A DNA stretch of 48,789 nt. Source: Bacteroidia bacterium (lineage in GTDB: Bacteria; Bacteroidota; Bacteroidia; UKL13-3). This document shows positions 1 through 48,789 of the stretch, one piece after another. The first letter of the stretch is position 1, and every line of letters begins with the position of its first letter. Location: NCBI GenBank assembly GCA_020049855.1, contig JAGVLJ010000008.1, positions 1 through 48,789 on the forward strand, written 5' to 3'. Both the position numbers and the translations under genes were made by a program. The notes under the pieces were generated by a model. The model searched no databases and was not told the DNA's origin. It saw nothing but the letters and a program-made list of their open reading frames with translations.

Positions 1-17
1 CGACGCTCTTCCGATCT
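1..17 (+). other. Illumina adapter remnant
   Basis: The first 17 bases, CGACGCTCTTCCGATCT, are identical to the 3' end of the standard Illumina TruSeq read-1 adapter. This is library sequence rather than genome, and it marks the window's left edge as an untrimmed contig end. Any reading frame running through it is artificial at its 5' end. Confidence 0.95.
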
Positions 18-72
18 TCTTAATTTATCTGGATTAGATAAGGTTCTAAGAGAAAACACAACATCTGAATAA
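18..72 (+). pseudogene. Possible 3' tail of a truncated gene
   Basis: After the adapter, one frame stays open to a TAA at 70-72 and reads roughly LLNLSGLDKVLRENTTSE. It could be the last residues of a gene cut by the contig end. It is far too short to identify and may equally be chance, because the only upstream sequence is adapter. Confidence 0.2.
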
Positions 73-132
73 GGGAGGTGTGGTATATTCTTATCGCCCC
101 AAAATAGCCCCGGTGCTCTAAAGCCTACTTAT

Positions 133-654
133 ATGACAGGACAAGAAAGGGAGGATATTTTAATCAATTACATATTAATGCTATTTCATGATTCAAAAAA
201 TGTTGAATATGGGACTATTATAATGGTTAGGGCAACCTATGGAGATGAATTAAAAAAGTACGCAATTACAGAAATAGAGCAAAGAGAGATAAATCACATC
301 CTGCATATAATGGAGCATGATTATGATTTAATAGAAGATTATCATTTCAATGTTTTTGCGTTAAAAAGGTTTGGTAGAGAGGTTAGACGGGAGGGTGGTT
401 GGTTAAAGCATCTTGAAAACAAACGAACTTTTAAAAGTAAACCATTTATTAAACGAATTACGGTAGGACATTTAGCGTTCAGTGCAGCCCTTTTGTTTGG
501 AACTCTTACTACAATAGCTAATTGGGACAAGATAACAACCAGATGGAAAAAATGGTTCCCAGAAGATTCAAAATTAGAGCAACCCAAGCAACTGGCTCCC
601 CATGAAGATTCTTCATCCAAACAAAAGGCCGACACAACAACTGTAAAACACTAA
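133..654 (+). CDS. Hypothetical protein with one membrane segment
   Basis: A 173-residue protein I do not recognise. The first 115 residues are charged and probably helical. One hydrophobic stretch at about residues 112-130 (GHLAFSAALLFGTLTTIANW) looks like a single membrane span. It is followed by a basic, Trp-containing patch and a Ser/Lys/Glu-rich tail. There is no N-terminal signal peptide, so the protein is probably cytoplasmic with a C-terminal anchor. It sits alone near a contig end with no operon partner, and base composition is AT-rich like its neighbours. The ATG at 133 is the first start after a stop-containing stretch. Function is unknown. Confidence 0.6.
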   Translation: MTGQEREDILINYILMLFHDSKNVEYGTIIMVRATYGDELKKYAITEIEQREINHILHIMEHDYDLIEDYHFNVFALKRFGREVRREGGWLKHLENKRTFKSKPFIKRITVGHLAFSAALLFGTLTTIANWDKITTRWKKWFPEDSKLEQPKQLAPHEDSSSKQKADTTTVKH

Positions 655-1001
655 ACAACCTCACCTTTCACCCCCTTTCCCCATATCCACACCCAACTTT
701 GTTGAAATTCCCAGAACTTCTCTGAAAATCTGAGGCGTAATTTCGCCTTGTCCGAACTGGTATATAGTCTCCTTTATAATTTAAAATAATTGATTTCCAT
801 TTCCAAAGGTTTAGCTGAATGGATACAACTTTATGTTTTCATCCTAATGGTGATAAACATGGTTTTGGTAGACTTAGCAGATATAACCTCCATTTTTATG
901 GTTGATAAATAAGTTATTTGTTTGCAAACTAACGCATAAACACTAAAATGACAAGTATGTCATTATTTTTTTAGTTCAAGAGATTGATTTTGACGCCTTA
1001 A
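655..1001. other. Intergenic stretch, no gene seen
   Basis: This 347-base stretch lies between the hypothetical gene and the small HTH gene. No convincing reading frame or RNA gene is visible. Its only recognisable element is the palindrome at 948-963 near its right end. Confidence 0.6.
948..963. promoter_or_regulatory. Operator-like palindrome upstream of HTH gene
   Basis: ATGACA-AGTA-TGTCAT is a perfect 6-bp inverted repeat with a 4-base spacer. It lies about 38 bases upstream of the start of a Cro/C1-type regulator gene and is followed by a T-run. Position and symmetry fit autoregulation by that protein. This is an inference; no binding evidence can be read from the sequence. Confidence 0.45.
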
Positions 1002-1229
1002 ATGGGTCAAATTCGCAATGATGCTTTGTTAAGGGTCATTGGTGTAGCATTCAAAGTGCTAGGAGAGGAAAAAGTATTGACACAGGAGGAGGTATATAAC
1101 GATACTGGGGTGCACATCGGAAGAATTGAAACCGCACAAAGTAACCTGACCATTTCCACTATTCATTCACGTTGTAATTATTATGATATTAGTCTCGAAA
1201 GTTTTTTTGAAAGAGTGAATTGGAAATAG
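1002..1229 (+). CDS. Small Cro/C1-type HTH protein
   Basis: This 75-residue protein has the outline of an XRE-family DNA-binding domain. A helix-turn-helix-like core spans about residues 26-50 (LTQEEVYNDTGVHIGRIE), followed by the ISTIHSRCNYYDISLESFFER segment, which matches the usual last helices of such domains. The match is degenerate: the conserved Gln-x-x-Leu-Ala of helix 2 is replaced by QEEVY, and the Ser-Arg pair by GR. It resembles stand-alone phage-type or restriction-controller regulators. A palindrome 38 bases upstream (948-963) could be its operator. No partner gene (toxin, methylase or integrase) is adjacent. The DNA-binding call is fairly safe; the target is unknown. Confidence 0.6.
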   Translation: MGQIRNDALLRVIGVAFKVLGEEKVLTQEEVYNDTGVHIGRIETAQSNLTISTIHSRCNYYDISLESFFERVNWK

Positions 1230-1332
1230 TTGGTGAAAATAAAAAGCAATTGCAGACTTACTCTCTCCATTTGGTAGTTGTGAACCCTAAGATTTTATTA
1301 TAGTGTTCTATCAATATTATCGAGTTTAACTG

Positions 1333-3144
1333 CTAAGCTGTTTGCAGTTTATTTGCATTTCGTTTACGGTCATTTTCATTTAAGAAAATTTTGCGCAAAC
1401 GAATGGATTGCGGAGTAACCTCTACATATTCATCTCCCTGAATATACTCCATCGCTTCTTCCAGTGAGAAATTAATCTTAGGAGCAATTTTTACGTTATC
1501 ATCGCTGCCGGCCGCCCGGAAGTTGGTTAATTGCTTGGCACGAATGATATTAATTACAAGGTCACCGGGTTTAATTCCTTCTCCAATAATCTGTCCTTCA
1601 TAAACACTTTCGCCCGGATCGATAAAAAAGCGCCCACGATCCTGCAATTTATCCATCGAGTATGGGGTAGCTGTTCCGGTTTCTCCTGGTATCAATACGC
1701 CCACATTGCGTGAAGGAATGGTGCCTTTCCATGGTTCGTACGCCTTAAAGCGGTGCGCCATGATAGCTTCTCCTGCCGTAGCAGTAAGCACATTATTTCT
1801 TAAACCAATGATTCCACGTGCGGGAATGCTAAACTCCAGATGTTGTAAATCGCCCTTGGGCTCCATTACCAATAGTTCGCCTTTTCGCTGGCTGGCTAGT
1901 TCAATTACTTTACCGGCTGATTCTTCCGGTACATCTACCGTAAGCACTTCTATCGGTTCACATTTTTGTCCGTCTATCTCTTTCAAAATAACCCGGGGTT
2001 GACCAAGTTGCAATTCATATCCTTCTCTGCGCATGGTTTCAACCAAAATGGAAAGGTGTAGAATTCCGCGGCCAAAAACCATGTACGAGTCGGGGCTTTC
2101 GGTTTCTTCTACACGAAGTGCCAGATTTTTTTCTGTTTCTTTCATCAGGCGGTCGCGCAGGTGACGTGAAGTAACAAACTTTCCTTCCTTACCAAAAAAC
2201 GGAGAATTATTGATGGTAAACATCATGCTCATGGTAGGTTCGTCAATGCTGATGGGGGGTAAACCTTCCGGGTTTTCAAAATCAGCTATCGTATCTCCAA
2301 TTTCAAAATCTTCAATGCCAAATACAGCACAAATGTCTCCTGCTTTTACTTCTTCCACTTTTAATTTGCCTAGCCCTTCAAATGCGTAAAGTTCTTTGAT
2401 GCGTGATTTTTTAATACTACCATCACGTTTAACCAACGAAACCGGCATGTTTACTTTTAATGTTCCGCGCAATAAACGCCCAATAGCTATACGCCCTGTG
2501 TACGATGAATAGTCAAGGGAGGTAATCATTAACTGTGGGGTTCCTTCAAATGCAACTGGCGGAGGAATTTCTTTAATAATATCATCTAATAACTCAGTGA
2601 AGTCAGTTGTTGGCGTTTTCCAATCCCTGCCCATCCAACCTTGTTTTGATGACCCGTAAATGGTATGGAAGTTCAACTGTTCCTCGGTAGCATCCAGATT
2701 AAAGAATAATTCAAACACGGCATCGTGTACTTCATCGGGGCGGCAGTTAGGTTTATCCACTTTGTTTATTACTACAATTGGTTTTTTGCCCAGAGCTAAT
2801 GCTTTTTGCAACACAAAACGTGTTTGTGGCATTGGCCCTTCAAATGCATCAACCAACAGCAGTACGCCATCGGCCATATTCAATACGCGTTCAACTTCTC
2901 CGCCAAAATCAGCGTGGCCGGGGGTGTCGATAATATTTATTTTGGTGTCTTTATATCGAACGGAAACATTTTTTGCAAGGATGGTAATCCCCCTTTCGCG
3001 TTCCAAATCGTTGTTGTCAAGAATGAGTTCACCTGTTTCCTGATTCTCGCGGAATAGCTTGGTTTGATGGAGGATTTTATCAACCAGCGTAGTTTTACCG
3101 TGGTCAACGTGAGCGATGATGGCTATATTTCGAATATCTGACAT
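1333..3144 (-). CDS. typA: Translational GTPase TypA/BipA
   Basis: A ribosome-associated GTPase of the elongation-factor family, known to help 50S subunit assembly and stress or cold adaptation. The 603-residue length is typical. Visible G motifs are the P-loop AHVDHGKTT at 11-19, DTPGH at 73-77 and NKVD at 127-130, with the switch-I ERERGITI segment at about 48-55. EF-G-like domains follow, then the BipA-specific C-terminal domain (about 490-603, including GTATPYSMDKLQDRG). The ATG at 3144 is preceded by a TACCTTTG promoter box (3163-3170, minus strand), which fixes the start. It is transcribed divergently from selU and looks monocistronic. Nothing is unusual. Confidence 0.97.
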   Translation of the reverse strand: MSDIRNIAIIAHVDHGKTTLVDKILHQTKLFRENQETGELILDNNDLERERGITILAKNVSVRYKDTKINIIDTPGHADFGGEVERVLNMADGVLLLVDAFEGPMPQTRFVLQKALALGKKPIVVINKVDKPNCRPDEVHDAVFELFFNLDATEEQLNFHTIYGSSKQGWMGRDWKTPTTDFTELLDDIIKEIPPPVAFEGTPQLMITSLDYSSYTGRIAIGRLLRGTLKVNMPVSLVKRDGSIKKSRIKELYAFEGLGKLKVEEVKAGDICAVFGIEDFEIGDTIADFENPEGLPPISIDEPTMSMMFTINNSPFFGKEGKFVTSRHLRDRLMKETEKNLALRVEETESPDSYMVFGRGILHLSILVETMRREGYELQLGQPRVILKEIDGQKCEPIEVLTVDVPEESAGKVIELASQRKGELLVMEPKGDLQHLEFSIPARGIIGLRNNVLTATAGEAIMAHRFKAYEPWKGTIPSRNVGVLIPGETGTATPYSMDKLQDRGRFFIDPGESVYEGQIIGEGIKPGDLVINIIRAKQLTNFRAAGSDDNVKIAPKINFSLEEAMEYIQGDEYVEVTPQSIRLRKIFLNENDRKRNANKLQTA

Positions 3145-3162
3145 GCCTAATTTTTAAGGGTG

Positions 3163-3170
3163 CAAAGGTA
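3163..3170 (-). promoter_or_regulatory. Bacteroidota -7 promoter box for typA
   Basis: TACCTTTG on the minus strand matches the Bacteroidota -7 consensus TAnnTTTG. It ends 18 bases before the typA ATG, giving a short leader. Confidence 0.6.
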
Positions 3171-3295
3171 AGGGAATAAGTTGATTATTTATAGAGTAGC
3201 ATTATTAATTGTAAATCAGTGCAAACTCACTTTTTTCGGGGACTATTTACGTTCACCTTATACATTTGGATACTATTTTAGATGGCAGAAGTACG

Positions 3296-3303
3296 TATTT
3301 TTG
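3296..3303 (+). promoter_or_regulatory. -7 promoter box for selU; decides its start
   Basis: TATTTTTG fits TAnnTTTG and ends 6 bases before the ATG at 3310. Transcription would begin within about 2-5 bases of that ATG. The 43 codons of open frame upstream of 3310 would therefore not be transcribed. Confidence 0.5.
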
Positions 3304-3309
3304 GCTCCG

Positions 3310-4365
3310 ATGCGCGAACAATGTCTGGAAGCCGATGAGTTTTTAAAACAATCTTTGAATGGGGTGGTATTAGATGTGCGTTCCCCTGCCGAGTTTCTTT
3401 CAGGCCATATTCCGGGCGCCATTTCATTCCCTTTATTTACAGATGAAGAACGAAAAGAAGTTGGACCAATCTATAAGCAACAAGGTAAGGAATCAGCTAT
3501 TGAGCTAGGTCTGGAAATAGTAGGGCCGAAGTTAAAATTTTTTGTTCAACAAGCCAGAGAATATGCCACTAACAGGCCGCTTTATTTGCATTGCTGGCGA
3601 GGAGGCATGCGAAGCAATAGCATGGCTTGGTTGCTTCGAACTGCCGGGATAAACGTGTACACATTAACCGGAGGATATAAAGCTTACCGAAAGCATCTTT
3701 TAAGTTATTTAACAAATTCCTTCAGACTATTAGTGTTGGGAGGCGAAACAGGGAGTGGTAAAACAGAAGTAATACAGGCTCTTCGCGACAAAAAGGAGCA
3801 GGTAATTGATCTGGAGGCTTTGGCGAACCACAAAGGTTCATCATTTGGAAGTATTGGACAACTACAGCAACCCACTACAGAACAATTTACCAATTTGTTG
3901 TTTTATGAATTAAGCAAACTGGATGCCTCTAAACCTATTTGGGTGGAAGATGAGAGCCGAATGATTGGAACGGTGAATATACCTGAGGAGTTTTTTCTTC
4001 AGATGAGTAAAGCTCCCTTGCTTGTGATGCAGGTTCCGGTAGCGTGGAGGGTGACTAATTTAGTAAAGGGTTACGGAGAGGCAAACAAAGAATTGCTTGT
4101 TTCGGCATTTAAACGAATTCAAAAAAAATTAGGTGGCCAGCATCTGATATCCGCGTTGCAAGCGCTTGATGAAAATGATTTAGAAACGGCTGCGGTTATT
4201 GCCCTTCGTTATTATGACAAGGCATACCGATTTGGCTTGCAAACCAAAGTTAATTCAAAAGTTATTCATTATGAGCCTCAAGAAAATTCGGTGATGCAAA
4301 TGGCCGATGAAATACTTTTGCTGGCACAAAATAATTTAAAAAATTTATGGACAGTTTCAAACTGA
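3310..4365 (+). CDS. selU: tRNA 2-selenouridine synthase SelU
   Basis: Replaces sulfur by selenium in 2-thiouridine at the wobble position of Lys, Glu and Gln tRNAs, using selenophosphate. From the ATG at 3310 the protein is 351 residues. It has an N-terminal rhodanese domain with the catalytic cysteine in HCWRGGMRS (Cys95) and a C-terminal P-loop domain with Walker A GETGSGKT at 145-152. The open frame extends upstream to a TTG at 3181, but that adds 43 residues absent from the family and lies above the promoter box at 3296-3303, so I reject it. The gene overlaps selD by 19 bases, which indicates co-expression with the selenium donor enzyme. SelU is also called MnmH. Confidence 0.93.
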   Translation: MREQCLEADEFLKQSLNGVVLDVRSPAEFLSGHIPGAISFPLFTDEERKEVGPIYKQQGKESAIELGLEIVGPKLKFFVQQAREYATNRPLYLHCWRGGMRSNSMAWLLRTAGINVYTLTGGYKAYRKHLLSYLTNSFRLLVLGGETGSGKTEVIQALRDKKEQVIDLEALANHKGSSFGSIGQLQQPTTEQFTNLLFYELSKLDASKPIWVEDESRMIGTVNIPEEFFLQMSKAPLLVMQVPVAWRVTNLVKGYGEANKELLVSAFKRIQKKLGGQHLISALQALDENDLETAAVIALRYYDKAYRFGLQTKVNSKVIHYEPQENSVMQMADEILLLAQNNLKNLWTVSN

Positions 4366-5384
4366 CTCAATATAGCCATGGTTCGGGCTGCGGGTGTAAA
4401 ATAGCACCTGCTGATTTAGAAAAAATTTTGGTAAATCATCGAAGTACAAAAACCATTGACCAATTACTTATTGGCAACAACAGCAATGATGATGCTGCTG
4501 TGTGGGATATAGGAAACGGACAGGCACTCATTAGCACCGTTGATTTTTTCCTGCCAGTAGTTGACGGTGCTTTCGATTTTGGTCGAATAGCCGCAGCCAA
4601 TGCGTTAAGCGATGTGTATGCCATGGGTGGGAGGCCTGCTTTTGCAAATGCCGTTTTGGGCTGGCCTATGGAGAAGTTGCCAGCCGAATTAGCTTCAGAG
4701 GTGCTAAAGGGCGCACAAAGTATTTGTGAAAAGGCAAATGTAGCAATTGCAGGAGGACACAGCATTAACAGCAGCGATCCTATTTTTGGACTTACTGTAA
4801 ACGGCTTTATTGCTCGCGACCATATTAAACAAAACAATTCGGCTTGGATCAACGACCTACTTTATTTAACAAAACCATTGGGGATTGGAGTGCTAAGCAC
4901 CGCAATTAAACGAGGTATTGCTCAGCCCCATCATATACAGGCGGTGGTGGAGTTAATGTGTTCACTGAATACAATCGGGACGAAATTAGGTGATCAAAAT
5001 TGGGTTCATTCCATGACTGATATTACGGGTTTTGGGTTATTGGGCCACCTTACTGAAATGGCCGAAGGGAGCAACCTAACTGCGCAGCTTTATTTTAAAG
5101 ACGTTCCTGTATTGCCTTATATTGACGAGTACCTTAAACAAAATTGTATACCAGATAATACCTACCGGAACTGGAATGCCTATGAAAACAGGGTAACTGG
5201 TTTAGCCGATATGCGGGCGTTTCAGGTATTGAATGATCCCCAAACAAGTGGCGGATTATTGTTAAGCATAGCACCTGAACTTGCACAAACGGCCGAAAAA
5301 CTATTTACAGCAGAGGGAGTTCAGGCCGTGTGCATTGGCAAATTTATTTCTTTATCCGATTTCAGAATAGAGGTGATACTATAA
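4347..5384 (+). CDS. selD: Selenide, water dikinase SelD
   Basis: Makes selenophosphate from selenide and ATP, the selenium donor for SelU. The 345-residue length is normal. The N-terminal catalytic motif SHGSGCGCK has Cys15 and Lys18, aligned with Cys17 and Lys20 of the E. coli enzyme. The enzyme thus uses cysteine rather than selenocysteine. Later motifs include DDAAVWD at about 48-54, GGHSINSSDPIFG at about 137-149 and NDPQTSGGLL near residue 300. Its start lies inside the selU 3' end in another frame. No selA or selB is in the window, so here SelD is most simply linked to tRNA selenouridine. Confidence 0.96.
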   Translation: MDSFKLTQYSHGSGCGCKIAPADLEKILVNHRSTKTIDQLLIGNNSNDDAAVWDIGNGQALISTVDFFLPVVDGAFDFGRIAAANALSDVYAMGGRPAFANAVLGWPMEKLPAELASEVLKGAQSICEKANVAIAGGHSINSSDPIFGLTVNGFIARDHIKQNNSAWINDLLYLTKPLGIGVLSTAIKRGIAQPHHIQAVVELMCSLNTIGTKLGDQNWVHSMTDITGFGLLGHLTEMAEGSNLTAQLYFKDVPVLPYIDEYLKQNCIPDNTYRNWNAYENRVTGLADMRAFQVLNDPQTSGGLLLSIAPELAQTAEKLFTAEGVQAVCIGKFISLSDFRIEVIL

Positions 5385-5471
5385 TTCAATGCTTTTGTTT
5401 ATCTTCACATTGCCTGCAACAAGTCTCAAATAAATTAGCTTTATTTAGCACATTGAATGAGGGAAAAAAGC

Positions 5472-5479
5472 TACTTTTG
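5472..5479 (+). promoter_or_regulatory. -7 promoter box for rpe
   Basis: TACTTTTG matches TAnnTTTG, with a TTG about 18 bases upstream (5452-5454). It ends 6 bases before the rpe ATG, so the predicted mRNA has almost no leader. It also rules out the longer open frame starting at 5330. Confidence 0.6.
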
Positions 5480-5485
5480 CACATT

Positions 5486-6157
5486 ATGACTCATTTAATC
5501 GCACCCTCCATATTATCGGCAGATTTTGCCCATTTGCAAAAAGACATTGAAATGGTAAACCACAGCGAAGCCGACTGGTTTCACGTGGATGTGATGGATG
5601 GCGTTTTTGTTCCGAATATTTCTCTCGGTCTCCCTGTGATTGCTGCTATGAGGCGGTATGCCAAAAAACCCTTAGATGTACATTTAATGATTGTGCAGCC
5701 TGAGCGTTATATCAATGATTTCAGAAAAGCAGGAGCCGATATTTTAACGGTACATATTGAGGCAAGTACGCATCTTCACCGCACCATTTCTGCTATTAAA
5801 GAGGCCGGCATGAAAGCTGGGGTGGCCATAAATCCGCATACATCGGTACAATTGCTCAAAGATGTGTTGGCTGATATTGATTTGGTGTGTATGATGAGTG
5901 TAAATCCTGGATTTGGGGGTCAAAAATTTATTGAAAATACGTATAACAAAATTGCCGAACTGGTGGTGTTGCGAGATGTAACTGGCTCAAGTGCACTAAT
6001 AGAAATAGATGGTGGGGTGAATGCAGATAATGCAGCCGAATTGCTTAATAATGGAGCCAACGTATTGGTTGCGGGTAATTTTGTTTTTGGTTCACAAAAT
6101 CCGTCACATACTATTCACGAACTAAAGCATCTCTATCGCGGTACTAAGTCGGTGTAA
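5486..6157 (+). CDS. rpe: Ribulose-phosphate 3-epimerase
   Basis: Interconverts ribulose 5-phosphate and xylulose 5-phosphate in the pentose phosphate pathway. From the ATG at 5486 the protein is 223 residues, the family norm. Metal ligands of the TIM barrel are visible: His33 and Asp35 in WFHVDVMDG, His66 in LDVHLMI and Asp175 in EIDGGV. The phosphate-binding loops SVNPGFGGQ (138-146) and VAGNFVF are also present. The open frame reaches back to 5330, overlapping selD, but the 52 extra residues are not part of the family and precede the promoter box at 5472-5479. The TonB receptor gene follows after 19 bases. Confidence 0.96.
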   Translation: MTHLIAPSILSADFAHLQKDIEMVNHSEADWFHVDVMDGVFVPNISLGLPVIAAMRRYAKKPLDVHLMIVQPERYINDFRKAGADILTVHIEASTHLHRTISAIKEAGMKAGVAINPHTSVQLLKDVLADIDLVCMMSVNPGFGGQKFIENTYNKIAELVVLRDVTGSSALIEIDGGVNADNAAELLNNGANVLVAGNFVFGSQNPSHTIHELKHLYRGTKSV

Positions 6158-6176
6158 AATTCGTTGTACACGCGTA

Positions 6177-8669
6177 ATGCCTCAAAAGCTCCTTTTATTT
6201 CTTTCATTTTTTGTTGTTTCCAGAGTTGGAAACGCTCAAATAAACGCTACCGTATATGGAGTAGTTAAAGATTCATCAGGTGCTACTGTGGATGATGTGA
6301 CCATTGCAGTAGTAGGTAGTGCCTCTGGTACCAGTAGTTCCGAAGGAGGAAAGTATGAACTAAAAGTTTCATCAGGCGAGCCATTTCAGTTGGCTTTTGC
6401 TTTAGTCGGGCGCACCGGACTGGTATTGGAAATGCCATCATTAAAGCCCGGTGAAAGTAAGCGGGTAGATGTTCTAATAGGTTCGGGAAGTGTAAAGCGC
6501 GTGTTAAAATTTGAGGATTCACCAGATAGGGAAAAAATTGGGGTCATCACATTAGACCCACGCAACCTTGAACCATTCCCGAATATTTCCGGGAATTTTG
6601 AAACCTATTTGAAAACACTTCCCGGAGTAACGTCCAACAATGAATTAAGTTCGCAATACAACGTGCGCGGAGGAAATTATGATGAGAACCTGATTTATGT
6701 TAACGATATTGAAATTTACCGACCTTTTTTAGTTCGTTCAGGTCAGCAGGAAGGATTGAGTTTTATCAATCCGAATATGGTGAAGAATGTTAAATTTTCG
6801 GCAGGAGGATTTGAATCTAGGTATGGTGATAAAATGTCATCAGTGCTAGACGTAAAGTACAAGCAACCGAAAAAATTTGCCAGTTCGAATTCGTTGAGTT
6901 TATTAGGTCTTAATTCAATGATTGAAGGAACGGCCGTTAATTCCCGATTTACTTATTTGCTTGGGGTGCGCTATCGAGCCAATAGTTATATTTTAAATAG
7001 TTTAGATGTACGGGGGGATTACAAACCCAGATTTGCCGATATTCAGTCATTTATAAGTTACGATATTAACGCGAAATTACAGGTAAGTTTATTGAGCAGT
7101 TATGCCGAGAACCGTTACCTGATGATTCCTCAAAATCAGGAAACCGTTTTTGGAACTGTAACTAATGCATTAAAACTGAGTATTGGATTTGAAGGCCAGG
7201 AACTGCTGCGATATCAAACTATGATGAGTGCATTAACTTTATCGTATCAGCCAACTAAATTTACTATATTAAAATTTATTGCATCGGGATTTAACAGCAT
7301 CGAGAATGAATATTATAGTGTTGAAGGCGCTTACAGGTTGGATCAATTGGAAAATAATCTGGGGTCTGCTGATTTTGCCAAGAGCAAATACAATAGGGGT
7401 GTCGGCTATTTTGTAAACAATGCACGAAATAATTTGCAGGCAACAGTGGTTAATTTTGCACACCGGGGGTATTACTCTGCTAAAAACAATAACCTGCAAT
7501 GGGGTTTACAATATCAGCATGAAATAATTGACGACAAGCTTCACGAATGGAAGTACATGGATTCGGCCGATTTTTCGGTACCGCTTCTTACAAATGGAAA
7601 TTTTGAACTTAATCAGTTTTATCGGGGTAAGGCTGCCCTTGCAAGCAATCGCTATACTGCCTATATTCAAAATTCAATGGTGTTGAACCAGCCAAGTAAT
7701 TTTACCATAAATTATGGTATCCGTACTAATTACTGGGATTTGAACCGTCAAAACGTTATTAGCCCTCGTGTGCAGATTTCATTCGAACCAAATCGTGCGT
7801 ATAACCGTAAAGTAAGATTTGGTAATTTGGGAGATAGTTTGTTAAAAAAGAATATTTCTATTAAGGCAGCATTCGGATATTATTTTCAACCGCCATTTTA
7901 CCGTGAGTTACGCAACCAAACCGGAGAGGTAAACATTAACGTAAAAGCTCAGCGCGCCATTCACTTTTTAACCGGCATGGATTTTTTGTTTAATGCATGG
8001 CAGCGTCCGTTTAAATTTTTTGCTGAGGCATATTATAAAAAACTTGATTTTCTGATTCCTTATGAAATTGACAATGTTCGAATCCGCTATTACGCCACTA
8101 ATAACTCCAGAGGCTATGCTACCGGAATTGATTTGAGGGTAAATGGAGAATTTATTAAAGGTACGGAATCGTGGGTCAGTATGTCGGTAATGAAGGTGGC
8201 CGAAGATATTTCTAATGATTCAATTTTGCGTGCTGACGGGACTGTTTACTTTCCAGGGAATATTCCACGTCCAACCGATCAACGGGTAAATTTCAGTGTT
8301 TTTTTTCAAGACGAGTTACGCAAGAATCCAAAGTATAAAATGCATATGATGGGTGTTTTTGGTACAGGCCTGCCATTTGGTCCGCCCAATAGACATATTT
8401 ATAATAACAAGCAGCGTGTGCCACCTTATCGAAGAGTGGATATTGGATTTTCCAAAATGATTATTGATGAAAAGATGAATGAAACCAGCCGTAAAGGGTT
8501 GTCAAAAGTGTTTCACTCGGCTTGGATTAGCTTAGAAGTGTTTAACCTGCTTCAAATAAATAATACCATTTCCTATTTGTGGATTAAGGATATTACCAAT
8601 ACCTATTATGCTGTTCCTAATTATTTAACCAGTCGCAGATTGAATGTGGCTTTAATGGTAAAATTTTAA
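6177..8669 (+). CDS. TonB-dependent outer-membrane receptor
   Basis: An outer-membrane beta-barrel for energised uptake or export, 830 residues. A signal peptide at 1-21 ends in NAQ. Next comes a carboxypeptidase-regulatory-like beta-sandwich (about 22-105, VYGVVKDSSGATVDDV), typical of Bacteroidota receptors. The plug domain (about 120-230) contains YNVRGGNYDENLIYVNDIEI and the segment FESRYGDKMSSVLDV. The rest is barrel, with the usual C-terminal aromatic residue (VALMVKF). It is shorter than SusC proteins and has no SusD neighbour, so a glycan-uptake role is not indicated. It lies between rpe and a methyltransferase gene with gaps of 19 and 2 bases, probably one transcript. The substrate cannot be read from sequence. 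Confidence 0.9.
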   Translation: MPQKLLLFLSFFVVSRVGNAQINATVYGVVKDSSGATVDDVTIAVVGSASGTSSSEGGKYELKVSSGEPFQLAFALVGRTGLVLEMPSLKPGESKRVDVLIGSGSVKRVLKFEDSPDREKIGVITLDPRNLEPFPNISGNFETYLKTLPGVTSNNELSSQYNVRGGNYDENLIYVNDIEIYRPFLVRSGQQEGLSFINPNMVKNVKFSAGGFESRYGDKMSSVLDVKYKQPKKFASSNSLSLLGLNSMIEGTAVNSRFTYLLGVRYRANSYILNSLDVRGDYKPRFADIQSFISYDINAKLQVSLLSSYAENRYLMIPQNQETVFGTVTNALKLSIGFEGQELLRYQTMMSALTLSYQPTKFTILKFIASGFNSIENEYYSVEGAYRLDQLENNLGSADFAKSKYNRGVGYFVNNARNNLQATVVNFAHRGYYSAKNNNLQWGLQYQHEIIDDKLHEWKYMDSADFSVPLLTNGNFELNQFYRGKAALASNRYTAYIQNSMVLNQPSNFTINYGIRTNYWDLNRQNVISPRVQISFEPNRAYNRKVRFGNLGDSLLKKNISIKAAFGYYFQPPFYRELRNQTGEVNINVKAQRAIHFLTGMDFLFNAWQRPFKFFAEAYYKKLDFLIPYEIDNVRIRYYATNNSRGYATGIDLRVNGEFIKGTESWVSMSVMKVAEDISNDSILRADGTVYFPGNIPRPTDQRVNFSVFFQDELRKNPKYKMHMMGVFGTGLPFGPPNRHIYNNKQRVPPYRRVDIGFSKMIIDEKMNETSRKGLSKVFHSAWISLEVFNLLQINNTISYLWIKDITNTYYAVPNYLTSRRLNVALMVKF

Positions 8670-8671
8670 TT

Positions 8672-9253
8672 ATGATAGTTGATTTAACCAGTGACTACTG
8701 GAACAACCGATATATTGAGCAGCAAACGGCCTGGGATGTAGGTGAAGTTTCAACTCCCCTCAAAAATTATATTGACCAACTGGGATCCAAGCACCTTCGC
8801 ATACTGATACCCGGTTGCGGCAATGCATATGAAGCCGCTTACATGCTTGAGCAAGGGTTTACAAATATAACCTGCATTGATATTTCCCCGGTGTTGTGTG
8901 CTGCGTTAGAAAACCGATTTAGCAACCAGGGGCTAAAAATAATTTGTTCGGATTTTTTTACTCACCACGGACGGTATGATATGATACTGGAACAAACGTT
9001 CTTCTGCGCACTTCCTCTATCCATGCGCCTGTCCTATGCCTCGCATATGAATGAATTGCTTGCACAAAGCGGAAAGTTGGTTGGCGTGATGTTTAACTGT
9101 GAGTTTGAGAACGATGGTCCACCATTCGGTGGAAGTGCAGCAGAGTATAAAACTTTTTTTGAACCCTATTTCACTTTCAAGCATTTTGCCCCTTGTTATA
9201 ATTCCATAGCAAAACGAGATGGAAATGAACTTTTTGTTGTGTTGCAGAAATAG
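8672..9253 (+). CDS. TPMT-family SAM-dependent methyltransferase
   Basis: A 193-residue Rossmann-fold methyltransferase of the thiopurine S-methyltransferase family. SAM motif I is LIPGCGNAYEAAYML at 45-59, followed by the acidic loop CIDISP at 68-73. The family's N-terminal YWNNRYIEQQTAWDVGE segment is at 9-25, and an EQTFFCALP-like motif lies in the middle. Relatives methylate thiols, halides or metalloids; the substrate here is unknown. The gene starts 2 bases after the TonB receptor stop, so the two are probably co-translated, although nothing visible links their functions. Confidence in the family is high and in any substrate low. Confidence 0.85.
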   Translation: MIVDLTSDYWNNRYIEQQTAWDVGEVSTPLKNYIDQLGSKHLRILIPGCGNAYEAAYMLEQGFTNITCIDISPVLCAALENRFSNQGLKIICSDFFTHHGRYDMILEQTFFCALPLSMRLSYASHMNELLAQSGKLVGVMFNCEFENDGPPFGGSAAEYKTFFEPYFTFKHFAPCYNSIAKRDGNELFVVLQK

Positions 9254-9298
9254 TAAAAATATTGACGCAGGTCATGTTTTGATTGAAAAGAAAACCCG

Positions 9299-9305
9299 TA
9301 CTTTG
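9299..9305 (+). promoter_or_regulatory. Probable promoter box for tryptophan dioxygenase gene
   Basis: TACTTTG is a near match to TAnnTTTG with one base missing. It ends 28 bases before the ATG at 9334. A TTGA lies upstream at 9283, at shorter than ideal spacing. Confidence 0.35.
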
Positions 9306-9333
9306 GATTCCTTCAAAAATTGTAAGTTAAGTT

Positions 9334-10368
9334 ATGAGTAAACAAGTAAACTACAGCGACTATCTGCAACTTGAAAAAATATTGGATGCTCAGAAGCCCG
9401 AAAGCGTTGCAAACGGGCTGCCCGCTCATGATGAAATGCTATTTATTATTATTCATCAGAGTTATGAGTTGTGGTTTAAACAAATTCTACACGAAATAGA
9501 TTCGGTGGCCGAAATTCTATACATGCCACAGGTGAATGACAATAGTCCGCAATTGCAAACAGTAGTGCATCGTTTAAACAGGATCACTGTTATTCTGCGT
9601 ATGTTAGTGAATAAAGTTGATGTACTGGAAACTATGACCCCCATGGATTTTCTTGATTTTCGCGATATGCTTCGTCCTGCATCTGGTTTTCAAAGTTGGC
9701 AATTTAAAATTACTGAAGCCAAACTGGGGCTAAAATATGAGCATCGTCACGGGCAGGCATACTATACCTCGCAATTGCGCGAAGAACAAATAGCCATGAT
9801 AAAGCAGGTAGAACAACAGCTTACCTTGCTAGAATTGGTTGATGCATGGCTTAAACGCACCCCTTTTTTCAATAACCCTAATTTCTGGAAAAATTATACG
9901 AAAAATACTGCCGGGGGAATTCTTCACCATGCGTTTTGGGATGATTACCGCAATATCTATGCACAAAGTTTGGTAGAAGGCGAAAAACAAAACCTGACAG
10001 AGTTTGACAGTTTGTTTTTAAAAGGAGATAGCGGTAGTGCTTTTAGTGCCGAATCAAACCGTGCAGCGTTGTTTATTATGTTGTATCGCGGGTATCCTAT
10101 GCTGCAGTTGCCGTACAAACTTCTTGAACTATTACTTGAAATTGACAACCTGCTTTCGGCATGGCGTTTTCGGCATGTAAATATGGTGCATCGAATGATT
10201 GGAACCCGGGTAGGAACAGGAGGGAGCAGCGGAAAAGATTACTTGAAGGGAGCTTTGGATAAGCATTATATTTTTAAAGATATAGCACGCCTTACCACAT
10301 TTCTTATTGAGCGCAGAAATCTTCCAAAGTTGAGTCCGGAACTTGAGGCTCGACTTGGATTTGCTTAG
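9334..10368 (+). CDS. kynA: Tryptophan 2,3-dioxygenase
   Basis: A cytoplasmic haem enzyme that opens the indole ring of tryptophan with O2 to give N-formylkynurenine, the first step of the kynurenine route. At 344 residues it is close to animal enzymes in length. The substrate-pocket motif HDEMLFIIIHQSYELWFKQ is at 32-50. The C-terminal haem and substrate motif RFRHVNMVHRMIGT plus VGTGGSSG spans about 278-300, with His281 the likely axial ligand. No kynureninase, formamidase or kynurenine monooxygenase gene is in the window, so the rest of the pathway must lie elsewhere. It appears to have its own promoter and is followed by the cystathionine enzyme gene after 81 bases. Confidence 0.96.
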   Translation: MSKQVNYSDYLQLEKILDAQKPESVANGLPAHDEMLFIIIHQSYELWFKQILHEIDSVAEILYMPQVNDNSPQLQTVVHRLNRITVILRMLVNKVDVLETMTPMDFLDFRDMLRPASGFQSWQFKITEAKLGLKYEHRHGQAYYTSQLREEQIAMIKQVEQQLTLLELVDAWLKRTPFFNNPNFWKNYTKNTAGGILHHAFWDDYRNIYAQSLVEGEKQNLTEFDSLFLKGDSGSAFSAESNRAALFIMLYRGYPMLQLPYKLLELLLEIDNLLSAWRFRHVNMVHRMIGTRVGTGGSSGKDYLKGALDKHYIFKDIARLTTFLIERRNLPKLSPELEARLGFA

Positions 10369-10425
10369 TACTCTATCCGCATTCTTTTTTTATTCAGCTG
10401 GGCTTGCAGTTTCATAGGTTGAACT

Positions 10426-10433
10426 TACCTTCG
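10426..10433 (+). promoter_or_regulatory. Promoter box for the cystathionine enzyme gene
   Basis: TACCTTCG differs from TAnnTTTG at one position. It ends 16 bases before the ATG at 10450, and a TTG lies near 10419. Confidence 0.4.
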
Positions 10434-10449
10434 CAGCAAAGTTTAACAT

Positions 10450-11589
10450 ATGAAATTTGGAACAAAAGCCATACATGCGGGTCAAGAACCTGACCCAACC
10501 ACAGGAGCTATTATGACTCCGATTTATCAAACTTCTACATACTGGCAGGAGAGTCCGGGCAAACACAAAGGATATGCATATGCACGTGGTAAAAACCCTA
10601 CCCGAAATGCGTTGGAAAAGTGTATTGCAGCTTTAGAAAACGGAAAACATGGCTTATGTTTTTCAAGCGGAATGGGTGCCACCGATGCAGTAATAAAATT
10701 ATTGCAACCCGGAGATGAGGTGGTAACCGGAAATGATTTGTATGGAGGAACGTACCGCATGTTTACCAAAGTATTTGCCAAATACGGAATCAAATTTCAT
10801 TTTATTGATTTAACAGATGCCCAAAATATCTGCAATTACTTAACTGCAAATACCAAACTCATCTGGGTTGAAACACCTACTAACCCAACCATGCAGATAG
10901 TGGATATTGCGGCCTGTGCTTCCATTGCCCAACAGAATAATTTAATTCTTGCGGTTGATAATACTTTTGCCTCTCCATACTTACAAAATCCACTGGATTT
11001 AGGTGCAGATATTGTGATGCACAGTGTAACAAAATATCTGGGCGGACACAGCGATGTGGTAATGGGCGCATTGGTTACAAATGACGATAAACTGCACGAG
11101 CAATTAGCTTTTATTCATAACAGTTGCGGGGCTACTCCCGGACCTCAGGACAGTTTTTTGGTTTTGCGCGGAATTAAAACATTACACCTGCGCATGAAGG
11201 CACATTGTGAAAACGGTCGAATAATAGCCGAGTATTTACGTAGCCATTCCAAAATTGAAAAAGTGTACTGGCCGGGATTTACTGATCACCCCAATCACGC
11301 CATTGCTAAAAAACAAATGCGCGATTTTGGCGGAATGATATCTATTGTTCTTAAAGGCGCTGACCTTCCGGAAACATTCCGTATTGCTTCTTCGTTCAAC
11401 GTATTCTCATTAGCCGAAAGTTTGGGTGGAGTAGAGTCCCTCATTAATCACCCTGCTACCATGACACATGCTTCTATTCCTAAGGAAGAGCGAGAGAAAG
11501 CCGGGGTGGTGGATAATTTATTGCGATTGAGTGTTGGGGTGGAGGACATTGATGATTTAATGGACGATTTAAAACAGGCACTAAGTTAA
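10450..11589 (+). CDS. metB: Cystathionine gamma-synthase/gamma-lyase family enzyme
   Basis: A PLP enzyme of the Cys/Met metabolism family acting in transsulfuration, 379 residues. PLP Lys195 sits in SVTKYLGGHSDVVMG (192-206). Other family residues are YARGKNPTRNALE at 44-56, FSSGMGA at 71-77, DNTFASPYLQNP at 170-181 and the C-terminal SLGGVESLI and HPATMTHA motifs. Sequence alone does not separate synthase from gamma-lyase with certainty; the overall pattern fits the group usually annotated as cystathionine gamma-synthase. A Rho-independent terminator follows the stop at once, so the gene ends its transcript. Confidence 0.88.
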   Translation: MKFGTKAIHAGQEPDPTTGAIMTPIYQTSTYWQESPGKHKGYAYARGKNPTRNALEKCIAALENGKHGLCFSSGMGATDAVIKLLQPGDEVVTGNDLYGGTYRMFTKVFAKYGIKFHFIDLTDAQNICNYLTANTKLIWVETPTNPTMQIVDIAACASIAQQNNLILAVDNTFASPYLQNPLDLGADIVMHSVTKYLGGHSDVVMGALVTNDDKLHEQLAFIHNSCGATPGPQDSFLVLRGIKTLHLRMKAHCENGRIIAEYLRSHSKIEKVYWPGFTDHPNHAIAKKQMRDFGGMISIVLKGADLPETFRIASSFNVFSLAESLGGVESLINHPATMTHASIPKEEREKAGVVDNLLRLSVGVEDIDDLMDDLKQALS

Positions 11590-11590
11590 A

Positions 11591-11617
11591 CGAAAACCGC
11601 CCGGGAGGCGGTTTTCG
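11591..11617 (+). terminator. Rho-independent terminator after metB-like gene
   Basis: CGAAAACCGCC pairs perfectly with GGCGGTTTTCG over 11 bp around a 5-base loop (11602-11606). It starts one base after the stop codon. Because the stem has A-rich and T-rich flanks on both sides, it could also end transcription from the opposite strand (the bTHX gene). Confidence 0.85.
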
Positions 11618-11638
11618 GCATGAAATTAATAAACTCCT

Positions 11639-11755
11639 TCAGGCTTTCTTCGAAGTTTTTGTTTTTTTAGCCTTCAATGCTTTTCGGTTGCGCGAGCGGC
11701 CGAAAGAGCCATTGTTCATTTTCCCTTTTTTTGTTTTGATATCTCCTTTTCCCAT
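11639..11755 (-). CDS. thx: 30S ribosomal protein bTHX
   Basis: A 38-residue, strongly basic protein matching the bTHX family, first known from the Thermus 30S subunit, where it sits in the head and stabilises RNA folds. The N-terminus MGKGDIKTKKGKMNNGSFG follows the family pattern MGKGDxxTxxGKxxxGSxG, and the rest is a Lys/Arg/Thr tail ending KTSKKA. It falls below common ORF length cut-offs and is easily missed. The minus-strand start is preceded by a TAATTTTG box (11791-11798). The terminator at 11591-11617 lies just beyond its stop and may serve it too. The identification rests on the N-terminal pattern and composition. Confidence 0.88.
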   Translation of the reverse strand: MGKGDIKTKKGKMNNGSFGRSRNRKALKAKKTKTSKKA

Positions 11756-11790
11756 ACGATGTATAAATTAGAAATACGTTAAAATTCATA

Positions 11791-11798
11791 CAAAATTA
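11791..11798 (-). promoter_or_regulatory. -7 promoter box for bTHX gene
   Basis: On the minus strand this reads TAATTTTG, matching TAnnTTTG, about 35 bases upstream of the bTHX ATG. Confidence 0.45.
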
Positions 11799-11831
11799 TG
11801 AACTGGGGGTATCTTTTAAAAGTTTTAAAAG

Positions 11832-12203
11832 CTAATGTAAGAGATCAACTGTAATGGTTTCACCGGCTTTGATCTGCACCGTTTTGTGAACCTTGCTTTG
11901 TGTGGTATTTACAAAAGCTACTACATAATTACCCAGATTGATATCTTGAAACTGAATGATACCAGAGGAAGAAAAATTATTTTTGCTGATTGCATAGCAC
12001 CCTTGTTACGAAAAAAAGATTGAGTTAAAACGCTCACATCTTTTAAATCTATGTGAGATGGTCAGCTATGCAAGTGGTTGCTTCGCCTGTAGTAATAACT
12101 TAGTCACCGGTAAAGTTAACGGTGAGTTCTTTATTCTTTTGGCAGGAAAATAGAACTAGAATTATTGCGAATAGCAGGAGTTTTTTTAAGTTAATTTTAT
12201 CAT
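11832..12203 (-). pseudogene. Decayed lipoprotein gene
   Basis: Read on the minus strand, the ATG at 12203 gives only MIKLT before a stop. A frame shifted from it reads a clear lipoprotein signal, LKKLLLFAIILVLFSCQKNK, with a lipobox cysteine, then continues ELTVNFTGD to a stop. A second frame resumes with HIDLKDVSVLTQSFFRNKG. A third carries a beta-sandwich-like C-terminus, GIIQFQDINLGNYVVAFVN, and ends in TAG at 11832. At least three frame breaks and a stop interrupt what was probably a protein of about 120 residues. The original role is unknown; the C-terminal part resembles the peptide-regulatory or transthyretin-like folds common in this phylum. Confidence 0.7.
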
Positions 12204-12244
12204 GGTTGTAATTAAAAGCACAAATTATTTAGACGTTGTGTTTT

Positions 12245-13024
12245 ATGCAAGAAAAAAAGGGTCGGTGGGCACTTCAACAAATTTCATTTTATGGCTCAAT
12301 ATTGCTTCTTTTTTTCTATACTTGTCAGGTAATGGATTATCAACTTTTAGCACTCACCATTGGTCCGGCCATTAGTATTGCCATTTATGTGTACTGGCGT
12401 GGCAAACTGATGCGCGAACCTGTACAAAAGCTACTCAAGGCTTTTGCACTTGGTTGTTTTAGTGTGGTTCCGGCTATTGCATTTGAATTGTTGTTCCGTA
12501 AAATAGGGGTTAAGGCCAGTCCCGATTTATTCCGCACGGTTATTTATGCATTTATAGGTGTGGGGCTGAGCGAAGAGTTCAGCAAATTTTTCTTTTTACG
12601 AAAGTATTTTTACCGCGATAAGGTATTTGATGAGCCGTATGATGGAATTACCTATTCGGTTATGATTTCAATGGGTTTTGCCACGCTCGAAAATATTTTA
12701 TATGTGTATGTGTATAGCAAAGGTGATCCGCAGAATATAGCGTTGGCAAGAGCCTTTACTGCAGTACCTGCACATGCTACCTTTGCCATTGCTATGGGAT
12801 ATTATACAGGCATAGCCCGTTTCAAAAGTAGATACCCTACGGTGCATCTGGTAGCGGCTTTACTGGTAGCAGTGTTGATGCATGGCAGTTACGACTTTTT
12901 TATTCTGCAGCGTAGCTATCCTCAAATTGCAGGTGGTGCTATGGTGTCACTGGTATTATCTGTTATTTATTCGCTTCGGGCTATAAAGCTTCAGGTAGCT
13001 CATACTCCTTTTCAGCACCGATGA
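12245..13024 (+). CDS. prsW: PrsW-family intramembrane metalloprotease
   Basis: A polytopic membrane protein of the PrsW/CPBP-like group. In Bacillus, PrsW makes the first cut in an anti-sigma factor. The family motifs appear in order: SEEFSKFFFLRKY around residues 117-129, DEPYDGITYSVMISMGFATLEN around 136-157, AVPAHATFAIAMGYY around 180-194 and a late HGSYDFF. The Glu and His residues are the expected zinc ligands. About seven hydrophobic segments are visible. The ATG at 12245 gives 259 residues; a TTG three codons earlier is also open. The stop overlaps the next gene's ATG (ATGA), so the two are translationally coupled. No anti-sigma factor gene is nearby. Confidence 0.82.
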   Translation: MQEKKGRWALQQISFYGSILLLFFYTCQVMDYQLLALTIGPAISIAIYVYWRGKLMREPVQKLLKAFALGCFSVVPAIAFELLFRKIGVKASPDLFRTVIYAFIGVGLSEEFSKFFFLRKYFYRDKVFDEPYDGITYSVMISMGFATLENILYVYVYSKGDPQNIALARAFTAVPAHATFAIAMGYYTGIARFKSRYPTVHLVAALLVAVLMHGSYDFFILQRSYPQIAGGAMVSLVLSVIYSLRAIKLQVAHTPFQHR

Positions 13025-13803
13025 AAAGAGCCGAACTAAAAAAACTGCTCGAAGCAAAAGTAAAAGCTTACAATTCGGACGCATTTATTGAAACAGATCC
13101 CATTTCTGTTCCTCATTTGTTCACAAAGAAGCAGGATATTGAAATAGCCGGATTTTTAGCAGCTACACTGGCCTGGGGGCAACGCATAACCATTTTAAAC
13201 AACTGCCGTAAATTAATGACACGAATGGATAATGCCCCGCATGATTTTATTGTACATCATAAACCTAAAGAACTTAAACATCTTGAAGGATTTGTTCATC
13301 GCACATTTAATGATACTGATCTGCTCTATTTCATACATTTTCTTAAATGGTATTATAAGAAGCACGATTCCCTAGAAGATGCTTTTGCTATTGGAATGGG
13401 AAAAAGGGATACTACCATTGAAGGAGGGTTGAATCATTTCAGAACTTTATTTTTTTCCTTGCCTCATTTTCCTCCACGTACTAAAAAACATGTAGCTTCT
13501 CCTTTGCAAAACTCTGCCTGCAAGCGCTTATGCATGTACCTGCGGTGGATGGTGCGCAAGGATAAACAAGGCGTAGATTTTGGTATCTGGAAGAAAATCA
13601 AACCAGCCCAATTGCAATGTCCGCTTGATTTACATTCAGGACGAACCGCCCGTGAGTTGGGATTGCTCACTCGCAACTACGATGACTGGAAAGCGGTGTG
13701 CGAACTTACCGATAACCTGCGCCAGTTTGACGCTACCGACCCTGTTAAATACGATTTCGCCCTTTATGGAATAGGGGTATTTGAAGGCAAAAAGGGGGTT
13801 TAA
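13021..13803 (+). CDS. TIGR02757 (DUF2400) family protein
   Basis: A 260-residue protein matching the uncharacterised TIGR02757 family seen in Bacteroidota and spirochaetes. Recognisable stretches are TDPISVPHLFTKKQDIEIAG at about 25-44, FLAATLAWGQR at 45-55, HRTFNDTDLLYFI near 96-108, and the C-terminal RWMVRKDKQGVDFGIW and LDLHSGRTARELGLL segments. The last parts recall helix-hairpin-helix DNA glycosylases, which is my inference. It is coupled to prsW by a 4-base overlap. Its stop overlaps the convergent ftcD stop by 4 bases (13800-13803). Function is unknown. Confidence 0.85.
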   Translation: MKRAELKKLLEAKVKAYNSDAFIETDPISVPHLFTKKQDIEIAGFLAATLAWGQRITILNNCRKLMTRMDNAPHDFIVHHKPKELKHLEGFVHRTFNDTDLLYFIHFLKWYYKKHDSLEDAFAIGMGKRDTTIEGGLNHFRTLFFSLPHFPPRTKKHVASPLQNSACKRLCMYLRWMVRKDKQGVDFGIWKKIKPAQLQCPLDLHSGRTARELGLLTRNYDDWKAVCELTDNLRQFDATDPVKYDFALYGIGVFEGKKGV

Positions 13804-15491
13804 ATACTTTCTCCCACTTTTCTTATCATTGAATTAACCGTGTTGTTTGCCGATTCAAAAATGGTTTTGGCCTGATTCAAATACTCTTCCGCAAATTCCC
13901 TATCTTTTAAATCCTTTGCATTGATACGTACATTCAGGTAGGCTCCTTCAATAGCGGTGCGCAGGCATAAGGCACCAACAGCTCCGTCACTAATGGAATT
14001 GGGGTTTCCTTCTTTCACCATGGCTTCACAAAGGGGTAAGGCTTCAGCAGCGGTTTGCATGGCTTTGAACGGAATTTCCACCGCGTATTTGGTGGCTTCC
14101 TGTATGGCGGCCGTGCGGGTTTTCTTTTCCTCCTCCGTGTTTTTGGGTAAACCAAAAGCCGTCATGATGCGGTTAAATGCACGGGTATCTTCATCTACCA
14201 AAAACAATAAGCGGTCTTTTAACGCTTGTCCTTTCACAGCCCATTCACTGAAATAGGCAGCTTTGTCTTCCCACCCGCGTTTACCTGCTGAAAGGTTGGC
14301 GACCATAGTACCCAACGATGCACCTAACGCACCGGCATACGCAGCAATGGAACCTCCACCCGGAGCGGGAGAATCGGCTGCGGTTTCATTGGCAAATTCT
14401 TTCAGGTTTAGGCGTACTAATTTTTCATCTTCCTTATTGCGTAGTTGGTATTCGATGATTTTTTTATCCGGGTCAAATGGAGCCAGCTCATCCAGCCCCA
14501 GTGATTTTACGGCAATGTGAATGAGCTCTTCCTCCGATACCCCAAGTGATTGCTTTTGTTTGGCGAGAAAATATTTTCCTGCATCCAACATGGCCTGTAA
14601 TGGAATAAGTCCTACCAGTTCCGAACCTGTTACCCGTACTCCGCGAGAGGTAGCACTTTTTACTACTTCATCAAAGGCAATGTGCACGGGTGTTATGTGG
14701 TAATTGGTCAGGTTCATGGAAATTTGTGCCACCTTGTATTCTTCAATGTACCAGCCAATGGCTTTACACGCTTTCAATGTTCCGGGAATGCGTACAGGTT
14801 CTCCGTTGGCATCGTTCACTATTTTACCGATGATGGGATGTCCTTCGCGTTTTACACGCCCCGCCTCGCGCACATCAAAGGCAATGGAGTTGGCTAAGCG
14901 GGTGGATTTGGTGTTGAGGTTAATATTGTACGCAATCAAAAAATTTCTGGCTCCTATTACAGTGGCTCCGCTTTTGGCCGGAAATTCAGCCGGGCCGAAA
15001 TCAGGTTTCCATTGAGGTTCTTTTATCTTTTTAAAGAACCCTTCATATTCTCCTGCCCGAATAACGGAAAGGTTTTTTCTTTCGGGATTGTTTTGTGCGT
15101 ATTCGTAGAGGAAAGCAGGAATTTTTAATTCTTCGCCCACCCGTTTGGCTAATTTTTTTGCATAGTCAGCCGTTTCTTCCATACTGATGCCTGAGACCGG
15201 AATAAACGGACAAACATCGGTTGCACCCATACGCGGATGTTCGCCTTTGTGTTTGCTCATATCAATTACCTCGGCTGCTTTTTGTATGCCACGAAATGCA
15301 GCTTCAACAACTGCATCAGGGTTACCCACAAAAGTTACCACCGTGCGGTTGGTGGCTTTACCCGGGTCCACATCCAGCAGCTTGATCCCATCTACGCTTT
15401 CAATGGCATTGGTAATCTGTTTGATGATTCCCAAATCATTGCCTTCGCTGAAATTGGGTACACATTCTATCAGTTGTTGTTGCATATTCAA
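13800..15491 (-). CDS. ftcD: Formimidoyltransferase-cyclodeaminase
   Basis: A bifunctional folate enzyme of histidine degradation. The N-terminal half (about 1-320) moves the formimino group from formiminoglutamate to tetrahydrofolate. The C-terminal half (about 360-563) releases ammonia to give methenyl-tetrahydrofolate. Visible landmarks are ECVPNFSEG at 9-17, the HPRMGATDVCPF segment near 84-95, and the cyclodeaminase glycine loop DSPAPGGGSIAAYAGALGA at about 373-391. At 563 residues it has the usual fused length. No hutH, hutU or hutI gene is in the window. A second Met two codons in is an equally good start. Confidence 0.95.
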   Translation of the reverse strand: MNMQQQLIECVPNFSEGNDLGIIKQITNAIESVDGIKLLDVDPGKATNRTVVTFVGNPDAVVEAAFRGIQKAAEVIDMSKHKGEHPRMGATDVCPFIPVSGISMEETADYAKKLAKRVGEELKIPAFLYEYAQNNPERKNLSVIRAGEYEGFFKKIKEPQWKPDFGPAEFPAKSGATVIGARNFLIAYNINLNTKSTRLANSIAFDVREAGRVKREGHPIIGKIVNDANGEPVRIPGTLKACKAIGWYIEEYKVAQISMNLTNYHITPVHIAFDEVVKSATSRGVRVTGSELVGLIPLQAMLDAGKYFLAKQKQSLGVSEEELIHIAVKSLGLDELAPFDPDKKIIEYQLRNKEDEKLVRLNLKEFANETAADSPAPGGGSIAAYAGALGASLGTMVANLSAGKRGWEDKAAYFSEWAVKGQALKDRLLFLVDEDTRAFNRIMTAFGLPKNTEEEKKTRTAAIQEATKYAVEIPFKAMQTAAEALPLCEAMVKEGNPNSISDGAVGALCLRTAIEGAYLNVRINAKDLKDREFAEEYLNQAKTIFESANNTVNSMIRKVGESI

Positions 15492-15872
15492 TAGTTAAAG
15501 GGTTCAAAGTTGGTGTTTTCTCTGCAATATTACCAGCATGTTTCAGCTGAAAGCGGGGAAGGAGGAATAGGCATAGCAAAGGACTGATTTTAACATGCTA
15601 AGTGGTTGATTTGACAGGGGGTTAACATTAAAAATAAAAAATAAGTTGTATGAACAACGAAGTAAAAAACACGTGTACCTGTTGGCGATAACTGTCAAGA
15701 AAGGTCAGCCTCCGTAGTGCTTGCAGTAGGTAACAGGAGATGATTCGTACTATGTTTATGGTATGCTGTGATTTCACTACTTATAAGCATGTAAAATAAA
15801 CAGACGAACATTTGGCCATTCTCAATTATAGCATTTTCAGTTCCGTATTTTTAGAGTAGCTAAGTATCGGGA
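15492..15872. other. Intergenic stretch, no gene seen
   Basis: This 381-base gap separates the ftcD start from the 3' end of the DUF3187-like gene. No reading frame of useful length, RNA gene or repeat is evident. A short ATG frame near 15650 closes after about a dozen codons and I do not support it. Confidence 0.55.
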
Positions 15873-17093
15873 TTAATTATGCTGGAATATTGTTGCAAGA
15901 GGCATAAGAACTGCAAATCCGGTTTGTAAATCAGGTGCGTTGTCTACTTTAAAATCCTCTTTTATATAAATGAGCAGAACGTATTTTCTAAACCATGCAT
16001 AGGTTAAAGTCCAGTTTTGAGTGGAACGGTACATATGCGTAACTCCCATATGCCAGTGTGTGGTGTACCGAGTGCCATGCAGTACAAGTTTATCAAAATC
16101 CTGCGGCTTATTAAGTGCGCTTTGAAAATAAAAATTGAGTGATAAACTGTTTTGTTTGTTGGAGTTGTTTTTCCTTCTCCATTCCAGTTGAGTCTCAAAA
16201 GAGGGAATGGTTTTGCGGTTGCTAAAAGCAAGTTCCTGTTTTCTGTGAATAACTCCACGTGTGATGAAACTTCCTGCCAAACTAAATATACATACGTTTT
16301 TTTTATCTGGATTACTTTGTTTTTGAAAGGTGGCCGAAAGCCCCAAATCAAGCAAGGGCATGCGAGTGGTGGTATTTACTCCGGTATGAAGTCCTGTAGT
16401 AATAGATGCATGGTGCTTTTTAAGCCACCGTAGTTCGGGATAGTAAAAGAGGTCGGATTGAATACCGGACAGAACGAATTGGTTGTTGTGAAACTTAATA
16501 TAATTTCCATTTTTGTCCTGATAATAGATGGCTGCTTTATTGTATCCGTACTGATTTCGGGCAAACGGATTATTCCCTCCGGCTACCGAGCGGTGAAATT
16601 CTTCAATAAACGCATCGCTGGTAAGCAGCGCAAAGGGCGGCTTGCCGTTAGTAATTAAAAAGCTTCTTATCTGCACAGAAGCACTAAGCCGTTTGCTTAA
16701 GGGAAACAGGATTTTCAAAAAAATGGATCTGATGATGCCGTCAGCCTCAAAAAGGGAAGAGTCGTGGTTGCGCGGTAGCAGGTTGTAAACGGAATCGCGT
16801 TTATGCCAGGGAACCTTAAGCAGTTGAGTTAATGTGGCGGGGTCTTTAGGGAAATAACTGGTGGTGGGAGGAAGCCATACATTACCCGTTCCTATGTCAA
16901 GTTGAAATAGAAGGGAACGTGGAGGTTTATTTTGAAACGGGTGATCAATACGCGTGAACAAAAGTCCCAGCGGATGGGTGGTGAGCATGGTTGGTTTAAC
17001 ACTTCCGGAAAAAAAATCCGAGGAATCAGAACTGCCAGCGAAAACGATACCCGTTAGCATGAAGCAAATAATCCATATGTTAATACGTTTCAT
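15873..17093 (-). CDS. DUF3187-like outer-membrane protein
   Basis: A 406-residue secreted protein with a signal peptide at about 1-20 (MKRINIWIICFMLTGIVFAG). The body alternates polar and aromatic residues as in outer-membrane beta-barrels. The stretch around residues 120-185 (ADGIIRSIFLKILFPLS, then FIEEFHRSVAGGN and PFARNQYGY) resembles the DUF3187 family. That family has a conserved Asp-Gly near the start of a strand and an FIxxFHxxF...RNxY segment, though no function is known. The match is by eye and moderate. It lies 29 bases downstream of a methyltransferase gene on the same strand, so the two may be co-transcribed. Confidence 0.55.
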   Translation of the reverse strand: MKRINIWIICFMLTGIVFAGSSDSSDFFSGSVKPTMLTTHPLGLLFTRIDHPFQNKPPRSLLFQLDIGTGNVWLPPTTSYFPKDPATLTQLLKVPWHKRDSVYNLLPRNHDSSLFEADGIIRSIFLKILFPLSKRLSASVQIRSFLITNGKPPFALLTSDAFIEEFHRSVAGGNNPFARNQYGYNKAAIYYQDKNGNYIKFHNNQFVLSGIQSDLFYYPELRWLKKHHASITTGLHTGVNTTTRMPLLDLGLSATFQKQSNPDKKNVCIFSLAGSFITRGVIHRKQELAFSNRKTIPSFETQLEWRRKNNSNKQNSLSLNFYFQSALNKPQDFDKLVLHGTRYTTHWHMGVTHMYRSTQNWTLTYAWFRKYVLLIYIKEDFKVDNAPDLQTGFAVLMPLATIFQHN

Positions 17094-17122
17094 GGGGTAT
17101 TCAACATCTGAAATTTTTTAAT

Positions 17123-17983
17123 TTAGCTTTTAACTGCAGTAATCAGATAGTAATTCCACAACCCTTTTTTGAGCGCAATGTATTGCCAGAATAAGGCTTT
17201 GTAATGGTTGTGGGCAAAGTAGCGTACTTTTGGGTTGTATAGTTTGTAAGCATTGGCAATAAAAAACATACTTATGGCTCCCCAAAAAATACGAACAGCC
17301 GATTTATGAATATTAGGGGTAATACAATGCAGTTGAACATGACTGAAGCCTCCCTGTTTAAGCATCTCTTTAAATTTTTCTGGTGTTGTAACATCACTCA
17401 TGGCCCACCCGTTTAGTACTTTTAGCAACATCAGGTTTTCGCTTTTGCTCATTTCATTTTTTCCCCTGTACACGTCACCAATAACAATTCGACCTCCTTT
17501 TTTGGTCATTCGGTATGCTTCGTTTATAAAGCGGGTTTTATCAGTGGCAGTGCCTGAACTTTCCAGAGCCCAGATTACATCAAAAGTTTCACTGGCATAA
17601 TCGGTGTGGTTATAATCTTTTTCTTCAAAAGAAGTAAGGGCACTTACTTTAAATCGAACTGCATTGGCTGTGGCACTTTCAGCCTGTTTTTTGCTTAAAG
17701 TGATTCCCTTTACACTGCATCCGATATGTTGAGCGAGATAAATGGCCGACCCCCCTACACCACATCCTGCATCAAGCACGTAATCGCCTTTTTTTATATT
17801 GGCCAGCTCAGCCATACGCTCGTTCATTCGTCTTAACGCATCCAGCAAATGTTTAGTGTTTTTGTCCCAATAACCGTAGTGCAAGGCTAAACTTTTACTC
17901 AGATTCCATCCCCTACGGTAATGAATTTCCGTTTGGTCATAATAATCGGCAATGTCGCGGATCGAAAATTTTTTATCTGTCAT
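17123..17983 (-). CDS. SAM-dependent methyltransferase, tocopherol/sterol type
   Basis: A 286-residue class I methyltransferase from the ATG at 17983. SAM motif I is VLDAGCGVGGSAIYLA at 69-84. Upstream, IADYYDQTEIHYRRGWNL and ALHYGYWD (about 11-40) match the N-terminal signature of gamma-tocopherol and related lipid-ring methyltransferases. Motif III, KKGGRIVIGDVYR, is in the middle. A C-terminal extension with hydrophobic stretches (WGAISMFFIANAYKLY) could contact the membrane. An in-frame ATG 12 codons upstream is less likely because the family starts near IADYYD. The substrate is probably a lipid or quinone-like ring, which is inference. Confidence 0.78.
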   Translation of the reverse strand: MTDKKFSIRDIADYYDQTEIHYRRGWNLSKSLALHYGYWDKNTKHLLDALRRMNERMAELANIKKGDYVLDAGCGVGGSAIYLAQHIGCSVKGITLSKKQAESATANAVRFKVSALTSFEEKDYNHTDYASETFDVIWALESSGTATDKTRFINEAYRMTKKGGRIVIGDVYRGKNEMSKSENLMLLKVLNGWAMSDVTTPEKFKEMLKQGGFSHVQLHCITPNIHKSAVRIFWGAISMFFIANAYKLYNPKVRYFAHNHYKALFWQYIALKKGLWNYYLITAVKS

Positions 17984-18204
17984 GAGGTACGCAAAATACT
18001 TCTTTTCCCCTATGCACAAAAGGACTTAATATACGGATATAGATTATTGAGGAGGTATCCAAAAAGCTAATTTAAAATAGCGGAAGATATTATGATATCT
18101 GAAATAGGTTGTCAATAATTTTCAAGTGAAACGGGTATCCGTGCAAAAATTGAAACCGGATAGCGAAGTTGAACCACCTTGCTACGTACAAAAAGCAGCT
18201 TGTT

Positions 18205-21200
18205 TCAGAGTTTGATCAATTTTTGAGAGTAGTTGATACTTGTGCCTTTTACTAGTAAAAAATAGGTTCCTTTATTCCATTTATCGGATTCAGGAATTTC
18301 CATTATTTGTTCTCCTTTTTCAAGATTGGTTTCTTTGCTCCATATGGGATGTCCGGTTAAATCATATACCTCAATGGTAGCTTTTTCGGCTTGTTGCAAA
18401 TTAAAGGCAATATGTGTCTCCCCACTGAACGGATTGGGTTGAACGGTGACTTCCACACCTGGCAGTAGCAAACTGCCTTTAACCGCCACCATAGGTGTGT
18501 AGGTAGCTACTCCGTTTAAATCTACTTGTTTCAATCGGTAAAATAGGGTAGCAGACTGCAAATTGGCGTAGCGATCGTAAAAATGGTAAGTATGCATAAG
18601 GTTGCTGGTTCCCGAAGCTTCTGTTCTTCCGGCCAAAATAAAATTTATTCCATCGTATGAGCGCTCCACCATAAAGTGCGAAGCATTAATTTCAGACGCG
18701 GTAACCCAGGTAACGTGTATAGCATTTCCGGCTCTTTCAGCATCCAGTGAAACAAATTCAACAGGTAGCGGATTTGTTACATCAGTACCAGTAAAAATGG
18801 AAAGAGATGTAAATGGGGTTACGTTGGTAATGGTTCTGTTTACTGCATCCACGGTGGTAGAACCTGCACCACTTGACGAGCATTGACAGGCCCATCCGGT
18901 GGAAGTTCCTGTGTGGTTTTTTGCTAAACGAAGATTCGGATTTGAACTTAAAGTTCCAATTATATTATCGCTATAAAAAAGTTTTAGCACATAGCTATAT
19001 CCGGTTGATGGGGTAGCATCAATTTGCCAGTAGCAGTTAAAATAAAGGGTAGTTGCAATCGGGGTCGTTGGGGTGGTTCCAGTATAATATAAAACGGTAG
19101 GGGCGGTTGAAGGGGGAGGCGTTCCCGCCTGCCAGATGATTTGTGCAATCGTTCTGCCTGCCAGGGTATAGGTTGAGGTACTGCCTGCAGTCAAAGTCCC
19201 ACTATGGGTGGCGGCAGTTGGGGTTGATACGGGTGTAAATTCATCTGCTCCAATATCGGTTGACCCATTTGCTACCGATGTTGAACGGGTGCTGGAGACG
19301 TTAGACCAATCCATATCATATCCGCTAAGAGGCATCCCTTTTCCGTTTACGTACCAGCAAGCGGGATTCCCAGTTTTGATAGTTAAGTCTCCTGCACTGG
19401 CATTATTAAATAAATTATTCGAAGGAAGATTAGCGGTAGAAATACCCCAGCTCCATTTATCGGCAGTATTAGCCCCAATATAGGTTGCCCAGCTTTGTAG
19501 CGTAGTTGATAATTTACAAATCTTGGCCAAATCATTTACACAAAGCAAATTGTAGTTTAAGTTGAAATTAGTATAGTTGCTATATATTGGGGTAGAGATA
19601 GCATAATTATTACCGCTAGTACTGGTTCGTTTGTTGTAAAAAATATTGTTGTAAACGGTTGCTGTACTATAATCTCTCAATAAGCAAACTGATTCACCTG
19701 CGCTGGAATTGCTGCCCTCGATGTATATGGTATTGTAGTAAATATTATTGTACTGTCCGGTATAAGCAGCGTAGTAGGTGTGTATGCCATATACTGAATA
19801 GGATGCATTGTTGTTAATAGATATAAAGTTATTATGGATATTGGACGTTCCCACATAAATATATATACCTTTAGAAACGCCAGAAGCCGAACTGCTGGAA
19901 AGATTGGTTATTTTATTAAAATAAATATCGGCACCATTGGTGGCGGAGGTTCCACTATACAAAATAATTCCTTCAACATAGTTGGCAGATGCCGTATTTG
20001 AGTTTGCGAGGCTGGAAATGATATTTGAATAGATGCTAGAGCCTGTGGCAATTGTATACAAGTAGATACCTGTGAGGGAAACAGATATGGTGGTGCTTGG
20101 ATTACTGGAATTGGTTGTGATTCCTGAAATAGTATTACCTGATATGGAAGCAGCACTGGAAGAACTGCCAGAAACCATGATACCGTAATTTTGTGTATTG
20201 GAAGCTCCTGTGGCCGAGACACCGGTAATAGAATTGTTAGCAATAGAAACCCCTGCTGTACTGCTAAGAGCATAAATGCCATAAAACAGGGAGGCCGGAG
20301 AGATAGTATAAACATTATTTCCGCTAGCCGTTACCCCTCCGCAAGTATTGGTGAAAATTCCATAGAAGCCTCCGGAGGAGGCAATGGAGTAAATAGAATT
20401 GTTGCTGATAGTAGCTGTACTGCAGGTAATGGCATAAACAGGTTGACAGGTAGAACCGGTAGTTATCGAATATACAGAGTTTCCACTTATGGTTGTATTG
20501 TTGCACGAATACGCAAAAATGCCGTTAAATGAAGTGCATGATATGTTGTAAACGGAATTGTTACTGAGGTTAGAACTAACTGCATTTATGTTGTTGAAAA
20601 GGTTGCTGTAAATTCCGGCACTTGTGGATGTGGTGCTGATATTGTTCACTTGATTTCCTGTTACCTCATTTGCAACGCATTGTTCCATATATATACCATT
20701 GGTATTTGAATTAGAGCTTATATACTTGACCATGTTATTGGTAGCATATGAGTACGAAGTGGCATTGTAAACATGTATGGGGAAACATGTTCCGTTTGCA
20801 CCTGTACCGGTCGTAACAATATTGGCTACTAGATTACCTGATACGGTAGGATTGGTATTGCTAACGGAATAGATTCCTCTAAAAATAGGATTCACAGTAG
20901 AGGAGTAACCTGTTTCATAGCCTACATAGATGCTATTCGCTTGTGCATTGCTTCCAATGGTATTGTTGGCGAAAGTAGTGCTTCCTCCGCTTGATTGAGC
21001 AATGGCATAAAAGTACATATTCGAGTTAATACTGCTTGACCCAAGATACTTCATGTTAATACTTCCAATAATGTTATTTTGAATGGAAGTAACGTATGAG
21101 GTGGTTACATAAATTCCAATAGCCTGAGTATAGCCTCCGGGATACATGCACTCCAGTAAAACAGAGCCGGTACCGGTTGAACTTCCTATTGTATTTCCGC

Positions 21201-22275
21201 TAATAGTGCCAATATCTACCATACCATTGCCCACTACTATACCCTGAAAAATGTTTCCGTTTACATAACTTTTAACGTAAATTTCTTTTATTGTATTTCC
21301 TTCAATATAGCTTTGGGCTGACGGGGAAGCATTGGCAATGTAAATAGGATAAAGCCCAGGCCCGGCCGAAGCAGAAGCGGCAGTGATGGTATAAGTCCCG
21401 GTACCAATGGACGTGCTGTAACCAATGGTATTATTTCTAATATCAACGGTTCCAACGGTGTTGCTCACGTATATCCCATAATTGACATTCCACTGGGCAT
21501 AGGAGATAGAGGTGGTTTGATAAAAACGATTGCCATAAACTTTCCAGTTGTTTTGGCTGGTACCTATGTATATTCCGTATGAATTTGAATTACTGGTACT
21601 GTGCCGGTAATCATAAATATTGTTGTTGTAGATAACTACATTGTCGGAAGCATAATTAATGGTTGCCGAAGCTTGGCCATAAATAGAAACCAGTGGATAA
21701 CCTCCTGCAGGACTTGGCCCGATATTACACGTTGAAATAGAATCATTATCGTTATAATCGGTGGCGGAAAAATGAACAATTCCATAAGTATTAACCGGAG
21801 ATGCTAATAAATTACAGTTTCTCACCGAATTGTTAGATGCTCCGTTTTGAAACAAAATTGTGAATGCTTGAGCTGCGCTATAATCATTTCGGATGGTGAG
21901 TGAATTACTGCTGTTGTTTATGCCGTTAATCACCACATTGTCTGCCCCGTTTAATGTAATCACAGGTCCGTTAAAATTGCCTGCAATAACCCGCGTTCCG
22001 TTTGGATAAATATATATGCTGCTATAGGAAGCCGATCCGGAGCCACTCGGGTTAATTGAAGCGGTGCTCCCTGCTGTATAATCGGCATCAATACGTATGG
22101 CAATAGTACCTTTATGGGTTCCGTTGTTTATAGCATTAAATGCCACAGTTAAACTGGCATAGTTGCCGGTAGCAGTACCCGAGGTGGCAGTAACATAAAC
22201 GTTTTGTGCAAAAAGACTTTGCGGCAACCAGACAAGAAATAGGCTAATCAGTATAATTTTTTTTATATACTGCAT
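18205..22275 (-). CDS. T9SS-exported beta-helix surface protein
   Basis: A 1356-residue secreted protein. Signal peptide at 1-24 (MQYIKKIILISLFLVWLPQS) ends near FAQN. Residues about 25-950 are Ser/Thr/Asn-rich with many short repeats such as ISGNTI, ISNNSIY and NGIY, the pattern of right-handed parallel beta-helices (PbH1-type). A less repetitive region and a fibronectin-like part follow (ITVTWVTASEINASHFMVERS-like, near 1170). The last 75 residues form a type A T9SS sorting domain: VTVQPNPFSGETHIAF, then VYDLTGHPIW and KGTYFLLVKG. The ATG at 22275 is chosen because a promoter box (22300-22307) lies inside the longer frame. It is likely anchored or released at the cell surface; the ligand is unknown. 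Confidence 0.85.
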   Translation of the reverse strand: MQYIKKIILISLFLVWLPQSLFAQNVYVTATSGTATGNYASLTVAFNAINNGTHKGTIAIRIDADYTAGSTASINPSGSGSASYSSIYIYPNGTRVIAGNFNGPVITLNGADNVVINGINNSSNSLTIRNDYSAAQAFTILFQNGASNNSVRNCNLLASPVNTYGIVHFSATDYNDNDSISTCNIGPSPAGGYPLVSIYGQASATINYASDNVVIYNNNIYDYRHSTSNSNSYGIYIGTSQNNWKVYGNRFYQTTSISYAQWNVNYGIYVSNTVGTVDIRNNTIGYSTSIGTGTYTITAASASAGPGLYPIYIANASPSAQSYIEGNTIKEIYVKSYVNGNIFQGIVVGNGMVDIGTISGNTIGSSTGTGSVLLECMYPGGYTQAIGIYVTTSYVTSIQNNIIGSINMKYLGSSSINSNMYFYAIAQSSGGSTTFANNTIGSNAQANSIYVGYETGYSSTVNPIFRGIYSVSNTNPTVSGNLVANIVTTGTGANGTCFPIHVYNATSYSYATNNMVKYISSNSNTNGIYMEQCVANEVTGNQVNNISTTSTSAGIYSNLFNNINAVSSNLSNNSVYNISCTSFNGIFAYSCNNTTISGNSVYSITTGSTCQPVYAITCSTATISNNSIYSIASSGGFYGIFTNTCGGVTASGNNVYTISPASLFYGIYALSSTAGVSIANNSITGVSATGASNTQNYGIMVSGSSSSAASISGNTISGITTNSSNPSTTISVSLTGIYLYTIATGSSIYSNIISSLANSNTASANYVEGIILYSGTSATNGADIYFNKITNLSSSSASGVSKGIYIYVGTSNIHNNFISINNNASYSVYGIHTYYAAYTGQYNNIYYNTIYIEGSNSSAGESVCLLRDYSTATVYNNIFYNKRTSTSGNNYAISTPIYSNYTNFNLNYNLLCVNDLAKICKLSTTLQSWATYIGANTADKWSWGISTANLPSNNLFNNASAGDLTIKTGNPACWYVNGKGMPLSGYDMDWSNVSSTRSTSVANGSTDIGADEFTPVSTPTAATHSGTLTAGSTSTYTLAGRTIAQIIWQAGTPPPSTAPTVLYYTGTTPTTPIATTLYFNCYWQIDATPSTGYSYVLKLFYSDNIIGTLSSNPNLRLAKNHTGTSTGWACQCSSSGAGSTTVDAVNRTITNVTPFTSLSIFTGTDVTNPLPVEFVSLDAERAGNAIHVTWVTASEINASHFMVERSYDGINFILAGRTEASGTSNLMHTYHFYDRYANLQSATLFYRLKQVDLNGVATYTPMVAVKGSLLLPGVEVTVQPNPFSGETHIAFNLQQAEKATIEVYDLTGHPIWSKETNLEKGEQIMEIPESDKWNKGTYFLLVKGTSINYSQKLIKL

Positions 22276-22299
22276 GTTTTCTGATTGTTTATTGAAAAA

Positions 22300-22307
22300 C
22301 AAAGTTA
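22300..22307 (-). promoter_or_regulatory. -7 promoter box for the T9SS surface protein
   Basis: The minus strand reads TAACTTTG, matching TAnnTTTG, 24 bases upstream of the ATG at 22275. It lies within the open frame that extends to 22365, so that extension is probably not translated. Confidence 0.55.
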
Positions 22308-22351
22308 TCCGATTTTGCGGGAATAACAAATTTGGAGACAGAAAGTTAAAG

Positions 22352-22365
22352 TTGACCCAAGTCAA
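22352..22365. repeat. Small inverted repeat TTGAC-N4-GTCAA
   Basis: A 5-bp palindrome with a 4-base spacer lies about 45 bases upstream of the surface-protein promoter box. It could be a regulator site, but a repeat this short can easily occur by chance. Confidence 0.25.
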
Positions 22366-22588
22366 TTTTTTTGTTGCACAATAAACAATACGAATATCGT
22401 TAATGCTTGATTTGCAGTAGATAGGGGAGGCTTATAGAAGCAGGAGAAACCAAAAGAGCTGATTACAACTGGTTATTTAGAATTCAATTCAACCCGAAAA
22501 CCATAACAGGAATGGTCCAATCTGACTCCTGAAGGTTGAATTTAAATGACCCGGGCCGGACAGATATAAATGAAGGCCGATAGGTATT

Positions 22589-23041
22589 TTAGATCTTTTT
22601 CACTTTAACGGCACCGTCACCCTTAAAGGTTTTTTCAATTTCAAACGTTACTTTGTCGTTGTTTTTAATGGGCTCAAGCAATCCGGAAGCGTGAACAAAA
22701 ATGCTGTCACCGGTAACTGATTCTTTGATGAAGCCATAAGCTTTAATATCATTGAAAAATGTAACAATCCCTGTTTTTATTAAGTCTTCAGGTGCTATCG
22801 GCTTTTCACGTTCCACATCAATCCGCATTTCAGATTGAACGAACTGTTTCATTTTTTTAGGGTCGGGTGGGGTATCAGATATATTCCCGTTTTCATCAAC
22901 ATAAGCCATCATGTCCTCAAGGCTTTGGCCTTTTACAGCATTAGCTTTACGCTCTTGCTTGCGCTCTTCTTTTTCTTTGCGTTTTTGTAACCTGTTTTTT
23001 TCCTTTTCTTTTTTACTGAAAGTTGCCTTTGATTTAGCCAT
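22589..23041 (-). CDS. Cold-shock-domain protein with basic N-terminal arm
   Basis: A 149-residue protein in two parts. Residues 1-45 are very rich in Lys, Glu and Arg (KATFSKKEKEKNRLQKRKEK), a charged helical arm. Residues about 88-149 form a cold-shock domain with the RNP-1-like strand KAYGFIKE and the RNP-2-like IFVHAS (VTFFNDIKAYGFIKES, then DSIFVHASGL). Such domains bind single-stranded RNA or DNA and melt RNA structure. The ATG at 23041 starts the recognisable protein; the frame extends to 23161 but crosses the promoter box at 23132-23139. The 5' leader would be about 85 bases, which could carry a regulatory structure. Arm-plus-CSD proteins are common in Bacteroidota. Confidence 0.83.
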   Translation of the reverse strand: MAKSKATFSKKEKEKNRLQKRKEKEERKQERKANAVKGQSLEDMMAYVDENGNISDTPPDPKKMKQFVQSEMRIDVEREKPIAPEDLIKTGIVTFFNDIKAYGFIKESVTGDSIFVHASGLLEPIKNNDKVTFEIEKTFKGDGAVKVKKI

Positions 23042-23131
23042 CGTTATTAAAAATGTTTTAGTACTGTTTAAATTAATTACATCACTGCTCAATTTTAAAG
23101 TGGGCTGCAAGGTAACAAGTAAAAAGCCAGT

Positions 23132-23139
23132 CAAAGGTA
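23132..23139 (-). promoter_or_regulatory. -7 promoter box for the cold-shock-domain gene
   Basis: The minus strand reads TACCTTTG, matching TAnnTTTG. Its expected start point leaves a leader of about 85 bases before the ATG at 23041, the longest leader suggested in this window. Confidence 0.5.
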
Positions 23140-23966
23140 GGTTATTTCTACGGTTAAACAATTAAGGTATGTTTTGTAAATTGTCAGGGCATTGTCAGGG
23201 TCAATCTTCTTAGCCAAATAATACTAACGATATTTTACATTTAAATCACCGTTGTTTTTTATCAACCAAAACAAATGCGTTTTTTGCGGTGACCTTGTTA
23301 TTAAAGCGTATGCTCTTTAGTCATTCCGTCCGAACATTTCAATCAGTTAGTTAGAGCAATACTTTCTCCATACGACAGGAGGAAAGGAGGTAGTTTGGTA
23401 AAAACGGAACAGACTCTCGGTTTAAAATGGATTTTGAAAACATTGGATGTTATGTAACTAATAGCATAAACGCTTACCCCACACCCCTACGTATTCACAT
23501 TAATTGGGTGTTTGTTACACCAAAATCATCGGTAATAGCTTCTCCAAGTCAGGCGTAATAATTTAATTTTAGACCTAAATTAAAAATATGACGAAAAACA
23601 CTATTCACAATCGCTCTGCAGGCCATTGTGGCAATGGGTTTTAACCTGTTAAACCTATAAAATACGAGCATAACCGCATTGATTCGGTACCAAAACTTTA
23701 AAATAACCGAATGGGGTTGCCATAATCAACAGATTTTAGGGAGTGGGGAAATTGCAATTCTAAAACTGGTATTAATTACAAGTATTTCAACCTTTTTATC
23801 ACCTTTCATTTTACTCCACAATATTCCTCGCTATATAATTATTGCGGTAATATATTTGGAACATAAATTTAAACGCATTATGCATAATATGGGACTTGGA
23901 ATGAGCGAAACATGCGTTCGAACGGGCTTGGGTCAATAATTCACTTTGTATAATTTCAAATACGCT

Positions 23967-23974
23967 TACTTTTG
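23967..23974 (+). promoter_or_regulatory. -7 promoter box for the histidine kinase gene
   Basis: TACTTTTG matches TAnnTTTG and ends 13 bases before the ATG at 23988 (22 bases before the in-frame ATG at 23997). Confidence 0.55.
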
Positions 23975-23987
23975 ACAAGTAGTAAAT

Positions 23988-26039
23988 ATGGGGCATATGA
24001 AATCAATCGCAGTTTTTTTCACTTTTTTCATTTCTATGGTTTTAACAGTCTGCCATAGTTCTGACAGCAAATCGAATAAAGAGCAGGAAACGGCAGACAG
24101 TACATTTATTCGGCTTCTTCATTATGATAGTGTACCATTCAAGAAAAATTCTGACGGGCTGAAAGCGGCAGTCAATTATATTGATTCCATTTATTACCGT
24201 TTAAAATCTCCCCGGATGCCTGAAAAACTTTATCGCTACGACCGGATAGTAACTTTTTTTTATCAGTCACGACTTTACAGTGTAGCTATACGGTATTGCG
24301 ACAGCATTATTCAGCTTATAGATAACGAAAATGCTATTGCAATATATCCTGCACAGTATGCCAGTGCCTATTTTGCTGCAGGAGATAGTTATGCACATAT
24401 GGGTAATTTCTCAAAAGCGTATGATTTTTTTTTTATTGCGCGCAAACGGGCACAGCAATATGTTGACCGCTGTGCTTTGAGCGATTACACCTACCGCATT
24501 GCTATATCGTTGTATAAGGCCGGACAATATAATGAATCCATGAGTTACTTTAAAATGTGCCTGCAACCTACCAATGAGTGTGGCAGAGAGATAAAATACC
24601 TGATACGCAGGCAGGAGTTATTAAGTAATATTGGTTTGTGTTTTGTTGGGATTCATCAACCTGACAGTGCTCTAAGGTATTACCACCTAGCGATTGCGAA
24701 AATAAAAAATGAAATTTATCCTGATACACAGGTATCCGAAACCTCTGTGGCAATTGGGGTGGTGTACGGGAATATAGGTAAGGCTTATCTCTTAAAAGGG
24801 GATACAGCCTTGGCGGTAAAGTACTTTAAGCGTAATGTCGAAATCAATTCACTTCCGAATCACGATTCGCATGACGCGAATTTCTCATTTCTCAATCTTG
24901 CAGAGTTGCACTTAATTCAAAAAAAATATGATGAAGCGGCAGTATTGCTTGGCCGGGTAAAGGCCAGTATTGATACGATTGACTATGACGACACACGGCA
25001 GAGGTGGTTATTGCTTATGTCTAAATTTTATAACTACACAGGCAACATTGCCGCTTCAAACAAACTGCTAAATGCCTTGTTGACTTTGCGGGATTCGATT
25101 GAGATAAGGCAACGTGAATTTAAGGAAATGGATGTGCGTCAGTACATCGTTACTTTGGAAAATCAGGAGGAGAACAAGCAACTAAAGGAGGAGAATGAAA
25201 AGAAACGATTCGCCATGGTAGTGCTGGTAGGAGCAGGTTTATTTCTGTTAGTTTTATTAGTAGGAGGAGTGTATTTGTACAGGCGTACGCAAAAATATGT
25301 AACTGAATTAACAGTGTTAAATCAAACTATTGAATTGCAAAAAGTTCAACTTGAGCAACGCAATAAAGATAAGGATCATATTTTGCGTATTGTAGCTCAC
25401 GATCTGCGAAACCCGATTTGGGGCATTAACGCACTTTCAAAAATATTGCTTGATGAGATGCAGCCTTCGGATAAACTTTATGAAAATATCAGACTTATTC
25501 ATGGGGCGTCTCACTCAACTATGACCTTAATTAATGAGTTGATAGATGCTACAATGGATATCGATCGCCAAATTCAAACAAGCAGGGAAGATATTTATGA
25601 GGTGATAAACAATGTTGTTGAAGTATTAAAACACCGTGCTGCCGAAAAGTATCAGAATTTGGTATGGCTGGATGTAGGAAAGTCAATGTATTTGTCTTTT
25701 AATCGCGAAAAAATATCACGAGTGCTAAACAATCTTATTTTTAATGCGATTAAGTTTAGTCACCGTGGAAGTAATATTGAAATTTCCCTTACCGCTACCA
25801 GCGAAAATTTGGTAATTGCCGTTAAGGATCATGGGGTGGGTATACCAGCCGAATTGCAGGGAAAAATATTTGAAATGTTTACTCCGGCCAAGCGGGTAGG
25901 TACTGCGGGAGAAAAATCTATTGGACTTGGGTTATCTATTTGCCGTGGAATTGCCGAAGCACATGGAGGTAAACTTTGGTTAGAAAGTATTGAAAACAAA
26001 GGCACCACTTTTTTTCTTCAACTACCCATACGCACTTAA
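23988..26039 (+). CDS. TPR-type sensor histidine kinase
   Basis: A 683-residue membrane-bound kinase. An N-terminal signal peptide or lipoprotein-like leader (FFISMVLTVCHSSDS, about 12-26) precedes a periplasmic region of tetratricopeptide-like helices (about 60-390, with repeats such as SYAHMGNFSKAYDFFFIA and GNIGKAYLLKGDTALAVKYF). A membrane span at 408-431 and a short coiled coil follow. Kinase boxes are the H-box with His471 (RIVAHDLRNPIW), the N-box NNLIFNAIKFS (Asn582, Asn586), G1 DHGVGIP at 614-620 and G2 GLGLS at 646-650. There is no receiver domain and no response regulator gene next door, so it is an orphan kinase. The start could be Met1 or Met4 (23997). Confidence 0.9.
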   Translation: MGHMKSIAVFFTFFISMVLTVCHSSDSKSNKEQETADSTFIRLLHYDSVPFKKNSDGLKAAVNYIDSIYYRLKSPRMPEKLYRYDRIVTFFYQSRLYSVAIRYCDSIIQLIDNENAIAIYPAQYASAYFAAGDSYAHMGNFSKAYDFFFIARKRAQQYVDRCALSDYTYRIAISLYKAGQYNESMSYFKMCLQPTNECGREIKYLIRRQELLSNIGLCFVGIHQPDSALRYYHLAIAKIKNEIYPDTQVSETSVAIGVVYGNIGKAYLLKGDTALAVKYFKRNVEINSLPNHDSHDANFSFLNLAELHLIQKKYDEAAVLLGRVKASIDTIDYDDTRQRWLLLMSKFYNYTGNIAASNKLLNALLTLRDSIEIRQREFKEMDVRQYIVTLENQEENKQLKEENEKKRFAMVVLVGAGLFLLVLLVGGVYLYRRTQKYVTELTVLNQTIELQKVQLEQRNKDKDHILRIVAHDLRNPIWGINALSKILLDEMQPSDKLYENIRLIHGASHSTMTLINELIDATMDIDRQIQTSREDIYEVINNVVEVLKHRAAEKYQNLVWLDVGKSMYLSFNREKISRVLNNLIFNAIKFSHRGSNIEISLTATSENLVIAVKDHGVGIPAELQGKIFEMFTPAKRVGTAGEKSIGLGLSICRGIAEAHGGKLWLESIENKGTTFFLQLPIRT

Positions 26040-26248
26040 TAAATTATCTACACATAACACTTTTTGTCTATTCTTTAGTGTGTTTGCCTTGATCTTTGAC
26101 GTGACCAGGAGCCATTAACCAGCCTTCGGTAACTGTTTTGAAGCAGATTCATTTTTTAAGAGTTATTCCAACCAGATTTTAAGCATTCGGTATTCCCCAA
26201 GTCTTTTTTATCGAGGTAAAATTTAAAATTGAATCCCGTTTATTAGGT

Positions 26249-26256
26249 TACCTTTG
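26249..26256 (+). promoter_or_regulatory. -7 promoter box directly before the 43-residue gene
   Basis: TACCTTTG matches TAnnTTTG and ends only 4 bases before the ATG at 26261. Transcription would begin at or next to the start codon, giving a leaderless mRNA. Confidence 0.5.
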
Positions 26257-26260
26257 AGGA

Positions 26261-26392
26261 ATGAGTAAAGACCGACAACAACGAGAGCCCAAAAAGGCCA
26301 AGCAAACAGGAAAAGCCAAAGTACAGTCTGATTACAAAAAGGCCGGAGGGAATGTGATTACAGTACCCGCTGTATTCAAGAAAACCAAATAG
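26261..26392 (+). CDS. Small basic protein, 43 residues
   Basis: An unrecognised but plausible small gene encoding 43 residues rich in Lys, Gln and Arg. It starts MSKDRQQREPKKAKQTGKAK and ends VITVPAVFKKTK. Support comes from context: a consensus promoter box directly upstream (26249-26256), and a hairpin with a T-rich 3' side whose second arm begins at the last base of the stop codon (26378-26400). The composition suggests a nucleic-acid-associated or ribosome-associated protein, but that is inference. There are no cysteines, signal peptide or membrane span. It falls below usual ORF length cut-offs. Confidence 0.65.
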   Translation: MSKDRQQREPKKAKQTGKAKVQSDYKKAGGNVITVPAVFKKTK

Positions 26393-26400
26393 GTTTTCTT
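26378..26400 (+). terminator. Terminator overlapping the stop of the 43-residue gene
   Basis: AAGAAAACC pairs perfectly with GGTTTTCTT over 9 bp with a 5-base loop. The left arm encodes the last residues of the small protein and the loop and right arm contain its TAG. The T-rich right arm fits intrinsic termination. Confidence 0.6.
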
Positions 26401-26530
26401 TCCTGCTTTTTAGTTTAACAATCTGGTGGTATTTCTTGCGAGTAATAGTTTTTCCAGTACCCGATTGAGTACAATAGTGTTCGGGTTTATTAAAGTTTTT
26501 GGCTCGCTTTTCCTTTCTATACCTGTACTT

Positions 26531-26577
26531 AGCGTAGTTTTATAGCTACGTTCCACTTTAATGTAGCCTTGGGCTAC
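26531..26577 (+). repeat. REP unit A (forward)
   Basis: A 47-base unit built of two hairpins: AGCGTAG...CTACG, a T-rich spacer of about 12 bases, then GTAGCC-TTG-GGCTAC. It shares the layout of units B and C flanking the transposase gene, with some divergence in the first hairpin. Confidence 0.75.
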
Positions 26578-26642
26578 TCACGTACTCAATTAATACATGT
26601 TCGAATCCTTAATGTTTTGTGTGATTTAAATCGGGTAAGTGC

Positions 26643-26701
26643 GTTTGTAGCTACAAGCTAAATAAAACGAAAGCGTAGGCATAACCTACGCTTAGTTGAG
26701 G
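26643..26701 (-). repeat. REP unit D1 (inverted orientation)
   Basis: A 59-base unit nearly identical to the one at 27504-27562. Its core AAGCGTAGG-cat-AACCTACGCTT folds into a hairpin. Read on the minus strand it has the same order as units A-C: AGCGTAG hairpin, T-rich spacer, GTAGC-type hairpin. It lies about 110 bases from unit A and forms an inverted pair with it. Confidence 0.75.
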
Positions 26702-26750
26702 TTTGGTCTCAACTTTTTTATCTTTAAATATTTATCAACCCCATATACTG

Positions 26751-26796
26751 AGCGTAGCTTTTAGCTACGTTGTTCTTTTTTGTAGCCTGCGGCTAC
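26751..26796 (+). repeat. REP unit B, at the transposase 3' end
   Basis: A 46-base unit: AGCGTAGC-ttt-TAGCTACG, spacer TTGTTCTTTTTT, then GTAGCC-TGC-GGCTAC. It overlaps the last bases of the transposase stop region (26793) and is nearly identical to unit C on the other side of the gene. Confidence 0.8.
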
Positions 26797-27335
26797 ACAT
26801 GCACAATGCTTATTAATCCTTTCCCATTTGAATAATCACGGGCACTGCTGTACAGGTAATGTTCGGCTTCTACTACATAACCTTCTTTCACCGGATTTTG
26901 ATGAATGTAGTTGAGTTTTGATGTGGTCATGTCGGGTGTGGTAAGTTCCACTGCATGGTTCTCATGTGTCCATACCTGATAGTTTATGTTTCGCAGGTGT
27001 TGTTGGGCTGCGTGTTTAAACTGAAATAGCATCCATTCTCTTCGGCTTTCCGGCTCATCTTTTACAGATGCTAAAATCTGTTTGCTTGTGTTACTTTTAA
27101 AATTGCGTACCACTGATGACAGATTTTCTTGTTGTGCCGATAAAATGCAATGCACATGGTTGCTCATAATGCACCAACTATATACCTGCAATCCTTTATG
27201 ATTGACGCAGTGGTTTAAACTTTCCACTAGTATATCTTTGTACCTTCTTCGTGAGAATAAATCCACCCAAGCTACTACCTGAAAGGTTAAAAAATAAACA
27301 CCCTCCTGATTTTTGATTTGATAAGAATTACCCAT
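26793..27335 (-). CDS. REP-associated tyrosine transposase (RAYT)
   Basis: A 180-residue Y1 transposase of the IS200-like/RAYT group, starting at the ATG at 27335; the upstream frame to 27380 is not family-like. The HUH motif is His60-Val-His62 in IMSNHVHCIL. The probable catalytic tyrosine is Tyr143 in KLNYIHQNPVKEGYV. A YFLTF strand near residue 14 and the WTHENHAVEL segment are also typical. Such enzymes cut and join single-stranded DNA at REP hairpins and are usually single-copy and non-autonomous. Here REP units flank the gene on both sides at close range (B at 26751-26796, C at 27391-27437), the diagnostic context. The frame is intact, so the gene may be active. Confidence 0.92.
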   Translation of the reverse strand: MGNSYQIKNQEGVYFLTFQVVAWVDLFSRRRYKDILVESLNHCVNHKGLQVYSWCIMSNHVHCILSAQQENLSSVVRNFKSNTSKQILASVKDEPESRREWMLFQFKHAAQQHLRNINYQVWTHENHAVELTTPDMTTSKLNYIHQNPVKEGYVVEAEHYLYSSARDYSNGKGLISIVHV

Positions 27336-27390
27336 AACAAACAGTTTGATGCAAAAATAGTTTCTTCTTTCGAAAAACACAATAACACTC

Positions 27391-27437
27391 AGCGTAGCTT
27401 GCAGCTACGCTGTTCTTTTTTTGTAGCCTGCGGCTAC
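27391..27437 (+). repeat. REP unit C, upstream of the transposase
   Basis: A 47-base unit: AGCGTAGC-ttgc-AGCTACGC, spacer TGTTCTTTTTTT, then GTAGCC-TGC-GGCTAC. Nearly identical to unit B and in the same orientation. It starts 56 bases upstream of the transposase ATG. Confidence 0.8.
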
Positions 27438-27503
27438 ATTTTCAGGCAGTTTATTAAAGTTCGGAATGTTGTTGCTTTCAGTAGTGTTAAAATGGTTCGG
27501 TGT

Positions 27504-27562
27504 GTTTGTAGTTGCAAGCTACATAAAACGGAAACGTAGGCACAACCTACGCTTAGTTGAGG
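27504..27562 (-). repeat. REP unit D2 (inverted orientation)
   Basis: A 59-base near-copy of D1 with about five substitutions, ending in the same TACGCTTAGTTGAGG. Together with unit C it forms an inverted pair at the same spacing (about 112 bases start to start) as A and D1, so the composite A-D1 / C-D2 unit has itself been duplicated. Confidence 0.75.
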
Positions 27563-27705
27563 ACATTTCCGTACAAATATTCTAAACAGTATTGTGCACG
27601 AATTAGAGATGTACAAATACGATCAAAATTTTTAATAAGAATGTGACCCTCATTATAAAATTCAATTGGGTTGTGCTTAGTGTCAATCTTTGGGTACCTT
27701 GTTTT

Positions 27706-28389
27706 TTAATTATGTGGAGAAAGTATTACTGAGAGCCAGAATAGTGTTTGGGTTGATATAGAAGTATAAGAACTATAAATGTACTGTTTCCTCATGAGTG
27801 ACTTAAAGTCCTCAAGAGGAATTTGGTTTATTTCAGCAATCAAGGAAGATGCTTTTTCATTTCCCAAAAAGGGTGAAATAAAGTTTCCTAGTTTTGCAAT
27901 AGTTTCCTCGTAATTATCTTTATTAAAGTTAATAATTCCTTCTATATTTTCGATATTGCATAAATTTTCAACGATTTCTTCTATTGATTTTAAAATATCT
28001 ACTACCTCAATGTTGTCGTTGTATATTTTTCCCTCTAAATCTTGTAAAAAATTCTTACTATCTAATACTTGCTGAATATGATCAACAAATTCTAAAGTAT
28101 CATATTGGACGTTTGGAAATGCTTTTTTAATATTTTCCCAAGATTCATGAAATTCGTTGTAATTGCTTTTAGCGATTCTAAAAAATACCTTTTGCGATTT
28201 GTGACTTATTTGTTTTTTTAATTGATCTTCTGTTAAATTATTTGTGAACAGAGCAAAAGATTTGAAAGCAATTTCAACGCTCTGTTGTAAAAAATAAATT
28301 GCCTGTGAAAAGTGTTTGTTTTGAAACAGAGATTTTGCAGCGTTAAGATCATTAATGGATATGTCAAGATATGTTTTTGTTTCGTTCAT
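27706..28389 (-). CDS. HEPN-domain protein
   Basis: A 227-residue soluble helical protein. The N-terminal 60 residues have the pattern of HEPN domains: DISINDLNAAKSLFQNKHFS, then QAIYFLQQSVEIAFKSFAL. HEPN proteins include RNases of toxin-antitoxin systems and nucleotidyltransferase partners. The catalytic R-x4-6-H motif of active HEPN RNases is not evident here; the nearest is SHKSQKVFFRI (about 62-72). The C-terminal half is acidic and helical and unrecognised. No minimal nucleotidyltransferase gene is adjacent, so a toxin-antitoxin pair is not supported. It lies beside the REP island, where accessory genes are common. Confidence 0.65.
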   Translation of the reverse strand: MNETKTYLDISINDLNAAKSLFQNKHFSQAIYFLQQSVEIAFKSFALFTNNLTEDQLKKQISHKSQKVFFRIAKSNYNEFHESWENIKKAFPNVQYDTLEFVDHIQQVLDSKNFLQDLEGKIYNDNIEVVDILKSIEEIVENLCNIENIEGIINFNKDNYEETIAKLGNFISPFLGNEKASSLIAEINQIPLEDFKSLMRKQYIYSSYTSISTQTLFWLSVILSPHN

Positions 28390-28521
28390 TCTGATATTAC
28401 CTCATTTTTTACATTTACAAAAGTTTGGGTGTTATCAAGTATATGGTGAATTAAATGATGGGGCCTCCTGATAACCCTGTTCTGGGGCGCACTTGCAACG
28501 CTTGACTGTTGTGTCAGTGTA

Positions 28522-30084
28522 TTAAAATCCAAATGTTACCCAAGCGAATCTTTTTTTGCCTCCTTTGCTGTAGTATATGAGCCCTCTCTCTCCAGTTAAA
28601 ATTGGCCATTTTTCGCTTGGATCCATAAAGGTCTTGCCCTTGCATTTTGATTTCATTACAATCTGTTTACTCATATCACCATTTTCACTTATTGTTACAA
28701 TTGCAATACTAGATTTTTTAGCTTTGGTTACCCATTTGAAGTCAGAGGAACAAATTTCTTTGTTTTTTTTATGGTCATTAAAAATTAAGTGAATATTGTT
28801 GTTCTTTTTTAGTAGAAAGTATGAAAATCCTTGATGACTTCCCATAATTGATTGGCATTTTTGGATTGGTTTAGACCATAATAGTTCGCCATTTTGGTCG
28901 TAGCAGGTTGCTAGTACATTCCCAAAGTAATAGTTTGAATAGGAATCTAAATGTCCTCTTCTGCCAGAACTGTGGAACTGAGTATAAAGAGTATAAGAAT
29001 AATTCATTTTTTCGCCACAAATTATTATCCTGTTGTTATCCATCACCGTTAAATAATTTACATACATATTTATTAAAGGTTGTTTTCTGCCAATGCCACC
29101 TAAAGAATTCATTTGTTTTAAGGTTTCTTCTGAAAAAGTATTACTACTTACACTAGTTGTTTTTCCGCTGCCAAAATCATAATTTATCAGAAAGGTTCCT
29201 TCAGCCTCGTTGGTTTTGAACTTGGATGTAGTATATCCGCCTACAATTAGACGTTGAGTTGATGAAAGGTATTGAAAACTATAAAATGCTGCACTCATGT
29301 TCGTTAAGTTTTCACCGATATGTGATATTCTGTTTTCATTTTTTCTAAATTCAGTAAACAAAAATTGGAAACTTTTATTTTTTATTACTTCTTTGAAATG
29401 GGTGCCTTTGGTTGAGTCAGGTGTGTAATTGATCACAGTTAGAAAGTGATAGTTATCACCGGATACTCCTACTAAATAATGGGTAGCTTCTTTTAAATTT
29501 AGGGGAAGTTTTATTTGAATGGAGTCTTTAATTTCGTTATTAGTCGTTAATGAATAACAGCTGAGTTGAACGGAATCTGCTAATGAAACCTGGTGAGTCA
29601 AAAGTATATTGTTGTCTTGTTTAGTAAGATCACATCTAGTTTTATTCGTGTCATAAATTGCACTAATTTTTTTCACGAGTGAAAGTTCACCATTTTCTTT
29701 ATTAACTGAAAATAAATCATAAGTTGATTCGAAGTGGGAATATGCTAGGATGTATATATAATTTTCATTTTCTTCACATCGGGTAAGAAGCAACTGCTTT
29801 ACTCCTTTATATTCGGTTAAATTGATCCTTTTTTCCAAAATCATATTCCGGTTGAAGAACTCAATGTATAGGAAATTTTTTTCAATTTTTGCCCAGGGAT
29901 TATGGTAAACGACATAAAATGAACTGTCTTTAAGAATACTCATTTTAGCTATCATCGCAAAGTGATTTCTTGATACTTTGGGTGACAAATCAATACTTTT
30001 GATGTGTACGCTTTGGTGAACCTGAGCACTTAGCGTTCCGGTTAGAATTAGCAGTAATAAGAGTAAAATTTGTTTTGGTTTCAT
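28522..30084 (-). CDS. Secreted protein of unknown function
   Basis: A 520-residue protein with a clean signal peptide (MKPKQILLLLLLILTGTLSAQ, cut after about residue 21). The body is rich in beta-prone stretches separated by turns, with recurring blocks such as NYIYILAYSHFESTYDLFSV, QRLIVGGYTTSKF and RIIICGEKMNYSY, the look of a beta-propeller. I cannot assign a family. No C-terminal T9SS sorting motif is present, so it is probably periplasmic or released. It lies 132 bases upstream of the HEPN gene on the same strand and seems to form its own transcript. Codon use is more AT-rich than in the neighbouring cphA. Confidence 0.6.
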   Translation of the reverse strand: MKPKQILLLLLLILTGTLSAQVHQSVHIKSIDLSPKVSRNHFAMIAKMSILKDSSFYVVYHNPWAKIEKNFLYIEFFNRNMILEKRINLTEYKGVKQLLLTRCEENENYIYILAYSHFESTYDLFSVNKENGELSLVKKISAIYDTNKTRCDLTKQDNNILLTHQVSLADSVQLSCYSLTTNNEIKDSIQIKLPLNLKEATHYLVGVSGDNYHFLTVINYTPDSTKGTHFKEVIKNKSFQFLFTEFRKNENRISHIGENLTNMSAAFYSFQYLSSTQRLIVGGYTTSKFKTNEAEGTFLINYDFGSGKTTSVSSNTFSEETLKQMNSLGGIGRKQPLINMYVNYLTVMDNNRIIICGEKMNYSYTLYTQFHSSGRRGHLDSYSNYYFGNVLATCYDQNGELLWSKPIQKCQSIMGSHQGFSYFLLKKNNNIHLIFNDHKKNKEICSSDFKWVTKAKKSSIAIVTISENGDMSKQIVMKSKCKGKTFMDPSEKWPILTGERGLIYYSKGGKKRFAWVTFGF

Positions 30085-30152
30085 TTTAGTTAAGATTAAA
30101 TTTATAAGTATTAAACAAGGATATAAAAGTTATACTATATACTCGGCTCTCC

Positions 30153-32810
30153 TTAATTTGCAACTAAGGAGTCTCCCGCATTTCCAAATTCGACTTCCCC
30201 TTCATCCTCCGCTTCCTTTAGGCGCATAATCTGGTCAAGGGCATCGGGTACTACATCGCTGCAAATGGTAATAAAGCTGCCTTTTACTGCGTGTTTAATG
30301 GCGTAGTCAATGGCTTCGGTTTCTTTTTTTATCACCGTTACTTTTTTATGAGGGTCTGTTTCATGTATGCCTTTGGTAATAAGTGCCACAATTTCATCCT
30401 CGGTTTTGCCGCGCAGGTTTCTGTCCTGCCTCACTATAATTTCATCAAACATGGTAGCGGCCATTTTGCCTAAGTTAATGGTGTCTTCATCCCTGCGGTC
30501 GCCTACGCCTGCTATAATACCAATTTTAGGTTTTGCATCCACCTTGCTCAGTAAATCGCCAATAGCTTCAAAGCCCGCTGTGTTGTGCGCATAATCCACC
30601 ATCACGTCAAAATGGTTAAAGCGGAAAATGTTCAGGCGTCCGGGTGTTTGTGCCGGGCCGGGTATAAAAGTTTGCAGGGCCTGTCTTAGGTCTTCAATTT
30701 TTATATTCTGTATAAAGGCCGCGAGCACGGTGGGCAGTACGTTGGCAATATTGTAGGTGGCTCGTCCGCCATAGGTAAGGGGTATGTTCACGGCTTTCTC
30801 CACGCGTATTTTCCAGGTGCCTTTGCAAATGGTTACGTAGTGGTTTTCGTAAATGGCCGCGAGTCCTCCGTTTTTCATGTGTTTTTTTATAATGGGGTTG
30901 TTCTCGTCTAAGCTAAAGTAGGCTACTTTGCAATCCAGGTCTTTGGCCATGGCCACCGTCCATTTGTTATCGGCATTTAAAATGGCGTATCCACCGGGCA
31001 GGACACTCTCGGGCACTACGCCTTTTACGCGAGCCAGTTGGTCAATGGTATCTATATCCTGTAAGCCCAGATGGTCTTCGGCCACATTGGTTACAATGGC
31101 CATATCGCAGTTGTGAAAACCGAGGCCTGCTCGCAAAATGCCACCACGTGCACATTCCAGCACGGCAAAATCAACGGTGGGGTCTTTTAACACAAACTCG
31201 GCACTCACGGGTCCTGTGCAATCGCCCCGCATCATCAGGCGGTTTTGTATATATACCCCATCGGTAGTGGTAAAACCAACCTTGTATCCCTGGTTTTTCA
31301 TAATGTGGGCCATCAGTCGGGTTGTGGTTGTTTTTCCGTTTGTGCCTGTAATCGCAATAATGGGAATACGAGCACTGCTTCCGGTAGGGTAGAGCATATC
31401 AATCACGGGTTCGGCTACATTGCGTGGCAATCCATCGGCCGGGTCAATATGCATGCGAAAACCGGGGGCTGCATTTACTTCCAGAATGGCTCCACCGTTT
31501 TCATTTACGGGCACGGTTAAATCGGGTGCCATGATATCGATGCCGCAAATATCTAAACCAATAATGCGGGCAATGCGCTCGCACATAAAAATATTATCGG
31601 GGTGCACCATATCGGTTACATCGGTGGCGGTTCCTCCGGTAGAGAGGTTGGCAGTGGGTTTTAAAAAGAGTTCTTCGCCCTTGGGCAAAACGCTATCAAG
31701 GGTCAGGTTCTTTTTGTTCAGAATATCCATGGTAAAATCATCCACCTTAATAGAGGTAAGTGTTTTTTCATGTCCGTATCCTCTGCGCGGGTCTTCGTTA
31801 GTTTTATCAATCAATTGTTGAATGCTGTGTTTACCATCGCCTGTAACGGCTGCGGGCTTTCGTATGGCGGCTGCTACAAATTTGTAATTGATCACGAGGA
31901 TGCGGTGATCCTGTCCCACAATGTAGCGTTCCACGATCACACCACGTGAATATTTTTTTGCCGCTTCCAGTCCGCGCAGGGCATCTTCCCAATTTTTAAT
32001 ATTGGTAGTAGCGCCTTTGCCATGGTTTCCATCCACAGGTTTAGTTACAATGGGGTATTTTATGCTTTCAATGGCTGCTTGCAATCCTTCTTCGCCATAC
32101 ACAATGCGTCCTTTAGGTACGGGAATTTCAGCAGCCTCTAATAAATTTTTTGTTTCTTCCTTGTTGCAGGCAATATCAACGGCAATACTTCCGGTGGTAC
32201 TGGCAATGGTAGCGCGTATGCGTTTTTGATTTTTACCATAACCCAATTGCACCAGCGAATGTTTATTGAGGCGTATATAAGGAATGCCGCGGTGTATGGC
32301 TTCGTCCACAATGCAACCAGTACTTGGGCCCAGGCGTTCGTCTTCGCGTATCTCGCGCAGTTGCTGAATATCGTCAGCTAAATCATATTCTTTTCCTGCT
32401 ATCAGGGCCTCGGCAATGCGCACGGCTGCACGGGCGGTGTAGGTGCCGGCTTTTTCTTCCATGTAGTCAAACACCACATTGTACACTCCGGGTTTACCGG
32501 TGCTGCGGGTACGGCCAAAACCGCAGTTCATTCCGGCCAGTGTTTGTAGTTCGAGCGCAATATGTTCTATCACGTGACCCATCCAAGTACCTTCTTTTAC
32601 ACGTTTAAAAAAACCACCTTCTACTCCTTCACTGCAACGATGACTGTGCATGGTAGGAAATAATTTTTCCAGCCGTTCGTCAAAACCTTTGATGCTATTG
32701 GTTGGTTGTTGTTCCATTTCTTCTAAATCAAGGCGCATCTGGATGAGCTTATGCCTGCGAATACTCCAGTAGTTGGGGCCGCGCATGATTTTGATGTCAA
32801 GTATTTTCAT
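30153..32810 (-). CDS. cphA: Cyanophycin synthetase
   Basis: Builds cyanophycin, a poly-aspartate chain with arginine on each side chain, using ATP; the polymer is stored as cytoplasmic granules. From the ATG at 32810 the protein is 885 residues. An N-terminal domain (1-160, MKILDIKIMRGPNYWSIRRH) is followed by an ATP-grasp domain (about 195-470, KPVDGNHGKGATTNI, then GLDICGIDIM and EVNAAPGFRMHI). A Mur-ligase-like domain has its P-loop GTNGKTTTT at 489-497 and runs to the end. The frame extends 25 codons upstream, but the family starts at MKILD. The gene is divergent from cyanophycinase across an unusual GT-rich spacer. Identification is secure. Confidence 0.96.
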   Translation of the reverse strand: MKILDIKIMRGPNYWSIRRHKLIQMRLDLEEMEQQPTNSIKGFDERLEKLFPTMHSHRCSEGVEGGFFKRVKEGTWMGHVIEHIALELQTLAGMNCGFGRTRSTGKPGVYNVVFDYMEEKAGTYTARAAVRIAEALIAGKEYDLADDIQQLREIREDERLGPSTGCIVDEAIHRGIPYIRLNKHSLVQLGYGKNQKRIRATIASTTGSIAVDIACNKEETKNLLEAAEIPVPKGRIVYGEEGLQAAIESIKYPIVTKPVDGNHGKGATTNIKNWEDALRGLEAAKKYSRGVIVERYIVGQDHRILVINYKFVAAAIRKPAAVTGDGKHSIQQLIDKTNEDPRRGYGHEKTLTSIKVDDFTMDILNKKNLTLDSVLPKGEELFLKPTANLSTGGTATDVTDMVHPDNIFMCERIARIIGLDICGIDIMAPDLTVPVNENGGAILEVNAAPGFRMHIDPADGLPRNVAEPVIDMLYPTGSSARIPIIAITGTNGKTTTTRLMAHIMKNQGYKVGFTTTDGVYIQNRLMMRGDCTGPVSAEFVLKDPTVDFAVLECARGGILRAGLGFHNCDMAIVTNVAEDHLGLQDIDTIDQLARVKGVVPESVLPGGYAILNADNKWTVAMAKDLDCKVAYFSLDENNPIIKKHMKNGGLAAIYENHYVTICKGTWKIRVEKAVNIPLTYGGRATYNIANVLPTVLAAFIQNIKIEDLRQALQTFIPGPAQTPGRLNIFRFNHFDVMVDYAHNTAGFEAIGDLLSKVDAKPKIGIIAGVGDRRDEDTINLGKMAATMFDEIIVRQDRNLRGKTEDEIVALITKGIHETDPHKKVTVIKKETEAIDYAIKHAVKGSFITICSDVVPDALDQIMRLKEAEDEGEVEFGNAGDSLVAN

Positions 32811-33159
32811 GGGAATGTGTTGGTTTATTCGCTGAATGTTTTTTGTTTCTAAATTGAATTTACAAGATACAGCAAGGAGATACATCTGCCAACTATTTTG
32901 GGATTTTTTATTTTTTTGGGATGGGAGCTTAAGTGATTTGGGACTTCCGTGTTTATGGTGTATAAGAGTGAAAGTGTTTAGGTACGTAAGTGTTTTTGGA
33001 GATTACGTATGTTGTACTTATGTGTTTAGGTGTTTGATTACGTTGGTTTTGGATGGTTTAAGAATCAGTTTATCACGCTATCCACCGCTGTGGACTAATT
33101 CTCTTGGGGGTATGGGAGAGGATTTTATCTTTGCACCCTGTTAACTTAAACTTTATACA
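32811..33159. other. GT-skewed divergent spacer between cphA and cphB
   Basis: No gene is visible in these 349 bases. From about 32886 to 33070 the plus strand is rich in G and T and very poor in C. It contains repeated short words: GTGTTTAGGT at 32974 and 33022, and GATTACGT at 33001 and 33036. The spacer must carry the promoters of both cyanophycin genes; only the cphB box (33126-33133) is clear. Confidence 0.6.
33126..33133 (+). promoter_or_regulatory. -7 promoter box for cphB
   Basis: TATCTTTG matches TAnnTTTG and ends 26 bases before the TTG start at 33160. This supports that start in the absence of any nearby ATG. Confidence 0.55.
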
Positions 33160-34035
33160 TTGGAAATACCCAAAGGCAAACTCATCTCCATAGGTGGAGC
33201 AGAGGACAAAGGAACAAATTCGGAGGAGGGTTTTGTGCAACGCAACCGACTCAATTTTTTTGAACTGGGCATATTGAAGCGCATTGTGGATGAAACAGGC
33301 GGAACGGATAAGCGTATTGAAGTGATTACAACGGCTTCGTCCATTCCTGTGGAAGTTGGTGAAAACTACCTGAGCGCTTTTGGTAAAATTGGTTGTACCA
33401 ATGTGGGCGTAATGCACATTCGAAACAGAGAAGAGGCTATGCAGCAGGAGTACGTTGACCGCATCAAGGCGGCCGATGGTGTGATGTTTAGCGGTGGTGA
33501 TCAGTTGCGGCTTACCAGCATTTTTGGGGGTACTGAGATTTACGAGATATTGCATCACCGTCTGGCTCATGAAGCAGGCTTCGTGATTGCCGGTACCAGT
33601 GCAGGAGCTATGGCCATGAGCAATACCATGATTTATCAGGGCAAAAGCGATTTGGCACATTTAAAAGGCGAGGTAAAACTCACTACGGGTTTAGCCTTTG
33701 TGGGAAATGTAATTATTGATTCGCACTTTGATAAACGCGGACGGTTTAACCGTTTGGCTCAGGCTGTAGCCAGCAATCCGCAATGTGCAGGCATCGGTTT
33801 GGGTGAAGATACCGGAGTGATTATCTCCGGAGGAAATCACCTGGAAGTAGTAGGCAGCGGAGCAGTGGTGATTGTTGACGGAAAAGACATTAAACACACC
33901 AACATTACTGATGTGAGCATAGGTGAACCAATTGCGTTGGAAAATTTGCGGGTGAATATATTGGTGCGCGAAAACGGTTACTTATTAAGAGAACGCAAGT
34001 TCCTGCCAAAAGCTGGAGAGGTGATGGTATACTAA
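33160..34035 (+). CDS. cphB: Cyanophycinase
   Basis: A serine exopeptidase that splits cyanophycin into beta-Asp-Arg dipeptides. It is 291 residues, near the family norm. The nucleophile Ser147 lies in GTSAGA at 145-150, the GGDQ motif is at 112-115, and the IGGAEDK segment at 11-17 and the HFDKRGRFNR stretch near 188-197 are typical of the family. No ATG precedes the conserved N-terminus (KGKLISIGG), so the TTG at 33160 is taken as start, in agreement with the promoter at 33126-33133. A strong terminator follows the stop. It is divergent from cphA, so synthesis and breakdown can be regulated separately. Confidence 0.95.
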   Translation: MEIPKGKLISIGGAEDKGTNSEEGFVQRNRLNFFELGILKRIVDETGGTDKRIEVITTASSIPVEVGENYLSAFGKIGCTNVGVMHIRNREEAMQQEYVDRIKAADGVMFSGGDQLRLTSIFGGTEIYEILHHRLAHEAGFVIAGTSAGAMAMSNTMIYQGKSDLAHLKGEVKLTTGLAFVGNVIIDSHFDKRGRFNRLAQAVASNPQCAGIGLGEDTGVIISGGNHLEVVGSGAVVIVDGKDIKHTNITDVSIGEPIALENLRVNILVRENGYLLRERKFLPKAGEVMVY

Positions 34036-34063
34036 AAAAGGCCGTTAATCAACGGCCTTTTTT
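34034..34063 (+). terminator. Rho-independent terminator after cphB
   Basis: AAAAAAGGCCGTT pairs with AACGGCCTTTTTT around a 4-base loop (34047-34050). It begins inside the cphB stop codon. The A- and T-runs on both sides make it plausible for both strands, so it may also end transcripts of the small gene that follows on the minus strand. Confidence 0.9.
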
Positions 34064-34084
34064 AATGATTATATGATCAAAGGA

Positions 34085-34429
34085 TTAACGTGAACTGAAA
34101 CCTTGTCCATCTGTTACAACATACAAAACTACAACTACCGCAATGAATATACCTGCTCCGATGTAGTACAGAGGCTTGTCTTTAAAAGAAGGCAGGTCTT
34201 TCTTATTTTTATTTGCTCTTTTTTTGTTGATCGCGTCTCTGGTACTGGCAAACAAACTTTTGTTTTCGATGTCAGATTTTTGATTAGTTACAGAAGCATC
34301 TGTTGCTTTAGCCGAAACTCCTGCAGTGCTGATTTCGATCTTCTTCTCTTCCGGAAGATTTGTGGTTTGTGCATTAGAGGTGAATGCGATGCCGCAAAAC
34401 AATGTGGACATAAGAATTATTTTTTTCAT
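34085..34429 (-). CDS. Small exported protein with C-terminal membrane span
   Basis: A 114-residue protein. The signal peptide is at 1-20 (MKKIILMSTLFCGIAFTSNA). A polar Ser/Thr/Lys-rich middle with a basic patch follows (INKKRANKNKKDLPSFKDK, about 67-85). A hydrophobic span lies at about 88-106 (YYIGAGIFIAVVVVLYVV), then a short tail. It is likely an inner-membrane protein with its polar part in the periplasm. I do not recognise a family. It lies between cphB and iaaA but has its own promoter box (34453-34460), so a role in cyanophycin metabolism is not implied. Confidence 0.6.
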   Translation of the reverse strand: MKKIILMSTLFCGIAFTSNAQTTNLPEEKKIEISTAGVSAKATDASVTNQKSDIENKSLFASTRDAINKKRANKNKKDLPSFKDKPLYYIGAGIFIAVVVVLYVVTDGQGFSSR

Positions 34430-34452
34430 ATTAACTAAATTAGTTTGTTGTT

Positions 34453-34460
34453 CAAATATA
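34453..34460 (-). promoter_or_regulatory. -7 promoter box for the 114-residue exported protein
   Basis: The minus strand reads TATATTTG, matching TAnnTTTG, 23 bases upstream of the ATG at 34429. It also lies downstream of the iaaA stop, which separates this gene from the iaaA operon. Confidence 0.5.
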
Positions 34461-34487
34461 TGAAGATATCTGTAGAAAGCAAATTTT

Positions 34488-35420
34488 TTATTTTTCGTAA
34501 ATCCGCACCTCAGCTTTTCTGTTTTTCATCCAGCCGCGGTACATGCCATCCGAGTTAAAAGGCAGTTCGATGTTGCCGTCTTTATCTATCGCAATCAGCC
34601 CGCCTTCTCCACCCATTTTTACGAGCTTGTCTTTTACCACATAGTCGCAAGCTTGCTTGAGTGTGTGTCCTTTATATTCCATGAGGCAACTGATATCGTA
34701 AGCCACAACGGCTCGGATAAAATATTCGCCATGACCGGTGCAACTGATGGCACAGGTGCGGTTATTGGCATAAGTTCCTGCCCCTATTATGGGAGTATCG
34801 CCAATGCGGCCATAGCGTTTATTGGTCATGCCCCCGGTAGAGGTAGCCGCAGCCAAATTGCCTTGTACATCTAGCGCTACGGCACCCACTGTCCCAAATT
34901 TTTTTTCATCTTTTGTATCGGTGTGATCCAGTTCGTAGTAATCAGTATCTTTAATTTGCTGCCATTGTTTAAAGCGGCTTTCTTCATAAAAATAGTCATC
35001 GGATTGAAAGGGCAGATTCATTTTTTTTGCAAATGCTTCGGCATCTTTTCCACAAAGTAAAACATGCCCTGAGTGTTCTTTGATTACTCGAGCCAGATGC
35101 ACCGGATTTTGCACGTTGCTGATACCACAAACGGCTCCCGCTTCCAATGTTTTTCCGTCCATGATGCTTGCATCCATTTCATGTGTGCCTATATGGGTAA
35201 ATACGGCACCTCGGCCTGCATTAAATAAAGGAAAGTTTTCAAGCGACATAACAGCCGCTTGTACCGCATCCACACTACTACCCCCTTTCTCAAGAATACT
35301 GTGACCAGTTTTAAGGGCATTCTCTAAACCGTTCAGGTATTGTTTTTCTTTTTCCACATTCATATGGCTGCGCAAAATTGTTCCTGCACCACCGTGAACC
35401 GCTATACGTATTTTGTTCAT
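34488..35420 (-). CDS. iaaA: Isoaspartyl peptidase / L-asparaginase
   Basis: An Ntn-hydrolase of the plant-type asparaginase family. It cleaves beta-aspartyl dipeptides and is the last step of cyanophycin breakdown, releasing Asp and Arg from beta-Asp-Arg. It is 310 residues. The precursor cuts itself before the catalytic Thr177 in KKFGTVGAVALD; later motifs are STGGMTNKRYGRIGDTPIIGAGTYAN (about 194-219) and CTGHGEYFIR. There is no signal peptide, so it is cytoplasmic, as needed for granule degradation. Its ATG shares one base with the upstream stop (TGATG), which makes it the last gene of a five-gene operon starting at 38755. Confidence 0.93.
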   Translation of the reverse strand: MNKIRIAVHGGAGTILRSHMNVEKEKQYLNGLENALKTGHSILEKGGSSVDAVQAAVMSLENFPLFNAGRGAVFTHIGTHEMDASIMDGKTLEAGAVCGISNVQNPVHLARVIKEHSGHVLLCGKDAEAFAKKMNLPFQSDDYFYEESRFKQWQQIKDTDYYELDHTDTKDEKKFGTVGAVALDVQGNLAAATSTGGMTNKRYGRIGDTPIIGAGTYANNRTCAISCTGHGEYFIRAVVAYDISCLMEYKGHTLKQACDYVVKDKLVKMGGEGGLIAIDKDGNIELPFNSDGMYRGWMKNRKAEVRIYEK

Positions 35421-36148
35421 CAGAAGTAGTCGTTTTTTTTCTTTTTCTTTTTCTTTTTTTGCAGGTTTAACTCAAGCGATGTTCCTACTGCATGAATCAT
35501 TTTAGGGTTTGGCTGGTTGTACTCAGGCTGCAATAGATAATACACATCCAAATTGAAATGTGTGTTGAGTTTAATTTGCGAACCTGCCAGGTAGGCCATT
35601 CGTCTTACTTCGGTATGTTTAGCTGTTATGCGGCTATAAATTTCAGCCGAAAAAAATGGATTGAACTTTTTGGTTGCGTGTAAACTTACCTGAATCCTGT
35701 TTCGAAAATAAGTTGTAGGCTCATGGCCTGGCTCGTATGAAGGGGCAAGGTGTTCATACTCGTAAAAGCTGGCGGGTCGGTATAGAAAAGTGAACTTTTT
35801 GTAGTTGTAGCTTAACCTTAGGGCTAATTCGTATCTGTAATAGTCACGAGTATTTGATGTAACATACCTAAACTTAAATTCAGGGCTTAGGTGTTCGCTT
35901 AGTTTATATCGGGTGCTGGCGTAAAGGAAAGCCCCTTCCATACCGCTCATCAATTCACGAGTACGGTACAAATATTCTGCTCCCCCCGACCATTTATTTT
36001 TTCCTACATTTACTTTAAGACTAGAGTAGTATTGAACCTTATCCCTGTACGAATTCACATCCGTTGAAGGATCGGGCTGAGCCGCTACTTTTGCCCGCAG
36101 TAACAAGGAGTTGAGGATAACAAAAAACATGAATCTAACGTGTAACAA
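35420..36148 (-). CDS. DUF2490 outer-membrane beta-barrel protein
   Basis: A 242-residue protein of the DUF2490 family of small outer-membrane beta-barrels, function unknown. A signal peptide (about 1-24, ending KVAAQ) is followed by alternating strands such as KWSGGAEYLYRTRELMSG, RYELALRLSYNYKKFTFLYRP and YFRNRIQVSLHATKKF. The C-terminus is odd: a run of eight or more lysines followed by NDYF, encoded by an AAG/AAA-rich tract (35423-35460). Barrels normally end in an aromatic residue; this one does (Phe), but only after the lysine run. Its stop overlaps the iaaA start. The start may be Met1 or Met7. Confidence 0.8.
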   Translation of the reverse strand: MLHVRFMFFVILNSLLLRAKVAAQPDPSTDVNSYRDKVQYYSSLKVNVGKNKWSGGAEYLYRTRELMSGMEGAFLYASTRYKLSEHLSPEFKFRYVTSNTRDYYRYELALRLSYNYKKFTFLYRPASFYEYEHLAPSYEPGHEPTTYFRNRIQVSLHATKKFNPFFSAEIYSRITAKHTEVRRMAYLAGSQIKLNTHFNLDVYYLLQPEYNQPNPKMIHAVGTSLELNLQKKKKKKKKNDYF

Positions 36149-36175
36149 GTGGCTTGTTGTTCTGTAACAGGTAAT

Positions 36176-36796
36176 TCATTTAACTTTATACATCATTTCG
36201 TTTACCCAGCTACGCATTTTTTCGTAACCTTCTTTCATCTGTTTATTCCAGTTTTCAACATTTTCCTTGTATTGGTCAATATATTGCAACTGCAATTCAT
36301 TTATTTTTTCTTCAAGCTCTTTCCTTATTTTTTCGGCTTCGTCTTTGGCATTCATTTTACCTAAAGCAAATTGCAACTGCAATATCTCAAGGTGCGTTTT
36401 GAAAGCTTGAGCGTTGTTGTCATATACTTTCATCAGCATCTCAAAGTTGTTTTCATAGGCCTTTTTACCGTCTTCAAAAACACGATGCATGGCCTCCTCA
36501 ATTTTGTTACGTTGCTCTTCAAATACATCTCTCCCATCTGCTTTGCCAAGGTTTAGTTGGAGCATAAGTGTTTCAAGCGATGCCTTCAGTTTTTTCCCGT
36601 TTTCTTCGGTGGTATTTATGGTTTGGTCTAAATGCAATTTCCAGTGTTCAATGGTTTTTCTAAGCAGGTCTTTTTGTTTTTCAAATGAATCTGCGGTATC
36701 CATTTTTCCAAGAGAAAACTGAACGCGCATATCTTCTAAGCGGGTATGCCATTCTTTAAACCAATAGGTGAGTTGTTCTTCAAATTTGTTTGTCAT
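36176..36796 (-). CDS. Coiled-coil protein with three internal repeats
   Basis: A 206-residue, highly charged helical protein without signal peptide or membrane span. Three copies of one motif are visible, starting at residues 20, 74 and 136: LEDMRVQFSLGKMD, LETLMLQLNLGKAD and LEILQLQFALGKMN, each followed by a Glu/Lys-rich helix (consensus LExLxxQxxLGKxD). Spacing is 54 and 62 residues. I know no named family with this pattern. The gene lies 12 bases after ubiB and 27 bases before the DUF2490 gene in the same operon. Amphipathic helices of this type occur in phasins and other surface-coating proteins, so granule or membrane binding is a possible role (inference). Confidence 0.7.
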   Translation of the reverse strand: MTNKFEEQLTYWFKEWHTRLEDMRVQFSLGKMDTADSFEKQKDLLRKTIEHWKLHLDQTINTTEENGKKLKASLETLMLQLNLGKADGRDVFEEQRNKIEEAMHRVFEDGKKAYENNFEMLMKVYDNNAQAFKTHLEILQLQFALGKMNAKDEAEKIRKELEEKINELQLQYIDQYKENVENWNKQMKEGYEKMRSWVNEMMYKVK

Positions 36797-36807
36797 AACG
36801 GTTAAAA

Positions 36808-38454
36808 TTAGTATTTACCTTTTTTGAAAATTGATAGAATAAGTATAATGCCAAATGCACCTGAAAACATAATCCCGATAAGTCCGATAATGGGAATATT
36901 GTTCCAATAGGGTGGTATATGTGATAGCACAATGAGAGATGAACCAATGATCATGGCCGCAAGAATAATAGCTGCTGCAAGTCGGTTTGAAATAATATCA
37001 AGTGTATGCAAAACAGGTTTAAGTCCTGTAATTTCTATTTGTATTTTTCCTTCTTTAATTCGTTCTATTATCTTTTTAAAATCGGAGGGCATTACCCGCA
37101 GGTAGTCCCAGATATCTAGGAGAGAGTTTAAGGTAAGCTTCATCAGATTTTTTGGGCGTATGCTTTCTTCAAACAATCTGAGGGATTGGTGGCGAATATA
37201 TTTTAGGGTATTAAACTCAGGGTCTAGAATATTGCTTATTCCGTCAAGTATTACCAGTGTGCGAAGTAATAGAAAGAAATCGTTGGGGAAACTTAATTTG
37301 TGTTTGTAAATAATGTATTGTAGCCGGTCAACCACTTCGGTCATGTTGCGTTCATCTATGGTATATGGCGGAAATTCATCAAGCAAAATATTTATATCGT
37401 ATTCCAGCTCTTCTTTGTTGGTAACCTTTTTATGCTTGGTAAGTTGTTCAATAGCATTAACCAGTTTCGTAAAATTCCCTTTGGTTATGGCTACAATTAA
37501 ATCTTTAAATGCATCTTTATCCTGCCGGTTTAATGTTCCCATCATACCAAAATCAATAAGGCAGATTTTACCATCTGGCATTATCAATACATTCCCTGGA
37601 TGAGGGTCGGCATGAAAAAAACCGTGTTTAAAAATTTGTTCGAAATAAAGAAATAACCCTTTTTTTGCTAACTCATGAAGATTAATACCGCTGGCGCGCA
37701 GTTTCTGTACCTGATTTATTTTTATGCCCGAAATATATTCCATGGTAATTACTCTTCGGGTGCTGTATTTGGTATAAACTATCGGTGTATACAGCAATGG
37801 CTCATCTTTAAAAATTTCCTGAAAGCGAATGATATTATTTGTTTCCAGTAAAAAATTAAGTTCACGGTTCATTGATTTGTTTAACGCCTTTACAATTTCT
37901 ACAGGCTCTAATCGGGCAAGGTTCGAAAAGTTATGTTCAGCTATTTCGGCCAGCTCTGCTAAAATTTCAAGGTCGGTATCAATAACCGATGCAATATCGG
38001 GTCGCTGCACTTTTATTACCACATGTTCACCGGTTTTTAATCTGCCTTCGTGCACTTGTGCAATAGAAGCTGAGGCAATGGGCTGGTCGCTAAAAGAAGC
38101 AAATAATTTTTCAACCGGGGATCCAAGGTCAGCTTCAATTATTTTTTTTACATTTTGTGTGGCAATGCTGGGAACGGCATCCTGTAGTTTTTCAAGTTCA
38201 TTAATAAGTTCAATGGGTAACAAGTCGGGGCGATTGCTTAGAATTTGCCCAAATTTAATAAAGGTAGGCCCAAGTTCTTCAATGGCCATACGCATGCGTT
38301 CATATCTGGTATAACTGTATTTACTTATTTCTCCCTGCAATTGCCGGTGCGGTATAAACCGCCTGAACCGGGAATGTGCCAGCACATCATCAAAACCGTA
38401 TTTTATCAATACGCGGATTACCTGACGATACCTGTGCAGATTTTTAAATTTCAT
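36808..38454 (-). CDS. ubiB: UbiB/ABC1-family atypical kinase
   Basis: A 548-residue member of the ABC1/ADCK/UbiB protein-kinase-like family, which supports isoprenoid-quinone synthesis or lipid handling at membranes. The family KxGQ motif is in PTFIKFGQILSNRPDLLP (about 64-81). The Ala-rich nucleotide loop ASASIAQVHEGRL is near 127-139, followed by the kinase lysine in VVIKVQRP. The catalytic and metal motifs are HADPHPGNVLIM and CLIDFGMMG (about 279-302). Two C-terminal membrane spans lie at about 490-512 and 518-541. It overlaps the upstream phasin-like gene by 11 bases. In menaquinone-using Bacteroidota the exact substrate is unclear, so the symbol names the family. Confidence 0.9.
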   Translation of the reverse strand: MKFKNLHRYRQVIRVLIKYGFDDVLAHSRFRRFIPHRQLQGEISKYSYTRYERMRMAIEELGPTFIKFGQILSNRPDLLPIELINELEKLQDAVPSIATQNVKKIIEADLGSPVEKLFASFSDQPIASASIAQVHEGRLKTGEHVVIKVQRPDIASVIDTDLEILAELAEIAEHNFSNLARLEPVEIVKALNKSMNRELNFLLETNNIIRFQEIFKDEPLLYTPIVYTKYSTRRVITMEYISGIKINQVQKLRASGINLHELAKKGLFLYFEQIFKHGFFHADPHPGNVLIMPDGKICLIDFGMMGTLNRQDKDAFKDLIVAITKGNFTKLVNAIEQLTKHKKVTNKEELEYDINILLDEFPPYTIDERNMTEVVDRLQYIIYKHKLSFPNDFFLLLRTLVILDGISNILDPEFNTLKYIRHQSLRLFEESIRPKNLMKLTLNSLLDIWDYLRVMPSDFKKIIERIKEGKIQIEITGLKPVLHTLDIISNRLAAAIILAAMIIGSSLIVLSHIPPYWNNIPIIGLIGIMFSGAFGIILILSIFKKGKY

Positions 38455-38755
38455 GATCGGATGGTTTGTTTAACTTGGCTTCTAATTCGGAAATTCGTTT
38501 TTTCAATTCGTTCATTTCTTTTATACTGGGAGTTTGAATTTCCTGCATCAGTTCATTTAAGCTATTTTTTAACTCATCGCTAAGGTGCGCTAATTCTCCT
38601 TTACCTGAATTGAAAAGTTCATTAATAATTCGTTCACCTTCCTCTTCGGTTAGCCGACCTTCAATTTCCATTTTTGCAAGCAGGGTACGTACCTTTTCAC
38701 TGGTTGAGGCTAATCCCACAGCCATGTATAGAAACTTCTTTAAACGTTCATCCAT
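38444..38755 (-). CDS. Phasin-like helical protein
   Basis: A 103-residue soluble helical protein similar in pattern to small phasin-family (PhaI-like) proteins: a hydrophobic start LKKFLYMAVGLASTSEKVRTL, the segment EGRLTEEEGERIINELF, and a C-terminal coiled coil (EMNELKKRISELEAKL). Phasins coat polyhydroxyalkanoate granules, but many small homologues are found without PHA genes, and no PHA synthase is in this window. The gene overlaps ubiB by 11 bases and is first in the five-gene operon; a TACCTTTA box (38773-38780) lies 18 bases upstream of its ATG. The family call is moderate. Confidence 0.65.
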   Translation of the reverse strand: MDERLKKFLYMAVGLASTSEKVRTLLAKMEIEGRLTEEEGERIINELFNSGKGELAHLSDELKNSLNELMQEIQTPSIKEMNELKKRISELEAKLNKPSDHEI

Positions 38756-38772
38756 AAACTCATTTCTAGTCA

Positions 38773-38780
38773 GTAAAGGT
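38773..38780 (-). promoter_or_regulatory. Probable promoter of the phasin-like/ubiB/iaaA operon
   Basis: The minus strand reads TACCTTTA, one mismatch to TAnnTTTG, 18 bases upstream of the ATG at 38755. No other candidate is seen before iaaA, whose upstream genes are spaced by overlaps or gaps of at most 27 bases. Confidence 0.4.
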
Positions 38781-38954
38781 AGATAGGATTGCTAAATAAA
38801 AAAAATGACCTATATCAGTGGGGCAAATGATTTTAGATAGCGATTACCTCCCACTTTTCACTTTTTTTAAGATGGGTGAACTGTTGAAAAATGCAGGTAA
38901 ACAGAATAGTAAATTAAAGCCAATAGGTGTTTCTTTGCAGGCCTTTTATACCTT

Positions 38955-40148
38955 ATGCTTAAAAATGAACGAATTCTTCTCTTTATCCTTGCGGCCATCA
39001 ACTTTACCAATATCGTAGATTTTATGGTGATGATGCCGCTGGAAACTTACCTTACCAATCTTTATGGCATCACCCATTTTCAGTTTTCAGTTCTGGTAGC
39101 GTGTTATACATTAAGCGCAGGTATTTCGGGTTATGCAGCAGCTTTATTTGTTGATCGTTTCGACCGAAAAACGTCACTTCAAACTATTTTTGTCGGATTT
39201 TTAATTGGAACATTTTTATGCGGAGTAGCCCAGAGTTACTCTTTGTTGCTTGTTGCCCGCATTGTTACCGGAGTGTTCGGTGGTGTACTCGGTTCGTTAG
39301 TAATGGCAATAGTTGCCGATGTGATTCCAATGGAGCGAAGAGGTGCGGCCATGGGTATTATTACCACTGGCTTTTCAATGGCCTCCATTGCAGGTGTCCC
39401 TCTCGGGTTGTATCTGGCAAGCCTCACCGATTGGCATGCCCCTTTTCTTTTTCTGGTAGTTGTAGGATTAATCATTTCCCCTTTCATCCGAAAATTTGTC
39501 CCTTCTGTAAAAGCGCATATCCAAACCAGAGAGGACAGACCAGGCTTTAGTACCATTCTTAAAGAAATTCTTACCGATCGTAATCACCTTATTGCATTAG
39601 CACTTATGATTGGCCTTATGCTTGGCCACTTTTGTATCATTCCTACTTATGCCAGATACATGGAAGCGAATGTAGGATTTACCAAAGAGCAGGTAACACT
39701 TATTTATTTTGTTGGCGGACTGTTTACTTTTTTTACTTCACCCATTGTAGGGAGAATGGCCGATAAATACGGGAAGAAAAAGGTGTTCTCTGTTTTTGTC
39801 ATTTTATGCGCCATTCCCGTGTTAATTATTACCCATATGGGCCGTGTTCCCCTTATTCCGGCATTGGTGGTAACAACCCTGTTTTTTGTTTTTTCCAGTG
39901 GCCGTTTTATTCCGGCTCAGGCATTGGTTACCGGTGCTATTAATCCAAAAATTAGGGGAGGGTTTATGAGCTTTTCTTCTGCCTCCCAACAGGTGGCGGC
40001 TGGAATTGCTTCGTTGATTTCGGGGGTAATTGTAACCGAAAATGTTGACGGTACGCTGGGTAATTACAATTATATTGGGTACGTATCGGTACTTATTACC
40101 ATGAGTTTACTTTTTCTGGTACCTCGTCTTGTCATTGGCAAGTCATAA
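38955..40148 (+). CDS. MFS transporter, drug/sugar efflux type
   Basis: A 397-residue inner-membrane transporter with twelve hydrophobic segments, of the DHA1 (AraJ-like) subgroup of the major facilitator superfamily. The first span has INFTNIVDFMVMMPL, typical of the group. The loop between spans 2 and 3 carries DRFDRKTSL (about 66-74) in place of the usual GxxxDRxGRR. Its repeat in the second half is GRMADKYGKKKVFS (about 268-281). The substrate is unknown and no regulator is next to it. It converges on purB with only 13 bases between stops. The ATG at 38955 begins directly at the conserved N-terminus. Confidence 0.88.
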   Translation: MLKNERILLFILAAINFTNIVDFMVMMPLETYLTNLYGITHFQFSVLVACYTLSAGISGYAAALFVDRFDRKTSLQTIFVGFLIGTFLCGVAQSYSLLLVARIVTGVFGGVLGSLVMAIVADVIPMERRGAAMGIITTGFSMASIAGVPLGLYLASLTDWHAPFLFLVVVGLIISPFIRKFVPSVKAHIQTREDRPGFSTILKEILTDRNHLIALALMIGLMLGHFCIIPTYARYMEANVGFTKEQVTLIYFVGGLFTFFTSPIVGRMADKYGKKKVFSVFVILCAIPVLIITHMGRVPLIPALVVTTLFFVFSSGRFIPAQALVTGAINPKIRGGFMSFSSASQQVAAGIASLISGVIVTENVDGTLGNYNYIGYVSVLITMSLLFLVPRLVIGKS

Positions 40149-40161
40149 ATAATTTAATTTC

Positions 40162-41517
40162 TTAAATGGAGGGGTGAATGCCCGTATAGTTATACGGGGT
40201 AATCTTTTTCAACTCGGCTTTTAATTGTTCACTTACTTCCAGCGAATCTATAAAACCGGCAATGGCTTCGGCATCAATTTTAGTCCCCCGTGTAAGTGCT
40301 TTTAATGCTTCGTAGGGTTGGGGGTAATTTTCTCTTCGTAAAACGGTTTGAATAGCTTCTGCCACTACCGCCCAGTTGTTTTCCAAATCATCATTTATTT
40401 TTGGTTCGTTAAGAACTAATTTGTTCAATCCTTTTATCAGCGAAACAAAAGCAATAGCAGTATGAGCCAAGGGCACTCCCACATTGCGCAACACGGTTGA
40501 ATCGGTTAAATCCCTTTGTAAGCGCGAAACGGGCAACTTGGCCGAGAGGTGTTCGAACATGGCATTAGCTAAACCAAAATTCCCTTCCGCATTTTCAAAG
40601 TCAATGGGATTTACTTTATGTGGCATGGCCGATGAACCTACTTCATCCTTTTTAACTTTTTGTTTAAAGTAATCCATCGAAATATACGTCCACATATCGC
40701 GGCATAGGTCAATCAGGATGGTGTTGATACGTTTTTGACAGTCAAACAATGCTGCCAGATTATCGTAATGCTCAATTTGAGTAGTTACCTGCGAACGATT
40801 TAATCCCAGAACGCTATTCACAAAATTGTTCCCGAATTTTGCCCAGTCGGTGGCCGGATAGGCCACATGGTGGGCATTAAAATTACCGGTGGCACCCCCA
40901 AATTTGGCAGAATAGGGGATATAGAGCAACTGTGCTGCCTGTGCTTGCAAACGCTCTACAAATACCAATATTTCTTTCCCCAAGCGGGTAGGAGAGGCCG
41001 GCTGACCATGCGTACGTGCCAGCAATGGTATATCTTTCCAGTCAGTGGCAAAAGCTTGCAATAGGGTAATGATTTCAGTAAGCTTTGGGAGATATTGTTC
41101 ATTTACCGCACGTTTAATGGAAAGCGGAATGGCGGTATTATTAATGTCCTGCGAGGTAAGGCCAAAGTGAACAAACTCTTTTACTTCCCCCAGGCCAAGT
41201 TTATCAAAGGATTCTTTAATAAAATACTCAACAGCCTTTACATCATGGTTAGTGATTTTTTCGGTGTCTTTTATCTTTTGAGCATCGGTTTCTGAAAAGT
41301 TATTATACAAATCACGTATAGATTTTTTATGCGCTTCGGTCACTTTTCCTTTCAATTGCGGAAGGGGCAATTCACACAAGGCAATAAAATACTCAATTTC
41401 TACCTCTACCCGGTATTTGATGAGGGCAAATTCCGAAAAATAATTGGCCAGATTTGCAACCGTTTTGCGGTAACGGCCGTCAACAGGTGAAATAGCGGAG
41501 AGTGGGGTGAGTTCCAT
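40162..41517 (-). CDS. purB: Adenylosuccinate lyase
   Basis: Catalyses two fumarate-releasing steps of purine synthesis: SAICAR to AICAR and adenylosuccinate to AMP. It is 451 residues. The fumarase/lyase superfamily signature GSSAMPHKVNPIDFENAEGN is near residues 294-313 and contains the flexible catalytic loop. The ARTHGQPASPTRLGKE segment with the catalytic histidine is near 166-181, and HFGLTSQDINNTA is near 117-129. It begins MELTPLSAISPVDGRY, the usual PurB start. It appears to be transcribed alone. Nothing is unusual. Confidence 0.97.
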   Translation of the reverse strand: MELTPLSAISPVDGRYRKTVANLANYFSEFALIKYRVEVEIEYFIALCELPLPQLKGKVTEAHKKSIRDLYNNFSETDAQKIKDTEKITNHDVKAVEYFIKESFDKLGLGEVKEFVHFGLTSQDINNTAIPLSIKRAVNEQYLPKLTEIITLLQAFATDWKDIPLLARTHGQPASPTRLGKEILVFVERLQAQAAQLLYIPYSAKFGGATGNFNAHHVAYPATDWAKFGNNFVNSVLGLNRSQVTTQIEHYDNLAALFDCQKRINTILIDLCRDMWTYISMDYFKQKVKKDEVGSSAMPHKVNPIDFENAEGNFGLANAMFEHLSAKLPVSRLQRDLTDSTVLRNVGVPLAHTAIAFVSLIKGLNKLVLNEPKINDDLENNWAVVAEAIQTVLRRENYPQPYEALKALTRGTKIDAEAIAGFIDSLEVSEQLKAELKKITPYNYTGIHPSI

Positions 41518-41534
41518 GAGGCTTGATTAGGCTG

Positions 41535-41542
41535 CGAAATTA
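41535..41542 (-). promoter_or_regulatory. Probable promoter box for purB
   Basis: The minus strand reads TAATTTCG, one mismatch to TAnnTTTG, 17 bases upstream of the purB ATG. Confidence 0.35.
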
Positions 41543-41680
41543 ACTAATTAAAGTTTTTTGTTCTAATTTTTTATTACCTTTATGAAACTGAAATGAAGGC
41601 AGTTCAATTATACGAAAAAACTGTCAACCGAAGAACTGCAAAAGTGCTTGCAAATGCGTTGGCATTTATTTTTAAGTATT

Positions 41681-41704
41681 ACTTATAGTCTTTGATTTAT
41701 AGTC
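41681..41704 (+). promoter_or_regulatory. Tandem C-box-like operator
   Basis: Two near-identical 10-base sites, ACTTATAGTC (41681-41690) and ATTTATAGTC (41695-41704), lie 14 bases apart start to start. The first contains the symmetric ACT-TAT-AGT. They sit directly upstream of a small Cro/C1-type gene. Layout and sequence closely resemble the tandem C-boxes bound by controller proteins of restriction-modification systems, in which ACTTATAGTC-type sites and a following AACAT are typical; here AACAT follows at 41705. The resemblance is from memory of the motif and should be checked by alignment. Confidence 0.65.
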
Positions 41705-41719
41705 AACATATTCTGGCTT

Positions 41720-41947
41720 TTGTCTCGTGGATGTAAAAAAAAATCGGTCATAAGGATAAAAGAACTTCGTGAGGCACGGGGGATGTTTCAGAAGGACTTG
41801 TCTTATGCTGCCGATTTAGAGAGAAGTTACATTGCAAGTGTTGAAAACGGTCAACGGAATATTTCTATTGTCAATATTGACAGAATGGCCATCGAACTAG
41901 GCGTAAATCTTAAGGAGTTTTTTAACGATGGCGAATTTAGCAAATAA
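41720..41947 (+). CDS. Controller-like XRE-family regulator
   Basis: A 75-residue HTH protein matching Cro/C1-type and restriction controller proteins: RIKELREARGMFQKDLSYAADLERSYIASVENG, then ISIVNIDRMAIELGVNLKEFF. The helix-turn-helix is at about residues 24-45, and the size is right for C proteins. The only in-frame start near the domain is a TTG at 41720. An ATG at 41731 lies in another frame and runs straight into a stop, next to nine A bases (41735-41743). The true start is thus uncertain. The operator at 41681-41704 lies just upstream. A short unknown ORF follows, but no methyltransferase or recognisable nuclease, so it looks like a leftover of a restriction-modification locus. Confidence 0.72.
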   Translation: MSRGCKKKSVIRIKELREARGMFQKDLSYAADLERSYIASVENGQRNISIVNIDRMAIELGVNLKEFFNDGEFSK

Positions 41948-41979
41948 TCATATCAGGTATTCCTTTCAATCAAATTCTG

Positions 41980-42213
41980 ATGCAAGATGCCTTAAATCAA
42001 ATAAAGGCAGGCATAGCGAATGCAATAATAACAAATGGGGAAGCAGGTAAAAACGCATTGATAAGAACACAAGAGCCAATTAATTTGATACACAATGTTG
42101 TTAAAACAGCTTTTTTGAATGCAGGTGTTCATCCAAGTTTGATAAATCCTGAATTGTGGCGATTGCAAAGGGTTGCAAATCCACCTGCAAGAGCAAACAA
42201 TCGTAAGAGATAA
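41980..42213 (+). CDS. Short unknown ORF after the controller gene
   Basis: A 77-residue reading frame, 32 bases after the controller gene and on the same strand, from MQDALNQIKAGIANAIITNG to a basic end ARANNRKR. It contains the conserved-looking segment LIHNVVKTAFLNAGVHPSLINPELW. I do not recognise a family. In restriction-modification loci the gene after the controller is usually the nuclease, so this may be its truncated N-terminal part or an intact small protein; position is the only evidence. Composition and codon use look genuinely coding. Confidence 0.5.
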   Translation: MQDALNQIKAGIANAIITNGEAGKNALIRTQEPINLIHNVVKTAFLNAGVHPSLINPELWRLQRVANPPARANNRKR

Positions 42214-42378
42214 AGAAATCCGAAAACCACCAGAGTGAAACGTCTAAATCGGCAGCTATCAGGTTCTGCTACCTTATTGCGGCAGCTTGGTTGCCGGGAA
42301 AATCGGGTTTGTGCTGCCGTTCGTGGGAAATATTCATCAGGTGGTCGGATAATAGTTGAAGCCTGCTGCGGTTAAGGT

Positions 42379-42386
42379 TACTTTTG
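42379..42386 (+). promoter_or_regulatory. -7 promoter box for sppA
   Basis: TACTTTTG matches TAnnTTTG and ends 50 bases before the ATG at 42437. It separates sppA from the controller locus. Confidence 0.5.
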
Positions 42387-42436
42387 TATGTTACTAAAAT
42401 GGCCATTCAAAAATTAATTTAAATCAGCGACCACAT

Positions 42437-44209
42437 ATGAAACAGTTTTTTAAATTCGCATTTGCTTCCATGTTGGGCTTCTTTTTATCTATTTTGGTTA
42501 TCATTTTTCTTTTAGTAGGATTGGTAGCCGGTATAGCAGGAAGTTTTGGAGAAAGGAAAGAAACACAGGTGAAAGAAGGATCAATACTTCGTGTTTCACT
42601 TAATTATTCTATTAGTGAACGCACGCCTAAAAATCCATTCGAGAATTTTAATTTTGGTGACCACTCTGATGAGGAAGATAAAGCTTTAGGTTTGAATGAT
42701 ATTATTGAAAATATCAGAAAGGCAAAAACGGATGAACATATAAAGGGAATTTTTCTGGATATTTCAATGATGCCAAATGGCATGGCTACACTGGAAGAAA
42801 TCAGAAATGCACTTATGGATTTTAAACAATCGAAAAAATTCATTTATGCATATGCTGAAATTTATACCGAAGGGGGATATTACCTGGCCTCGGTGGCCGA
42901 TAAAATTTACATTAATCCGGCCGGAGATATGTTGTTTAATGGCATGACTGCAAATATGACCTACATGAAAAGCATGCTGGATAAAATTGGGGTAGAAGCT
43001 CAGGTGATAAAGCATGGTAAATTTAAGAGTGCTGCCGAAAGTTTGGTGCAGGATAAAATGAGTGATGAGAATCGGAAACAGGTGGAAGAATTTGTGGGCG
43101 CAATGTACCGGCATTACATGGCGCAAATAGCTTTGGCACGTCATAAGGAGGTAGCCGAAGTAATGAGTATTGCCGATGAGCTAAAAATTCAAAGTGTAGA
43201 GGAAGCCAAAGCTCTTGGAATGATTGATGAAATCAAATACCGTGATGAGGTAATAGAGGCCCTGAAATCAAAATTGAAACTTAAAAAGGATGATAAAATA
43301 AATTTTGTTACGTTAGGAGGGTATAATTCGGTATCATCAAAAGTAAATGCATCAAAAAATAAAATTGCGGTAATCTATGCCATAGGCGATATCAATGGTG
43401 GGGAGGGAGATGATGAGTCAATTGGATCTGATCGCCTGGCAAGAGCTATTAAAAAGGCACGCGAAGACAAAAATATTAAAGCCATTGTATTGCGTGTAAA
43501 TTCTCCCGGGGGAAGTGCTTTAGCCAGTGATGTTATTTGGCGCGAGATGATGCTTACTAAAGGGGTAAAACCCCTAATTGTTTCTATGGGCAATGTAGCC
43601 GCTTCAGGCGGTTATTATATTTCGCTGGCAGCCGATACCATTGTTGCCCAGCCAAACACCATTACTGGTTCCATTGGAGTGATTGGGGTATTATTAAATG
43701 CTCAAAAATTATTAAACGATAAGTTAGGTGTTCATCTGGATGGAGTGAAATTCGGAAAGTATGCCGATTTAGGGAGAGCCGACAGACCGCTATCTGCAGA
43801 CGAACGTGCCATTATCCAAAAAGCAATAGATCGCATCTATGAAGATTTTATCACTAAAGTTGCTACGACCCGCCATAAAACTACTGCCGAAATTGATTCC
43901 ATTGCTCAGGGAAGGGTTTGGGCAGGAACAGATGCACTGCGAATTGGGTTGGTAGATGTCTTGGGTGGTATGGATAAAGCTATTGAAATAGCCGCGAAAA
44001 AGGCTGGATTAAAAGAATATAAAATTACGTCATTACCCGATTTAAAGGACCCCTTACAAGAGTTGATGAAAAGTTTTGGTACAAGCATGAAGGAACAGAT
44101 GCTGAAAGCCGAATTAAAAGAAAACTACCAAACTTACCACAATATGATTAAACTTATGAATATGCAGGGATTACAAACACGAATGCCTTTTGAGATAGTA
44201 ATTGAGTAG
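42437..44209 (+). CDS. sppA: Signal peptide peptidase SppA (67K type)
   Basis: A membrane-anchored serine protease that degrades cleaved signal peptides, 590 residues, the long form with tandem domains. An N-terminal membrane span lies at about 8-34. The catalytic dyad is split between the two halves as in the E. coli enzyme: Lys197 in HGKFKSAAESL (general base) and Ser390 in MGNVAASGGYYIS (nucleophile). The C-terminal half has VLRVNSPGGSALASDV at 351-366 and ITGSIGVIG near 412-420. The ATG at 42437 begins directly before the hydrophobic anchor. A strong terminator follows at 44231-44263, so the gene is monocistronic. Confidence 0.95.
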   Translation: MKQFFKFAFASMLGFFLSILVIIFLLVGLVAGIAGSFGERKETQVKEGSILRVSLNYSISERTPKNPFENFNFGDHSDEEDKALGLNDIIENIRKAKTDEHIKGIFLDISMMPNGMATLEEIRNALMDFKQSKKFIYAYAEIYTEGGYYLASVADKIYINPAGDMLFNGMTANMTYMKSMLDKIGVEAQVIKHGKFKSAAESLVQDKMSDENRKQVEEFVGAMYRHYMAQIALARHKEVAEVMSIADELKIQSVEEAKALGMIDEIKYRDEVIEALKSKLKLKKDDKINFVTLGGYNSVSSKVNASKNKIAVIYAIGDINGGEGDDESIGSDRLARAIKKAREDKNIKAIVLRVNSPGGSALASDVIWREMMLTKGVKPLIVSMGNVAASGGYYISLAADTIVAQPNTITGSIGVIGVLLNAQKLLNDKLGVHLDGVKFGKYADLGRADRPLSADERAIIQKAIDRIYEDFITKVATTRHKTTAEIDSIAQGRVWAGTDALRIGLVDVLGGMDKAIEIAAKKAGLKEYKITSLPDLKDPLQELMKSFGTSMKEQMLKAELKENYQTYHNMIKLMNMQGLQTRMPFEIVIE

Positions 44210-44230
44210 ACAATATTTCAAATAAAAAGG

Positions 44231-44263
44231 AAAGGCCGTGTAAATAAGTTTTACACGGCCTTT
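44231..44263 (+). terminator. Rho-independent terminator after sppA
   Basis: AAAGGCCGTGTAAA pairs perfectly with TTTACACGGCCTTT over 14 bp around a 5-base loop (44245-44249). It is followed by more T bases and lies 22 bases after the sppA stop. Confidence 0.9.
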
Positions 44264-44305
44264 TTTATAATTCACTTTTTGCTTTTCTAATTGCTGTTGG
44301 TTTAG

Positions 44306-44312
44306 TAATTTG
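44306..44312 (+). promoter_or_regulatory. Possible promoter box for the AsmA gene
   Basis: TAATTTG is TAnnTTTG with one base missing and ends 7 bases before the ATG at 44320, so the transcript would be nearly leaderless. The sppA terminator upstream makes a new promoter here necessary. Confidence 0.35.
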
Positions 44313-44319
44313 CCCTTGT

Positions 44320-46989
44320 ATGAAAAAGTTCATAAAAATTTTCGCCATTGTTTTTGTGGTTTTACTTGCCGCGTTAATGGCATTGCCGTTCATTTTTAAA
44401 GATAAAATTGTGACTGCAATTAAAGTTGCTGCCAATGAAAATTTCAATGCTAAAGTATCGTTCGATAACGATATAAGTCTGAGTTTAATCAAGGGTTTTC
44501 CTAATTTAAGTGTAGGCATTGATCAATTATGTATTGCCAATATTGCCCCCTTTGAAGGCGATACACTGGCATACCTTAAAAATTTTTCAGCTACGATTGA
44601 TTTAATGTCAGTAATTAAGGGAGAGCAGATAAAGATTAAAAAAGTTATTCTTGATGAAGCAAGGTTACATGTAATTGTGCTTAAAGACGGGAAAGCTAAT
44701 TACGATATTGCTAAATCATCGGTCGATTCAACTTCGGGAGCTGGCGAAGAAAGCAAATTTAATATTGCATTAACCAAATACGAATTGCATAATTCTAACC
44801 TTATTTATGATGATCAAAATCTGGTTTTTTTCATGAATTTAGCAGGATTAAATCATCAAGGCGAGGGAGATTTTACACAAGATTTATTTGTGTTGAAAAC
44901 AACTACTAATGTGAAAGAAACTAATCTTTCCTACGGGGGTATCAAGTACCTTCACAAAGTAAATACGGATATTAAGGCCGACCTTGATATTGACATGAAG
45001 AAATTCAAATTTACATTTAAGGAAAATGAAGTCAGACTAAATGAACTTTATATGGGACTTGACGGTTGGCTGGCTATGCCTGCCGAAAATATTGATATGG
45101 ATTTAAAATTTAATGCCAGAAAAACAGATTTTAAAAATATTCTTTCTCTTGTTCCTGCTGTTTATGCTAAAGACTTTGCTGCTGTAAAAACTTCGGGAAA
45201 ACTGGCTCTTAACGGAGTGGTTAAAGGTACATACAACGATAAAAAAATTCCTGCATTCACGCTTAATTTGCTGGTGGAAAACGGTATGTTTAAATATCCC
45301 GATTTGCCGGTTGCGGTTAATAATGTGAAGGTGAAACTTAAAGTATCAAATCCTGACGGAATAGATGACCATACTATTGTTGATTTGTCTGAATTTCACG
45401 TTGAGCTGGGGCAGGAACCATTTGATGCAACCCTGTTATTGAAAACTCCCGTATCTGATCCTTATCTTAAAACGGCCATCAATGGCAGGGTAAACCTGAA
45501 TAATGTAGTTAAGTTGATCCCATTGGACGATGGAATGAAATTAGGCGGGGAGGTAATAGCCGATTTTGCTGCTGACGGGCATATTAAAACAATCGAAAAA
45601 GGTGCGTATGATAAATTTAACGCACGAGGGATAATCAGTGCTTCCCGTATTAAATATTCCTCGAAAGATTTAACTCAGTCGTTCCTGTTGAATGCAGCTA
45701 CTTTAACTTTTAATCCGCGCAATGTTTCCCTCACAGGCTTCGATTCTAAAATTGGAAAAACGGATATGCGTGCCGATGGTACTATTGAGAATATTTTTGG
45801 TTATCTGTTGCGAAATGAAACTATAAAAGGGGTGTTTAACTTCAATTCAAATCTTGTTGATGCAAATGAATTTTTAACCGATAAGTCCGCTAAGCCGGGT
45901 GTTGCCGATACTATGCCATTACAGGCATTCTCGGTTCCGGCTAATATTGACTTCACCTTGCAAAGCCGTATTGGAAAATTACTTTATGATAACCTCGATA
46001 TAGATAATGTTCGCGGTGTTGTAAAAGTGATAAATCAACAATTATTCTTGAATGATTTGGGGATGAATATTTTTAATGGGAGTGTAGCGATGAGTGGCAT
46101 GTATGATAGTAAAAATAGTAAGAACCCTGTACTAGACATGTCGTTTGGACTAAACAATGTGGATATTAAAAAAATGTTTAATTCATTTGAAACCGTACAA
46201 AAAATGGCTCCGGTGGCTAAAAATGCACAAGGAAATATTAGTGCTGATTTTAAAATAAAAACGGTACTGAATAATGATCTCACTCCGGTAGTAAATACAA
46301 TGAGTGCAGCAGGGCAATTAAATATCCCGCAGGCGATTATTAAAGATTATCAGCCTATGATAAAAGTGGCAGAAATTTTAAAAATGCCACAATACAGGGA
46401 AGTAAAAGTGAACAATGTAAATGTTCGCTTTGAAGTTAAGAATGGAAGAATTTATGTCAGTCCGTTCGATGTTAAATCGGGAAATATCAATATGAATATT
46501 AATGGGTCCTCCGGCTTCGATCAGAGTATTGATTATAAAATTGTGTCAAAATTCCCACGCTCGGAGATGGGCAGTGCTGCCAACGAGGTGTTAGGAAACA
46601 TTACATCCAAGTTAGGAAGTAAGGGGATAAACTTAGCAATGAGCGATGTAATAAATCTCGATATTCTAATGGGTGGTACTGTGCCTAGTCCGGTTATAAC
46701 AACTTCGTTTAAAAAATTAGCCAAAGAAGCCGAAGGAACGGTGAAGGATGAGCTAACCAAAAAGAGCGAGGAAGAAATTGCCAAAGCAAAAGCACAGGCC
46801 GATCGTTTAAAACAAGAGGCTATTACCAATGCGTCTAAAGTAAAAGCTGATGCAGAAGCTAAGATTAAAGCAGAAGCCGAAAGACTTAGATATGAGGCCG
46901 AACAAAAGAAAAAGGAAGCAGAGGCCGCAGCAAAGAAGAAGGCAGAAGAAGAAATGAAAAAGCGCCTTAAAGGGAAGTTAAAGTTATAA
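44320..46989 (+). CDS. AsmA-family protein with charged helical tail
   Basis: An 889-residue protein of the AsmA/TamB-like superfamily, thought to span the periplasm and help move lipids to the outer membrane. A membrane anchor is at about 5-26. The AsmA N-terminal domain is at about 30-150 (FNAKVSFDNDISLSLIKGFPNLSVG, then LKDGKANYDI), followed by long beta-rich repeats. The AsmA C-terminal domain (about 600-800) includes ADFKIKTVLNNDLTP and VNNVNVRFEVKNGRIYVSPF. The last 90 residues are unusual: a continuous Lys/Glu/Ala-rich helix (KAKAQADRLKQEAITNASK and onward) ending KRLKGKLKL, like the stalk of TolA. It has its own transcript after the sppA terminator. Confidence 0.88.
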   Translation: MKKFIKIFAIVFVVLLAALMALPFIFKDKIVTAIKVAANENFNAKVSFDNDISLSLIKGFPNLSVGIDQLCIANIAPFEGDTLAYLKNFSATIDLMSVIKGEQIKIKKVILDEARLHVIVLKDGKANYDIAKSSVDSTSGAGEESKFNIALTKYELHNSNLIYDDQNLVFFMNLAGLNHQGEGDFTQDLFVLKTTTNVKETNLSYGGIKYLHKVNTDIKADLDIDMKKFKFTFKENEVRLNELYMGLDGWLAMPAENIDMDLKFNARKTDFKNILSLVPAVYAKDFAAVKTSGKLALNGVVKGTYNDKKIPAFTLNLLVENGMFKYPDLPVAVNNVKVKLKVSNPDGIDDHTIVDLSEFHVELGQEPFDATLLLKTPVSDPYLKTAINGRVNLNNVVKLIPLDDGMKLGGEVIADFAADGHIKTIEKGAYDKFNARGIISASRIKYSSKDLTQSFLLNAATLTFNPRNVSLTGFDSKIGKTDMRADGTIENIFGYLLRNETIKGVFNFNSNLVDANEFLTDKSAKPGVADTMPLQAFSVPANIDFTLQSRIGKLLYDNLDIDNVRGVVKVINQQLFLNDLGMNIFNGSVAMSGMYDSKNSKNPVLDMSFGLNNVDIKKMFNSFETVQKMAPVAKNAQGNISADFKIKTVLNNDLTPVVNTMSAAGQLNIPQAIIKDYQPMIKVAEILKMPQYREVKVNNVNVRFEVKNGRIYVSPFDVKSGNINMNINGSSGFDQSIDYKIVSKFPRSEMGSAANEVLGNITSKLGSKGINLAMSDVINLDILMGGTVPSPVITTSFKKLAKEAEGTVKDELTKKSEEEIAKAKAQADRLKQEAITNASKVKADAEAKIKAEAERLRYEAEQKKKEAEAAAKKKAEEEMKKRLKGKLKL

Positions 46990-47153
46990 TTTATCTGAAT
47001 TCAGGCTGCTTCACTGTAAGTTTAGTCTCCTGTAATTCAATACTTACATGGCTTAAGTGATGAAATAGGGTTATTTTTCATATAATATCTTGGGTTTTAA
47101 GGAATTTTTTTTGTTAAATTTACGTACCCTTAACGAAATCAACCAAATTCAAT

Positions 47154-48789
47154 ATGAAACAAATACTACTCATTTCAGGTGTTTTTTTTATTGCCTTTTT
47201 CATCACTACCTTTTCGTATGCACAGAACTTGGCTTTAACTGCCACAGCTTCTCATTCCGGTGGGGGGGCAGGAATTTATGGCCCACAGAATTACAATGAT
47301 CAGGTGATTTCTACCGGGACGTTCGGATGGGTTTCTACTTCCGGAAATCCTTCTACCACCTCATGGATTCAATTTGACTGGGCATCTGCCGTTACGTGCA
47401 GTAAAATTAAATTTTATTGTGATCAGGTTACTACGCGAACACTTACAGGCGGGACAATTCAAAAGTGGGATGCGGGAACTGCTGCTTGGATTTCCTTACT
47501 CACTTTTTCAGTTTCCCCAACTTTAGTTTATGAAATTACTTTTCCAACTGCTACCACTACAAAACTTCGTATTACGAACCTTGTAACTACCGGTTCGCAA
47601 AGTTCAAACCCATCTCTCAACGAAATTCAAATAAGTTTGGGAGCGGCATACGATTTGGCCCCATCTGCTTTGGTTAGTCCGGTTAATTTTTGCGGAGATG
47701 CTTCGGCTCCGTTAACTGTTCGGGTTACTAATAATGGTTCGTCAAGTATGACTGGGTTTACTATTACAGCTCAAATGACAGGACCAATTAGTGGTACTTT
47801 CAGTCGTACATCTTTCAACCGTACTATTCCATCCGGTGCAACAGATACCATTATTTTCACAACAGGATTAAATACATTAACCAATTTAGGGCAGTACAAT
47901 TTTCTGATCTACCTCTCTCACCCTCAGGATACGTTTAGAACCAATGATACTTTGCGGTCAACGCTTCAGGTTATTGGCACCCCACCGAGTCCTAATTTTA
48001 CACATTCTACTGCCGCTTGTGGTTCTGGTTCGTTAAAACTTTTTGTAAGCGCTATTCCTAATACCGGTACTTTCTGGTATACATCTATATCTTCAAATAT
48101 TGTGGGGATGAATGATACTTTTATGACTCCTGCCTTGTATTCATCCAATGCTACTTACTATGCATCCAGAGTAAGATATGATGTTAATAATGTAATGGGA
48201 TTTTCACAGGGAAATACTATTTACGGGGGAAATGGGTATAATTTTATGTTTGATGTTAGAGCCGGCAACACAACTTTGGTACTTGACAGTATTTCGTTTT
48301 ACAACGCTACTGGCGTAACATCATCATCGTATAAGATATTCTATAAGGCAGGAACCAATATCGGATTTCAAACTAATTCCGGTGCGTGGACTTTAGGAAT
48401 GAGCCAAACTGGTTATTCAATGAATGGAACAGGAGAGGTAAAACTGCCTTGCGGAAATATTGTTGTTTCGGCCGGGCAAACGGTGGGGATTTATTTATTT
48501 CTTGAAAGTACATACGGATACTCTCAAACGGTTAATCAGGTTTCAAACCCTGATGTAACCATTCCGAATGCAGCATCTATAGTTTATGGCGGACAATTCG
48601 GTAACCTATCCACAACTTCTTATCAATGGACTGGTAAACTTTATTACCGTAAGTTGTGTATGAGCGGAGTGATTAGTACAACTATTACTATCAACCCTAA
48701 GCCTTATGGAGGCGATGTATTACCCTCCACCAAGTTTCAGGGGATGAATAATGGAGGAGCCAGCTATGCTCCCGATATTGTTGGCAGTA
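47154..48789 (+). CDS. Secreted discoidin-domain protein, 3' truncated by window
   Basis: A frame open from the ATG at 47154 to the end of the window (545 complete codons, no stop), so the gene is cut. A signal peptide (1-24, MKQILLISGVFFIAFFITTF, ending YAQN) leads into a discoidin/F5-8C-like domain at about 25-160 (NYNDQVIS, SWIQFDWASAVTCSKIKFYC, then LRITNLV and NPSLNEIQISL). A CARDB-like beta domain follows at about 167-285 (LAPSALVSPVNFCGDASAPLTVRVTNNG). Ig-like and further beta-rich segments continue to the edge. Architecture and signal peptide are those of large T9SS-exported adhesins; a C-terminal sorting domain would be expected beyond the window. Confidence 0.85.
   Translation, partial: MKQILLISGVFFIAFFITTFSYAQNLALTATASHSGGGAGIYGPQNYNDQVISTGTFGWVSTSGNPSTTSWIQFDWASAVTCSKIKFYCDQVTTRTLTGGTIQKWDAGTAAWISLLTFSVSPTLVYEITFPTATTTKLRITNLVTTGSQSSNPSLNEIQISLGAAYDLAPSALVSPVNFCGDASAPLTVRVTNNGSSSMTGFTITAQMTGPISGTFSRTSFNRTIPSGATDTIIFTTGLNTLTNLGQYNFLIYLSHPQDTFRTNDTLRSTLQVIGTPPSPNFTHSTAACGSGSLKLFVSAIPNTGTFWYTSISSNIVGMNDTFMTPALYSSNATYYASRVRYDVNNVMGFSQGNTIYGGNGYNFMFDVRAGNTTLVLDSISFYNATGVTSSSYKIFYKAGTNIGFQTNSGAWTLGMSQTGYSMNGTGEVKLPCGNIVVSAGQTVGIYLFLESTYGYSQTVNQVSNPDVTIPNAASIVYGGQFGNLSTTSYQWTGKLYYRKLCMSGVISTTITINPKPYGGDVLPSTKFQGMNNGGASYAPDIVGS

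Follow-up and report, generated by a model that had tools for sequence, protein, structure and literature searches.

The purB–sppA interval

The DNA analysed here is a stretch of 48,789 nucleotides (the window), a contig from a Bacteroidia bacterium (JAGVLJ010000008.1), in which the gap between purB and sppA holds a 626-base relic of a restriction–modification system. On the forward strand it comprises, in order, a decayed piece of a hairpin element, a cassette leader, a tandem C-box operator with its promoter, a controller (C) frame and a fragment of a restriction endonuclease (R) gene. Its ends were located by comparison with a sister species (G002; SppA 93% identical), whose co-linearity with the window breaks off after 41597, next to purB, and resumes at 42224, towards sppA. 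The relic therefore spans 41598–42223 (+ strand), almost exactly the interval of 41593–42213 singled out in the initial annotation. Between the same two points the sister species carries genes of 740 and 710 residues; the second is full-length there, and all that survives of it in the window is a stretch of ~25 terminal codons (42224–42300, + strand) matching its 3′ end.

The interval is variable more generally (window 41598–42223 and locus L122): the sister species has two large genes in it, the window has the restriction–modification relic, and in several relatives purB and sppA lie close together. A 28-residue frame at 41593–41676, tested as a possible methylase fragment, belonged to no family and gave no relevant match; it overlaps the decayed hairpin piece. 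A stem–loop at 42230–42436, after the relic, was not stronger than those of shuffled sequences, was not repeated in the genome and is native sequence.

Operator and promoter

The tandem C-box operator, ACTTATAGTC-TTTG-ATTTATAGTC (41681–41704, + strand), consists of ACTTATAGTC at 41681–41690 and ATTTATAGTC at 41695–41704, spaced 14 bases start to start and followed by AACAT at 41705–41709. The two C-box-like sites and the trailing AACAT that had been noticed at the outset are thus present in the sequence as described, and the 24-bp operator is nearly invariant across 45 aligned promoters of relatives in which C and R are accompanied by a methylase (M) gene (C–R–M units). Immediately upstream lies a cassette leader (41634–41680, + strand) with 81–86% identity over 48–49 nt to the sequences upstream of intact C operators in loci L031, L033 and L034.

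The 2.9-Mb, 84-contig genome contains one perfect copy of the composite operator, and matches with up to two mismatches number nine, versus 52 for the reversed control. The genome search for other copies that the initial annotation had proposed returned no second one; with the operator occurring once in this genome, no other direct target was therefore found. The motif ACTTATAGTCTTTGNNTTATAGTC, with one mismatch allowed, occurs in 3 of 395 Bacteroidota genomes (0 for reversed-pattern controls); at both of the other sites a C gene comes next, and then an endonuclease gene from the family represented here.

Bacteroidota promoters carry TTTG at −33 and TAnnTTTG at −7. The TTTG spacer between the C-boxes is probably the −33 element; the 45 aligned promoters have a second block, nAnnTTTG, 20 bases beyond the spacer TTG, with an ATG or GTG start 4–5 bases further on. 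By analogy, the C transcript probably reads as leaderless, its −33 element lying in the gap that separates the C-boxes. For the C.PvuII class, both paired GACT-tat-AGTC sites and C transcripts without a leader have been described (PMC4824078). The −7 box of the window (41715–41722, + strand) is damaged, reading GGCTTTTG here versus GACTTTTG: its second base, A in 45/45 relatives, is G at 41716. A further change, from G to A at 41678 (−2), also affects a base that is the same in all 45.

The controller frame

Downstream of the operator, the frame at 41720–41947 matches the PADLOC Control_protein model (E = 8.2e-19) and, among solved proteins, C.AhdI (1y7y; E = 2.7e-12), with C.BclI and C.Esp1396I also nearest. 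It encodes a small HTH_3 protein like known C proteins, with the tandem C-box operator directly upstream, and the proposed C-protein-sized HTH gene is borne out by these matches, except that its listed start needed correction. That TTG, at 41720, falls within the −7 promoter box, whereas relatives start at the GTG corresponding to 41727–41729. A search of GTDB species genomes yielded 48 loci, 45 of them at 62–84% identity to C and almost all from Bacteroidota.

From the ancestral GTG the frame is broken, and alignment of the DNA with intact relatives identifies C as a pseudogene (41727–41947, + strand). Relative to all of these, the A-run at 41735–41743 is two bases shorter and there is one extra T near 41751, a net change of −1. 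Five residues that are invariant in 42 relatives (one of them in 41/42) are also altered, including a serine replaced by phenylalanine in the helix-2 SQ motif and an aspartate replaced by glutamate in LDRSY. A C.Csp231I variant with three changes in its SQE motif gave reduced restriction in vivo (PMC4824078). About 62 C codons nevertheless remain open downstream of the damaged start and both operator boxes are perfect, so C has decayed either recently or incompletely. If the length of the A9 run is off by one base, through misassembly or slippage, the native frame of C could be open again; neither the promoter change nor the substitutions would be affected.

These observations bear on the proposal that the gene is a live solitary controller reused for another gene, neighbouring or distant. 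Such a role would fit the intact operator boxes, the C frame that is open past its start region and the presence of sppA downstream on the same strand. We consider it very unlikely: the start of C, the −7 box and the five (nearly) invariant residues are damaged, the operator is present as a single copy with fewer two-mismatch matches than its reversed control, and sppA has, by inspection, its own promoter-like sequence after the relic.

The endonuclease fragment

The 77-residue open reading frame that follows C had been described as unknown. It is instead the N-terminal third of a restriction endonuclease, as the suggested comparison with endonuclease families made clear: it matches the Type II family PDLC03558 (PADLOC, E = 2.4e-7) and is about 80% (79%) identical to residues 9–86 of a 304-residue relative. 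Alignment with loci L036 and L039 extends the R pseudogene over 41928–42217 (+ strand), which amounts to some 100 of the 304 codons, counted from the start of the gene. One additional T near 41953 shifts the frame by +1, an 11-bp deletion lies near 42203 and the gene is then truncated; the 77-residue frame starts downstream of the frameshift and ends at a stop made by the deletion. None of the residues that are invariant from E100 onwards in 33 aligned R proteins is retained. The dN of R between the window and its relatives is 0.14–0.15, compared with 0.039 between the intact R genes of L036 and L039, and the genome holds no second copy of R.

Two short adjacent frames, the second without a match in Pfam, NCBIfam or PDB sequence searches, could be read as a complete two-gene module of regulator and 77-residue effector or toxin rather than as a restriction–modification remnant. 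We give this virtually no credence, as the product corresponds to an internal N-terminal stretch of a 304-residue endonuclease, is bounded by a frameshift on one side and a deletion-made stop on the other, and lacks every residue invariant beyond E100 in the full enzyme.

The R fold was modelled confidently (pLDDT 88) and had no significant match in the PDB, the best being weak matches to BbvCI (E = 0.05). At five related loci, C and one convergent methylase enclose a tandem pair of paralogous endonucleases of this family (L032:5161-6897, L040:5182-6892, L043:5143-6892, L045:5161-6898 and L047:5182-6906); these loci possibly encode a heterodimer resembling BbvCI, to which the fold has its best, though weak, match.

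Intact relatives and the missing methylase

In loci L036 and L039, the end of C overlaps an R gene of 304 residues, and the gene for an Eco57I-class N6-adenine methylase of 631–649 residues is convergent, a layout common to more than 30 further Bacteroidota loci. The intact relatives pair endonuclease family PDLC03558 with methylase family PDLC03335. No methylase of this family is present in the window, in keeping with what had been noted initially, or elsewhere in the genome, where the best match, part of a 1002-residue frame, is 31% identical.

An intact system could in principle appear degraded through assembly or sequencing error. The C lesion lies in a homopolymer, and similar single-base gaps occur at the start of C in L030 and L031, from a draft with N bases; as N bases occur within runs of this kind in that assembly, we gave the gaps of L030 and L031 no evidential weight. 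Error is an extremely improbable explanation here, given that M and two thirds of R are missing within one continuous 48.8-kb contig, that both flanks are co-linear with the sister species and that substitutions at invariant sites are not homopolymer errors.

Two other groups of loci were observed. The same operator and C are found in L071, L072 and L074 without a homologue of this R or M nearby; an ORF of ~200 residues and a convergent one of ~380 residues are present instead, probably another restriction–modification family under the same control. Further C–R–M units of the present family, in L037, L042 and L061, show apparent truncations or frameshifts; such decay is therefore recurrent.

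attC-like arrays and a probable cassette origin

A hairpin element lies upstream of the intact C–R–M units of L030, L031, L033, L034 and L036, and local alignment identified a decayed 33-nt piece of this attC-like element in the window (41600–41632, + strand). The alignment score against the elements of L030, L033 and L036 was reached by none of 1,000 dinucleotide shuffles; that against L034 was not significant. A covariance model built for the element placed it upstream of the operator in eleven C–R–M loci (weakest E = 0.02) and in 71 of 148 Bacteroidota genomes (including L163, L164 and L165), often in multiple copies clustered on one strand; arrays of this type may therefore be common among Bacteroidota. 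The model did not match the window, which keeps only the 33-nt decayed piece; an origin of the relic in a gene cassette is therefore no more than probable.

One such array is that of the chromosome CP058707.1 (MAG SSA2), covered by loci L030, L031 and L134–L160, with 338 attC-like hairpins in one orientation over 507 kb (3,475,217–3,982,498) at a median spacing of 0.7 kb. There is about one gene per unit, the longest ORF being on the opposite strand in 188 of 211 intervals that hold a single gene. Across 34 aligned copies, 11 of 14 stem pairs have compensatory changes, and the element ends in AAC and GTT. It had no match in Rfam, and our literature searches, confined to open-access papers, found none describing these hairpin arrays.

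In integron integrases, the catalytic domain carries a specific insertion (PMC8138268). A 371-residue XerA-like tyrosine recombinase located about 3 kb beyond the final CP058707 hairpin is, by inspection, without this insertion and scores below the IntI cut-off. A canonical IntI was rejected for CP058707, as no frame exceeds the TIGR02249 cut-off and the adjacent recombinase is XerA-like. The array looks like a very large integron-like array without canonical IntI.

Discussion

Homology, gene order, lesions, boundaries and the absence of M together identify the relic, very probably, as the fossil of a C-controlled Type II restriction–modification system. Of the two readings offered initially, that of a degraded system is upheld by intact homologous C–R–M operons, the R fragment in its expected place, the lesions and the clean boundary; that of a reused controller is not, since the C frame and promoter are damaged and the genome has no second operator, so this is no working solitary controller. 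With C damaged, R cut to its first third and M gone, the locus is an ordinary genomic fossil and no new regulator; most likely it does nothing.

We infer the regulatory mechanism from the biology of the C.PvuII/C.Esp1396I class and, with it, an order of events and a cassette route. In the ancestor, a dimeric C protein would have bound tandem C-boxes straddling the −33 element of a Bacteroidota-type promoter, activating at low level and repressing at high level a leaderless transcript encoding C and the overlapping R, with the convergent Eco57I-class adenine methylase protecting the host. The C–R–M unit would have entered next to purB, probably in the form of a gene cassette accompanied by a flanking hairpin element. 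A deletion may then have taken the whole of M together with two thirds of R and the greater part of the native gene that follows, after which the remainder would have gathered frameshifts and substitutions. Tentatively, and with rather more reserve, we suggest that the relic may have entered as a cassette of a widespread Bacteroidota system in which one-orientation arrays of ~127-nt attC-like hairpins carry C–R–M operons and are probably served by an Xer-type recombinase, not a canonical IntI.

The relic offers a clear case of a C-controlled restriction–modification system dying, with the operator surviving longest, and cautions that a leftover operator and HTH frame should not be taken for a solitary regulator. 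The window itself carries little weight and the by-products matter more: a precise consensus for Bacteroidota C-box promoters, with C-boxes around a −33 TTTG and probably a leaderless start, and the presence of intact C–R–M units as cassettes in large attC-like arrays of Bacteroidota, in which complete integrons have been reported to be rare (PMC9024848).

The intact C–R–M units resemble integron cassettes (attC and CALIN arrays) in the hairpins that flank them, which share one orientation, end in AAC...GTT and have a covarying stem; they differ in that the nearest recombinase is XerA-like, no IntI reaches the curated cut-off and recombination is here putative. With the endonuclease family PDLC03558 and methylase family PDLC03335, the relic shares the N-terminal part of R, in the form of the 77-residue frame, whereas its R ends at about codon 100 and its M is gone. 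Its closest counterparts in regulation are C.PvuII, C.AhdI and C.Esp1396I, with which it has in common the HTH_3 fold of about 75 residues, a C gene overlapping the start of R and two GACT-tat-AGTC-type sites (as in PMC4824078). It departs from them in that C is here a pseudogene and in that the spacer is TTTG, as the −33 element of a Bacteroidota promoter, in contrast to the GT-centred spacer of that class.
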